A stretch of 64,000 nucleotides of DNA from Chlorella sorokiniana (Eukaryota > Chlorophyta > Trebouxiophyceae > Chlorellales > Chlorellaceae), in NCBI GenBank assembly GCA_025917655.1, contig CP084609.1:1550001-1614000 (forward strand), written 5' to 3'. Positions within the stretch are counted from its first letter, which is position 1. Every line of letters starts with the position of its first letter. The notes beneath the pieces are model-generated. The model was not told where the DNA came from, made no database searches, and was given only the letters and a program-made list of their open reading frames with translations. Position numbers and translations under genes: made by a program. Shown piece by piece: positions 1 to 64,000 of this stretch.

Positions 1-441
1 ATGCAGAACGGACCCCACCAGGTCAAACTCGTCGGTCAGGAAGACCAGGGGCAGCTCCGTCTTGTCGGCCACAGCATACAGGTTGCTGCGCTGCAGGAGG
101 AGGGGAGCGGGTGGTGGCAGCCGTCAGGAAGCAACGGCAAGCGCATGCAGCACGCAGCAGCAGAGCTGCCCTGATGGCTGCGCGAGGGCGTGCGCTTGCC
201 AGCGGCACATTGGCGGGCGGCGCGCCGCACACGCCGCCCACCTCAAAGGACTGCAGGAAGGCGGGGCGGCGGCGCCAGGCGGGGTGCCCACGGCGCCGGT
301 GTAGCCGTTGCTGGCCTGCATGGAGTGGACCACACCCCAGCCGGGTTGACCAGCGCCGCCCGCGGCCCGCACACGCGCAATGCTGGGGGCAGAGCGGGCA
401 GCGCCCACAGCGCCATCAAGAGGCAGCGCGCCGGCCCGCCC

Positions 442-472
<31 letters not shown>

Positions 473-1809
473 CGCCCTGCCCACCAGCACATCCACAACG
501 GCCTCGGTGAAGGACTTGCCGTTGAAGCAGGAGAGCTCGAGAGAGTCGTGGAAGGAGGGGTGCTTGGTCTCTGCACCAGGCACGGCGTGGCCTCAGCCAG
601 GCGGGAGCGAGGCCGCTGCTGCTCGCCCGGCGTCCCAGCAGCTGGCAGGCCGGCCCCTGGGTGTGCCAGCTTGGCAGGCCAGGCTTGCAGCCAGCCGCCG
701 CCGCCGCTCACCGGGGTAGATGCCGACGGTGCGGGGGCGGACTGCGCGATCTCAATGTATTCCTCCAGCGTGACCAGCTCGAACTGGCCGTTGTACTGCT
801 GGTCCCTGCAGCAGTACTCAACGGGGAGCTTAGGATGCTGCAAGCGTCATGTCAGGGGCGCGGCAGACACGGCCCACCACGGCCGGCCAGCCACGTAGCA
901 CCCTGGAGAGAGCTGTCTGCGCAGCAGTTGCAGCGCGACTTACCGGATGGGCACCTGCTGCTTGGCACGCAGGGTCCGCACCTCGTCCAGGGTCAGGTTG
1001 AAGGAAAACACGCCCTGCCACATGCAGGATGGAGGGCAGACGGCTCAATGTGCACGAATGCGTGCCTATGTTGCTGTCCAGGGGGCAGGCTGCTGCCCTG
1101 CCGCCCTGAGATCCTGCCCTGCTCCTCACAGTGTAGTTGAGCCCGTCGATGTTGAAGGTCTGCTCCAGGTCGGGGAACTTCTCCAGAGCATCAGTGCTGG
1201 TACTGAACGAGTGTGTGTTGGAGGGTTGGGGAAGGACAGGAAGAGGGGGGCGCGCGCGGCAGTAAGCAGCTGGGCAACCAAGCACCTGTTGCAGCACCGA
1301 GCACCACGGTGCCAGCAGAGGCAGCAGCAGTCGGGACCCCAGCCTGCGACTCACGCCAGCTCCGGTTCATGGCGGCAGATCAGCTCGCAGTCCTTGGTGG
1401 GCACAACTGCACATGGTGGTTTGGCAGACGGGCCCGACAGCTTATGGCAAATGGGGCGCACCACCCTCCCTTCTACACCTCGGCCAGCTCAAGTGACGGC
1501 GAAGCTGGGCAGCAGCGGCGCACCATCGCACTCGATGAAGTCTGCGCCTTCCTCGATCGCCGCCTGGTAGGCCCGCTCAGTGTGCTCGGGATACACGCCC
1601 GACAGGCCGCGATGGGCTGCAGTGTGACGGGGCAGTCAGCAGAACGATGGATGAAGATGGCATGTGCTGGCTTTAAGGCAGTGAAAGGAACTAAGATGCC
1701 ATCGCTCACCGATAGCATATGGCGGCTCGCCTATCAGCGGCGTGACGGCATGAGCTGGGGCAGCCACGGCAGCAAGAAGGAGGAGAGTGACAGCTGTTGC
1801 CACCGCCAT
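1..1809 (-). CDS. Glycerophosphodiester phosphodiesterase, tandem copy 1 (partial, 3' end beyond left edge)
   Basis: GDPD enzymes hydrolyse glycerophosphodiesters to glycerol-3-phosphate and an alcohol, for example in phosphate scavenging from lipids. The ATG at 1809 opens a hydrophobic signal peptide ([21 protein letters not shown]), so the product is probably secreted or vacuolar. The catalytic start [18 protein letters not shown] lies near 1617-1560, with GADFIECD after it; AHRG and the E-x-D pair are the family's active-site elements. Later exons include [14 protein letters not shown] (~1430-1375), [10 protein letters not shown] (~1140) and [15 protein letters not shown] (~500). The last visible exon (1-75) gives [21 protein letters not shown] close paralogue lies directly upstream on the same strand. 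One base is missing relative to that copy near 724 (TGCCGACGG against TGCCCGACGG) and another frame mismatch sits near 275-300. Both are at C runs, so sequence error is as likely as decay. In-frame ATGs further upstream exist, but the signal peptide favours 1809. Confidence 0.85.
444..472. repeat. (CA)n microsatellite in a GDPD copy 1 intron
   Basis: About 14 CA units lie in the intron that follows the VVDVLV exon. The equivalent intron of copy 2 has a shorter CA run near 3560-3573, so this length difference is one of the few changes inside an otherwise near-identical tract. Confidence 0.9.
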
Positions 1810-2175
1810 CTTTTGCGATAATTTCGATGAATGAGCTAAATAAATTGTATCTGATAGCTGCGAATAAATTGACCAAAGTTCTTCACAATGCTGAAGCATT
1901 TCTAGCGAATTGATCCCCGCTGATGATGCCCACTGAGGATGTCACGGAAGCTGGCGGGCATCCACCGCTAGTTCACCCTCCTCCACATTCACACGAAGTA
2001 AATTAATGGATTGGAATCATAAAAAAACTCGTAGACAAAAGATAACAGTGTTTGATGGGGAGTATCATTATCAAAAGGTGTTGCCAGGATGACCTGAACC
2101 TGTTGCTCCGCCTTGCTCAAAACGGCGGCAGGACGGCAGGTCGGCAGGTCAGATGCCCTCCTCCTGTCCACCAAT
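1810..2175. other. Intergenic spacer between the tandem GDPD genes
   Basis: This AT-richer stretch of 366 bases holds the presumed promoter of copy 1 and the 3' UTR of copy 2. I saw no gene in it and no TGTAA motif on the minus strand. Confidence 0.6.
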
Positions 2176-4857
2176 CTACGCCTTGGGCTTCAGGTACCGG
2201 GCAAGGCTTCCAACCTGGTCGGTGAAGGCGCCATCGACGCCAATCTCTGCAGCAGGAGGTCGGGCAGCGCACCATCGCAGTGACGTCCGCGGGCCTGCAG
2301 GTGCAAGCGAGTGCCCCCACCACTTGCAGAACAGGCTGCGGCATGCATGCCGTCAGGTACCCCACCCTGGAAGAAGAGGTCGTACTCCAGGTAGGGGTCG
2401 GCCTGGAAGTCGAACGGAAGGTAGCCGCTGTTGTCGGGGCGCCTGCAGTCGGGGTGGCGGCGGGGCAGCGGCAGCGTTGGGGTGGATCAGCACTGCAGCC
2501 AGCCGGCATGGGCCTCGAGGGGCTGCCGCTCCCAAAACTCACTTGGCCTCGTTGCGCAGCGTGTAGATGTGGACCTGGAAGCCCGCACGCTGGATGCGGC
2601 GCACGAGCTCCTTGCCGGCGGCGATGGTCTGGGGGAAGCAGGGGAGCGAGAAGCAGTGAGGAGCACCGCGCTCATGTGACACCAGGCTGCCTGGGTTGGC
2701 GAGACTGGCTGTTTGCCCACGCTGTGTGCTTTCCTGGCCGTGGCAAAGTCTTGCACACACAAACATTGTGGGGGAGGCGTGACAAGTCAGGCACGGGCTC
2801 AGGTCCCCTCACCGAGGCGTCGTTGTAACGGCCGCCGCTGAGCGTCCCCACCAGAGTGGTCTTGGAGGGACCGATGCCGCGGATGCCGCCGCGGTACAGC
2901 TGCGGGGCACAGTGCAGTGGCACGCGGGGTGGAGCGGGGGGTCCAAGCAGGTTGGGTGCAGGAGCCTGACAGACGCTCCCTTCCAAACCCCACGTAGACG
3001 CGGGATGTGCCCTCATGCATGCCCCCAGGGCCACCCACAAGGCGGGTTGCCAGCTGCAGATGCACTGCGCACCTCGGCCAGGCCAGCAGGGCTCAGCGCC
3101 TCGCCGTAGGTGGCAGTGTCGTCGGGGATGCGGGAGGTGAAGCCGCTGGTCAGGAAGACCAGGGGCAGGTCGGTCTTGTTGGCCACGTCCAGCAGGTTGC
3201 GGCGCTGCACACAAGGAGGGGGATGGGCAGCGGAGATTGCCTTCTAGCGGAGCACAACAGGAGCGGCAGCGGGAATCGCTTGCTAGCAGCGCCGAGCAGG
3301 AGTCCTGTCGACTCCCTGCTCGGCAGCAGGCTGCAGCAGCTGGGCAGCAGCCCACCTCAAAGGACTGCAGGAAGGCGGGGGCGGCGGCGCCAGGCGGGGG
3401 TGCCCACGGCGCCGGTGTAGCCGTTGCTGGCCTGCATGGAGTGGACCACACCCCAGCCAGGTTGACCAGTGCCGCCCGCGGCCCGCACACGTGCAATGCT
3501 GGGGGCAGAGCGGGCAGCGCCCACAGCGCCATCAAGAGGCAGCGCGCCGGCCGGACCCCCACACACACACACTGCCGCTGCCCACCAGCACATCCACAAC
3601 GGCCTCGGTGAAGGACTTGCCGTTGAAGCAGGCCAGGTTCAGGGAGTCGTGGAAGGAGGGGTTCTTGGTCTCTACGGCGAGGCAAGCAGAGCGTGACGCA
3701 CTCGTCAGCCGACGGGCAGAGGCGACATGAAGCGGGGTCACACGCCAGCTTGAGAAACAAGGCGTGAGCACCACAGCGTGGGCAGCGTGATCCGAGCATG
3801 CAGCCGCCCGCCGCCGCCGCCCACCAGGGTAGATGCCCGACGGTGCGGGGGCGGACTGCGCAATGGCGATGAACTCCTGCAGCGTGATCACCCCAAACTG
3901 GCCGTTGTACTGCTGGTCCCTGCAGCAGTACAATGGCAGCCATCGTCGGGGCAGCACTGCCTAAGTTGGATCAGCTGCCACAGCGGCAATCGCCCGTGCC
4001 AACCCTGGCCAGACGAGCGGCAGGCCCCACCTGATGGTGACCTGCTGGCGGGTGCGCAGCGTGCGGACCTGCTCCAGAGTGAGGTCGAAGGAAAACACGC
4101 TCTGCAAGGACCAGCCAGGGAGTGATCTCAGTGCATTTCCTACGAGTCCATGCCATCCCGCTGACCAGCCTGAGGCTGTCAGCCCCGCCATGCAGCGCAG
4201 TGCACGCGTGGAGCCGCCCCCACGTCGCCCTCACGTTAAAGCTAGTGCTGCCAACGGTGACAGTCCGGCGCAGCTCAGGGAACTTCTCCAGGGCGTCAGT
4301 CGTGACGCTGCGAGGTAGGGTGGCATAGGAGCAGGGCGGTGGCAGTGGGCACAGCGGCGCATGGCGGGCATGAGCGCAAGCGCAGCTGGCTGATGCGTGC
4401 TCACGCGAGGTCGTTCTCGTGGCGGCAGATCAGCTGGCAGTCCTTGGTGGGCACAACTGCATCAAACGGTTGTAAGCACGGTCAAGGACGATCAGTAGAG
4501 AGTGTGGGGCGAAGCAGCAATCCTCCACATCAGGGAAGTGAGGCGGCAGGCAGCAGGAGCGGCGGAAGCTGCCACTCACTATCGCACTCAATGAAGTCGG
4601 CGCCCGCCTTGATCGCCTCCTGGTAGGCTCGGGTGGTGTGCTCGGGGAAAACACCCGACAGGCCGCGATGGGCTGCGGGGGATAGCAGGGAGCCGGTCAC
4701 ACATCGTGCGATGCCAGCATCGCCCCCGCTTTTTCGCCGGCAATGCCTCACCGATCGCATAAGGAGGCTTCACTAGCAGGGGCTGGGCCCGACCATCGAC
4801 GCCCTGGGCATGGAGTCCGGCAAGGACCACGAGGGTGACTGCCGCAAGCATCGACAT
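2176..4857 (-). CDS. Glycerophosphodiester phosphodiesterase, tandem copy 2 (complete)
   Basis: Same family and role as the neighbouring copy: hydrolysis of glycerophosphodiesters, with an N-terminal signal peptide (MSMLAAVTLVVLAGLHAQG) that implies secretion. The ATG at 4857 starts that peptide. The catalytic exon reads [18 protein letters not shown] followed by [10 protein letters not shown]. Downstream exons give [135 protein letters not shown] and a terminal EIGVDGAFTDQVGSLARYL ending in KPKA. This order matches the plant and bacterial GDPD/GlpQ fold from N- to C-terminus, and splice phases agree from exon to exon. One frame mismatch lies near 3385-3400 at a C run just before FLQSFE. Part of the gene, including an intron, is nearly identical to copy 1. 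Confidence 0.9.
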
Positions 4858-5786
4858 GGCTTCGCAATTTGCGCCTCGCTAACCCCTTGCTGTCAGTTGG
4901 ATGCAGCAAGCTGTTATATGCAAGGGGCCCATGTGGCATGAGAATGATCCCCCGAATAGATCCCTGGCAGTCAGCTCCAGCAGCGGCACTGTTGGTGCTG
5001 GCAGCTGGCGTGAGTGCGGCAACTCAGGGGTCTGTAACTTACCAATGTCTCCAAGTTGAATTAGGGATGAGATGAGAGGAAATGGAGAGGTGGATGGCAC
5101 ACAGCCGAGGAATTGGTGTGGGGTGTGGAGAGACAGCTTCTTTTGCATGCACCGCGTCAGCTGCAAGCGGTGCATTGTGGGAGGAGACGACATCATTCCG
5201 TTGCATTCCTCCCGACCCTTGTCCTCCATTTTTCAACAGCTGCGTTCCTTTCATACTAGAGTGCGTCATTGCAGTAAGATGGGCTTTAGTCCTTGAAAAC
5301 GCTGTGGCGGGTGGAGTTTGTTGGGGCGCGCCCGCGCAGCGGCAGACACGCCGCCACCTCAGCAGCTCCCGCATGTGCATTGCCCAACATCTGCCTCTGC
5401 TGAACCAACGGATTGAGCCGGTTAATGGCGGCGGTTTGCGCCCGACCAAGGCCCCCAATGTTTGGTCCAAAGAGCCGATCCAAGGATGGAACCACGGCAC
5501 CTCCTCCAGCCTCTCAGCAGCCCTTCCACACAGCTGGTGCTGACAGGCTTGCCAAGGAGCCTGCCGCAGCAAGCATCAGCATTTCTCTTGTGGTGGGCTT
5601 GCTTTCGGCTGGTTTCAACAGGAGGGCCCTGTAGAGCGGCTCATGAGCTCTGAGGCTGTCCAAGGGAGATTCAAAGGTCGCCCCGCGTGCAGCTTACAGT
5701 GCAGTCAGGGCGCGTGGCCGCCGCCGCGCGACGAAGTGCTGACCGCCCGCACCCATTGACTGCCTTCCCCGCCTCGTAAGCAAGCT
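4858..5786. other. Intergenic region between divergent GDPD copy 2 and the phosphatase gene
   Basis: About 930 bases separate divergent genes and should carry both promoters plus an unplaced 5' exon of the phosphatase. Short reading frames near 5286-5634 exist on both strands, but they match no family I recognise and have no splice support. Confidence 0.5.
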
Positions 5787-7468
5787 GTGGAGCACGCGCG
5801 GTGCGTGAATTTTCGGGATCTGTCCAGCGTGGGCGGCGGCATCCAGCCGGGCCGGGTATACCGCAGCAGCCAGGTGGGCCGGCTTGGCTGGGGCAGCCAT
5901 TCTTTGGCTCCCTGCCCTGCTCCCGCTGACTGCCCTCGCCATCCTGCCGCGCACGTTGGGCAAGAAAATCTGGTTTCCTGGCAACCCCCAGCACGCCGCA
6001 GGTGGTGAGCGCAGCCGAGCTGGAGCAGCTGCGCATTGCCGCCGTGCTGGACCTTCGCCAGCCGCCGGTGCACTGCAAGACGCGCGCCGCCGGCCTGGCC
6101 AGCTCGCTGCGCCGCAAAGTGGAGAGCTGCCTGGGCTGGATGGTCGGGTTGATAGGGGCGGGCGCCATGATGCACTTGGCTGGCAGCGCGACGACAGCGC
6201 TGCTGCGGCCGCGCAGCCGTGCCACCGCTGCACGTCCGAGTGCTGTCGCCACTACGGCATCCCCGCACGAGTGTACCACGGTGGGCTCCCCTTGCTTCGA
6301 CGGCGCAGCACTGCACTCATGCCGCGGCAGACAGGAAGCAGCAGGCTGTTATGCCGTCACCACCGTGTGCGTGTCTCCCCCACTGCTGCCGCCGCCCTGC
6401 AGTCGACCTGCTGCCCACCCGCGTGTCGCTGCGCATACTGTGGGAGCTGCCCCGCGGCATCCAGGCACGCGTGCTGTGGGCCGCTGCGCGACGCCGCCAC
6501 CCGGAGCCCATCGTCGCGGGTGCGGCTGCGGCTGCGCAGCGCAGGTGCAGGTCGACGCAAACTGCCGGGCCGTCTCCTGCTCGCCATTCTGGAGAGAGGC
6601 CCGACCTGCATCCCCCTCCACATGCACAGGCGCGGTGGCAGACCCGCAGGTGATGGGCTACCTGCGCCTCTATACAATCCTGTTGGAGCAAGCGGGGCCG
6701 CGGCTGGCGGAGGCGCTGCGCCTGGCAGCAGACACCGCCAACCTGCTGCTGCTTGTGCACTGCATCCATGGTGTGTGTTTGGGGGGGGGGACACTGCATC
6801 CATGGTTGGGGGGGGGGGGGCGGGCGCGCAGGGGGATGTGCGGGCCCCACACCGGAACCGGGGCAAGGGAGGGACTGGCTAGGATCGGTAGGCTTGCAGC
6901 CTGGGGAGCGCGCACAACACTTCACCCTGTCCAAGCGGCCGGCTCCCCTCCCTTCCTGTGCCCCATGGCAGGCAAGGATCGCACGGGCCTGGTGTGCATG
7001 CTGCTGCTGCGGCTGTGCGGGGTGGACCGCGCCGCCGTGGTGCGCGACTACGCTCTGTCGGAGGCGCTGCTGCTGGAGGGGCGGGAGAAGCGGCGGCTGC
7101 TGGGCCTGCCGGAGCACCTCACCTCGGACCAGGCAGGGTGGTGGCCCGCTGCGCTTCCAGGGAGCGGCTGGGCGGCCCCGCGGGCCTTGCTCTCGCATGG
7201 CGCAGGTTGTGAGGCAGTCCCTTCAGCATGCTGCAGCCCAATCTGGGATCGCCCGCCCCCTGGCTGCACGCAGAACATGGCGGCGGCAGCGGCGGTGATG
7301 GAGCGCACACTGGAGCACCTGCAGAGGCGCCACGGCTCCGTCCACAACTACTGCAAGCGGCTGGGCCTGTCGGAGGGCGAGCTGGTGGCCATCGTGCGCA
7401 ACCTCACGCAGCCCGGGCTGGAGCTGCCGCGCCGCACCACGCAGGCGCCGTGCGAGAAGGAAGACTGA
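5787..7468 (+). CDS. Tyrosine-specific protein phosphatase (Y_phosphatase3 type); 5' end unresolved
   Basis: Predicted cysteine-based phosphatase acting on phosphotyrosine or a related phosphoester. The first recognisable residues are VNFRDL, then GGIQPGRVYRSSQ, the typical entry of this family (Asn-Phe-Arg-Asp). The coding frame at 5787 begins with GTG and is open back to a stop at 5757, so the true ATG is probably in an upstream exon. Later exons give SAAELEQLRIAAVLDLRQP (the strand preceding the active site), YLRLYTILLEQAGPRLAEAL, and the P-loop VHC-IHGKDRTGL, which carries Cys, five residues, then Arg. A phase-1 intron (about 6771-6969) splits the P-loop between Gly and Lys. The C-terminal exon has RTLEHLQRRHGSVHNYCKRL and ends in TQAPCEKED. 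The frame shifts more than once in the GC-rich middle (6120-6650). The next gene starts only 132 bases downstream. Confidence 0.75.
6758..6805 (+). repeat. 34-bp tandem duplication over the P-loop splice donor
   Basis: The 14-mer CACTGCATCCATGG occurs at 6758-6771, where it encodes the active-site HCIHG and the donor junction. It occurs again at 6792-6805 inside the intron, each copy being followed by T-G-rich sequence and a run of about ten G. The second copy also carries a GT donor (GGTTGG). Using it would add 34 bases and break the frame. Confidence 0.85.
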
Positions 7469-7600
7469 GGCAGCCAAAACTTTACTGCGCTGCTTGTGAG
7501 ACCAATTGGCATCATGAGACAGGCTGGCGGCAGCAGGGCGGGGGCGCTGCAACCGAAGGGCTGGTTGAGCGTTGCCGATGCTGCATGCAGTCATTGAAGA

Positions 7601-10557
7601 ATGGATAGCATCATCAGAGTCTGGCAGGAGGTGCCGGCCTCTATAGCGGCCAATAAGCGGTCGCAGGCGGCAGGCCTTCTGGTAGGACTGCGAGATGGCA
7701 GCGAAACCATCGTCTTCAGCGCACTGCATTGCGATCAGGATGAACTGGCCAGCACGAAAGGCAAGCCGCTCTCTGTTTGGCTCCCCTCCCGCGCTGCCAC
7801 GCGCTGTCTTTGCGTATAGGCTGTAGGTGACGCGATTAATAGGTCGACATTGCCATCGGAAGCATGCTGTGCTGTCCCTGCTCTCTGCAGAACTGGCGGA
7901 GGCTCTGCTGCCGCCGCCGCTGAGCGTGGTGGGCGTATACGGCGCCCCTGGCGCATCCCACCTGCGCTCTCAGACCGAGCCCGGCGACTTGGCGGTTGCC
8001 TGCGGCAAGGACGGCCAGCTGCAGTACTACTTGCAGCAGGGCTCCTCGCTGGCAGACTGCCAGCCGGAGGTGGTCGATGCGGCAGCAGAGTGTGGCGCAG
8101 ACGGCCTGCCGCGCGCCCTGGCAGAGGGGTATGTGCCGGTGCGGGCAGCGGCAGACTTGGTGCTGGATGTGAGCGATGGCTCGGGGCCTGACGGCCTGCA
8201 AGCCGCGTTTGATGAGCTTGAGCAGCAGCTGTGCGGACCGGGGAGCGTGTACGTGGCGACGGCGGCGGGGGCGGCGGCGGCGGGGCGATGGCGGCGCAGG
8301 GCTACCCGGCGGCGAGCCCTTCTCCGCGCTGGGAGCCAGCTGGGCGGCGCCGTGCACGCTGCGGCCGTTTGTGCGCGGCGCGCCGGGCGGCTCTGTTGCC
8401 GGCTGCGCAGCGCCGCGGCTCTCCTGGCAGCCTGAGGCCGCCTCGGTCCGCCATGCCAGCCTCTGCCTGGATGCTCTCTGCTACATCCCCGCAGCCATGC
8501 CGGCAGCAGAGGCGGTGGCAGCAGTGGTGCGGCCAGCAGTGCGGCGCCAGCTGCGCGCGGCGGCGGCAGAGGTGGCGGCAGCGGGCGCGGAGGCGGGGGC
8601 GCCTGGCCGCCTGCCGCCGCTGCGGGCGCTGCACTTCCGCCCACCAAGGCTGCGCCACCACATCACTCTGGTGAGGCGGCTGGGTTGATCTGGGTTCGGC
8701 AATTTCGAGCTCACCAGCAACTTGCAGCCGCAAAGCCATGCATGCCTGCTGCCGCTGTGCAGTCGCTGCCGCTGGTCGGAACCTTGTCGGGCCCCGCGGA
8801 CAAAGCCACCCCACGTGCCGACACGATCCCCTTTGTTTTTGCAGCTGTACCCGCTGCCCCAGGCCAGCATCGAGGCGGAGGAGGAGGCGCTGCTGCCCCG
8901 CCGCACCGCGCTGCACAGGCTGCTGGGCCTGCCGCCAGACCGGCCGCTGCTGCGCGTGGCAAACGCGCTGGACTGAGCGGCGGCAGCAGCGGCACGGCCG
9001 GCTTGGAGGCGGCGCTGGCGGCGGGGGCGTGGGTGGGCGGCCGCGCCTGCGCGACGTGCACGCTGAGCTGCCGCCCTCGCCTGTGGGCGGCAGCGTGCAC
9101 TTGGTCCAGGGCAGCTACGATTATTACCACTACATGCAGGTGGGGGGTGAAGGATGTGGTGGTTGGGGGAGTGAGGATTGTCTTGCGTCTGTGCGTGTGC
9201 ATGGTTGTGGGTGGTGCGCACGTGGATGGTGCATACATGAAGGCTGTCCCTGCATGCCAAGCCAACTGCCCAGCTGCACCTGCCCATCCATTTCAGCGCC
9301 CGTGCACTCCTCGCGCCCACTTCGCGCCCACACACCCACCCACTTCCACCCACCCCTAAAAATCTGCAGGACAAGTTTGACGACGCAGGCTGGGGCTGCG
9401 CGTACCGCTCCCTCCAGACGCTGTGCTCCTGGTTCGCGCGGCAGGGGTACGCTACCCGGGCGCCCCCACCCACCGCGAGATCCAAGCAGCGCTGGTGCGC
9501 ATCGGCGACAAGCCCGCCTCTTTTGTGGGCAGCAAGTGAGTCAAACGCCTGCTCCGCCTTGCGAGCAGCTCACCTGCCTCTGCTTGCGCTTTGTGTATGC
9601 AGCTTGAGCTGCGGCCGAAGCCTGCCCCCCTCCACACACGCTCCTCAGCAGATGCAGTGCCTGCAAAGCGCTGGCCTTCCCTACTTGGCCTCCTCCTGCC
9701 ACGCCTGCTTAGCTGCCATTCCCTGCTCCAGCGCCCGCCGCCGTGTCTTTACAGCCTTCTCCCGTCTCCTGACAGCCGCCGCTCCATGCACGGCTGCTTT
9801 GCCGTGCCCCCCTTCCACGCTGTTGCAGGCAGTGGATAGGCGCCATTGAGCTGGGATATGTGCTGGACGCGCTGCTGGGGGTGCAGCATCGCGTGCTGTC
9901 AGTGCCCTCGGGCGACGACATGCCCACCCTGGCGCGCCAGATTGCGCACCATTTTGACACCCAGGGTGGGAAGCCATCGGGGTTGCATGGGCGGGGGGGC
10001 GGGGGCACCAGCAGCGCGAGGGGCCCGCTCGCTGCCGCACCCGCGCTGCGACAGGAAAGCTGCTCGGGCGCAGCACTGCTGCCTCGCAGCGGGCACTCCT
10101 CGCTCCTCGTGTCGTCCCTTGCTCTGCGTCTTGTCCAGCTCGTGCGCTCCCTCGTCCACCCAACAAGCGCAGGCACGCCCATCATGGTCGGCGGCGGCGT
10201 GCTGGCCTACACGCTGCTGGGGGTGGATTTCGACGAGCGGACGGGGCGCTGCGCTTTTTTGATCCTGGACCCTCACTACACGGCAGGGGAGGACCTCAGG
10301 AAGATACACGGGGGTGAGGCGGAGGCGGCGCTGCGGGGGCGAGGCGGCTCGGTGGTGGTGGGGCTGCTGGCTGCTGCCCCTTCCGGCCTCCAGTGTCATC
10401 CAGCCCAGTGCCCCACTGTCCCCACACCGCTCCCCTGCACAGGCCAGTGGGTGGCCTGGAAGGAGCCAGGCGACAAAGCTGCGGCGGGGGGGGCGACCTC
10501 TTTGTCTCAGGCTCCTTCTACAACCTGCTCTGCCCCATGCGCCCCGCCACTGTGTGA
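7601..10557 (+). CDS. UFSP2: UFM1-specific protease 2
   Basis: UFSP2 is a cysteine protease that matures the ubiquitin-like modifier UFM1 and removes it from targets, chiefly at the ER. The C-terminal catalytic domain is unmistakable. [16 protein letters not shown] precedes [18 protein letters not shown], which holds the catalytic Cys. It is followed by [53 protein letters not shown] and FLILDPHYT (catalytic Asp and His), and it ends in [19 protein letters not shown]. The N-terminal exon from ATG 7601 ([11 protein letters not shown]) and the large exon at about 7889-8240 form the less conserved N-domain. Frame breaks occur near 8240-8460, 8976-9030, 9455-9475 (C run) and 10489-10495 (eight G), all inside conserved sequence. 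The 3' end converges on CKS1 with 169 bases between stops. Confidence 0.9.
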
Positions 10558-10604
10558 CGCTGCGCCTTGCAGACCGTGGTATGATCATGGTAACACCAGA
10601 GAGG

Positions 10605-10609
10605 TTACA
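10605..10609 (-). terminator. TGTAA polyadenylation motif for CKS1
   Basis: A minus-strand TGTAA lies 118 bases past the CKS1 stop, which fits the green-algal polyadenylation signal. A CKS1 transcript ending here would stop only about 50 bases short of the UFSP2 stop codon. Confidence 0.5.
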
Positions 10610-10726
10610 CCCAATATGGCAGGCGACAGCTCAAGTCTGTGCCCTTCTCAGCTCCCGCCCTTTTTCAGGGCAGCAATGAGCGCATGCTGTAGTTCAGCCC
10701 CGCGTGCACTTCGAGATGCGACGCAT

Positions 10727-11506
10727 TCAATTGGCCTGGCTGGCAGCGAGCTGTGCATCGGCGGCCTGTTGCCTTGCCATGCATGCAGCCGTGTGGTCAT
10801 AGTTCACGGGGCGGCGGAACAGCATGATGTGCGGCTCCGGCCTGCAGCATGCATAGCAGCAGCTTGAAAGCAGCTTGCCCTCTCTTGCTCAGCATGCTGA
10901 TAGCTTGTTCGCTGATCAGCAGCATCCTGCTGACTTGGTGGGTGCTGCACGAAATAGCGGCGCAAGCTGCACCGACCTGTGAATTGCGTAATTGACCCAG
11001 CCGTGGCTCTGCTGGATGCCAATCGAGCGCCACTCCACCTGCAGGATTCCATGGGCGCCGCCGCTTGACCAGTGGGTGGCCTTCTCGCAGGGCCCACCAG
11101 GCTGCTACAGGTGTCGCGACCTGCCCTGGTGTTCATGTCCCACCTCAGACATCAGGCGGTCCTGAGGCACCAGCTGGGCGATCTCCTCCGGCAGAATTAC
11201 ATGCCTGCAGCCAGCAGTGGCGGAGGCTGTGCCCTGCCGAGTGGAGCAGCCAGGTGCAGATGGCGACAGATGCCATGCAGCCGCTCCCTCACGGCGCCCC
11301 GGCGACTCTCACTCACCGGTACTCGTAGACGCTGTCTGCGTACTTTTGGCTATAGAAATATAATGCATGAGGGTGTACAGTTGACTGGTGTGAGCCTGGT
11401 ACAATCACTGCCGGGCCTGAGGCTGCCCCTGCATGCAATGCCCCTCATTGCTTCTCAGGGCGGTAATGATATCCTATCACCTATAAATGATGTCCTCGGC
11501 GCCCAT
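10727..11506 (-). CDS. CKS1: Cyclin-dependent kinase regulatory subunit CKS1
   Basis: CKS proteins bind CDKs and phosphorylated threonines, and they promote multisite phosphorylation and SCF-dependent turnover of cell-cycle regulators. Five short exons, all in compatible phase, assemble a complete protein of about 98 residues. The first gives MGAEDIIY (11506-11481), then SQKYADSVYEYR (from 11349), HVILPEEIAQLVPQDRLMSE, VEWRSIGIQQSHGWVNYAIH and RPEPHIMLFRRPVNYDH, followed by a 27-residue Ala/Gln-rich tail ending in AASQAN. The anion-binding Arg, the HxPEPH hinge region and the LFRRP strand are all present. No exon has a frame break. The tail is longer than in animal CKS1 but similar in style to plant CKS. 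Because the exons are tiny, the gene is easily missed by frame-based searches. Confidence 0.93.
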
Positions 11507-12210
11507 GATGACGAGGCTGTGGCTCTCCTGGGCTGGTCTTCTGACTTCGCGTTCTGTCGGGAGGGCGTCGAGTTTGGTGCGGACTGCAGGGATGTTCCCG
11601 ATGATAAGTTTGGGAATTATCGGATGACGATGATGAAAGGTGAGGAAGAACAGCGTTCTTGTTGGTTCTCATGAGCTGCCGAGTCATAGCGGGCGCAGCG
11701 TGGTGCCTCATGCAGGCAGGCATTGCCCCTGGCGCAGAAACCAATCCCTCATACGTGTTCCTTGTGCAAGCTGAAACAAAGACACCTGCCTGTAAATAAG
11801 TTGGCAAAAAGATTGGAAAACGGGTGAAGAGGCTGCTTGCGTGCATCATGTCGCGGCGGCCATTCCGGCGAGCCTCCGGCCGGAGCAGGTCTTCTTATGG
11901 TCGTACATGTTTACCCACCCACAGTCACAATGTGTCACATCGTGCTTGCATCCTAATGTGCTGACTTTGGGCAGGCATAGCCTTCCCTTTCCCATGGCCT
12001 GGTGCTGTTGGCCGCCCCAGCACGCGCAGCGGCGCATGTCTTGCGAGCCTAGCAAGAGAGTGCATCACGATCCTCGCCGCTCTCTGGGTTTTACTCGCAC
12101 GCAGAATTTCGATAAGGCCCTTTGACAGGCGAGCGCCTCCAAGTGAGACTCACCTGATCGGCTCTGGCAGCTTCTAGCCCTTCCTGCGGCGGCGGGTGCC
12201 CCGCGCAGCT
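11507..12210. other. Bidirectional promoter region, CKS1 and NPL4
   Basis: About 700 AT-richer bases between two divergent start codons. No coding similarity is visible; it presumably holds both promoters. Confidence 0.55.
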
Positions 12211-15155
12211 ATGATCGTGCGGTTGAGGTCTAGGTGAACCGGGCGTCGCGGTTCCTGCCGCTAACCGCATGCTGCCACTGCCGCCACGGCCGCCACTGCC
12301 GTCGTCCGCCGTCCTTGAGCCTCTGCGGCTGGTGCAGGGATGGGCTGGAACGGATTCAGGTGGACGAAAACGGCACGCTTGGCAGCCTCAAGCTGGCCAT
12401 TCAGCAGAAGCTGGGGGTGCCGCTGGAGGACATGTTGCTGTCCAAGAACCCGCAGCTGGTGCGCTGCGCACCCCGGCGTGGCACCGCTGGTGGGCGCGAC
12501 AGTCTCGAGCCGCCTGCTGTTCCCTGACTTAGCTCCCATCCTCTGCCTTGCCCCGCAGCTGACCGCCAAGGACAGCTCCGGATTCGTCGACCTGCTGGAC
12601 AACAACGCACAGCTGCGCGCGTTGGGAGTGCAGCACGGAGACATGGTGCGCCCGCGGCCCGGACCACCCGCCGGGACGCTCATTGTTTGTAACGACAAGC
12701 GATGCAGCCTGGCGGTCTCTTATTAGCTGCTGGAGTCATAGCTGCGATCAGTGACATCTTCCCTGCTGCACAGCAGCAAGACGTGCTCCCGCCCCGCTGC
12801 GACCCCCCACGCCGCCCCCTCCCGCCAGGTCTTCCTGCTGTACCACTTTGAGCGCGAGGTGGCCCCTGCCGTGAGGAGGGCAGACTGGGAGAAGCGCCCC
12901 TTTGGCGCGCACATGGACGTGGCGAGCATGGTGGCGGCGCAGACGCGCATCGAGCGGCAGGACGCGCCCCACGCCGCCTCCGCCTCCTTTGACTTTGGCG
13001 CCGCCAACGCCTTCCAGGCCTACGTCTCCTCCGCCATCGCCTTCTCCATCAAGCGGGGGCATCCTGTACGGCACGGGTGGGCCTGGGGCGGGGAGCGTCA
13101 GGGCGGGCAGGGGACACGGCACACGGGCTGCAGCGGGCGGATGGGCGGGGGGCTGGCGGCTCGGGCTCTTTGAGTTCGCTCCACGTGCACCGCATGTTTT
13201 TGCTGACGGGGCGTGACGCCACGGCGGGCCGCGCTTGCTGTGTAGCGGATAGCATGGAAGGGCGTGGCGGGCCGCATGCTCAGTCCAGCACTCGCCTTTG
13301 ACGTGGCCCCACCACCGCTGCCTTCAACCCCGCTGCTCCCAAGAACCACCCACCCACCTTCCCGGCCCCATGATTGCAGTGGATGAGGAGGGGCAGGTGT
13401 TTGTGCATGCCATCTACGAGCCTCCCCAGAGCGGCACCCCCGACAGCCTGCAGCTGGAGCGGGGCACGCAGGAAGAGGCGCTGGCCGACTTCATCGCGCA
13501 GCGAATGGGGTGAGGCTGCAGTGCCGCAAAGCACGCCCAGCAACGTGTGCATGGCTGGCTCCTGGCCGCTCACGTGGCGCAGAGGCGCCGCCGCCGCCCA
13601 GGGTGCCAGCCAGTGGCTCCCCCAGCGGGACTGGGGCTGGGAGGTTGGGGCGGCGCGCGCCACGGCCCACCATGCTGCCAAATGCACCGTTGCATCGAGC
13701 ACGTTCCTCGCGCCCTCCGCTGTGGTCAGGTGGCGCAAGGTGGGCTGGATCTGGGCCCAGTCCACCAAGGAGCGAGACTTCATCATGAGCTCGGAGGAAA
13801 TCTGCCAGTGCGCGGCGGTGCAGGTGGGGCGCGCTGCCGCCTGGCAGGCGGGGGCAGGCGGCAGCGGCTGCTGGCGCGGGCGCCTGGCGCGCGGCAGCGT
13901 GCATCCCTGTGGCTGCTCTTCCTCGCCGTGCTGACGTGTCTAGTTTTGGGGAGCAGCACCGGGAGGGTGCCGTGCCGCTGGTGCCTGCTGCTCAACTCCT
14001 CATCCGATGGCGGCACCGCCCGGGGCCCGGCGCAGGACGAGATGGGCGAGCACGCTGTGAGCGCCGTGGTGGCCACGTGGCCGGGCGAGGACGGGCAGCC
14101 AGAGGTGCACTTTGAGGTGAGGCGGGCACGTGCGCCTCCGCTGCAGGCCGTTGCTCGTCAGCCCTGCTTCTAGTGCTGCTCGGTTGTGTGCCTGCCCAAT
14201 GTGCCTTCTTTTCGCCTCTTGCAGGTCTTCCAAGTGTCTGACCAGTGTGTGAGGCTGGTGAAGGAGGGCTGGTTCCAGGCGCAAGCTGAGCCCGCGGGCA
14301 CCTCCACCCTGCGCAACCCCAAGGCGCGGCGCTGGCAGCGCAGCCGCTGCTGTGTGCCGTTTCCCTTAGCTGCGCATTGCTGCCTGAGCGCCCGTCGCAA
14401 GCGGCAGTGCCGGGTGTGGGTGCCTGCGTGCCCGCCTCTTGCGTTTGCTGACTCTCCACTTCCTTTCCCTCTCAGCAGGATCCCAAGGACCCCACCCCGT
14501 CATCGTGGCTGGCAAGGACCTGTCAGAGGTGTGTGTGTTTCTTTGAGGCGCGCATTACCAGCGGCTTGGCACTCGGAACGCCGGCACGGCCGCGTGCCAC
14601 GCATTCGGGCAGGGTTGCCCCGCGCGCTGGTCGCGGACGCCCCCTTTACTCCTCCCTGTTTTGCTTTCCTTGTGTCCCCCCCCTTGTGGGCGAGCGCCGC
14701 AGGTGGACAACGACTACTTCCTGGTGCCGGTGGCGGTGAAGGACCACGAGGCCCCCTGGAGAACAAGTTCCCCGTGGAGAACAGGCTGCTGCCGCAGGGT
14801 GGGCGCCGCGCGCCGCACACTCGCTCGGAGCGCGACGCGCCTGCCCCGCGCTGCCCCTGCCCTGCCCGGCTAGCCCCCGGGCCTGTCCCTGCTGCTGCTG
14901 CGCGCCTCTGAACGCCCGTGCATCTCCCCCCTCCCCCCAACGCCCCGCAGGCCCCGCGGAACTCAAAGCGCACCTGCAGGCGCGGCGGGCGGCCCCTACT
15001 GGGCCCGCATCGCCGACTTCCACCTCCTGCTGTTCCTGGCGCGGCAGCCCAACCTGGAGCCGGGGGAGGTGGGTGCGCTGGTGGATGCGGCGCGCGACCA
15101 CGCCGCCGTGCCCGAGGGCTTCCAGCTCATCGTCGACTCAATGGCGGGGCTGTGA
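12211..15155 (+). CDS. NPL4: NPL4, Cdc48/p97 ubiquitin-substrate cofactor
   Basis: NPL4 works with UFD1 to deliver ubiquitinated proteins to the Cdc48 segregase (ER-associated degradation, chromatin extraction). The ATG at 12211 encodes MIVRLRSR, then an intron, then DGLERIQVDENGTLGSLKLA, the start of the UBX-like domain. The NPL4/MPN body follows: EKRPFGAHMDVASMVAAQ, SFDFGAANAFQAYVSSAI, VFVHAIYEPPQSGTPDSL, RKVGWIWAQSTKERDFIMSS, VHFEVFQVSDQCVRLVKEGW, AGKDLSEVDNDYFLVPVAVK and IADFHLLLFLARQPNLEPGE, ending VPEGFQLIVDSMAGL. The order is that of plant NPL4 along its full length. A frame break lies near 14752 (five C), between HEAP and LENKFPVENRLL. No zinc finger is visible, as in plant and fungal forms. 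The stop is followed by a small duplicated GGGGCTGTGAGGCGGG block. Confidence 0.92.
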
Positions 15156-15193
15156 GGCGGGGCTGATGGAGTAGCGGGGCTGTGAGGCGGGCC
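15146..15193 (+). repeat. Duplicated block around the NPL4 stop codon
   Basis: GGGCTGTGAGGCGGG occurs at the stop (about 15147) and again near 15177, separated by a short spacer. It looks like a small tandem duplication in the 3' UTR. Confidence 0.6.
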
Positions 15194-15459
15194 CGGAGGC
15201 GTGCACAACGTGCAGCGCTGCCCTGCTGCAGCGGCCTGTACATGATGTGTGTTGGCAAGAATTCGCTGCTGGTTGCCGGCTGCAAGCCCCTGGCAGTCGT
15301 TGAAGCCAATGTTACACGACGATGCTACACTTTGTGTTGACGCCCAGGGGTCAAAAACACGCGGTTGTCACTGGTTGCATCGCGCCACTGCGCTCGTCTC
15401 CGCACCACGTGGCATCACCCCCAGCTCCCCAGCCGACGGCTACCGGGCCGCCGCCCCTG
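15156..15459. other. 3' spacer between convergent NPL4 and PACRG
   Basis: About 300 bases holding the 3' UTRs of two convergent genes. The only signal noted is a minus-strand TGTAA at 15312-15316. Confidence 0.55.
15312..15316 (-). terminator. TGTAA polyadenylation motif for PACRG
   Basis: Minus-strand TGTAA 144 bases past the PACRG stop, matching the usual green-algal motif and distance. Confidence 0.5.
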
Positions 15460-16658
15460 TCACGGCTTGCGCGCCAGGCGCGGCGGCAGCACGCACGACT
15501 GGTACAGGGCGACGTGGTGCTTGATTGCGGGAAGGCGGGGCGCCGCCCGCCCGCTCCAGCGCGTGCAGGGTGGCCAGCACCACGTCTCCCAGGGTGCCGG
15601 CGTGCCGCCGCTGCCCGTAGTCCATCCTGTCGCCGATGTTGAGGTTGGTGGACAGATGCCTGCGGCAGCGAGGGGGTGGGGGTATGTAAGGTCGGCTGTT
15701 CAAACAACTCTTCGGTCAATGCGTGGAGGGTCACTCTGCAAAGTGGCAACAACGCAAGGATTTGCCTTCCTAGCGGTAACTGTATGGACTGTGTTTCAAC
15801 CCGGCATGGCTGTCCTCAGCCTTGCCCCCCCCCGCCTGCTCCGCCGCTCGCACCTGGCCAGCGGCGGCAGCAGCTGGCGGTAGTAGGGAACCAGGGCAAC
15901 GCCCGCCTCGGCGCTGTGTGCCGCCAGCTGGCGCACCACCTCCAGCCCCGCCATGACTGTGTCGTCGTGGGGAGCGCAGCGCGGCACGCAGGCCCAGAAT
16001 GAGCTGCGGCACGACGGGCAGCAGGCGGTCTGCGGCGGCGGCGGCGATGAGCTCCCTGGCGCCGTTGCGGGCCAGCATGCGGTATGGCTCCTGCGTTGCG
16101 GCGGCGGCAGAGTGAGGGAGTAAGTTTTGAAGAAGGCTATTGATGGTTGCAGGGCAGCGCTCAGCAGCGGCGTTTTACGCAGCTCCAGAGAGGCCCTCAA
16201 CGGCGGTAGCCTTCCCGCCTTGCAGCACCTGAAAAGCCAGAGCCGCACAAGGAACCCACTGAATCAATGTCTCCCTACTTTGCTGCTGCCCAGCCCCCAG
16301 CACCCACCTGCACCTCCAGCAGGCCGTCCACAAAGACGGGCAGGTAGTAGTGCAAGTCGACGGCGGCCAAGTCGGCTGTCCAGCGGATTGTGTTGTGCCG
16401 CGCCTGCTCCACGCGCACCGGCAGGTCGCCCCGGTCGTACATGCGCCAGAAGAGGGAGGAACGCTGCGGCTTGCCGCCGGCGGTCGGGCTGCCTGAGGGA
16501 GCTTGCAGGGCAGCGGCGGAGCGCGGCGAGCCGGCGGCGCGCGGTGAGGCACACTGCTTGGGCGCCGGCTTCAGCCCGCTGGGACTGCCCTCCCGCTTGC
16601 GCAGGTACAGGGAGGGGTCGGGCTTCTCGGCGGATGTGGTGTCGAAAGAGAGGGTCAT
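15460..16658 (-). CDS. PACRG: PACRG, Parkin co-regulated gene protein (axonemal inner junction)
   Basis: PACRG is a conserved component of the axonemal doublet microtubule, at the inner junction that closes the B-tubule onto the A-tubule. It is essentially confined to organisms that build motile cilia or flagella. Minus-strand exons run in family order: a variable N-terminus from ATG 16658 (MTLSFDTTSAEKPDPSLY), RHNTIRWTADLAAVDLHYYL, PVFVDGLLEVQ, EPYRMLARNGARELIAAAA, DRLLPVVPQLILGLRAAL, MAGLEVVRQLAAHSAEAGVA, LVPYYRQLLPPLARC, NLNIGDRMDYGQRRHAGTLG, DVVLATLHALERAGG and IKHHVALYQSCVLPP. The motifs LDYHHYLP, VPYYRQ, GDxIDYxQ, GDVIxxTLxxLE and YESC of the family are all recognisable. The expected Armadillo-like core is covered. 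One frame break near 15535 at a G run is the only defect. The gene is divergent from the DUF3429 gene 238 bases away. Confidence 0.92.
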
Positions 16659-16896
16659 GGTGCTGCCCGGAGCGTCGGGTAGGCGGTGGGTGGTGGTCAA
16701 CACTATCTCTGGACAATCGCGAGGCTGACGTACACAAGCCTTCGAAACTTGTCACGGTTGTAAGCAACGATAGTGATGGTTGAATCGCAGCAGGAGCCCC
16801 TTCTCCCAACCAACCGAATCCTGGGGGCCTCGAGGAATTGACTGTGAGATTGTTTGACCGAGAATTATTACCAGTAAGCAGTTAAAAGAGCTTCCA

Positions 16897-18495
16897 ATGG
16901 AGAATTTCAGTCTCATCGAGCCAGGACTCGAGAGCGAAGAAGCGGCACGGCTGGCGCTGATGGGGACCGACCTTGCCGTGAGGCCATTGCCATTCGCAAC
17001 CACCCCCATCGACCCATCCATTGGATACAATGCTCAGAAGGGTGGCCGCTGGCTTAGTTCGGCGGCACGAGGTGCGTTCTGTTCATACGGGCCGCAGTTG
17101 GCTGGACAATAGACGTTAATCTACCAATTATAGTTGATTAACGCATTAAAAGGCGCTGTGTGTGCCTCCAGTGCAGGTGTTGCAGGAAGCCCTTGTGGCC
17201 CGGGAGGCTGGGGGCTCGAAGGTGCTTCATCAAGCGAGAGTAAGTACAAATTGTAATTGTACGATAGAATTGGCTGCAGAGTAGCTGCATAGTGCTGAAA
17301 TTGTCACCGCTGTTCCCCGCCGCCCCGCAGGTTTTGCACCTTTCTCCTGCAGCCCAGCTTGTTGATCAACCGCCCAGCAGCAGCAGCGATCAACCTTCCA
17401 GCAATGATGTTCCAGCGCCGCCTCCCGGAGGCTCGGAGAGCGTGGTGTTCGGCAGCATTGGGAAGGCGGCAGCAGCGGTGGAGCGGCGGCCCAGCGGGGC
17501 GTGCCTGGTGTGACCAAGCTGCTGGGCTTCTCAGGTTGGCACCTGCAGGCACCCAATTGCGATTTCTTCTGTATTGTAGGCACTGGAGTGTTTGATATGC
17601 ATGTAGCTGCAGTTTTACGATGCTTCCCACGGGGTTTGCGGCTCATCCCATGTCCTGTGTTGCTCCCCTTGCCGCCCCTGCAGGCGCACTGCCCTTCTGG
17701 GTCTTCTCGCCAGCAGTGGCCCCCTGCTGCCGCTGGACTTGGTGGTGGACCCTGCCCTACTGGCCAACCCCGGCCTGCTGCAAGTGGGGTATGGAGCAAC
17801 CATCCTGTCCTTCCTGGGCGGCGTGCACTGGGGGCTTGCCATGACGAATGTGGGAGGTGAGCGGGCGCCGCCGCGCAACAACTCGCACGCCACGTGCCGC
17901 AGCGGGGCAGCGGTTCCCAGCAGTGGTGGATTGCGCTGCAGGGGGGTTGTAGGGGGCGCTGCACTGTGGCCCGCTGGCAGTGGCAGGAGTGATGGGCGGA
18001 GCCGACTGTGCCACCCAACTTCCCCTCCCGCCCTTTTGCTAGGCGACCTGGCGCTGAAAATGGCTGACCAGCGGTACCTTTGGAGCGTGCTGCCCTGCCT
18101 CATGGCGTGGCCCACGGTGGCCATGCCGGTGGGGCAGGCTGCGGGGATCCAGGTGAGCGGCTTGAGCCGAGCGGGGCAGGCAGGCCTCGGCTGGCTGGGC
18201 CTTGCAGCAGCGCTCCACGGATGCTTTCCAGTGACTGTGCCGATTGCAGCCTCTGGAAGCTCAGCAGGCATCATCGTGCAGGAGTTTCATGTTGCGAGCG
18301 TTTTCGTTTCCACTCTCGGTTCTGACCTGGCCCGGTCCTCCCGCCGCCCCGCAGGCTGCCTTGCTGGCGGCTGTGTACCTGGTTGACCGCGCGTGGGCTG
18401 GCAAGGGCATGCTGCCGCCGTGGTACATGCGGATGCGGCTGCCGCTGACGCTGCTGGCAGCAGGAGGCCTGGGCCTCACCGCCGCCACCAGCTAG
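16897..18495 (+). CDS. DUF3429 / TMEM69-like integral membrane protein
   Basis: Unknown biochemical role; the family occurs in bacteria and in mitochondria or plastids of eukaryotes. From ATG 16897 (MENFSLIEPGLESEEAARLA) two short exons lead into the conserved domain: PGVTKLLGFSG, ALPFWVFSPAVAP, LLQVGYGATILSFLGGVHWG (the family hallmark, YGAxILSFLGxxHWG), LALKMADQRYLWSVLPCLMA, WPTVAMPVGQAAGIQ and AALLAAVYLVDRAWAGKGM, ending LLAAGGLGLTAATS. Four or five hydrophobic segments are evident, as in the family. Frame breaks at about 17500 (four G) and 17725 (five C) fall inside the domain. An AATAAA lies near 18635. The protein could be organellar, but the N-terminus is not a clear transit peptide. 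Confidence 0.8.
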
Positions 18496-18857
18496 CCGGC
18501 CTGCCGGTGCAGCCTGATTTGTGGCGCTCACGCTGCGTTGCCGGTTGCCGCCCACATGTGCCATCCGCAATGCTTGCGTGCTCTGTTGTACGATACTGAA
18601 ACCTATAGCATTGATTTGCTATTCAAAAGCGACAATAAAGAGGTTCTCAAGCTCTACCCGCACCGATCAGTAGAGCAGTCTAACTCTGTCTCTGTTTAAC
18701 TGCAGACGGTCTATGCAGCATATCATATTCGATTAACGATGCTGGTAAAGAGCCCGGGCGCATCGCTGTTACTTGCTAGGCCACTGCCCGCCCGCAGAGT
18801 GAGCAAGAGCGTAAGGCGGCGCCTCTGTCAGCGCGTGCACGCGCTCTGGACACCACC
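18496..18857. other. Spacer between the DUF3429 gene and the Ala-rich gene
   Basis: 362 AT-richer bases holding the 3' UTR of the upstream gene (AATAAA near 18635) and the likely promoter of the next. No gene is seen. Confidence 0.5.
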
Positions 18858-21800
18858 ATGGGGCGGAAGGTGCGAGCCAATCGGCCTCCGCTATGCAGGG
18901 GCAGGCTGGGCAAGGTTGCCGCCGCTGGCCTGCTCCACTGATTCACTGTAGGCAGGGCGCCCTCCTCCCAGACTCCGCAGCCGCGCCTCCTGCCTGTTCC
19001 TCCTCCCTGCAGTGACAACGAGACAGATGACGAGATCTTCACCGCTGCGGCAGTGTCGGGTCACAGCAGCCGCGCTGCGGGGCAGCGGCACGTCAAGCAG
19101 TCTGTGCCGCCGCCGGGCGGCGACGAGCCTCTGCCGCGGCAGACGCTGCCCGCGTTTGCCGTGGCGTTGACCTTCATCACGCTGGGCGCTTTCTTCGTGG
19201 GATCTGCAATACGGCGGTACATTCTGCAGCCAGCGGACCTGCCAGATGGCATCGCCAACCCGGGCAGCAAAGCCAAGCGGCGGGGCGGCAGCGGCGGCGG
19301 CAAGGGTGGCCGGGCGCCGGCCCAAGCGTGCCCAGCGTGCGAGACCTGCTGGCACAGCACGGCCAAACGGCGGAGGCGCCTGGCAGCGCCGACCCCGCGC
19401 CGCCCTTGGCAGCGGCAGACGCCAGCCAAGTCCAGACGGCCGCAGCGGTGGCAGCTGCTGCCGGCGCGCCCTCCGCGCAGGGAGCCGCCGCAGCAGCAGC
19501 GGCGGAGGCTGAGGCTGCCGCAGGCCCAGCGAGCGCGAGCGAGGCAGGCACAGCGGTAGAGACGCTGGCGGGGCGGTGCCGCCGGCGGCGGCGGAGCAGG
19601 CTGCCTCGGGCGAGGGGGAGGGCGAGGGCGGCGCAATACCCGCCGAGGAGTGGTGCTCCTCGATTTTGGAGCCTGCCCTGCAGGCGGCCACCGCCGCAAA
19701 GCGTGCAGAGCAGGAGGAAGCGGCGGCGGCCGCCGCCGCCGCCAAGGCGGCCGCGCTGCAGGAGGCAGAGGCGGTGGCCGCCGCCGCCAGGCTGGCCGCC
19801 GACCGGCAGGCGGCGGCGGCGGCCGCGGCGCCGCTGCTGGGCGCGGGGAGGTTTGGGCGCTGAGCCAGCAGGGCCCCGACGGCGCCGTCCTGCTGCGCCT
19901 GCTGTTCCCGGTGCCGGGCGGCGGCGAGGAGCGCTGCGTGGCCCTCTTCCAGGTGCGCCCCCCTTGCACAGCTGGCAGGGGTGACTGCAGCGTGGGGACT
20001 GGGGTGGGGCGGGTGGGTGGCTGGAGGGGTGCTGCTCCCGCCCGTCTCTCGGCTGCCTGGATCCCTGGCTGGGCCTTCCCCCAAGGAGTTGGGCTGCCAG
20101 CGGATGTCGCAAGCTTTTAAGCAGCCGGCTGCAGCCGACAAACACGCCCATTGCTGGGTTGGGTTTTGAATGGTTTCACGAGCTTGCCCCGCGCCTGCCC
20201 CCACCCACCCACCACCACCACCTCCCCACCCACCACAACACACACGCGCAGGATGGCCGCGACGCGCAGGCCGTGCAGCGCCTGCTGCGCTCCGTGCTGG
20301 GCCTGCCCACCGTGCTGCAGCAGCTGCCCGCCGACGGGCTGCTCATGGGGCGGCCTCCGCCGGCTGGGGCCTCGCCTTCTTCCCCGCCGAGCCGGCGGCG
20401 GCGGCGGCGCTGCGCTGGCGGCGGCGGAGGCCGCGGCGGCGGCGCAGCTGGCGGCGGGGGAGGAGGCTGGGGAGGATCGCACCGCCGAGGCGGCGGAGGC
20501 GCTGTTTGGGGCCCTGCAGGGGCAGGGGCGGGTGCTGGGCGGCGACGACGTGCGGGCGCCGCTGCCAGCCTGGCGACCCGCGCGTCAGCCGACCCGCCGC
20601 CGGCGCAGCAAGGGGGCGAGCCCACGCAGCCGGATGAGGCGGGGCAGCGGGCGGGCGCGGCTGAGCAGGCTGTGCAGGCGTCTGCCGCTGCCGATCAGCC
20701 AGCAGGGGACGAGCGGGCAGCTGTGCAGCAGCCAGCCGTGCAGGGCAGCAGCGAGAAGCAGCAGGAGGGGCAGGTGCCGCAGGACATGCCTCGCAGCCCC
20801 GACCCCCGCCACCCTGGCATCCGCAGCCGCCACGGGCGAGTGGGAGCAGCCTCCCGCCTCTCAGGTGCAGGCACCAGAGCAGGCCGGCGGCGGTGGGGAG
20901 GGCCAGGGGGCGGGGCAGCGCGCGGAAGACCCGCCGGCGCAGCCCTCTGTAGCGGCCGGCCAGCAGGCGCAGCAAACGCAGCGGGCGCAGCGGGCGCAGC
21001 AGACGCAGCGGGCGGTGGACCCCTGGTGGGAGGAGCAGACGCGGCGGCGCAGCCCCGCTGAGCTGGACCCGGGCTGGTGGCGCGCACTGCCCGTGCTGCA
21101 CGTCGCCCAGCTGTCCTACGGCGACGGCGCCAAGGGCCTCATGTCCATCCCCATCTGCGTGCCCACACCCCCGCGGCAGCCAGCGGCAGCAGCGCCGGCA
21201 CCAGCGCGCACGCCGACGACGCCGCCAGCGGCGGTGGCGGCGGCGGCGGCGGCGGCGGCACGGTGTGCGAGCGCTGGCTGGTGGCGTTTGCCGACCTGGC
21301 TGATGCGCAGGGGCTGGCAGGGTGCCCCATCGCCGAGGTGGGCTGCCGGCGGCGGCGGGCCCGCCCCAGCATGGCTGCTGGCTCCCTGTACTGCAGCGCG
21401 GCACCCCTCCTACGGTGGCCGCTGCTGCTGCTGCTGATGGCTCCCGTGCACTGCCCACACACCTCTCCTGCACCGACGCCCTGCCGCCACGCCCACCCCC
21501 CACCGCCGCCGTGCAGTCTGAGCAGGGGGTGAGCCAGGTGGCGGTGCTGTCGGTGCCCCCGCCACCCTGGCGGCCCACGCCGAGACCAACGGGTGCGGCG
21601 TCGCCGTGCTGCCCCGCGGCGAGGTGGCGCTGCCGCGTGGCGCCGACTACGCCGCGGCGGTGGCCAGGGTGGTGGATGCCGTGGAGCGGCGCCACTACGA
21701 GGAGGTGCTGCACAGGGCGTACGCCCGGCTGCTGGACAAGGCGGCGGCGGCGGCGGCGGCGGGCGGCGGCGGCGCAGCGGCATGTGCTGCAAGCGGCGCG

Positions 21801-21878
21801 GCTGCAGCAGTGCCGGAGGTGGCAGCGCAGCCGCAAAAGCCGGCGCAGCAGGAGCAGGAGCAGGAGCAGCAGCAGTGA
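18858..21878 (+). CDS. Unrecognised Ala/Gln-rich protein with one N-terminal membrane helix
   Basis: I do not recognise this gene. A tiny first exon (MGRK, ATG 18858) can splice in phase to a region containing DNETDDEIFTAAAVSG, then LPAFAVALTFITLGAFFVG (a clear membrane helix) and SAIRRYILQPADLPDG. A long low-complexity part follows: SVRDLLAQHGQTAEAPGS, an Ala/Glu coiled-coil-like stretch (EEWCSSILEPALQAATAAKR with many AAA runs), ALSQQGPDGAVLLRLLFPV, DAQAVQRLLRSVLGLPTVLQ, DPGWWRALPVLHVAQLSYGD, CERWLVAFADLADAQGLAG and VDAVERRHYEEVLHRAYARL, ending in a Gln/Glu tail. The uncharged islands between repeats look like a real folded domain. The frame changes repeatedly in the GC-rich parts, so it could also be two adjacent genes. 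Organelle-membrane anchoring is possible but not shown. Confidence 0.5.
21235..21262 (+). repeat. (GGC)n run inside the Ala-rich gene
   Basis: About nine GGC-type triplets encode either Ala or Gly depending on frame. It is one of several trinucleotide runs in this gene, with others near 19725-19835 and 21740-21775. Confidence 0.8.
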
Positions 21879-22593
21879 TGCCGTCTGGGGCATGGCTAAG
21901 GTATGGTTTGCCAGCGTGTGTCGTTTGCACATGTGCAGTGAGTCTGCTGTTGCAAGCTAATCAGCGGAAGAGCAGCAGGGAGGCCGAAGGCGGGGCGCTA
22001 CAGAAGCAGCCAGCGGGGCCCAGCTGCAGACAAGTGGCGCATCCCAGGTACAGCTGCGGGGCTGCACGCGCAAACTTGGGTGCATCATCAAAAGAAGCGT
22101 GCGGGCAGCATAAGCTTATGTGAGTGGGCAGGGAGGGCGCACGGCGGCTCCAGCGCGCCGGCTGGCGGCTGTGCAGTGCTCGCCCGCCCGAAAGCGGTGC
22201 TCTCAGTTCTGTCGGGTGCTCTCAAGGGGGCTGAAGTAGTAAGGCCAAGGAAAACTGCACGCAGAGCTAGCAATGGAGGCTACTAAGGCGCGAGGGCCAG
22301 GAGTTGCAACAGCAGGACACGGCACAGGAGCACTGGGGGAGGGCGGGTGAGTGTGTGGTGTCAAGAGGCGCCCAGCCACCCAGCAGGACGGCTGCCAGGG
22401 TTTGGACTGGAGCGCTCTGCTGAGGAACACGGTGAGGTGAGAGCCGGGTGCGGAAAACAGCGTTATTTCAAGGAGCAGGGTGATGGAAGGCTGGTGGCAG
22501 GGCTGGCGGTCAGGGGGAGGGAAAACCAGGCGGCCAGCCGCCGCGCCAGCGGGCCGAAGGAAGGGATTCAAGGAAAGGAGGAGGGTGACGGCG
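21879..22593. other. 3' spacer between convergent Ala-rich gene and CDPK
   Basis: About 715 bases with no gene-like content. It should hold the two converging 3' UTRs. No TGTAA was noticed on either strand. Confidence 0.5.
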
Positions 22594-25500
22594 TCACATC
22601 CATGCAAACAAAGGAGACGGGGCAGCCGCGCCGCCCGGCCCTCCCGCCTCATTGCTGCGGGGCGGCTGCTCCTGCTGCGCGGCCGGCCGCGGCGCCGTAT
22701 GCAGCCGCGCCGCCATGGCCGCCGCCAGCTCCAGCGGGTCTGGCGCCCCCAGCGGCGCGTCGCCGTCCACCGAGGACAGCGTCAGCGGCCCCGCCCCGCC
22801 TGTCCCCAGGTCCACGCTCACGCTCTGCACCTGCAGCGGCGGGCCAGCCGGAGAACCCCCAAACGCACTGGATGCTAGAATGAACTGAATTTTATCTTGT
22901 ATAATTCTCCGAAAATGAGGGGGAGGCAGCGCTGAGCGCGTTGCCCCTCCCGCCGCAGAGGCGGCACGCCTGCGCCGGCCCACACCCAGCCCTGGAGGCC
23001 CGCCCGCTGGCCGCCTACCTGTGCAGCCCTGCATGCCAGCCCGCCCGTCATGTGTGCCCATGTCCTCCCCGCCCCCAGCAGACGTGCACAGATGAGGGAC
23101 CCCCAGCCCCAGCGCCACCCCCACAACCACCACACCCACCCACCCACCCAACCACATCCAGGTAACCAACCACCCACCAACCAACACCCACTTAACAACC
23201 AATCAACCACGACCCCCCTTCCCACCCACCTCCTCCAGGGCCTCATCCAGGTGCAGGCCCAGCTTGATGCGGGGGTCGTACTGGTTGAGGGTGTCGGGCA
23301 GGGAGGTGCCCATCAGCAGCTCCATGAACTCGTCCTTGCTGCGCGCACACCACAGGGGGAGGGGGCGGTGCGTGCGAGTGTGGGTGTGTGCGTGTGTGTG
23401 TTAGGGCAGGAGGCCGCGGGGTGGTATGCGGAGTGGGGAGTGGGGGTGGGGGGGGGGGAGGGAGAGGCGGCGAGAACCAGAAGCAGAATTGGAGTGAGGC
23501 GGGAGGTGGGCTGGTCACACCAGAGAGGCAGGCTGGGCGGGAGGGTGGGGGCGGTGGAGGCGGCTGCCTGGCAAGCATGCTGCCCAGGCAGCGGGCGCCG
23601 CCGCTGAGCCCGCACCTGATGCGGCCGTCGCCGTTGGTGTCCGCCTCCCTCAGCATGCGCCGCGCCTCCAGCATGCGCTCTGCGGGCGGCGGGGGAGAGG
23701 CAGGCGGACGCACGGCGGGTTTCCGAGCAGCCGGCAGCGTTGCAGCCAGCCCCGTCTGCCGCTTTGAAATGTGCGACGCAGGCTGCGGACACCTCTGCTG
23801 CTTCAAATCCCAGCTGCCGGGAGGCTGCCCGTCCCGCGGGAATGTCAAGGAGCCCGGCTCGCACCTGCATCGGAGGATCCGTCGTTGTCGGGCAGCTGCT
23901 GCATCAGCTCCTCCAGCGACAGCCAGCCGTCGGCGTTGCGGTCGAGGCGGTCAAAGGCGGTCTGCACCCAGCGCCCCCACTGCGAGTCGTTCTGCAGCGC
24001 CTTCCAGTCCACCAGCCCCGCCACAAACTCCGCCAGCTGGATCTCGCCGTCGTTGTTCACGTCCACGCGCTGCATCAGGTGCTCCATCTCTGCTCGGATG
24101 GGGAGTTTGGTTTTGGCGGATGGGGAGTTTGATTTTGGTTGTTTCTTGGGGGTAAGGGAGGGGGATGATGATGTTGATAGGCAGCGGTGGTAGAAGAAGG
24201 CATGGCGTGGAATGAAGGGAGGGCCAGTCCGTGGCGGTGACGGCAGCATCCCGCCCGGCGAGTGCAGCAAGTGCCAGCACGCAACCCCTTCCAGCCAGGA
24301 GCAGCGGGCCCTCTTTATCCCTTGAGCCCCAGGCCCACGCTGCGCCACGTCCCGCCCCGGCCTGCCACCCACCGTTGAGGCGGATGTCATAGCCCAGCCT
24401 GTCCAGCCCGCTGACCAGCTCATCCATGGACACGGAGCCGCTGGCATTCACGTCCAGCTCGGAAAACAGCTTGGTCAGCCCCTCTATCAGCTCCTGCAAG
24501 GGCGGCGTGCAGGGAGGAGCAGGAAGCTGGGTGTGTGGCAGAGCGGGCGCTAAGGTGTGGGGGCAGGGGGACCTCCGTGTCGCAGGCAAGCAAACGAGGC
24601 GCAGTGCGGGGTGCTTCCCTGCGCAGCAGGGGCATGCCGCAACGGGGCAGAGGGGCTCCCGTTTGCGGTTGCACGCGGGTGCCCGCCCACACACCTGGCT
24701 CTCCTTGTGCGTGGTGGGGTGCTCCGCCATGTCGTCGGCGATGATGCGCAGCACCAGCTGCTTCAGGTGGCCGTAGGTGGCGAGCGCTGCAGGCGCTGCA
24801 CCACGCTGGAGCGCAGCGGCAGCGCGCTCGTCGCCTCCGGCTCCTGCAGCCAGGGGTGGCGCAGCGCCTCGGCGGCGCGCATGCGCTTGCCCGGGCTGCG
24901 CTCCAGCATGCGCTTCAGCAAGTCGCGGGCTGACGGGGAGACCTGCGGGTGCCAGGCGCACAGCAGCGGGGGAGAGGCAAGCAAAACGAGGTCGGCCAGG
25001 TGGAGGTTACGCCATGAACAGCACGCGAGAGACGCAGGCGCAGGCCTTGCCGCTGGCAGGTGGGCATCCGCTGCTGCCCATGCTGCACGCTGCATGCCCC
25101 CGGCACCGCACCGCGGCCCACCTCTCTGAGGGCGGGCGCGTTCCAGTTGATCTTCTCGGTGAGGATGGACTTCCACACCTGCTGCAGCGTGCAGTCGCGC
25201 ACGTTGTCCCAGAAGGGGAACTTGCCTGCCAGACAGGGGGCGGGTGGGGGGGGCCCAGTGAGCAGCAGAGGCAAGCCTTCCTATGTTCCGTTGCACAAAC
25301 TTGGCTGTGCACAAACAACCGCGCCGGCTGCCCTGCCAGGCAGCCAACGAGGGAGACGGCAGCTTTGCTCCTCTTCATTTCCGAGTCGCGCCGCAACTCC
25401 AGCCCAAGCCTTTCATCAACCCCCTCCCCAGCCGCGCTTTACTACCAAGCACCTTGAGAGCCCCCCGGGTGTCCCTCCCCCACAGCACTCCCTCCCACCC

Positions 25501-27879
25501 GTCAGCAGCTGGTACATCATGATGCCCGCGCTCCACATGTCTGCGCGCTCGTCGTAGCACTGCTGGATGACCTCGGGCGCCATGTAGGCGGGGGTGCCGC
25601 TGCGCGACTTGAGGGGCGGGTCCTCGGGCGGTGGCGGATGGACAGCCCAAAGTCGGTGGCCTTCACGGGAGAGTCCATGTCCTGGCGCAAAGCCAAAACG
25701 ACGGGGGGTAGGAAAGAGGCAAGCGTGGGTGAAGGAGGGAGAGGGGCGGGAGGAGGCAAGGGGAGAAGAGGGCTGAACAAGGGGGAGAGGGTGGGGCCGG
25801 AATACTGGAGCTCCGCCCGGCAGCAAGCCAGGTGAGGAACAGTTTTGCCCTGCTCAAGCTGGTGAGCACATCCGGGCATTGTTGCCCGCTGACGCAGCGA
25901 TGGCGGCAGAACACCGTCCCGCCTTCCGTCGCGGCACACACCTGCTGCCCTGGCGATCCCAGTCCCAGGGCGTCGCCAAAACGCTGTAGCGGGCTGCGGG
26001 GGTGGCCTGCGACACAGCAGGCAAGCAAGTGTGCTGGCAGTGTGAGCGAGGACGCTACTGTCAGACAGCGATCGCTTGTACCCTGCGGAGCCAGGGGCCC
26101 CTGCGAGTTGCAACAAGGCAGAAGGGCGAGGCAGCCGGCCAGCAGCTAGCGGTTGGGAGGCAGCTGGCCCCCGGCCTCCCGTGGCCCAGCAACTGCTGCC
26201 ATCAGCACACCACACACACACACGCATGCGTATCAGGATATCTGAGCCCCTCCAGTCTACCTTGGACACTAGCAGGAAGTTGTCTGCAGGGAGCAGAAGG
26301 GGCGAACCACTCAGAAAGTGACGCGAGAAACGCAGCGCTGCGCGGCCGCTGCACCAATTTTGCCAAGGGCCTCTTGCAGGTGGCGGCGGGAACAGCGCGA
26401 CCGTGGCGGCACCCACCGGGCTTGATGTCGCGATAGATCAGCCCCTTTGCGTGGCACTGCGCAAGGATGTGGGGGCGGGGGCATGTGTTGCGTCACCACG
26501 CACATGCCGGTACAAGCTGGATGCCGCAGGCCCGCGCTCGGAAGCCCCAGCATCCCCTGCCACTGAAAGGCTGGTGCGGCACGCCGCCGCGCCAGCCACT
26601 CCCCGCAGCCCCGCCGGGTCGCGCAGCCCGCCCGGGGCGCACCTGCGCTATGAAGCGCACCACGGCGCGCATGATGTGCGCCACCTGGCGCTCGCTGTAC
26701 TCCCCGTCCCGCAGGCCGTCCAGCACCGACCCGCCCTCGCACAGCTCCATCACCAGGTGCACCGCAATGTCGTCCTCAAACACGTCCTGTGTGCGCGCGT
26801 GTTGGAGTGTGGGGGGGATGTAGGGTCGCGCGCACCGGCGGGGGAGCGAGCGGTGAGGGGAGCGGGGGGAGGAGACATGTCGGAGGCCCTCCAGGCAGGG
26901 GGAGCAGCGCACAGGCATACGTGTGCGCAGCACTGGCCTTGCAGGCGCGGCACATGCGGCGTCATGGGATGAAGGGCGCGCTGCAGCGGGTGCCGTCCGT
27001 GGTGGCTGCGCTTGCGCAGGGGCAGCCACTGCGTGCACGGCTCATCCTTTGGGCTGCCCTCGCGTCCCCCGCTCGCACACCACCCCCACCCCCACCACCA
27101 ACCTGCAGGAAGACGGCGTCCAGCGAGCCGCCCAGCTGCTGCATGGCGTCCACCTCGGTCTGGATCTTGAGCAGGTAGCGCGGGGTGGCCCGCGCGTTCT
27201 TGGGCACCTTGTTGATCGACTTGACGGCAAAGCGGCGGCCGGAGCGGCGGTCCACACACTCGCGCACCACCCCAAAGGAGCCCGCCCCCAGAACCGCGCC
27301 CAGCGTGTAGCGGTCCTTCAGGTTGCGCGGGTAGCCAAACACGTGCTGGATCTCGTCCGGCAGCAGCTCCGCCTTGAGCGGGCGCTGCAGCACGGCAGAG
27401 TCGCCCGCCTTGGCGGCGTAGTCGGCGTGCGCGGGCGGCGCCCGGGCGCCCGGCGGCCGTCGCGCGGCAGCCCAGCCGTCGCAGATGCGGCCGGCGCGGT
27501 GTGGTCCGCTGCGGCGCAGCGCCGCGGGGCAGCTGCAAGCAGGAGGCAAGGTGGCGCGGTCAGGAAGAGGCGTGGAGCGCGGCGGCGGATGACGTTTGCA
27601 GGCGCCCCTGTTTGGGGATACCTCGCCCGCTGCTCATGGCTCGCACAAGGCGCAGCAGAGCTCACCAGCTGCTGGGGAAGGCGCCGGTGCGCAGGGAGCA
27701 GGAGGGCCGGCGTATCAACCGGCCGACCGCTTGTGCTGCACCCTGGCGGCGGCCGTGCGACGGCCAGACCGCTGTTGCCGGCCATCGCTACCGATCCCAT
27801 GGCCTTGTGCTCGTCTGTAGGACAAGTAGGGGGCGACAGCTGAGGCAGAGGCTACGCTTGGGCGCAGGGCTGGTCTCAT
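22594..27879 (-). CDS. Calcium-dependent protein kinase (CDPK) with four EF-hands; start tentative
   Basis: CDPKs couple a Ser/Thr kinase to a calmodulin-like domain, so Ca2+ directly activates phosphorylation. Exons run from ~27530 downward. [19 protein letters not shown] has the Gly loop and FAVKSINK the catalytic Lys. Further exons give [20 protein letters not shown] and [16 protein letters not shown] (Tyr replaces His of HRD). [29 protein letters not shown] and [20 protein letters not shown] follow. The junction and EF-hands come next: [45 protein letters not shown] joined to KDEF, all with canonical Asp/Glu ligands. An extra tail of about 90 residues ([20 protein letters not shown]) ends at 22594. 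The ATG at 27879 ([20 protein letters not shown]) looks transit-peptide-like, but its donor phase does not match the next exon, so the true first exon is unsettled. One frame break lies near 25630. Confidence 0.88.
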
Positions 27880-28616
27880 TCGCAGCACAAGGGCTGACGG
27901 TGCCGGCCCTTGTGGCACTGCACAGCACGTGTCCCTAGCTCATCAACGCTACAGGGCCGGTCACTCTGCCGAGAGTGGGGTCTGGCGGACAACCAGGTGC
28001 CGGTTAGCCGCGGAATCGAGTATCGTACCTTTTTACGCTCAACCGTGATGCCCAGAAGGTTGTGCGGGCGAAATGATACTCACGAGAGCCCCTGGACCAC
28101 AGAGGGCAGCGCACCAAAGGCAAGGGCGCTTGAGGAGCTCTTGGATGGAGTCTTCGTGCTGTCAGATGAATGACATTCGACGCTGCGATACCAGAACGGC
28201 CATCTACACTCGCGGGGGCGCCCACTGGGCACATGACTGCAACGTGGCAATGCTGCCTGCCTCCCAAGGTGCCGGGGCGCAAGGATGATTCTTATTGCCT
28301 CAGCTACAAGAGAATATATTCGAGCGAGCTGATTAGCGCTAGCTTTCGGAACCCTCAGCTCTCGACTTCCCGTCGTGCTCGGCGCTGCCTAGCTAGGGAG
28401 CCGCTGCTTGAGCATCCGCTCGGCTATAGTCTTATCAAGTGGACCTTGAGTGCAGACACCCGCCTTGTACTTGCTAGGAGGTCGAAGACGCAGCGGTGCT
28501 TGCTGCGTGGCCGCCGCAGAAGCGGCATCTCAGTGGCAGCAGTGGACGTGTTCGTGGTGAAGGCATCGGCGTCTCAGCGCACCGAGCATACCAGATTCCA
28601 CAAGTCTTTTTGACAG
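27880..28616. other. Region between divergent CDPK and COX16
   Basis: About 740 bases that should hold the CDPK promoter and the unplaced first exon of COX16. A 147-codon frame at 28170-28613 is present but matches nothing known and abuts the COX16 acceptor, so I do not call it. Confidence 0.4.
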
Positions 28617-29274
28617 ACTTCGACCGGTCTCAGCACAACACAGCCGACATCGGTGGCGGCAGTGGCCGCGGCAGCCGCGGCGCAGGCTCAGGCCGGGCAG
28701 CATGCCAGCCCCGGGCAGCCTCACCCGTTTCTACGGGCAGGCGTGCCCCTGCTAGGCCTCACCATCGGCGGCTTTCTAGGCCTGCGGTTCTTCCTGCAGG
28801 GCCGCTTCGACGTGCAGGTGCAGCGCCGGCAGGGTGCGCTGCTCACCAACCGCACAACTGGCTCGCCCGCGGCTCCCCCTACTTTTGCGCGCCCGGCGAT
28901 CCCTGGCCTGTGCTGCACTGCTGCAGGACGCGCAGAAGAAGGAGCTGGACCTGCGGGCGCCCGTCAGCAAGCAGCGGGCCAAGAAGTTCAACCTGGAGGA
29001 GGAGCTGCGGGTGGGGCCGCTGCTGCAGCTGCTGCTGCGCCCGCTTGCGGCTGCGCTGCGCGGTGTCGTGCAAGCCTACGTTGCCTGGCCGCCTGCGCTC
29101 CCTGCTGTGGCCTGCTGGTGCATGCCGAGCCCCTCTTGCCGCCCCAGCTGCAACGCTGCCCCGCCGCCGTGCCCCACGGTGCTGCAGCGGCTGAAGGGCG
29201 AGGTGGACCTGGACCACTATGAGAACAAGCCGGTGCCGCGCCCCACGCAGCTGGCCGACGCCGACGACGGCTGA
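28617..29274 (+). CDS. COX16: COX16, cytochrome c oxidase assembly protein (N-terminal exon not placed)
   Basis: COX16 is a small mitochondrial inner-membrane protein needed for complex IV assembly, helping deliver copper chaperones to COX2. After an acceptor at TTTTTGACAG (28616) the frame runs through an Ala/Gln-rich lead to HPFLRAGVPLLGLTIGGFLG and LRFFLQGRFDVQ, the single membrane helix with the diagnostic FxxxGVPxLxLxxGG pattern. Two further exons give DAQKKELDLRAPVSKQRAKK, FNLEEELR, then LKGEVDLDHYENKPVPRP and the stop after DADDG. Splice phases agree (Q then D; R then R). No ATG lies in frame between the acceptor and the domain, so the start codon is in an upstream exon not identified here. 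The family is short (about 100-140 residues), as is this. Confidence 0.85.
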
Positions 29275-29511
29275 GCGCTGCCGCCGGGTCGGGCAGCACC
29301 CCGGCTGCTGCCGTCCCCGCCAAAGCATGCAGCTGGCGAGGGTCTCTGCTCACGTGGCTGCAAGCGCCGCACAGCACAGCTTCAGCCCGTGGCCATTCAG
29401 GGCCCTGGGTGTGCAGAAGTACAACACATTTCATCGTTTGGAAAAAGAACAATGCACCGAATGGAGTGTTGTAGGCTGAGTTTCTCGATGCAGGCCACAC
29501 TTTGACCGGGT

Positions 29512-31620
29512 TCATGTAAGAACGCGGCCGGCCGCAGAAGTTGCCTCGCCGCCGCTGGAGGCCCCTGCCGCCGCGGGCGGGACGAGCCCGGCTGCCAGCT
29601 TCTTGCTGCGGTCAGTGTCAATCTTAGGGCAAGGCTGGCTGAGGTTCTTGCTGCTCACAGTGCCCAGGTTGCACTGCTTGGTAAAGCCTGCGTGTGCACG
29701 GGAGCACGGACAGAGCAGCGATGCAGATGAGTGACAGCCAGCAAGTGACGCTGTCTCTATCTGCTACGAATGCATTGAGCGGGCATTGCAGAATGTGCAC
29801 GTCCTCGCCCGCCTCCCCCAGGTGCTTCCGCTCACATGGCTGGTTGTAAACCTTGTCCTCCTCAACGGGTGGCGGGTACTGCCCAAAGATCATCTCGCAG
29901 CTCAACTGCGAGGCAGGCAGGCAACAGGAGGAATGCAATGGGTGGGACTCATGCCAAGCACGGCCACCGGCATGCACTGCGCAGCAGCAGCGCTTGGCAA
30001 GCGTGTTTGCCAGCGCTGCAAGCGCAGCAGAGGCTCACGTCCTCAAAGTTTGGGTTCATGGTGAGGGGTAGTCCAAACGTGGACGTGAAGAACTGCGGCA
30101 CCGGAGGGGGACATAAAGCAGCGTAGGGTTGGAGAGCAACCGCGCAAGCAGGGCTCATGCCCCTCAGTTGACAGCTGCAGAAAGCCGGCCAGACGCTGCT
30201 CCCACCTCCTGAGTTGGCAGCTTGCACATGTTTGTGCACATGCCCACGCAGCCGCTGCTCTCCAGGTATCGGCACTTCTTAATCTTCACGCCTGCGGGGT
30301 GAAAAAACAGGAGCGTCACCTGTGCCACTGCAGCACCATGAGAGCATGGAGGCTGCACCCAAGCTCTACAAAGGATGCGTGCGAGACTCAGTTCAACACA
30401 AACATGGGGCAGGCACAGCGTCGCGGCACACCATTCGCCCAGGAATGGAGGAATGCAGGCACAAGGGCCATGCAGGCACGGCAGGCACCCCACCGCTCTT
30501 CCAGCGCTCCGTGCGTCCCTTGTACTCCACCTCCACCTCCTTCAGCTCGCTGGGGCCCACCAGCCAGGCAAAGCCCAGCACCGTGATGAACGCATTCACC
30601 TCCGAGTTGAACTTGTTGAAGGGGAACCAGCGGCGGAAGCGCTCAGGGGCCTGGTGGAGCAGGGGGGCATGGATAGGGGGTGGCGGGTGGTAGGCGGGGT
30701 TGTGGAAGTTGTAAGGTGGACAATGAACGCGTGAGGCCTGTCTGAAATCTTGCGGCAGTCGAAACAGGAGCGGTGGCCCTCAACAAATCAACGGTATGAG
30801 GAGCGGCCTACCTGCGGTGGCAGCAGCCCTGCCAGCACTCCCGCAACCGTCTCCTGCTGCTCCTTCGAGTTGCGGCCGCGCATGATCTCCCGGGACAGGT
30901 CGACGAACCCGTCCCAGCTGCCGTCAAATGACTTGCCTGCAGCAGAAAGCGGGGACGGGCGCGCTAGTGGCGCTCGCTACGCACCGCTCGCTGCCTCAGT
31001 TTCCATCAGTGCAACCCTGTCCAAAGCGCAGGCTGGTGTCTCCTCTACGCACCCCCTAGCTGCTTGGACATGACAGCCGAAAAGTAATAGATCATTGCTC
31101 GATCAAACAGGTTGTCCTTGTACACAGTCTTTTCTGCAAAAGGGTCCGCTGGCGGGCTGCCGCTGCTGCCGGCTGCAGCTCCTGCCGCTCTGACTGCATG
31201 GCAGCGCTGCGATGGAGCTACAAGCCCTGCAATCAGATAGCGCACAATGTGTGATTTTGAGTGACAAGAGCTGGCCAGCTGGCGAACGGAGGCAGAGCCT
31301 GAGCTCAAGGGGGCGAGCAGGAGTGCCGCCGCGGCGGCGGCACCCTGTGCGGCGGTGGCGGCGCCCTTCTTGGGCGCGCCAGCAGGCGGACCAGATCGGG
31401 TGCTGGAAGGACCGAAGTCGTAGCGAAGAGAGTCTCCCCGATGCTTTACAAAGAGCAGAGGCCGACAGAGCGGGGAAACAATTCCACAGCGCGGTTTCAC
31501 ACCGCGCGAGATCACACCTGTCGTCTTACACCAACCATCAAAGTCGGGGGAGGCGCGACGAGCTCGCAAACGCGGCTGCAAGCCACAGCCGAGACTGCAG
31601 GAAACAGTGCAAGCCTTCAT
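29512..31620 (-). CDS. DWARF27-like carotenoid isomerase (DUF4033), predicted plastid
   Basis: D27 is an iron-containing plastid isomerase that converts all-trans- to 9-cis-beta-carotene, the entry to strigolactone synthesis in land plants. Algal D27-like proteins may serve other carotenoid roles. The N-terminus from ATG 31620 (MKACTVSCSLGCGLQPRLRA) looks like a plastid transit peptide. Conserved exons follow: LFDRAMIYYFSAVMSKQLGG, SFDGSWDGFVDLSREIMRG, PERFRRWFPFNKFNSEVNAF, ITVLGFAWLVGPSELKEVEV, KIKKCRYLESSGCVGMCTNM-CKLPTQ (Cys-rich core), FFTSTFGLPLTMNPNFED, LSCEMIFGQYPPPVEED and a final CNLGTVSSKNLSQPCPKID. The DUF4033 hallmarks (CRYLE, CVGxC, FxxxxGxPLxMxPNFED, CxMxFGxxPP) are all present. 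Exon phases agree and I found no clear frame break. Confidence 0.9.
29515..29519 (+). terminator. Plus-strand TGTAA abutting the D27-like stop codon
   Basis: The motif starts on the base after the minus-strand stop at 29512-29514 and lies about 240 bases past the COX16 stop. It is the only plus-strand TGTAA I found in that spacer. If used, COX16 mRNA would extend into D27-like coding sequence. It may be coincidence. Confidence 0.3.
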
Positions 31621-32460
31621 CGCAAACAACTTGCTTGCGATGGCACAAAAAAAAAAAGATAATTCGGACGACGCTGCGTGAATCTTGTTAGAACCGTGGA
31701 TGGCTATCATGGACCTGCCTTCATTACAGTCCAGCTGCGGACATCCACCGCTGCCGCAGCGGCCTGCCGTAATGTGCATGTATGCACCAGACAGCATGCA
31801 ATCGTTGCCAACATGACATTGCTTGGTAGCTTAGGTCTGTCAACAGTGAAACTTTGGTCCACTTACATTACAACAGAAACATTTGCTGTCATTGAAAATA
31901 GGATGTACACCAGAATGCAAGGGGAAGCAGGAAATTGATTTTCGATTCTGGGAACCAACATCACACAAGGCGGGGCAAGAACTGGGGCCCGGAAGCTGGA
32001 TCCAAGGGAAAGGAACGCGTTGTTAAGGTAGAATGTATTGAAAGGGTGCAAAGGCTTGCAAACCGAGCGGGTAACTGGCACAACAGGGAGTCACAGAGCG
32101 GCATGCATGGGGTACAAGGGCTGCGCAGGGAGAAAAGGCGCAGAAGGCGGGGCACAGCAATGTGTGCGTTTGACGGCGGCTGGCACGCAAAAAGTGATTG
32201 TTGGGTAATGACAGCAAGCAGAGGTGGCCAGGCCGATGTTGCCGACGCCAGGCAGGGTGATTAGCATCACCCGCCCAACGCCCGCACTGTGCGCTGACCG
32301 TGTGTCTTTGCCAGCTCGTTGGTACAATGAAAGAATGCAAGAAAGGGTCGGAAGGGGGGGGGGCGCGCGCAGCGGCTGCTGCTGCAGCAGCTGCAGCGAC
32401 AGCTAGGGGTGTCCAGCATTCGGGCGCCTGGCAGGCAGCATGCCTACATTGGCACACTGT
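31621..32460. other. Spacer upstream of the D27-like gene
   Basis: 840 AT-richer bases containing the D27-like promoter and the 3' UTR of the next minus-strand gene. An A12 run lies near 31647 and a G9 run near 32357. I see no gene. Confidence 0.5.
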
Positions 32461-33472
32461 TCAGGCGGCGTGAAGGTGCGCCTTGTGCTTGTGGATGGCT
32501 TTGTGCTTGTGCTTGGGCATGGCGGCTGCCTTGATCTGGGCAATCTTTGACTTGTCGGCATGGCGGAGGCTCAGCTCAATCAGGTGGTCCTGCTCCATGC
32601 CTGCAAAACAAAGAGCAGCGCGGTATGAAGGGGCGGGCTAGGGGGCCACACAGCGAGCGACAGGTGAGAAAGACTGCAGTGTAGGACGTGGAGTTGGCTG
32701 TGGTGCACGCCCGCGCGGCAGCGCAGCGCCACTTGCCTTCCAAGTCAGCCATGAGCTCCAGCCAGCTCTGCACTTCCTCCAGCTCTTCAAGCTCGTCAGG
32801 GCTTACTCCCATCTGCAAAGGTGATAATAGAGGGGCACACAGGTCACCAAGGTGAAGAACATCTGGGGGTTGAAGCGCCGCCTCGGTAAGTCGGCGGCAC
32901 CTGCTGTTGACTTTCGAGTGCACAGGGGGTGACCAGTGCCCGGCTAGGCTGTTGGCCCGCCACCAGGCATTTTGCTAGGTGATCAACGGCGAGCCAAATT
33001 TGAGTGCTGGCAGGGGAGGCACGACCCAAAAGAAGCCGCGGCCCGATCGGCGAAGCTCCTGGAGCTGCCCCGTTTAGCGATTTGCGCAGTCACAGCTGCT
33101 ACTCAGGACAGGCCAGTGCCCATGGGAAGGGCGCAAGCAGTCCCGAGGGCCCCTATAGGCGCTGACAAGAGCGGTTCAACCGCAAACCCTCAGGCTCCCG
33201 GCCTGGCCAAAGGCGCTCCCGGAGCACACTCCGTCTTGCTGACGGGCCCGGAATAACAGTCTGGAGACCAAAAGCAGAGCCCCAGGCCGCGCCGGCAGGG
33301 ATCTCAGCAAAAAAGCCTCGACCCAAGACACACTTGCCTCGCTCAAAGCCCAGGGGTCCTCGGGAAGCCCGTCAGCATCCGTAGCACCGCTGGGAACGTC
33401 AATGGGAGCAGAGGACTTGAGACCAGGAGTCCACGAAGGAGCGTCAAAGCGGAGTGTGCTTTGAGAAGCCAT
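32461..33472 (-). CDS. Unrecognised 116-aa protein with Lys/His-rich tail, two GC-AG introns
   Basis: I do not recognise the family. Three exons (33472-33338, 32812-32737, 32600-32461) total 351 bases and give an uninterrupted frame of 116 residues. The N-terminal part is MASQSTLRFDAPSWTPGLKS, then LPEDPWALSE. The middle exon is strongly acidic and likely helical (VSPDELEELEEVQSWLELMA). The last exon contains EQDHLIELSLRHADKSKIAQ and a basic tail (PKHKHKAIHKHKAHLHAA) that could bind nucleic acid or metal. Both introns fit only if the donors are GC rather than GT (GAG|GCAAGT and AAG|GCAAGT), each a strong match to the GC-donor consensus; nearby GT donors give the wrong phase. The correct total frame and ordinary acceptors (TTTGCAG, TTTTGCAG) support the model. 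It is probably soluble. Confidence 0.7.
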
Positions 33473-33864
33473 GGCCAGTTGCTGAACAGCGATGGAGTTT
33501 GATCAGGTCGAGGATGCAAAAAGATGGGTGATGGACAGCGAGGAATGTGGGCACCAGCTTATAGGGGCCCTGTACCGCTCAGCCGTACAGCCAGGCTGGA
33601 AACCACTTGCTGGCGTGTTAGCGAAGCCCTTTGGCATGCTCGCATTGGATTGCGCGGCACGATCCCTGCATGCCGGTCGGGATGCTCCGTGCCAAGGTAT
33701 GTGGCGGAAGCCAAGGGCGGCAGGACGCCGCTAGCGGCAGCACGCCAGAAGGGTGGCATGAAATATGCAGTCCTGTCATACGGCTGGCTTCCATGCGCAC
33801 TGGCGTATGGCTCGACTGCAGCAGTTACACTACATGAACAGCAGCTGACGGATGTGGCGCCGCC
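33473..33864. other. Spacer between the 116-aa gene and NAT10
   Basis: About 390 bases with the promoter of the small gene and the NAT10 3' UTR. A minus-strand TGTAA lies at 33825-33829. Confidence 0.55.
33825..33829 (-). terminator. TGTAA polyadenylation motif for NAT10
   Basis: Minus-strand TGTAA 36 bases past the NAT10 stop, close for this motif but compatible. Confidence 0.5.
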
Positions 33865-36800
33865 TCACTGCTTCTTCTTCTTGTGGTGCCGCTCGCCGCC
33901 GCCGCCGCTGCCCTTGTGCTTCTTTCCCCCGACTGCTGCTGCCCTGGCTTTGCCGCGGCCTTGGCTGCCCGCTTCTTCCCGTCGGCAGACTTGACGGCAA
34001 CGATGCCGCCGCTCTTCAAGGCAGCTGCGCCACCAACCGCCGCATCAAAGTCGGCATTGGCTGCGATTGCAAAGTGGGCGAGGTCCTCAGCGCGGAACTG
34101 CTCCCGCATCGCCGCCTTGACCTCCTGTGCACATGCCAGGGGAGCAAGAGCAGCGCAGCATGGGTGGGTGGGGTGAGTGGGGGAGGGGGCGGGGAGGGGC
34201 AAGGCCGGCCAACGCTGCACCCCCACAGCCCCGGCTGGGGGCCAGAGGAGCCCACGACTCGGCACAAGAGCGGGCGGCGTGGCCCACCTCTGCCGCCTCG
34301 TCCAGCTCGGCATCCAGGTCGGCCTCGTGGGGCGCCAGGTCAGCGCCGCCGTTGCGCGCCGCCGCCGCCGGCCTGGGCAGGCTGCGCTCCACCTCGGCCT
34401 CCTTGGAGGCGCGCAGCAGGCCGTGCAGGCGCCGCACCGCCTTGTTGAACAGGGCCAGGGCCTGGCTGGGGGCAGCTGCAGCCACTCCTCCAGCTGCCGA
34501 GGAGGGAGGGCGCAGGGCGCAGGGCTGGTCAGAGAGGAAGCAAAAGCGAGGGAGGGCGCCCTCGTCAGGAGGGGAGGCGCCTCACCGACGTGCCAGCGCT
34601 GTGCACCCTTCGCAGCGCAGCCGCAGCAACCTGCCTCAGCCCCCGACACCCACACCAAAGTCACCCTCAGCCCCCTCCCCCGCTCCCCCGGACGCCCACA
34701 CCCTATACCCTATACCCCCCCCCCTCCCCCGAACCCAACCCCCATTTACACACACACCTTGCCGATGTCGTGCTGCTGCAGGCCCAGCACCGCCAGGATT
34801 GCGGCCTGGGAGAAGGAGAGGGGCGCGGGCAGGCGGCCGCCAAAGTAGGAGGCGGCCAGCGGCGGCACCAGGTCCAGCACCAGGTGGTGGTCCACCAGGT
34901 TGTTGCTGTACGCCTGTGGCGACAAAAGAAGGTGCGGTACGGGCGGCAAGCTGACAAGGAGGGGCCGAGGAACCGCGCAGCGGTGGAGCAGCCAGCCAGC
35001 GCAGGGGCTGTCGGCTGCCATAGCGCATTATTCGGGGCTTGCGCGGCCCGAAACACTTTCAACCTGTGACTCAGCAACCACGACCACAACCTCCCCCCAC
35101 CCACCCCACACCCCCACACACCCACACACCTGCAGGCGCTTGAGGTCGAAGGGCGAGAGGGGTGCGCCGTCTGCCTTGCGCACCACCACGCCCTCCGCCA
35201 CCGCCGCTGCGCTCTCCGCCTCGCTCCAGCTCAGCTTGGGGTCCAGCAGCGACAGCACGAGGGCGGGGGAAGTCGCGGAAGGCGCCTGCGGCAAGGCGGG
35301 GAGGGCTAGCACGGCATGCGGTGTGGGCGGGGCAGCTTGCAGGGGCCGGGGGTGGAACCAGCGTGCCAGGCTGGCAGGCTCTGCCTCCACCGCCTGCCCA
35401 CCACGGCCTTCCTTGAGCTGCAGGCGGCGATGCACAACGAAGGGAGCAACGCCTGCCAGCCTGGCCTGTTTCCCCCCCAAGTTGGGCGCTGTGCTGGCAG
35501 CAGCGGGAGACGGCAGCCCACCCATCCCTCCCTCCTGCCAGCGGAGCTGTGCCGTCTGCAAAAGCGGCGGCAACAGGCAAGCAGCAGCGCGCACCCGACA
35601 GCAGCGTCATGAGGCGCGCGCGGAAGTCGGCCACAAAGGGGTCCAGCCAGGAGGGGTCGGCCACGTCGGGCGACCTCAGCGGGCGCAGCATGATCACCGT
35701 GTGCTCGCCTGCGGCGGCGGCAGCGGGGGCTGTGGGGAGGGGCTGTGTCCGCACCGGAAGGACCGTGATACCGGCTCCGCAGCTGGCGGGGCCGGTGGCT
35801 GCCAAAGCATTACCGGGTAGTGAGGAGGTCACTACAGCCCACATCACCCACGGCCGCCCAACTCGCGCACCGACGCCCCCTGCACAGACTCTTCCCGCGT
35901 CGCCCCAAACCAACCCCACCTGTCACGTCGCTGGGCGTCTGACGCAGGTAGACCGGGCGGAAGGCGGAGCGCCGCCAGAAGGCCAGCAGCTGCTGTGTCA
36001 GCCCAAAGGACACCCCAGGTAGTGCAGGCGCTCGGCGGGGCGGTCGGCCAGGTTGACCAGCAGGGGGCAGCCCCGCCCGCGGCTTGAGCTCCCTCGCCGA
36101 GCAGGCTGCCGCCTGGGGCAGAGGCAGGGCGGGAGAGGGGGTGGGCGGAATGGCATGAGTGGCTTGAGTGGCTGCGTGGCTGCGGGAGCTGCGGGTAACC
36201 CGGGAGCAGGGGTGAACGGGGCCAAAAAGCCAGGACACGCGTGCGCTGAGGAAGGGGCACGCGCGCTAAAGACTCGGTCCAGCTCAGTTGCAGTGGCGGC
36301 ATGAGGGCAGGGTGCTTGCAGCAGGCAGGCAGGCGCGGCTGGCGCAGCGGCGGGATGTGCCGAGAGGGCATCCCGGCGTTGCCCATGCTTGCGGCGGGCA
36401 GCCAGGGTACTGCTCGCGGCGGCGTCGCTGTCCCCGCATGTGAACGGGCCGGCAGCCAGCAGGAGGCTGTGGCCCTACCTGTGGGGGCGCCTGCCGTGGC
36501 AGGCTGCAGGCAAGGAGAGGCAGCAAGGGGGAGCGACGGCAGCGCGAAGCGACAAGGGGCGGCGGGGCAGCGCACCCTGCGGCGCAGCGGCGGGGCCGTT
36601 GGAGAAGCGGTTGCCGGCGGGAGCGGCGGCGCCGTCTGCTTCGTCGTCCGACATCACATCCGCGATCTGGCCCTCGTAGTAGCGCCGCAGCTGGTCCAGG
36701 GCACGCGTGCCGTAGCTATAACGGGTGGAGGTGTGTGGGGGGAGCTGGTTGGGGGGCAAGTCAGCGCATGTTGCCGCTGCACAAACGCAGGCTGAATGCT

Positions 36801-39800
36801 GAGAAAGCGTGCGTGCTGCCTGCGCGGCTACTGTTCCACAAGATGGGCCAGATGCCAGCCAACGCATGCTCCCTGGGCCAATCTTCGCTCACCCACCCTG
36901 CCGCCACCTCTCACACAGGTGGAGCACACATGACACTCATTCAACCCCCCACCCTCCCCCTTCCCTCCCCCCCAACACACCCTTCCCGGCCAGCACAGCA
37001 CAGGGGGCGGCGGCTCACCCGGCGCGCGACACCTCTGGGTGCACCGCGATGCGCACCACTCGCGCCCCCGACAGGCGCGGGAACTCGGCGTCCTGGAACT
37101 GCTGGCCCACGGTCCAGGGGATGAGGTCGCCCTGCGGCAGCTGCCCCGCAGCCAGCGAGGCCTGGGCGGAGCGCTGGGAGATGGACCCCTCCAGCGCCAC
37201 CTGCACCACCGCCAGCACGTCCGGCAGCACATTCTGCGCGGTTTTGGGGGCGGGGGTGGTCGGTGCAGCCAAGGTGGAGCTCTGACCAGGCAGGTCAGAC
37301 TCTGAGTGCGAAGCAACCCAAACCCACAACCCAGCTGAGGCAAGCAGTGTCAGCAGCGGCGGCAGCAGCTGCCGGCTGCGCCCGCACCTGCGTCTCGTCC
37401 ACGGGTCCCAGCAGCACGAAGAGGTGATGGGCGGGTGCGTCGGACATGAGGATGAGGTCGTTGGGGGTGTTCTTGTAGTGGCTGGCCACGTAGAGGGACA
37501 TCATGCGCTGCAGGAACGTCTCGCTGGCCTGGGCGGCGGACGAGGGGAAAAGAGGGGTGGTGGTGATGGGGCAGGAGTGCAGACAGCAAGCGAGTCAGGT
37601 TTCGGGCAAAGGAGGAGAGAGAAATAACTGCTGGGCAGTCGGCGGAATAAAAGCAATCGTCAAGGATGCATCCAAGCGGGGGAGAGGAATTTGCGCAGCC
37701 AGTGTGTTGGAAGATGCCATGGCGGGGGCACAGCCAACGATTGAAGCTGTCGGGTGATGTTGCAAGCGCGCGACCGGGGCCACAACCTCAGTCAATGGGG
37801 CGCCCGCTGGAATGCGCTTGCGTGCAGTTTGCTCCGTGCATGCATGCAGCGCAGGCATGGCAGCAGCGGCAGGCAGACGGCAGGCGTGGGGCGCAGCGCG
37901 GCCGCAACGCAGCACAGCAGAGGCTGGCGCTGCCGCTGCTTGTACCGCTGCCGTACCTTGTGGTACGAGAAAAGCGTGTCTCGCTCAACGTAGAACAGGT
38001 CACACTCCTCTGCGCAGCAGAACAAATACACCACAGCGTGCTGAGCACGGGCAGCCACCACGATGCGGCAGCCACCACTGGCCACCCATCACCGGCGCCG
38101 CACGCCCCCTTGCCCAGGCCTCCTTCATAGCGGCGGAGCAAACACTGCTCCGCCCAAGGGGTGTCAAGTGAGCCTCCTCGTCTCCCCACCCCTGATTACC
38201 CCCACACACGCACCTGGGTGCGGCAGGCGTGCGGGCGGCGGCGGCGTGTGCTCTGCGGCGTCCAGGCACAGCAGCTCGTTCAGCCAGCGCTCCACCTTGT
38301 CGCCCAGCGAGTACCTGGGAAGGGGAGGGGGCAGCATGGGTCGCGCGCGCGTAGAGCTCAAGCCGCCTGCTCAACGGTGGGGCTGGTGCAGGTAGGGAAG
38401 CGCTTGGGCTGCCAGGCTGGGGGCCTGGTGCGCCGCAGAGGCTGGGCAGGCGAGGCAGAACTTGCAGGCAGTGCAGCGCGGCCGCAGGGCTGGGACGTGA
38501 TGCGGCGGTTGCGAGGCAGCTGCACGACAGCTGCACGGCAGCCGCCCACCTGATTGGCTCCCCCAGGATGACCTCCCTGAAGGTGCGCCCGCGGGCGGCG
38601 GCGCCGCCCTCCTCGCCCCCGCCTTGCCCTCCCCGCTGGCCAGCTTAGCGCCCTGCTGGCGCAGCTGCTGGATGAGCTTCAGGGACAGGCTGCGCCCTGT
38701 GCCCTCGTAGCCATTCACTGCAGGGCAATGAGAGGGGGTGGGCCTTTAGCAGCAGCGCAGCCAGGGGAGGGGCGGAACAGCCGCCACTCGCCCACAACCC
38801 TCACGACCTTCCCTTGCCGCTTTCCCTGAAAACAAGCGAAACCAAGTTACGGCACGCAGCGGCGGCTGCAAGTGCTGTCCCCGCCGGCTCAGCTGCGTAC
38901 CCCAAACCAGTGCCCCGGTCAGCTGCCCAGGCAGGCAGTACAGGGCCGCCGCAGCGGTACAGCTGCCCCCAGCGCCGCACCCGTGGAGCACAGGAAGACG
39001 AGGTATGGGCCCAGCATGGCCTTCACCAGGGGCAGCGGGATGGCGGCCGCCTCGTCAATCACCAGCAGCTCTGCCTGCGCCAGCTTGGCGTGGTGCTGGG
39101 GCTGGATGTACTGCACGGTCTGGCGGTGGTGGCGGTACACGTTCACCCGCACCACCGCGCGGCCAAAGGCGGGGTTGGTGCTCTCCACCAGGTCGTAGTC
39201 AATGTGCTCCTGTGTGTGTGTGGGGAGAGGGGGTTATGTGTGGGTGTGGGTGTGGGTGTGTGTGTGTGGGGGGGGGGGGGTTGAGGGGGAGGGGGAAGGA
39301 GAGAGGGGAGAGAGGGGAAGGCAGGGATGCAGGCGACTGGGGCCAGGCCGATACGCAGGCGTGCAGCAGCATGTGCGCGCTTTGAGCCACCCAGCTTGCT
39401 GCACACAACTCACTGCATGCCGCGTGGCCCAGAACCGTACCGCCCAGCGCTGCCAGCCCGTACCGCACCTTGTACTCCAGCTCGTCCAGCCCCTTGAACA
39501 CAAACTCGAACAGGGTCCGCAGGTTCTCGGGGAGGGGCGGTGACGAAGATGTTGGAGTAGCCCAGGGCCAGGGCCCCCGCCACCGCCAGCCCCAGCGCCG
39601 CCGACTTGCCGCGCCCCGCGCCGCCGTCAGCGCCACCGTCGACCGCAGCGTCTTCTCTGCAGGGCGGCGAGAGCGGGTGAGGTGGGAGAGGATTGGGCGT
39701 TGCATGCAAGGCGTTGGAAGAAGGGGGCCAGGGGCCACCGGGTGACGCCTGCTGTTGGCCTCTGCGGCGACGCAGCCGCCCGCAGGCACCGCCAGGCAGC

Positions 39801-42090
39801 TGGCCACCGCTGTGGCAGCGCAGCCCTCCCCAGCGGCGCTGCCCGCCGCCCAACAATGCGCTGCGTGCTGGCAGATGTCGTGTGCTCATGAACCTGCCAG
39901 GCCCACCCTCCCGCTTGCGAGCTCACCCGAAGCCGCGTCCAGGAAAGTGACCACCGCCTTGGCTTGGTCCAGGGTGCGGCACTTGCCCACCAGCGCCCGG
40001 CAGGCTGCACCACGCGCAGGCACGGCGGGAGAGCCAGCAGGGGTGATTCCAGGAGGCGGCAGGAGGCGGCACCGGGACGAGCACAGCGACAGCCAGGAGA
40101 GGGCTGCAGGCGTGTGGCCAGCCAGCCCGCAGGCTGTGCGCCTGCAGCGGCAAGCGCAGCGCACTCACGCCCAGCCCATCCCCCACCTGCGTGTCCTGGA
40201 GCGACTCGCTCAGGTCCTTGAGCTCGGCGGAGGCGGCGGCGGAGGGCAGCTCCAGCGCAGGGGTGCCGTCGGGGTTGGTGGGGATCGGCTGCAGGTGCTT
40301 CCTGCGGGCGGCGCAGGGAGGCGAGGCAGAGGCGATGGGGTGCAGGGAAGCGCGCAACGAGCGACGGCAGAGGGCCAGCTGGCAGGCAAACGGTGCCTGG
40401 GGAAATGCGGGCGCCTGCCACGGCCTCCCCCTGCTTCTGGCAGCACTGCACTCAGCGGTGACTGCATGCTCCTCCGTGGGGAGTGTGTATGTATGTGATT
40501 GCACCAGAGGGATGAGTGTGTTGGCTGGCTGGCGCTCACGTGCGTGGAGGTGGGCAGTATGTTGAGTTCGTCGTCCATCAGGATGCAGTTGGGGCAGGAT
40601 GCCAGCGACAGCACCAGCCGCTCGTTGAAGCGCCCTGCAGCATGGGGCGGCGGGCGCGGGTCGGCACGCCGCACCCGACAGGGCGGCGGCAGGCATCCAC
40701 CGAGCCTCCTTTGCCCGCATTGCGGCCGGCCTCCACCCAGCCCCCTCTCTTGGCCCTGCCTTCCCAGCAGCTGCACGCAGTCAGGGGAGGCGCCCTGCCG
40801 GTAGGCCCGGCCGCTGTTGCCCGCCGGGCGAGCACCCACCCGTCACGTTCTGGTGCGACTCTGTGCGCAGGCGTGCGTGGACATCCATGGTGAGGGAGTA
40901 GAGGCGGGTGAGGGAGTCGAGGGAGGAGAGGAGCAGCACGACGACGCCGCCGCCCTCCACCGTCTCCACCGTGCGCGCCATCAAGTTGGGCGTCAGCGCC
41001 TCAAAGTCCTGCCCCAGGGTGGGTGGGGGTGGGGTGGGGTGGCTGTGTGAGCGTTGTGATGCACTCTGGAAAGCGTGAATGGGCTGGCCAGGCAGGCGTG
41101 CAACTGAGCTGATAGGCGGGGCTGCGCCCGCGGAATGGACCGCGGCGGCGTCCAGCGCCCCTTTACACTGGGCCGAGCTGCAAGAAACACACGCGAGTCG
41201 GCCCACAATCCGCCAATCCCACGAGGCGGCCACAACTGATCCCGCCACGCTCCCCTGATCACAATCACCGTCATTGCAAACGGCGCCGATACGCAAGCTG
41301 GCGCTGCGGCTGCGGAAGCCACAGCGGTAGAGGAATAGCCCTTGCCACGGCCGCACCCAGCAAGCAAGTCACCTGCAGCACCAGCATGCCGTACGTGTTG
41401 CCCAGGATCTTGTGCGTGTCGGCGTAGTAGCAGTAGCGGATGTTGGTGGAGGCCACAAACAGGGCAAAGGGGTCCTCCTTCTCGGCGTCCAGCAGCCCGC
41501 GCTGCAGCAGGCAGGGTTGGAGCAACGCATCAAGGTGAAGCTGCCAGATGGGCTGGGGGCTGCCACGCAGAGCTTGCGGTAGCGACTGCCGGCGTTGAGA
41601 CACGCAGGCAATACAGAATGCGCGGCAAGGCGCCGTGGACTCTTGCACGCGTGGGCTGCCGCCGCCCCCCCCACACACACACCTGCGCCATCTTCTTGAT
41701 CTGCTTCATGCGCTTCTTCTTGTGGCTGGACAGGTACAGCTCCTTCTTGTAGCACCACAGCACGCTGGGCCGCGCCTTGACGACCGTCTTGGACAGCATG
41801 TAGTGCAGGTTCACCACCTGGGTGGTAACGAAACAAGGTGCGGGAGCAGCAGTGATGAGCAGCAGCAGGGAGGTGGCGCATGCAACCTGGCGGCGAGCTG
41901 ACCGGGTGTTGTGAGGGCTGGGAAGCGCCTGTCAGCTCTGCGACCTAGGACCGCATCCCATCCAAACCTCCGCAGCATAGCACACCTGGTCACGCCCCTT
42001 GTCGCCCACAATCACGAACAGCGACCGCTGCCCCGTCTTGACGCAGTTCTCCACAAGCGTGCGGATGCGGGAGTCCACCTTCTTCCTCAT
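33865..42090 (-). CDS. NAT10: RNA cytidine acetyltransferase (NAT10/Kre33/TmcA type)
   Basis: This nucleolar enzyme uses acetyl-CoA and ATP to make N4-acetylcytidine in 18S rRNA and in tRNA-Ser/Leu, and it is needed for small-subunit maturation. The ATG at 42090 opens KKVDSRIRTLVENC, then VVNLHYMLSKTVVKARPSVL and WCYKKELYLSSHKKKRMKQI. The N-terminal domain continues with NIRYCYYADTHKILGNTYGM and CPNCILMDDELNILP. A RecD-like helicase follows: Walker A around TAARG..GKSAALGLAVAG, then LLVIDEAAAIPLPLVKAMLG and GYEGTGRSLSLKLIQQLR. The GNAT domain has MSLYVASHYKNTPNDLILMS, PAHHLFVLLGPVDETQ, LSGARVVRIAVHPEVSRAGY and GTRALDQLRRYYEGQIADVM. The C-terminal part has FSQAAILAVLGLQQHDIGK, ALALFNKAVRRLHGLL and a basic tail ending HHKKKKQ. 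It is rich in short introns. Frame breaks at GC runs occur near 33930, 39530 and 39610. The gene is divergent from SerRS. Confidence 0.95.
39209..39300. repeat. (TG)n and poly-G tract in a NAT10 intron
   Basis: Alternating TG and TGGG units followed by a run of about 13 G, then GGGGGAGGGGG. On the transcribed strand this is pyrimidine/CA rich, a typical short-intron filler here. Confidence 0.85.
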
Positions 42091-42724
42091 GCTGCCGCTG
42101 CTTGTTCGCAATCTTGGTCCGCTGGGTTGGTAGGACGTTCAGAGGCAGGCCTGCAAACAGACACAGGCGATCAGCGACCCGCAAGCGTGTCCTAGACGAG
42201 CGCCGCCAGCGGCGGTGAAATGCCGGGCTTGGGGGCACCCTGGTTGGGCTCCACAGGCGCGGTCATACTCACACAATGACAAGCAGGCTGCGGCAATCGC
42301 TTGTTTGTGTGAGCGACGCCAGATGGGTACTCGGACTGTCGGGCTTTTGTACGTGCTGGCGCCACACTCAATACTATAATCGTGTTCCCTGTTATCAATG
42401 CAACGCCGTCACGACAGGAAAGGCCTAGCGACCAAGCAAACATGCATGTGTGTCACACGCATGCGGCTCCACTCCGCTTTCAACCTTCACAGTAGATATG
42501 ATGATGCTGGAGCGTTATACCAGATGCGTCAAACAACGCCTAAGCACGCCGTGGCTCTCGGAGGAAAGGCGGGAGGCAGCAAGATGGGCTAGCACGGACG
42601 GGATTGATCCTCTAGGTGTTTCACATCTTGATATTTCAACAGTGAGCTGTTGCTCTCAAGTTCACAGCAAAGATAAACGAGCAACAGCAGGCAGTCGCTT
42701 GGGCAAACAGCAAGACAGCGCGCC
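42091..42724. other. Bidirectional promoter region, NAT10 and SerRS
   Basis: 634 bases of lower GC between two divergent start codons, both of translation-related genes. No coding content is seen. Shared regulation is plausible from the layout only. Confidence 0.6.
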
Positions 42725-45700
42725 ATGTTGGACATCAACCTCTTCAGAGAAGGTGAATGCCGATGCAAACGATGACCATTGAGCTGGGAATCGCACAGAG
42801 CTGGTCTTGGTGCACACGGCTTCTGCCTGCTCGGCTGCTCGACGCGGCTCGTCCTCCCGCCTCTCCGGATGCATCTGGGCAGCAGAATGCTGTCTTATGC
42901 CACAAGCATTGCGGCGCTCAGCCCCTTCCTGCCCGCCCGCCTCGCCGCCTGTTGCCACCGCCTCACTGCTGCGTGCCCCTGGCTTCGTGCCGCAGAGCGT
43001 GGGGGCAACCCGGATGTGGTGCGTGAGAGCCAGCGACGGCGGTACGCTGATGTGTCCCTGGTGGACAAGGTGCTGGAGCTGGACCTGAAGTGGCGCGAGG
43101 GTGCGGCGACGCAGCCAGCCGCCGCCGCCTAGCCAAAGGCTGCCCTCACACGAGCACCGCTTGCATGCTGTGGCCAGCTTGCGTGGCAGCTCCTTGCAGC
43201 GTGGGCGGGTTATCAGCCATGCAGCAGGGGCCCGAGTCGCGTTGCGACATGTAGACCTGTGCTTCCGGCCCGCCAGACTGTCTGCCCCGCCCTGGCCCCC
43301 TGCAGCCCGCAGCCAGCTGGACACTCTCAACATGGACTTCAACAAGCTGAACAAGGAGATTGGAGCGCTGCGCAAGGCGAAGCAGGACGCCAGCGAGCTG
43401 CAGGAGAAGAGCAAGGAGATCAAGGTGCGCCGCTCGGCCGGGCGCTGTGCAGCCGCCGGCACGCCTGGGCTGCTTCCGAAGCCGGTGGCATGCCTTGCGT
43501 GAGCAGGCGCCTTGTCAGTTTACAGCTGATCATTCGCTCTGCTCCATTCGTCCTCCGTTCTCGGCCCTTCTGGCAGGCTGCCGTCAAGGCACAGGAAGAG
43601 CTGGAGCAGCGGCTGAGCGATGAGCGCGACGCGGCGCTGCTGCCCATTGGCAACTTGGTGCCCGACAGCGTGCCGGTGGATGACAACGAGGTGGGGGGAC
43701 TGCTGTGGTTATGCTGAGGGCGGGGGCAGCACAGAGGGAATGGTATGCTGCAAAATGTCAGGATCCCTGAGGGTTCCACAAGGTTTGAGACCAAGCTGCA
43801 GTCCTTCGCCTTCTGCACAAGCCTGCATATGCCGCTCTCCGCGCTTGGGCATTAGCTGCCGCGCTGCACGCCGCATGACGAGACGAAACTCATAGGATCA
43901 ACCATCGGACTGGGCCCCTGCCGGGGCCCGCGTGCCGACGCTCTGTAGTTTCCGATGGCATGCATGCGCTGGCTGCCCGCGCCTGTCGGTGCCTGATGCT
44001 GGGTACCAGTGAGCTTGGCTTTCCTCCCTGACCATCCCACACAGCCACAAAGCCCTTCCCCCTGCCCCCCTCCAGGACAACAACGTGGTTGTGCGCACCT
44101 TTGGCGAGCCGCGGCAGGAGGCCAAGCTGTACAACCACGTGGACCTGGTGCAGCTGCTGGACATTGTGGACCTGGAGGCCGGTACCGCAGTGGCAGGTGG
44201 GTGCTGTTTGATAAGGAGAAAGCGGGGTGGGGTGGGGGGGGGGATATCGGTAGGACGCCGCATTCAAGAGAAGAGCTGCCATCAGCATGGGGACCTTCTA
44301 TCTGCCTGGTGCACCCAGTCGCCCTGCCCTTCGGAAGGTGTTTGTTTCTGCTCGCTCTTCCGCCTTGCGGTTGCCCCAAGTAACAAGGGCGGCACCTCTC
44401 CACCCGCCCACCAAATTATTACCACACGCATAACACACACCCGGCGCTGCGCTGCTATCCACTGACGCGCGCAGGCAACCGCGGGTACTACCTGAAGGGG
44501 GAGGGCGTGCTGCTCAACCAGGCGCTGATCAACTGCGCGCTGCAGTGGGGCTACAAGCGCGGCTTCTCCCCGTGCACACGCCCTTCTTCATGCAGAAGCC
44601 CGTCATGGCGGAGTGCGCGCAGCTCAGCCAGTTTGACGAGGAGCTGTACAAGGTCACGGGTGCGTGTGTGTGTAGGGGGAGGGGGGCTGTTGTAGTCGTC
44701 TGGGCGAAAGGAATGGGTGGGATGGGTGGTGTGCTGTGCTTGTAAGGCCCCTCTCGCATGCCCTGTTGTCCGCGCCCGTGCATGGTGCTGTTACTGTGCC
44801 TCAGCCAACCCGCCCGGCTCCCCTCCTGGCCAGGCGAGGGCGAGGAGAAGTACCTGATCGCCACCAGCGAGCAGACGCTCTGTGCCATGCATCGCAAGGG
44901 CTGGTTCGAGAAGAACGAGGTGCGCGCGTGCGCTTGGCTGCAGAGCAGCTGGAGTCGTGTCATGCGAGCCGGGGGAGGAGAGGCAGCAGGGCTGATGCGC
45001 CTGGCCTTGCCGCCAATCGCTGCTGGCGGCGCTGCCATCCTGGTAGCCATCCACTTGCCAAACCTCCATGGCCTACATCCGTGCCCCCCTCCTCCAACCT
45101 CCAGCTGCCCATCAAGTACGTCGGCTACTCAACCTGCTTCCGCAAGGAGGCTGGCAGCCACGGCCGCGACACGCTCGGAATCTTCCGGTGGGTGGGGAGG
45201 GCGGCAAAGGGCATGTGTATGTGTGGGTTTCTGGGTGAGGTGGGCCTAAGAAGGGAGGGGATAGGCACTGGCCAGCTCATGGCAGGAGCCGGTGAAGCCA
45301 CCGTTGCATTGGCGGAGCGCCCCTGCTGCCACTCTGGCTGCAACGTAATGCGAGAGAAAGCGGGCACACCCCATCCCTACGTGGTTGCCTAGCCCCGTCC
45401 AGGAAAGTGCCCCTCTGCCTCCCCGCGCCCCCCGCCCGCAGCGTGCACCAGTTTGAGAAGGTGGAGCAGTTTGTGATTGCCTCCCCGCACGACGACGAGT
45501 CGTGGAAGGCGCTGGAGGAGATGGTTGCCAACGCAGAGGGCTTCTACCAGGCCCTGGGCTTCCCCTACCGGTGCGCCGCCATGCCCAGTCAGGACTGCGT
45601 TCTACAAAGCGGTGTTGCGTGTGTTGGTTGAGACAGGGCGGGGTGATCCACTCGCCACGAGGATGGGCCCCTGCTGCCACCTGGCCACACCCGGGCCCTG

Positions 45701-46708
45701 CCCACTGCCGTGCGTGGCATGCCGACAGTCTGGACAACCTAACGGGCTGCCGGTGCTTTGGTCATGCCTGCCCTGTCGCGCAAGCTCTGCCTCCCCTCCT
45801 CCCGCCTTGCGCCCTCCAGCGTGGTCAACATTGTGAGCGGCGCGCTGAACGACGCCGCCGCCAAGAAGTACGACCTGGAGGCCTGGTTCCCTGCTTCCAA
45901 GACCTACCGCGAGCTCGTCTCCTGCTCCAACTGCACAGACTTCCAGGTGGGGGCGGCCTGAGCTGGTCTGGGGCCTGGGGCGGCGGTGCGCAGAGCAGCC
46001 ATGGACCTCCAGAGCTGAGCCGCCCTGCTGGGCCCTCTGCAGTCGCGGCGGCTCGACATCCGGCTGCGCACGCTCAAGGGCCCCGCGGGGAGACCAAGAA
46101 AGAGTTTGTGCACATGCTCAACGGCACGCTGACGGGTGGGGCACAGAACCTACAACGCCCTCTCCGTTTTCATGGCACAGCACTGCCCCCGCACCGTCAC
46201 CGCCTGCACCTGCGGCGCATTATGGCTGGCCTCCCTGCGCTTGCCCTGACTCAGCACCTGTGCCCCCTTTGCTGCTGCCCCGCCGCAGCCACCGAGCGCA
46301 CGCTGTGCTGCCTGCTGGAGAACTACCAGACGCCCGATGGGGTGGAGGTGCCCGAGGCGCTGCGCCCCTTCATGATGGGCATCGACTTCATCCCCTTCAA
46401 GTGGGTGCATTGCTGCCACGATGAGAGGCAGGGATGCTGCTGCTGGCGTGTATCTTTGCCGCCGCCTGGCCTGGTGGAGGCAGGGTGGCCAGGACGCAGC
46501 ACGCCTGGGCTCATAGGGCGCCACGCTGGCAGGCGGCGTTCTACAGTGAAGGCGCTGCTTTGCACTCGACTCCACGCGCTCCCTTTCCATGCTTCCGCCG
46601 AACAGGAAAGAATTTGACGCGAAGGGCAAGCTGGTGCCGCGGCGCGCGGCCAAGCCAGCGGCGGCGGCAAGCAGCGGCGACGCGGCTGCCTCGATGAGCG
46701 CCAGCTAG
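42725..46708 (+). CDS. Seryl-tRNA synthetase, cytosolic type
   Basis: Charges tRNA-Ser (and tRNA-Sec) with serine. The ATG at 42725 gives MLDINLFRE, the usual start of eukaryotic cytosolic SerRS, joined to [20 protein letters not shown]. The N-terminal coiled-coil arm follows ([38 protein letters not shown]). The class II core has [98 protein letters not shown] (motif 2), [53 protein letters not shown] and [20 protein letters not shown] (motif 3). The C-terminus is an Ala/Lys-rich extension ending ASMSAS, with no organelle presequence at the N-terminus. One frame break lies near 46090 at a GCGGGG run. Confidence 0.95.
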
Positions 46709-46902
46709 GCGGCAGCGTGTGGGCCCCCTCCCGCACTCCTTCCTGGGCCCCTGCGCCCCCGGTCACATTGGCTCCCTTGAAAAGTTCACCTTTAATGCCC
46801 TCCTATCAGAACTGCATGATCTTGCAACACCTTGTGGCAATCTTAACGCTGGCTGTACCGCGCGTGGCACCCATGTAGCTTGCACCCGCAAGGGGCACCC
46901 GC

Positions 46903-47559
46903 TCAGTCAAAAATGATGTACTTGCTGGGAGGGATGTCGTGCCTGCAGGGTCATTCGAGGCCATGCGGGGTCAACAGCTGTAGTGAGAACAAGCAGGAGC
47001 TTAACTGCCTGATTCCAGCCCGCTGTTGCACGCCTCGCCTGTGTGGGTTCATGAAGCAGAATTTGCCGGGGTTGGAATGAAAGGGCTGGTGCTGCATGCG
47101 TGCCTGCTCAGCTTCCTGCCACTCCTGCCGGAAAGGAGGCACGACATAGGACCGTTGGTTGGCTGGCAGGGCCAGCACCAACAGTCTTGTTCTCATAGCA
47201 GGCGCTGTTGCAGCAGATGCGGGCCGGCCAGCCTCCTCACCCTATCAACCGTTTTCGGCGTGTGGCCCAGCTTCTTGCCTGCCTTGACGCGAAGGTCCCA
47301 CAGCACATACACTGCCGCTGCTGCAACATGAGGCACATGGGGCGGAATGAGCGTGCAGAGTGTAGAGCCACGGGCCGCCAGCTTTTGAGGGGAAGCTGCC
47401 GACGCATGGCTGCCCCCGCTGCTGCTGCTGCCTTGCAGACGACGCACCGCTTGCCAGCACAGCCAGGGCAACCGTGGGCTGCTTCACTGGGATCTGTGTG
47501 CTCTTGAAGGTGCCTGCTGGCCCGGGGCCCGGACCGCCCCCTGCTGCGCTGGTTGACAT
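46903..47559 (-). CDS. Unrecognised ~97-aa single-helix membrane protein
   Basis: I do not recognise the family. Four exons on the minus strand give a plausible short protein. ATG 47559 starts MSTSAAGGGPGPGPAGTFKS, followed by VKQPTVALAVLAS and, after a phase-1 intron, AAAVYVLWDLRVKAGKKLGH, which together form one membrane helix with a positive flank. Next come TPKTVDR, EWQEAEQARMQHQPFHSNP and a terminal exon HDIPPSKYIIFD. The size, single helix and charged tail resemble small respiratory-complex accessory subunits, but that is only an impression. The last donor appears to be GC (CCG|GCAAAT), giving NPR then HDIPP; a GT donor 40 bases on gives a different 11-residue end. The start lies 108 bases from the divergent LEA gene. 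Confidence 0.55.
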
Positions 47560-47666
47560 GTGAACAGACCTCCTTAAGCTGAACTCGTCGCAATGAATAG
47601 CTCTTGAGTCGTCCAAGGCACCTGGATGTATACTGTACAGTCTGGCAGCCCAGTCAGCAAGCAGTG
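47560..47666. promoter_or_regulatory. Compact bidirectional promoter between the one-helix gene and the LEA gene
   Basis: Only 107 bases separate the two divergent start codons, so the promoters and 5' UTRs must overlap or begin inside one another. No named motif was identified. Confidence 0.45.
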
Positions 47667-49139
47667 ATGGAGCTTGCCCCACTGGCCGCACTCTATTACA
47701 ACATGGATGAGCCCAATGAGCTCCCTTTAGGGCCTGGGCAGCAGTTCCCAGCAGAGGGTGATGGGTGTTCCTTGAACGACCGCCAAATGTACCCCTCCTT
47801 GTAACAGCCCAGGCTGCCTGCCCAGACTTTGTGCCAACTCTCCAGCACGTCCCCCTTCCCCCTCCCGGTCATGCAGAGACGCAGCTGGACCCTCCATTCC
47901 TGAAGGACGACCGCAACCCCGTGAGCCTGGCAGATGCGGCGGCCCTAGAGTCAGCAGAGGCGCGAGCGCACGGCGGTCACGTGCCCAAGGGCGGATTTGC
48001 TGCGGCGGCGCAGGTGGGGAGAGGGGGCACCCGCTGACTGGCTCGCGACCGTGCAAGAGGTGCCCCCTGGCCTCCCACCACCCGGGGTTCGCCACTTTTG
48101 CAGTCCGCGCTCCCGCGGAGCGGGCTCAAGCAGCCTCGCTCATCCCTCCCTCCAGCGCAGAAGGCGGCAGCGGCCAACCTGCAGGCTGGCTTCCTGCCGC
48201 AGCCCACCACCAAGGAGATGCTGGCCACTGTGATGCAGATGGGGCCCGCAGCGGGTGAGCCCCCATCAGCCGGCCGTCTCCTCACGTCACTCAAAGAACG
48301 CGGCCATCCCTCCTGCAACTGCTGCCTGCCTCCCTGCTGTCTTCAATCCAAGCAGGCAGCGCATGTTCCCTTGACTCGCCCACGTTCCACCTCGCGCAGA
48401 GGAGCTGCCCAGCCTGGCCGAGGCGGCGGCGGTGCAGTCGGTCGAGCAGGACCTGCTGGGCAGCAACCCGCGGGCGGCCTGGCCAGCAAGATGCTGGTGG
48501 GGAGGCCGGCGCTGGCACCCGCTGCTGGTTGCCTGCAGGGGGCCGGCTGGGCAAGCGCAGGGTGCTTCGTGCGCCAGTCAGCAGCTGAGCTGCTGGAACA
48601 AATGAGCGGTTGCCTGGCGGCTGCCGCCCTTCCGGTGCCTGCCGCAGAGCGCCGCCACCAAGGCAGACGCAGCGATGAAGAAGTCGATTGAGGCCGGGCG
48701 CTGACCGAGGAGGCTGCGGCGCTGCTGCAGTCTGCGGAGAGCAAGCTGTTTGGGCAGGTGGGCAAGCCGCAGGTGTGCATGCACGGCGGTGCGCCTGACC
48801 AGGTGTGTGCGCACCCTGCTGGACAGCTTCAGCAAGGAAAGCAGCAAGATAGTGCTGAGCTGGCTGACTCATCGTTCAACCCCCAACCCCGTACCCCCAC
48901 CTTTGGCAACGCAGGTTCTGCCCGGCGGCGTGGCCAGCCAGGTGGTGTCGTACGCACGGCAGAACCGGGAGGCGGGGCTGTGCCCTGAGTACCACCGCGG
49001 CACGGCCGCCGCCGCCGGCCGCAGCAGGGAGAGCAGGAGGGGCAGCAGCCGATGGAGAGCTGAGGGCGGGGCAGCTGCCAGCCAAACCCGCTCGATGCGA
49101 GTCTTGCTATGCAGGGGCCTCAGCTTGCTTGTGCAGTAG
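47667..49139 (+). CDS. LEA protein of the seed-maturation-protein (SMP) type
   Basis: SMP-domain LEA proteins are hydrophilic and accumulate under desiccation or late development in plants. The ATG at 47667 gives MELAPLAALYYNMDEPNELP. The SMP pattern (AAxxQSAE..., PGGxAAxxQSAA) appears several times. One is ADAAALESAEARAHGGHVPK with GGFAAAAQ, another AEAAAVQSVEQDLLGSNPRA, and another EEAAALLQSAESKLFGQ with VLPGGVASQVVSYARQN. Between them lies KAAAANLQAGFLPQPTTKEM. The protein is Ala/Gln/Glu-rich with no membrane segment. Exon phases agree at most junctions; a frame break near 48700 (GGGCGC then TGACC) interrupts AGR..LTEEAAA and is probably a one-base error. The end after SQTRSM is uncertain because the last reading frame continues into unconserved sequence. 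Confidence 0.75.
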
Positions 49140-49427
49140 TTGCATGTTTTGCATGGATGGAAAAGAGGGCAACCAAAACCGCAAGAACCAAGGCCAAAAA
49201 CACGCGCACAGGAACGGGCGCCCGCCCCGCACAGCGTGTGTCGTTGCGTGTTGCGAGAGCGGGCAGGGCGGTGGGGGTGGGAGGGTACCTCCATGCAACA
49301 AGGAAGGGGAGGAGGGGTGCAGCTGGCGCGGAACCCAAGCGCCGGCCAGCAGCGGGAGGCAGGGCGGCGCGCGCAGGCACTCCCGCCGCTGTCGGCATGG
49401 CTGTGCTGCCTGTACTGCCTGTACCGC

Positions 49428-52410
49428 TCAGTACTTGATGTCGTACCCGAAGCCGAACTTGGGCGCCTGGTTCACGTCGAGCGCGTTGAACTGGCCGCTG
49501 ACCGCCAGGCGCGTCCTGGCCTTGAGCTCCTGCGGCACAGCCAGGCCATGCGCGGTGCAAGTGCACCCTTCACACAATCGCGGCAGCGGCAGGGATGCAC
49601 GCGTGTGCAAGGCTGCCGGCGGAGCAGCGCGACAGCCACAGAGTCGGCTCTGTGGGGGCATCCGTGCCTCCAGCCTCCATGCGAGGCGCGGCGGCCACCA
49701 GGCGCCCGGCGCTCCACCTCCCTCGCCCGCCCACCTCCGCCTCCCTCACCCGCCAAGCCCAGCCCTGCCTGGCCCCCCAGCCCCACCTGCTCGTACAGCA
49801 CCGACACGATGCCCGCGTTGTCCAGCTTCACCTTGGCCAGGGAGCCGCCCTCCAGCACCTTGGACACGCCTGGCGGCGGCAGCGGGGCGCGGGCGGCGTG
49901 AGGGAGCGACAGCTGTTTGGAGCCGGCGGGCAGTGCCGCGGCAGCGGCTGGACAGCTGGGCAGGAGCTGTAGAGCAGCCGTGTGCAGCCCGCATTGCACA
50001 GCCACCTGGCCCAATGCAGAGCACGCGGCGGGACCGCAGGCCGGGAGCCCTGCCGCGCTCGCCGCCGCCCGCTCACCGGTGGCAAAGGTGGTGGTGCCGG
50101 CGGCCAGGTCACGCACCACCTCGGCGCCGATGGTGGTGTCGGCGGCAACCTTGTGCGCAATCAGGGCGGTGGCTGCAGGGTTGGGGGTGGGGTGGGGGTT
50201 GAGGGGGTGTTCAAGTGTGGTGTGAGAGTGTGTGTGTGTGTGTTTGGGTTGGGTTGGGGGTGGGGGTGGGTGGGGGGTGGGGTGGGGGCGCGCGTGGGCG
50301 CAATGCTCAAGCACAGCCCGAGACCGCGACCGGCGGCGAGAGCGAACGGGCGCGTTTACGCACGGAGACACTGAGGGCACCCTGGAAGGGGCTGAGCAGC
50401 GGGAGGCTGCCGGGCGCAGGCAGCCGCCGCCCCCGCTCACCGGCCTGCCGGTCGTTGAAGAGCAGGGCGGCCTGGTAGTCGACGGCGGTGTAGCCCAGGC
50501 CCACCGTCCACTGGGGCAGGAGGCGGGGGGCGGGGAGGGGGAGCAGGGAGGGCGAATGGGTGAGGGAGGGCGGAGGGGTGAGCATTGAACAGAGGCACCA
50601 GAGCAGCACACGCTGCGCTTGCAATGCCGGCGCCCACGCTGCCAGACACTGCCTGAGATGACAGCAACCCAGCGCGCATCGCCCTGCTCCCCACAACTGC
50701 CGCCCCGCAATCCACTGTTGGTGCCAGGCGCCGCGCTGACGCGTCCAGCCGCCCCACCCCATTCCCCGATCACCGCCGCCCACCCCATTCCCTGTTCACC
50801 CCCCACCCCCCCCACACCCCCCACCCCCACCCACACCCACACACATCATTCCCACCCCCAGGGACTCACCTTGGTGATGGCGGACTTGGAGGTGTCGTAC
50901 GACGCCTCGCCGCCCACGGTCACGCCCTCAAACCCGGTCGTGGCTGCATCGCAGGGGGAGGGTTGGGGCACAAGGGGGCCAGCGGTGAGGGAAGGGACGA
51001 AGGTTAGGCTCAGCACGGCGCCCGACAGATGCGGAGCAAGGCGGGGCTGGCCGCAAATGTTGTGGTGCGCTCTGCATGCAGTCATGCACGTGGGCGAGAG
51101 ACAGCGCATTGCTGGCGACAGGCTCCCCAGCCCCCGCCCCTGCCGCCCTGGCCTTGCCTGCCACGTCAACCTTGGGCGCAGCGGTGAGGCTCACGACAGA
51201 CTTGAAGTTGACGTGGGGGTGGGCATAGTCCACAGACAGCTTGCCTGCGGGCAACACGTGCAGCAAGGGCCGTCCGTGGGATGCGTCCACAAACCGACAG
51301 GGTGTGATGAGGCAGGCAGTGACCCCACGGCGGCACCCCGGGTAAAGGACGTGCCAGCAGCAGCTTGCGGACCAGCTGCCCTGGCAGCCGGCTGGCGCAC
51401 CCGATTCGGGGTCTGGCAGGGTGCCCGTCACGCCGACCGTGAGCCCGGGGGCCAGCTCCTTGTAAGAGGTGGCGATGGCGAGCTGCAGAGGGCGCGCACG
51501 GGCGGCACCTCAAGCGCCACCGCAGCAGCATTTGCCCTGAGAGCGCTCGACCATACATCTGCTGGACCTGCTCTGCTGCCGTTCAGCTGCTGCAGTGACG
51601 GCGCAGCCGGTGCAGCCAAAGCAGGCGAGGGTTCGGTGAAAACACAGCCAGCCAGCCAGCTGGCCTGCACGCCAGGCTCCGCCGGCGCACCTTGCCCGCC
51701 TGCCCCAGAGTGGCGATGACGCTGTACTTGTCGGCGTTGTAGGCGCCCTTAAGGGCCATGTCCAGCTTGTCTCCCTTGCCCACAGCATTCACCGTGAACT
51801 CCTGCATCGAGAAAAGAGCGGAGAGGCACCAAGAGGGGCAGCGACACCTCAGCACCCCATATGGCCCGCGAGCACGCGTGATTGTGCGCATCCCTGCTGC
51901 TGCTGCAGGAAAGCTCGAGGGGTGAGGGCTGAAGGGCCTTCGCTAACACCGACTGGGCCAACACTGAGCGTTGCCCGCAGGGGCGACTGCCGCTGTGGCG
52001 CTGCCGCCTGCCTGCTGGCTGCACGGTCGCAAACCCAAGCTGGTGGCGGCTCCCACTGCTCAGCTGAGCTCCAAGCGCGCGGCGCAAGGCTCGCTAGGGG
52101 TGGAATCGGCTTTGAACTGGGCACTCGCTGGAGAGTCTGGCTGTCACCCTGGCCGCCAGCGGGCCTCTGTGCACTCACCACGCCATCAGCAGTCTTGCTG
52201 GACAGGTTGAGGACGTTGTCATACTGGAATTTGCCGGTCTTGGCCCCATACAGCAACTCTGCAGCAGGCAAGGCTAAGCTACAGGTGTCGGGGCGCCCCG
52301 TCGACAGCAAACCCTGTCCATACATGACACGCTGCACCCGGCAGGCAGGCGATCGCGGCTGGCCCACCCTTCGCATTGGTGCCCAGGCTGGTGAAGGCCG
52401 CGGGAGCCAT
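49428..52410 (-). CDS. VDAC: Voltage-dependent anion channel (mitochondrial porin)
   Basis: VDAC is the 19-stranded beta-barrel that passes ATP, ADP and other metabolites through the mitochondrial outer membrane. The ATG at 52410 starts MAPAAFTSLGTNAK. Exons continue with ELLYGAKTGKFQYDNVLNLS, EFTVNAVGKGDKLDMALKG, AYNADKYSVIATLGQAGK, YKELAPGLTVGVTGTLPDP, LSVDYAHPHVNFKSVVSLTA, TGFEGVTVGGEASYDTSKSA, WTVGLGYTAVDYQAALLFND, KVAADTTIGAEVVRDLAAGT, LAKVKLDNAGIVSVLYEQ and ELKARTRLAVSGQFNALDVN, ending KFGFGYDIKY. Eukaryotic porin features are present: alternating strand pattern, GLK-like turn and the terminal GFGxD strand. The length is close to the usual 280 residues. All introns are short and GT-AG; phases agree and no frame break was noted. 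Confidence 0.93.
50181..50290 (+). repeat. G-rich/(GT)n tract in a VDAC intron
   Basis: Repeated GGGGG and GTGTGT blocks (GGGTTGGGTTGGGGG and similar) meet the simple pattern of four or more G runs with short loops on the non-template strand. This suggests quadruplex potential. Confidence 0.75.
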
Positions 52411-52820
52411 GTTGAACGCTTTTGTTTGGCAACCTTTGGCGATCAAAGCAGAAGCGGAGCAGACAGAGCGACAGAGGCGTGGGTGAGTTGCCCAGCATCT
52501 GCCTGCTCCGCACGCAAAGCGGGCCGGGAAACGTGCCAGCCAAGGAATGGGCGCATGTGCTACATGCCGTGATCCTCCAAAGCTCAATTGGCGGCATGTG
52601 ATGCCTGCAGGCCGCCCTGGCGACCTGGGCGGCCCAGGCAGCTAAGCGAGGCGGCGGCAGAGCGGGTCAGTGTCGAAACCAATTGCTTCATTAAACAATA
52701 CTTCTCAGTCGATGTCAAGGGATTACAACACAAAAGTTAAGCAAAGTAAAGTAATGTGCTCCATCCAGTGTGCACACTGGCGAAGCAGCAGCGCTCGCCT
52801 CCTCTTCCAGACTGTCCAGG
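52411..52820. other. Spacer upstream of VDAC
   Basis: 410 bases with the VDAC promoter and the 3' UTR of the next minus-strand gene, including a TGTAA at 52723-52727. No gene is seen. Confidence 0.5.
52723..52727 (-). terminator. TGTAA polyadenylation motif for the small mitochondrial-type protein
   Basis: Minus-strand TGTAA about 95 bases past the read-through stop at 52821, supporting a 3' end here. Confidence 0.45.
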
Positions 52821-53733
52821 TCACCGAGAACCTCTGCCATGCGGTGCTGCTATTTTTAACTTGGCAACTGCCGCTGCAAAGCTGGGAGGCGCAGAACCTG
52901 CAAGCAGGTGCAAAGCAAACATAAGGGCAGCAAACCTCCCTGTGCATTGCAGGAGGGGCGGTGTGAAGCCACTCGTTCCAATGGCGCCCCGCCCTGGCCC
53001 CGGACTGTCGCACGCACCCGTCCACTTGCGCCACATGCACGCATCCATCCACTCCAACTCCAGGGCTGATGCTGCTTTGACACCTGTGTCTGACTGTTGC
53101 TGCTGCTGCGGGTGCTGCTGCACAGCCGAGCTCGCCGCAGCACTTTCCGCTTGCGGGGGCTTGTCAGCATTTAGCGTCCTTCCCGTCTCAGAGGCAACAT
53201 AGAATGCCATCTTGAACACTCCCCAGACACCCACTGCCGCGATGAGCACAGCGCCAAGTGCTGCACAACACAGCGCGTGCAATGACCAGAAGGCCGGGCA
53301 GTCTGTTCAGCACCCACCCTTTGCTGCCAGCAGCAAAAGATCAGAACAAGCATCATGCTGGCTCAAATCTGGGGGTATGAGTGATGCTGTTGATTACGTG
53401 CAAACAGCACTGCGCGAGGCACAGCTCACCTCCAGCGCCCATTGCACCCACCGCCGCAAACACGTTGGGGGAGGGGGCGGTGGCTCATCAGGATTGACGC
53501 CTGAAAAATGGAAAACAACGGATGAGTTTGATCAGGATGGGAAGCAGCATGCACCAGTGCGCTCTTGGCAGTCGTGTAACCCCAGCACGAGCGGTGGACG
53601 CTCTGCACATGGTCTCACCTGGCTGCTCTGGAGCATTGTGTTGTGCCTCACTGGACATGAACCGAGGTCTGCATCGCATTTCCTTGCCGTGGAGGGTGGC
53701 TAGCCTGCCAAAAACGCCTCGGGTGCGCTGCAT
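52821..53733 (-). CDS. Small membrane protein with mitochondrial-type presequence, unrecognised
   Basis: No family recognised. ATG 53733 begins MQRTRGVFGRLATLHGKEMR, then CRPRFMSS, an Arg-rich, acid-free start ending in RFMSS that resembles a mitochondrial presequence and cleavage site. A GTGAGA donor follows AQHNAPEQP. The second exon reads VNPDEPPPPP then NVFAAVGAMGAG after a one-base frame break in a C run. The third exon gives ALGAVLIAAVGVWGVFKMAF, a Gly/Ala-rich membrane helix, then YVASETGRTLNADKPPQ and a Gln-rich stretch. The 3' end is ambiguous: the frame can read through to 52821, or splice to a short exon ending RLPALQRQLPS. Location in the mitochondrial inner membrane is inference. 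The start is divergent from the dynein chain gene. Confidence 0.5.
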
Positions 53734-54021
53734 CGCGGGCTTACGGCCGAGGTCTATGCAGAGGTTGGGCTATGAAGTCGTGAAGGGCCTCATAAACTCC
53801 TAGCTTTGCGATCCTGACAGGAATCTAGCCCGGGTTCACGGTTGAAGGACAGCACCAGGCAGGACAACTTGTTCTAATTGCCTCTTGCCCGCCCGGCGCC
53901 CAATTCAGGATCTTCAAGTCAGCTCAATGTCTTGTAACAGTCGTGGCGCGCCGTACGAGACGCCTGATCGTTGCAGCACCAGAGGTTGACCGCCTGTCGA
54001 GAGCGCAGTGCAGTGGGCAGT

Positions 54022-57000
54022 ATGACGCAGTTGCGCAAGGTGAACGACAGCGGAATTTTCCAGACTGGCTAAGGTCGCTGTGCCGGAAGCCGCAAAACTT
54101 CACCTGCCCTGCCGTCCTTCAACCTGCTGTTGCAGAGCTCGGAGCTCCCCAAAACACTGCGCACCCGCTCCCCATCAAAGGGTGCAGCCGGTCTGGGGTT
54201 GCGAATGCCAGGCCGGCGTCCAAGGCCGACTCCTGCAAGCTGCCCCCGCTGCTGCCACCCGCCGCCACCCCTCGGCAAGGTCTGCAGCAGCCTCAGCAGC
54301 AGCCGGCAGTCGCTACAGCCGGCGTCGATGACTATGCCGTGGTGAGCTCGCGGCGCATGGAGCGTAACGGACTGCATGGGCCCCCTCTTGCGCTTCGCAT
54401 GCCTTCTTTGAGCGTCACACCTCCCCACTAATGCCTGCAGCCCATCCGGGAGGTGGTGCGCCCAGCAAACCAGTTGCTGCTGAGTGCAGCGGAGCTGGAG
54501 GAGGAGATAGGGCGGGAGCTGACCACCGGAAACCCTGCAGCACCCACCAGCATGGTGCGGTACCACGCCAAGGAGCGGGGCTACAGGGCGGAGCCCATCA
54601 TCGACCAGCAGCTGCACCACTTTGTGCTGGGCGGCTGCCTCATGCACTGCGAATCGGAGGAGGCGGCCCGTGAGCAGCAGCGGCAGGCCGGCCTGGCAGC
54701 AGCTGCGCCGCAGGTGCCCCGTGGCACCGCGCAGGCGCAGCCGGGGAGGGAGGGCAGAGCGCGCAGCCGGGCCAAGCCGTGGCGGCGGTGCATGGAGGGG
54801 AGCAGGGGGCAGGTCGGGCCAGAGGCTGCTGTTGAGCCTGAAGCCAGCACAAGCGAAGCGGGGAAGACGAGACCACGGTCCGCCTGCGCAACCAGTTCAA
54901 CTTTGCAGACCGCGCGGCACAGACTGCGCACCAGCGCCCCAAGGACCGAGGCACCTCGACCGAGCCGCCACCCACCGCCTCCACCTCTGGCTCCTGCTCC
55001 CGCCCGAGATCTACGAGGCCTACCTGCAGGACCAGGAGCGGCAGCGGCAGGCCGATGCGGCGGCGCGGCAAAAGGTGCAGGTGGCACGTCGAGGCCACCC
55101 GGCGGCGGCGGCGCAGAAGGCGGCAGAGCTGGCGCTGACCACCGAGGTTCGGGTGCAGCCGCAGCCGGGGCTGGCCTTGCGGGAGCAGTCTGTTTCCCGG
55201 TGCGGGATTCCGCAGCCTCGCTGCTGCCCTGAGCACACCATCCACGCCCTGGTAACACGCGTGTTTGCTGCGCCTGCCCTGCCGCCCGCGTGCAGGGCAA
55301 GGATGCTGCGGTCGGGGGCCTGCCGCGGCTGACGGTGAAGCTGGTGGAGCGCATGGTGCAGCAGAACCTGATGGAGGACCAGATCCAGGACTTCAGGGTG
55401 AGCCCCCGCCCCTGAGGCCCTGCCGCTTCGGCAGCCTGACAAACAATTGTGCCTCGGCACGCTGCCGGCGACCGCTCAGGCCCCGCTCCGCAGCTTCACC
55501 TGAAAAGGCGTGCCTTTCCCTCGCCAATGCCAACGCCCGCGCCTGCAGTACTGGGACGACCCCTCCGACGCCATCCGGGCCGACGAGGGCACGCTGCTGC
55601 CGCTGTGGGGCGACAAGGAGAGCGGCGCGTTCTGCAGCCCGCGCGTGAAGCGCCGCGCCGTCACAGCGCTGGCCTGGTCCCCCCGCTACTTCGACCTCTT
55701 TGCAGTGGGCTACGGCTCCTTCGACTTCCTCAACCCCACCACCGGCCTGGTGTGCTGCTACAGCCTGAAGAGCCCCGGCCAGGCGGAGCTGAGCTACAGC
55801 ACGGGCGCGGGCGTCATGTGCCTCGACTTCCACCCAGACCACCCCGCCCTGCTGGCGGTGGGCTGCTACGATGGAGCCATCCTCGTCTACGACCTGCGCT
55901 CAGGCGAGCCGCCGCCCCTGTCACTGCCCTGCTCAGGGGCAGTGGCGCGGTTGTGACGAGTGGTGTGCATACCTGGACCAGGGGACCAGGGGCTGGGATG
56001 GGCGACAGCCGTGGGAGCAGCGCCATGAGTGCCTGTGGCGTGGCTCGCCCGCTCACGTCCAGTGCGGCTGGGCCCTGTGCAGGGGGCGAAGAGCCTGTGT
56101 TCCGGGCCACCCAGCGCACGGGCAAGCACAGCGAGCCCGTGTGGCAGGTGTGCTGGCAGCGCAGCGAGGGCCACGAGGTCATGCTGTGCTCCATCTCCAC
56201 TGACGGGCGCGTCGCAGAGTGGTCGTTTGCGGGCAGCGAGATGCAAATGCGGGACGTGCTGCAGCTCAGCAACCTGCGGGAGCGCAAGCGGCTGCCGTTA
56301 TCCATGCTGCCCGCTGCGCACGGCGAAGCAGCTGCGGAGGTCGCGCTGGCGAGCGGCGGCGCGGATCAGCCTGCAGAAAGCAAGCCGCAGCCGCAGCCAC
56401 AGGCACCGCCGCCGCAGCCGCCGCAGCAGCAGCAGGAGCAGGGGCAGCAGCAGGCGGTGCAGCAGCTGGGCGGCAGCAGGAGCAGCAAGCCTTCGGAGGA
56501 CGAGGGCGGGGAGCAGGCTGTCGGCATCGCAGGTGGGTTGACGCTGGCCTCGGGCAAACACACTTGTGCTGCCACTGGCTTTCGTAGCCGCCCTGTCAGA
56601 GCCGTCCCTCTGTTCTGTTGGCTGTCCGTTGCCCACGCGGCTACACTACTGCAGCTGGTATTTATCTTTTTTTTTTTGTGCGCAGGCGGCTGCTGCTTCG
56701 ATTTCCACCGGGAGCAGCAGTTTCTGTTTGTGGTGGGGGCCGAGGACGGCAGCCTGTACAAGTGCTCCACCGCATTCACCACAGAGTTCTTGCAGGTGTG
56801 TGTGTGTGTGTGTGTGGGGGCGGGGGCATGCGGCGCAGGGCCCGCAGCGGAAGTCAGCTACGAGGCTGTGTGCTTGCCTGCTTGCTGTCAGCGCTGTTCA
56901 CGTTCATTAGGCACCTTTGGCGACGGCCCAAACCTTCGCCCCGCTCGCCCGCCGCTGCTGCGCTGCCATGTGGCAGGCGTACCGCCCGGCCACCGCCTGC

Positions 57001-57867
57001 CCGTGTACGCCGTGCGCTGGAACCCGCTGCACTCGCGCGCCTTCCTGTCGGCGGGGGCCGATTGGAAGCTGAAGCTGTGGGACTCGGTGCTGGACAGGGT
57101 GCGCCGCGGGGGCTCACGCGCGTTGTGCCGGCCCACCGCGTTCGCGCCTGCCCACCGCCTCCACCCCCAAACCTCCTCTCACGCATGCGTCTCAGCAGCT
57201 CCAGGCCATGCTGACCCTGTCTCAGCTTGCTGCGCCGCATCCCCCCCCTTTTGTCTTGCCCTGCAGCCTGTGTCCACGTTCGACCTGCGTGCCCCCGTTG
57301 GCGACGTGGCCTGGGCCCCCGCCAGCTCCACCGTGTTTGCCGCCGCCACCGACTCGGGCAAGGTGGCGGTGTTCGACCTGGAGCGCTGCCGCGACGCGCC
57401 CGTCTGCGTGCAGCGCGTGGCGCGCAAGTCGCGCCTCACCCGCATCGCCTTCAACGCCCGCCACCCCGTGCTGCTGGTGGGCACCGAGCACGGCGCCGTC
57501 GTCTGCCTGAAGCTGTCCCCCAACCTGCGCCGCACCTTCAACCCAGGCAAGCGCCGCCTGCCGGCACACCTCTGCATGCCCGCCGACACCGGTGTGGATC
57601 CGCAGCAGGCGGAGCGGCTCTTGCAGTTGGTGACGCTGGATTGTTTCGGAAAAGCTGTTCCAGCATTTGCTGACGCTCGCACGCCTGCCGGCTCGTTATA
57701 TTTCCTCTATATTTCCTCTGGTGTGCAGAGGCGGCGGCCCTGTCGGACCCTGGCTCCCAGCGGGGCAGGCGGTGCGCGCCGCCGAGGCCGCCAGGCTGGA
57801 TGCCGTGCTGGAGCTGGCGGGCAAGTGCAACGCGGCGCTGCAGGAGGAGGACTGGGAGCTGATGTGA
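54022..57867 (+). CDS. DNAI1: Outer-arm dynein intermediate chain 1 (DNAI1/IC78 type), WD-repeat
   Basis: This chain assembles the outer dynein arm of motile cilia and anchors it to the doublet. The diagnostic N-terminal half is present: VPIREVVRPANQLLLSAAEL, TGNPAAPTSMVRYHAKERGY, IIDQQLHHFVLGGCLMH, RNQFNFADRAAQTAHQRPKD with RGTSTEPPPTASTSGSCS, EIYEAYLQDQERQRQ and LVERMVQQNLMEDQIQDFRY. The WD domain follows: ALAWSPRYFDLFAVGYGSFD, YSTGAGVMCLDFHPDHPALL, AVGCYDGAILVYDLRSGEPP, GKHSEPVWQVCWQRSEGHEV, GCCFDFHREQQFLFVVGAED, VYAVRWNPLHSRAFLSAGAD, FDLRAPVGDVAWAPASSTVF and HPVLLVGTEHGAVVCLKLSP-NLR. This excludes cytoplasmic dynein IC, which lacks the FNFADRAAQT/TEPPPT block. The ATG at 54022 (MTQLRK, then a GTGAAC donor) is tentative. 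The stop follows EEDWELM. Frame breaks lie near 54990 and 57760; a C-terminal Gln-rich insertion (56380-56520) separates WD repeats. Confidence 0.93.
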
Positions 57868-58314
57868 GGCAGCCTGCCGCGGCTGACGCAGGCCAGGCCC
57901 CAGGCATCCTGCACGCTGCTTTTTCGAGGGCGCCAGAGTTAGGGGGAACCCGAGCTGCTGACCCGCAGCGCATCGCCACCATGCTCTGAGCACTGGCAGA
58001 AACACTGGCCCAAACATACCCATGCACCGCTCTTTACTCTTATTTATTGCTCGAAAAGCTCATGTGCAGCTTCATGCTTTCCGCACACAGCTTCCAGGAA
58101 AGGGTGCCGCTGGCCGCCCTGAAAGGAATGCCTTACAACCGCCAGTGCTGGCATGTGCATGCAGCGCATCTGCCACCGTCAGCCCGATGCCAGCAGCCTG
58201 ACATGCACAGCGTGCTCACATTCGATGTATAGTGCAAAGGAAAGCTCGGTAGGAAGAAGCGGAAGCAGCACAAACATAGAGCAGTAGATGGAAACAAGGG
58301 CAGCGCAGCAAAGC
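57868..58314. other. 3' spacer between convergent DNAI1 and CHD1
   Basis: About 450 AT-richer bases with both 3' UTRs. A minus-strand TGTAA lies at 58133-58137. No gene is seen. Confidence 0.5.
58133..58137 (-). terminator. TGTAA polyadenylation motif for the CHD1-type gene
   Basis: Minus-strand TGTAA about 180 bases past the stop at 58315-58317, in the usual range for green algae. Confidence 0.45.
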
Positions 58315-61300
58315 TCAGGCCTGGGAGCCTGGCGGCTGGTCCTGCAGGCCAGCGGGCGCAGGCACCGACACCGCGCCAGTCTGAGGCACAGCTGGGGGCG
58401 GCTGCGGTGCTGCTGACGGTTGCAGAGCTGCGAGGTGCGCCGCACCAGGCACAGCTGCAGCAGGCACTGCTGCACCCAGCGGCTGCTCGGCAGGCACAGC
58501 AGGTTGCGTGGGCGCGGCAGCGACAACAGGCTGCTGTGCCAAAGCTGGCCCCAGCGCTGCTGCGGGTTGCATCGGGGGTGGGAGGGCGGCGCTGGCTGCA
58601 AGGCCTGCTGCAAGGCCTGCACCTGGGGGCTGCTGGCTGCTCAGCCGCCAATGCTGCTGCTGCAAGAGGCTGCCGCGCCACTGCAGCCACCTGGTCCACT
58701 TGAGCGGGGGTGCCCCTGCTGGAGCCTGCGGCTGCTGCTGCAACGGGGCCTGCGGAGCAGCAGCTGGCTGCGCGTGCTCCGGCTGCGGCGCTTGCGCTGC
58801 TGCTGGCGGCGCCGCGGCGGGTGCCTGGGGGGCCGGGGGGCACCTGCTGCACCTCCACCTCCACCACCTGCTGCGCCTGCTGCGCCTGCTGCGCCTGCTG
58901 CGATGGCAGCGCAAACACCGCCACCGGGGGCCCCCTGCCGCGGCGCCGCAGGCAGCTCCCCGTCCTCCGGAAGCTCTGCCTTGGCGGCCGGGATGGGCGG
59001 CGGCGCCGCCGCAGCCGCCGCGGGGCCACCTCCCCTTCCTCCCGCGCCTCCGCCGCCGACCCCGGCCAGCAGCGGGCGGCTGCTGGGTGTTGCCTGCGGG
59101 GGCGCCCCGCCGTGTGCCTTCATACGCGCAAAGAGCGCCTCCAGCGCCCCCGCTCTCCTGGTTCTCTGCGGGCGGCGGCGCACGGCATGAGATGGGTGTG
59201 TGTGCGGACGCTGTTAGGACCACTGGGCGGGCTCCCAGCTCGCAGCACACTGGCCCCTCCTGCCAGCCATGCTGTTCCAGCCTGGGCAGGAGTCATGCCC
59301 TTGGGAATGACCCCTGCGAGCCGTCACGCCCCGCGCCCCCGCACCACCCCACCCACCCGTGTAGTGGCTGACAAAGTCCCAGATGGAGTGTCGCAGGTCG
59401 GTGTCGCCCTCAGACACCTCCATAATCCTGCGCACGATGGTGGGGGAGGGGCGGATGGGCATGCTTGGGCGAGAAGAAGGTTGATGATGGCGCTCGCACG
59501 TGCGGCCAGCTGGTGGTGGGCAGGCTGGGAGGCAACAGGCGAAAGGAAGCCGTGGCGGCAGCTGTCGGGAGCGGAGGCAGCGGCACGCAGGTCCGGCCGC
59601 CACGTGCCTGTCCCCGATGGCGGACAGGTACTTGCGGGTCTTGGACACCACCAGCTTGGCGTCCATCTCGCCGCCCTTGCGCTGCAGGAAGGCAGGGTGC
59701 GTGCATGCGTGGGTGGGTGCGGATGCGGCACGGCGGGTGTGTCCGGGAGTGTGGGGGTGATGAGCCAGGGTGGGTGAGCGAGCCAGCGGGAGCGGGTGAG
59801 GGGAGGGAGGCAGGGAGGGTCAGGCAGATGAGCAAACATGACACAGTCTCACTCCCACTGCTACCGAGACACTCCCTTGTGCCCCCGCACACACCCACCT
59901 GCAGCGTGCGAATCTTGCGCACCAGCGTCATCACCTCCCCCAGCAGGTTCTCTGCGGCGCGGTACACCTCGTCCCGCTGGCGGCGGGTGCCGTCGTCGCC
60001 CTGCGGCCAAACGCAAACGCCCATGTGCAAGGGCGATCAGCAGCAATCAAGCTACTGGCAGCGTCCCGGCTGCTGCTTTGGAATTTTTGGAATTTGGAAG
60101 GGAGGCGGTGTGATGACCGTGGCCCAAGAGATTGTGGAGTTTTCAAGGATGAGGGCTTGCAGCTGTGCTGGCTTCGCGCAGCGGCAACCACCCACCTGCT
60201 CTCCCGCCGCATGATGCGCCGCCGCATGCTTCACCGCCGCCGCCGCCGGCGAGATGCGGGTGCCGCCGCCGGGGCCGCGCCCGGGCGTCGCGCCGCCGCC
60301 GGGGCCGCCGCCGCCGGGGGCAGGGGCGGGCGCTTGGCCTTGGAGCCGCCGCCGTGAGAGCCGCGGCCGTAGGCCGGGTTGAGGTGCACCTTCTCCACCT
60401 GCCGCAGGATGCCGTAGGCTCGGGTCTCCAGGTAGGAGGCTGCAGGGGTTTTAAGGGTGCAGTTAAAGGGGGAAAACGACCTGTGTGGGGCAGGAAGTGG
60501 ATGCTGCGGCAGGCGGACGCAGGCCGGCCTTGGTTGCCGCGCGGGCCGGAGCCAAGCCCAAGGCACACCCCGCATGCGGCGCTGGCCTCAGGACATGCAG
60601 CTGAAGCGCTCCCAAGAGAGCACCACTCCCGCCAACAACAAGAACCGCCGGCCCGCCCACCCTTGGGCAGCTTCTCTGGGTGCAGGATGCGGGCCATGGC
60701 CAGCGCGTGCCGCTCCCGCGTAGCCCGGTCCTTGCCGCTGCTCTTGATGGCGTCCGCCACCGCCAGCTCCAGCTTGGGCGCCAGCCAGGCGAGGTCTGGG
60801 TCCTGGCACATGCTGCGCCAGCCGGGCGGGGAGACAGATGGGCACGGTAAGCGACAGCGGGTTGTAGAGAAGCGTTGGGGCGGCACTGGGTGTGTCAGGG
60901 GACGACAGGCGGTTTTTGTATTTGGGGGGGTGCACTTGGAGGACAGGAAGGGGGCAGGCAGCAGCCATGGGGTGATGCGGACGGCCCGCGCGGCGCCAGG
61001 CAATACAAGGAAGGGGGTTGCACGCGAGGGCGCCGGCAAGGGGCGGGCGGCGGCGGCGGCGCACCGCTCCCACGCGTTAATGCCGTGGCGCCAGCAGCCC
61101 AGCAGGAGCGCGGCGTCCTCCTTCTGGCCCCACTCGGCGGCGCGCATCCACTGCGCAGGGGCAGGCCGGGGCAAGAAAGCAGCAGAGCGGTGGGGCATGC
61201 AGGGGCTGCAGGCTGGCTCGCTGATGTGGCCTCCCAGCAAAGCGGAAGGGAGCGGTCAGAGCCCCAGCATGGCCAATCTGTCACATACACACAGGTCCAG

Positions 61301-64000
61301 GACACACTGTGCACCTCCCCCGATCTCCCCCTTCCCCTCCTCTTGCCTGCGCCAGAGGCGGGCACTGCTGGGCGGTCAGCTGCAGCGACTGCGCCAGCGG
61401 CTCCGGCAGCTCCTTGATCTTCTTCTCCACGAGGCGCCACTGACGCAGCACGTCCAGCATCTCCTGCGCAGCACCAGGCGGGTGGGGTGGGGTTGGGGGA
61501 ACCGCAAAATGAGGTGGAGGCGGGGGCGACACGCAGGTGGAGAAAAAGGGGAGGAAGATGGGGAGGGGAGGAGCGGCGTGGTGCAGAGTGCAGGGCGGAA
61601 GCAGGCAGCAGGCAGGCAGTTGCCTGGCAGCTGCTGAGCGGGGCAGAGAGGCGGGCTGAACAGCGGGCAGCAGGTACCAAGCCGCCACGGCAGCCGGGCG
61701 AGGCTGGCAGCACGCTTGGCAGCGGCGGCGCTTTGCCGTGGGGGTCCCTGCAGCGCTGGCCAGCTCAGCGCCAGCCCACCTGCGCCTTCACCTCCACCCC
61801 AAACCAGTCCAGCTTGGCCTCAGGCTGCTTGGGGCCCTTGCCCCCGCTGCTGACTTCGCCGCCCATGCCGCCCCCGACGCCGCCGCTGGCGCCCGATGTG
61901 GCGGGGCCGCCGCCGCCGATGCCAGAGGTGGCTGGCGTGCCGCCGCCGCCCGTTCCGGCCGCCGAAGCGGCAGAGGCGCCGGGCTGCGGCCCAGCGCCGC
62001 CGCCGCCGCCGCCGCCGCTGCGCTCCTTGAGCACGCGGATGGCTTCCTTGCAGGCGCGCTGCAGGCCAAACCACAGGGCATGCCGCGCCTTCGCGCCCGC
62101 CGCCTCCACCGCACCGCCCGCATCTGCCCGGGGAAGGTGCCATGACGGCGGAGCAAGTCGTGCAGAGTCAGCTGACTGAGCAGCAACACGGATTTGGACT
62201 GCCATAGGCATCCATCTCCCTGTCCTTCTGTTTCCCACACGCCCGACCACAGCCAACCTCCTCCCCACACAGCCAACAGCAACGGCGGCGTCCTCTGCAG
62301 CGGCGCCCCTCCAGCAGCCGCCCCCTCACCGCCGCAGATGAGGTCCAGCTTGCTGATGACGCCCCGCTGCCGCGCCGCCTTGACAAACGCGGCTGCGTCC
62401 CTTGCGGGACAGCGTGGGGGAAGTCGGGGGCGCGGGCCGCCCGGCGGGCCCAGCAGTGTGCCGGTGCCGTCCACCGCCTCGGGCCAGGCGTCGATGCGCA
62501 GGTGGGCGCCCTCCAGGGGGCCCCGGCTCCGCCCCCTGCGGCGGTTGCGTTGGGGCGGGGTGGTGGGAGGAAGGAGGGCGGCAGGGGCGAGGTGGAATCG
62601 CGCCTGGCAGCGCAAGCACACCATAACCAAAGGGAGAGGGCTGCGCTGCACGGAGAAGAAGGGCGAGGCGGCAATGGCGTCTGCCCACAGGCCGCAGGCA
62701 GGCCGCTAACTGGGCTCTGCCCGGCCTCCCTCACCTTGGGCCCTTTCTTGCCGCCGCCGCCGCCGCCCTTCTTGCCCTTCTTGCCGCCCGGCATGAACTC
62801 GGCGCCGCCCGGCCCCGCCGGCAGCTCCTCCTCCACCGCCGCCGCCAGCTGCTCCGCGTCCAGCTGGCGCAGGCGAGAGGAGCGCACCCCGGCTCCTCCA
62901 CCTGGGGAGTGTGGGCAGTGGGCAGGAGGCAGCAGGGTCCGCTCAACTGGGATCACCTGGGCCCGGCTTTTTGTCAGTTCTGTGGACAGGGAGGCCGTCG
63001 ACAGCGGCCCCTGGCAGCGGCGCCAGCCGGTCCACGAAGCAGCCCGAAGGCGGCCAGGGTCCCCAGGCGGAGCCGGCTCGAGCCGGGCATGCAGTCAGCG
63101 GCGCCTCACCAGCTGGCTCTGCTCTCGCGGCCGCTGCTCCTCGGGGATGAGGCGGCTCCAAAAGGCTGCGTCGTCCTCGTCTGAAGCGGGGCAGGGTGCA
63201 CGCAGCGGGAGGTGAGCGGGCGGGAGGAACGTGCTGCGAGATCCCAACGACGGCGTGGAACCAGTCGTGTCAAGGTGGGGAAAAAGGGACCGCAGGGCGT
63301 CGCGGCCAAAGTTGATCAGCCCCGCTCACTCGTCTTGAAGGTGGCCACGTTGAACTGGCCCAGCAGGTCGCCCATGCGCCCGCCCTGCGCCTCCCCGTGT
63401 CTTGCACCACCTGCAAGCGGGGATTGATTCCGGAGCTTGATGAGTGATTGGGTGTGTGGGTGCGTGGCGGTGGTAGGAGGGGACGTACGGGCACAAGTGG
63501 AATTTCGCACAAAGGGCAAAGGGCGGCCGCCCCTGGGAGCTGCATCTTACCGATGGTGGTGCGCACAGAATACCCACCGCCCACCCCACCCACTGGCATG
63601 GGCACTGCCCCACGACCAGCAGGCCGCCACATGAGCACATGAGCATATGAACACACAGCCTCCAACACCCCCCACCTCTGCCCGCGCCAGGATCGCGTCC
63701 AGGTCCTCCTCCACCACCGCCTGCCCCTTCTGCTCCTGAGCCTCCTCCCCCTCGTGGAACAGCTCCTCCGCGCCAAACCGCAGGATGGCCGCCATCTCCT
63801 CCTGCAGGGCCACCAACACAACATTGATTCAAATGAGATAGGGCCAGCAGGCAGCGCCGAGAGCGCTTCCAAGCGGTGCTGGAACGACGCAAAGGGGGCT
63901 GGCAGGGTGGTGTGCAGCCACCGGGGTGTGGGTGGCAGCAGCAGCCCCCCAAAACCCCGGAGCGGCAGCAGCGCCGCGCACCTTGCCAAACATCTGCTTG
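58315..64000 (-). CDS. CHD1-type chromatin remodeler, C-terminal part (5' portion beyond right edge)
   Basis: CHD1 slides and spaces nucleosomes behind RNA polymerase II. The chromodomains and SNF2 ATPase lie outside the window; what is seen is the region after the motor. It starts with KQMFGK and EEMAAILRFGAEELFHEGEE, then QAVVEEDLDAILARAE, MGDLLGQFNVATFKT and FWSRLIPEEQRP, matching the CHD1 bridge. Next come a basic Gly/Lys stretch (PGGKKGKKGGGGGGKKGPK) and AAAFVKAARQRGVISKLDLI, RAAEWGQKEDAALLLGCWRH-GINAW, DPDLAWLAPKLELAVADAIK and AYGILRQVEKVHLNPAYGRG (SANT-SLIDE). The CHCT domain is AENLLGEVMTLVRKIRTLQ, AKLVVSKTRKYLSAIGDRH and SEGDTDLRHSIWDFVSHYTG. A long Ala/Pro/Gln low-complexity tail follows; its frame is disturbed by GC-run breaks, so the stop at 58315 is tentative. 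It is longer than in animal CHD1. Confidence 0.85.
58868..58902 (-). repeat. 9-bp coding repeat (Gln-Gln-Ala)n in the CHD1 tail
   Basis: About four direct copies of a nine-base unit read Gln-Gln-Ala on the minus strand inside the low-complexity C-terminus. Length variation between strains is likely. Confidence 0.75.

Follow-up and report, generated by a model that had tools for sequence, protein, structure and literature searches.

Dynein genes have been described before in coccoid green algae that have no known flagella. Chlorella variabilis is reported to possess outer-arm subunits (PMC4168999, citing Blanc 2010), 114 of the 195 CiliaCut genes were found in C. vulgaris (Cecchin 2019, PMC6972661), and, according to the available parts of these sources, it is already published that Chlorella, for which no flagella are known, has outer-arm genes (PMC4168999, PMC6972661, Craig 2025 PMC12636532). 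The genome studied here likewise belongs to a coccoid member of the Chlorellaceae that has genes for outer- and inner-arm dyneins and is not known to form flagella; what sets it apart is a pair of inner-arm heavy chains that appear to lack motors, which the available sections of the accounts of C. variabilis and C. vulgaris do not mention (PMC6972661, PMC12636532).

Two further systems provide points of comparison. Thalassiosira pseudonana is reported to have motile flagella whose only dynein arms are the outer ones, and to lack IC138 (PMC2239267). As far as the accessible part of that account goes, it resembles the present genome in having no inner-arm motors and no IFT dynein; it has three outer-arm chains and no IC138, whereas here the beta chain is missing and tails of the I1 inner-arm dynein remain together with an IC138-like gene (PMC2239267). 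In the Chlamydomonas strains oda4-s7 and oda2-t, and in an I1 beta-motor mutant, a heavy-chain tail is likewise reported to persist without its motor; these laboratory mutants have lost one motor, whereas here both I1 chains appear to be motorless in nature and tail-only chains are predicted in several species (PMC12338079, PMC6249098).

The outer-arm intermediate chain gene

The window, the 64,000-nucleotide stretch of DNA analysed here (contig C8, 1550001-1614000), is part of the genome that we searched, which comprises 38.8 Mb in 15 contigs. On its + strand, at approximately 54237-57867, the window holds a DNAI1/IC78 gene in which ten exons were read with their splice sites; further upstream exons are possible. 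The first WD exon (55504-55956) scores 142.6 bits against Chlamydomonas IC78, compared with 40.6 bits against human-type DNAI2 and 35.3 bits against cytoplasmic dynein IC, and judged by these scores the match to IC78 is therefore far beyond chance. The gene also carries the outer-arm N-terminal block, PIREVVRPANQL...AELEEE...VRY followed by LRNQFNFADRAAQT...TEPPPT...EIYEAY, which aligns with Micractinium tetrahymenae P0001. A first-pass annotation of this DNA had proposed that a DNAI1/IC78 gene is retained, and that its N-terminal block together with the WD repeats sets it apart from the cytoplasmic chain. Both proposals are borne out by the scores and the block, and on sequence grounds the gene is outer-arm IC1 and not a cytoplasmic IC.

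A protein search with DNAI1 returned 790 proteins at E<=0.001. Among the 120 of these that were listed, at least two (P0005 and P0006) bear the name '78 kDa intermediate chain, flagellar outer arm', and the closest is P0001 at 829 bits, its best local block, covering 34% of the query, being 69% identical. M. tetrahymenae is a member of the Chlorellaceae, and Chlorella and Micractinium are the nearest relatives in the protein searches. Because outer-arm retention in Chlorella has already been published, the finding of DNAI1 is known in kind: it is an expected result in a Chlorella-like green alga and one more case of a known pattern. Like Chlamydomonas IC78/IC1 and vertebrate DNAI1, the gene has the outer-arm N-terminal block and a WD propeller, and its partner IC2 is in the genome; it differs from them in two frame changes in the assembly, in a Gln/Pro-rich insertion in exon 6, and in that no partner beta heavy chain was found.

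The gene model, all on the + strand, begins with the 3' part of exon 1 (54237..54341), an open frame ending in ...VDDYAV that matches P0001 DDYAVPVREVVRPANQL and has a GT donor after 54341. Exon 2 (54441..54713) carries the outer-arm N-terminal block, and exon 3 (LRNQFNFADRAAQT...EIYEAY; 54848..55074) has its 3' end at either 55074 or 55146. Exon 4 (LTVKLVERMVQQN...QDFR) lies at 55296..55397. Exon 5 (55549..55903), which encodes the first WD repeats and gives the IC78 score above, uses a GC donor with a GT alternative at 55919, and exon 6 (56083..56532), with more WD repeats, has an alternative acceptor at 56063; their join calls for a GC-AG intron or, with GT-AG borders, for a small insertion. 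A WD repeat is encoded by exon 7 (56686..56795) and another by exon 8 (56977..57098), with further repeats in exon 9 (57267..57629). The C-terminus (AALQEEDWELM) lies in exon 10 (57769..57867), which shows 81% identity to P0001 across 32 residues and ends in a TGA stop at 57865-57867.

Comparison with P0001 reveals two single-base frame changes, both in conserved coding sequence where an intron would not fit. The first, within exon 3 (54990..55006), is seen as overlapping matches in two frames; the second, at approximately 56985-56990 in exon 8, would disappear with a different donor within the GT repeat 3' of 56795. The gene start at 54022 given in the first-pass annotation is unsupported. 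The ATG at this position runs into a stop after 16 codons and, by eye, has no phase-matched splice into the next exon, and it was rejected as the start of DNAI1.

Dynein heavy chains in the genome

The partner intermediate chain IC2 is located at C1:3654451-3656685, with seven exon matches. A WD40 family search was set aside for naming IC2 as it gave too many matches, and two other candidates were rejected: a WD40 gene at C1:847 kb, which reads by eye like ERCC8/CSA, and a gene at C5:365 kb that is closer to IC138/DNAI4. The latter (C5:365396-366735) is IC138-like, scoring 106.5 bits against IC138, 101.1 against DNAI4 and 77.6 against DNAI1, which makes its assignment to IC138 a moderate one.

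Four linker and motor profiles searched across the genome contigs give matches over the cut-off at two loci, on C7 and C13, and at no third locus (PF03028 3/3, PF12781 8/8, PF08393 12/12, PF12774 12/13); the thirteenth PF12774 match lies on C9, below the cut-off at E 0.025. AAA P-loops are present in both motor genes. With joined exon pieces, rather than entire chains, as queries, the C13 chain is nearest gamma (604 bits; next DNAH5, 375) and the C7 chain nearest alpha (487 bits; DNAH9 305, beta 267). The C7 gene has kelch propellers 5' of its linker, the same layout that is reported for green algal alpha chains (PMC12338079), and its score and propellers rule it out as the beta chain. Reading frames resembling eL14 were seen by eye 5' of this gene, at C7 ~1013.9-1014.8 kb. 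A beta heavy chain was not found, there being no third motor locus with the four profiles and no beta tail with the tail profile PF08385, and heavy-chain searches of the genome, which were not specific for IFT dynein, turned up no IFT dynein.

The tail profile PF08385 (DHC_N1) gives 15 matches at three loci: seven in the gamma gene on C13, five on C2 and three on C3. The C3 tail is nearest I1 1-beta (251 bits; next 135, DNAH2 122, outer beta 95). The C2 tail scores 302 bits against 8glv_Cn, 204 against DNAH10 and 89 against 1-beta; we take 8glv_Cn to be, in all probability, 1-alpha from its kinship with DNAH10, as the record itself does not carry that name. Neither tail locus has a linker or motor match to PF03028, PF12781, PF12774 or PF08393. 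The C2 tail frame ends at approximately 3487.88 kb, and some 0.35 kb further on, on the same strand, lies the first ATG (~3488.23 kb) of a gene with a histone fold (PF00808), which reads by eye as DR1/NC2beta. In C3:1994501-1998000, a domain scan of the - strand brought up nothing beyond a coiled-coil match below the cut-off, which lies within the tail; the + strand yielded a VPS9 match, also below the cut-off. The tails of both chains of the I1/f inner-arm dynein are present, linker and AAA motor were found in neither chain, and 1-alpha and 1-beta appear as tails without motors.

The first-pass annotation had named IC2 and the alpha, beta and gamma heavy chains as partners of DNAI1 to look for in the genome, and held that a lack of IC2 or of outer-arm heavy chains would speak against its reading. 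IC2, alpha and gamma are present, and beta was not found by the profiles; since IC2 and outer-arm heavy chains are in the genome, that objection does not apply. On its second objection, a routinely flagellated host, the protein searches bear through the nearest relatives, Chlorella and Micractinium. The broad axonemal set that it had suggested is not supported: the dynein set is strongly reduced, with two motor heavy chains and I1 as tails only, and the profile searches of the genome found no beta chain, IFT dynein or inner-arm motor.

Tail-only predictions in relatives

Four proteins, P0121-P0124, came out of a protein search that used the 1-alpha tail as query. P0121 (Chlorella sorokiniana, 1555 aa) is a 1-alpha tail fused by the gene model to the histone-fold gene; P0122 (C. 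ohadii, 1206 aa) and P0123 (1307 aa) also match the tail, as does P0124 (1388 aa, 31% identical), which is perhaps a fragment of a full chain and was not counted as tail-only. Of the five proteins from the 1-beta tail search, one is P0125 of M. tetrahymenae (1607 aa); the others (P0126 to P0129) are partial and were excluded from the tail-only count. In a Pfam scan of P0121, P0122, P0123 and P0125, DHC_N1 was found and a motor was not in all four. P0125 aligns to 1-beta over residues 124-1099 and 1119-1189, and P0122 to 8glv_Cn over 155-890 and 923-1220; P0121 and P0122 share 82% and 78% identity in two blocks, and P0122 and P0123 are 47% identical.

Chlorella sorokiniana and C. ohadii, then, have predicted tail-only forms of 1-alpha, and Micractinium tetrahymenae has one of 1-beta. 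These proteins are gene predictions, and the search admits proteins of similar length only; full-length heavy chains could therefore not turn up, and a lack of them in the relatives is not demonstrated. The fusion of tail and histone fold in P0121 offers the best outside support for a putative tail-only 1-alpha. A literature search found no title or abstract opening on motorless I1 chains in algae, a weak negative as most subscription papers lay outside its scope.

Probable function of the retained dynein set

The part of this inventory worth following is the reduced set itself, with motorless I1 and no beta chain; it is more telling than the window gene alone. We infer its function from the sequences, and consider it probable that they represent a pared-down axonemal kit for a flagellate stage that seldom occurs, in which the I1 tails are a scaffold and alpha and gamma alone give force. 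IC1 and IC2 would hold the outer-arm heavy-chain tails on the doublet microtubule, and the strongly reduced axonemal set would be kept for a rare, unseen flagellate stage of this Chlorellaceae alga, probably a gamete. The I1 tails 1-alpha and 1-beta may pair via their DHC_N1 regions and, once paired, serve as a scaffold that holds an IC138-type regulatory complex, with force coming from alpha and gamma only in what would be a short-lived flagellum. Multi-chain dyneins are reported to pair through DHC_N1 with the IC/LC complex, and arms still assemble in oda4-s7 and oda2-t with one motor domain missing (PMC12338079); in the I1 beta-chain motor mutant, IC138 is reported to be hyperphosphorylated (PMC6249098).

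The beta chain is the docking partner of alpha, and alpha here would be without it; we know of no precedent for an outer arm built from alpha and gamma with beta absent. The reason is seen in Chlamydomonas, where beta null mutants are reported not to form outer arms (PMC12338079). The outer arm in the present genome must be different or broken. Our more specific proposal is a tentative one, which could well prove wrong: that the Chlorellaceae have a naturally motorless I1, with both chains ending before the linker as a conserved tail-only scaffold, and that an alpha and gamma outer arm without beta drives an unseen flagellum. One I1 tail may even occupy the place of the beta tail. If the I1 motors were lost while the tails remained under selection, the scaffold role of dynein would have been split from its motor role in nature, in parallel to the laboratory mutants of Chlamydomonas. 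The inventory offers a concrete way to test whether a flagellum still beats in Chlorella, and what a beta-less outer arm looks like.

The dynein genes might instead be relics, with the flagellum gone, DNAI1, IC2 and the heavy chains decaying and the motors as the first large losses; we regard this as unlikely. It draws on the frame changes in the assembly, of which close comparison gives seven single-base cases (two in DNAI1, three in IC2 and one in each of the 1-alpha and 1-beta tails), with one more in the gamma tail from the PF08385 matches. However, DNA comparison shows that each of the seven intervals contains 3 to 6 consecutive C or G, as in homopolymer errors, although neither DNAI1 interval has a run longer than 3, a length that is common in DNA of such high GC. 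The HSP70 control, a non-ciliary gene, also has a frame break, one in 57 matches (C3:1270819-1271083, a few-base overlap in two frames), while the Cpn60/TCP1 control has none in 55 matches, both controls having been judged by eye in the match tables. The adjacency count, with frame breaks picked by eye from match tables, is 3/67 for ciliary matches (DNAI1 10, IC2 7, PF03028 3, PF12781 8, PF08385 15, PF12774 12, PF08393 12) against 1/112 for chaperone matches (Fisher p=0.15), and settles nothing. The relatives, moreover, retain long open 1-alpha, 1-beta and DNAI1 proteins. Error and decay are not separable from these frame changes, and we lean towards assembly error.

It seems very unlikely that the set is an ordinary one in which the absent motors and beta chain reflect gaps or search failures. 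The first pass of the genome search scores the best candidates only, and no completeness figure is given for the assembly; but the four linker and motor profiles all lead to C7 and C13, with many exons at each, and querying the genome with the alpha motor at E<=10 gave 13 matches, 10 at C7, 3 at C13 and none at other loci. The C2 tail is directly followed by another gene, and the same tail-only shape recurs in the predictions from relatives.

The first-pass annotation had claimed PACRG as another cilium gene in the window; the motif LVPYYRQLLP (ALVPYYRQLLPPLARCE), in frame on the - strand at window position ~15888 (~15.9 kb), which we assign to PACRG by its pattern, agrees with this claim, the motif being the only part of the gene found. 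To our knowledge, outer-arm dynein has no non-ciliary role. That the retained parts have a non-ciliary job, such as transport within walled cells or the cross-linking of their microtubules, is highly improbable, as IC1, IC2, IFT144 and the PACRG motif all belong to the cilium, even though two P-loop motors are left and cytoplasmic dynein 1 is said to be lost from this lineage (PMC2239267). C. variabilis is reported to be without most or all IFT particle genes (PMC12636532); here, the IFT-A subunit IFT144/WDR19 is found at C1:700052-700459 with 92.9 bits. The IFT144 profile also gives a second, weak match at C1:679054-679449.
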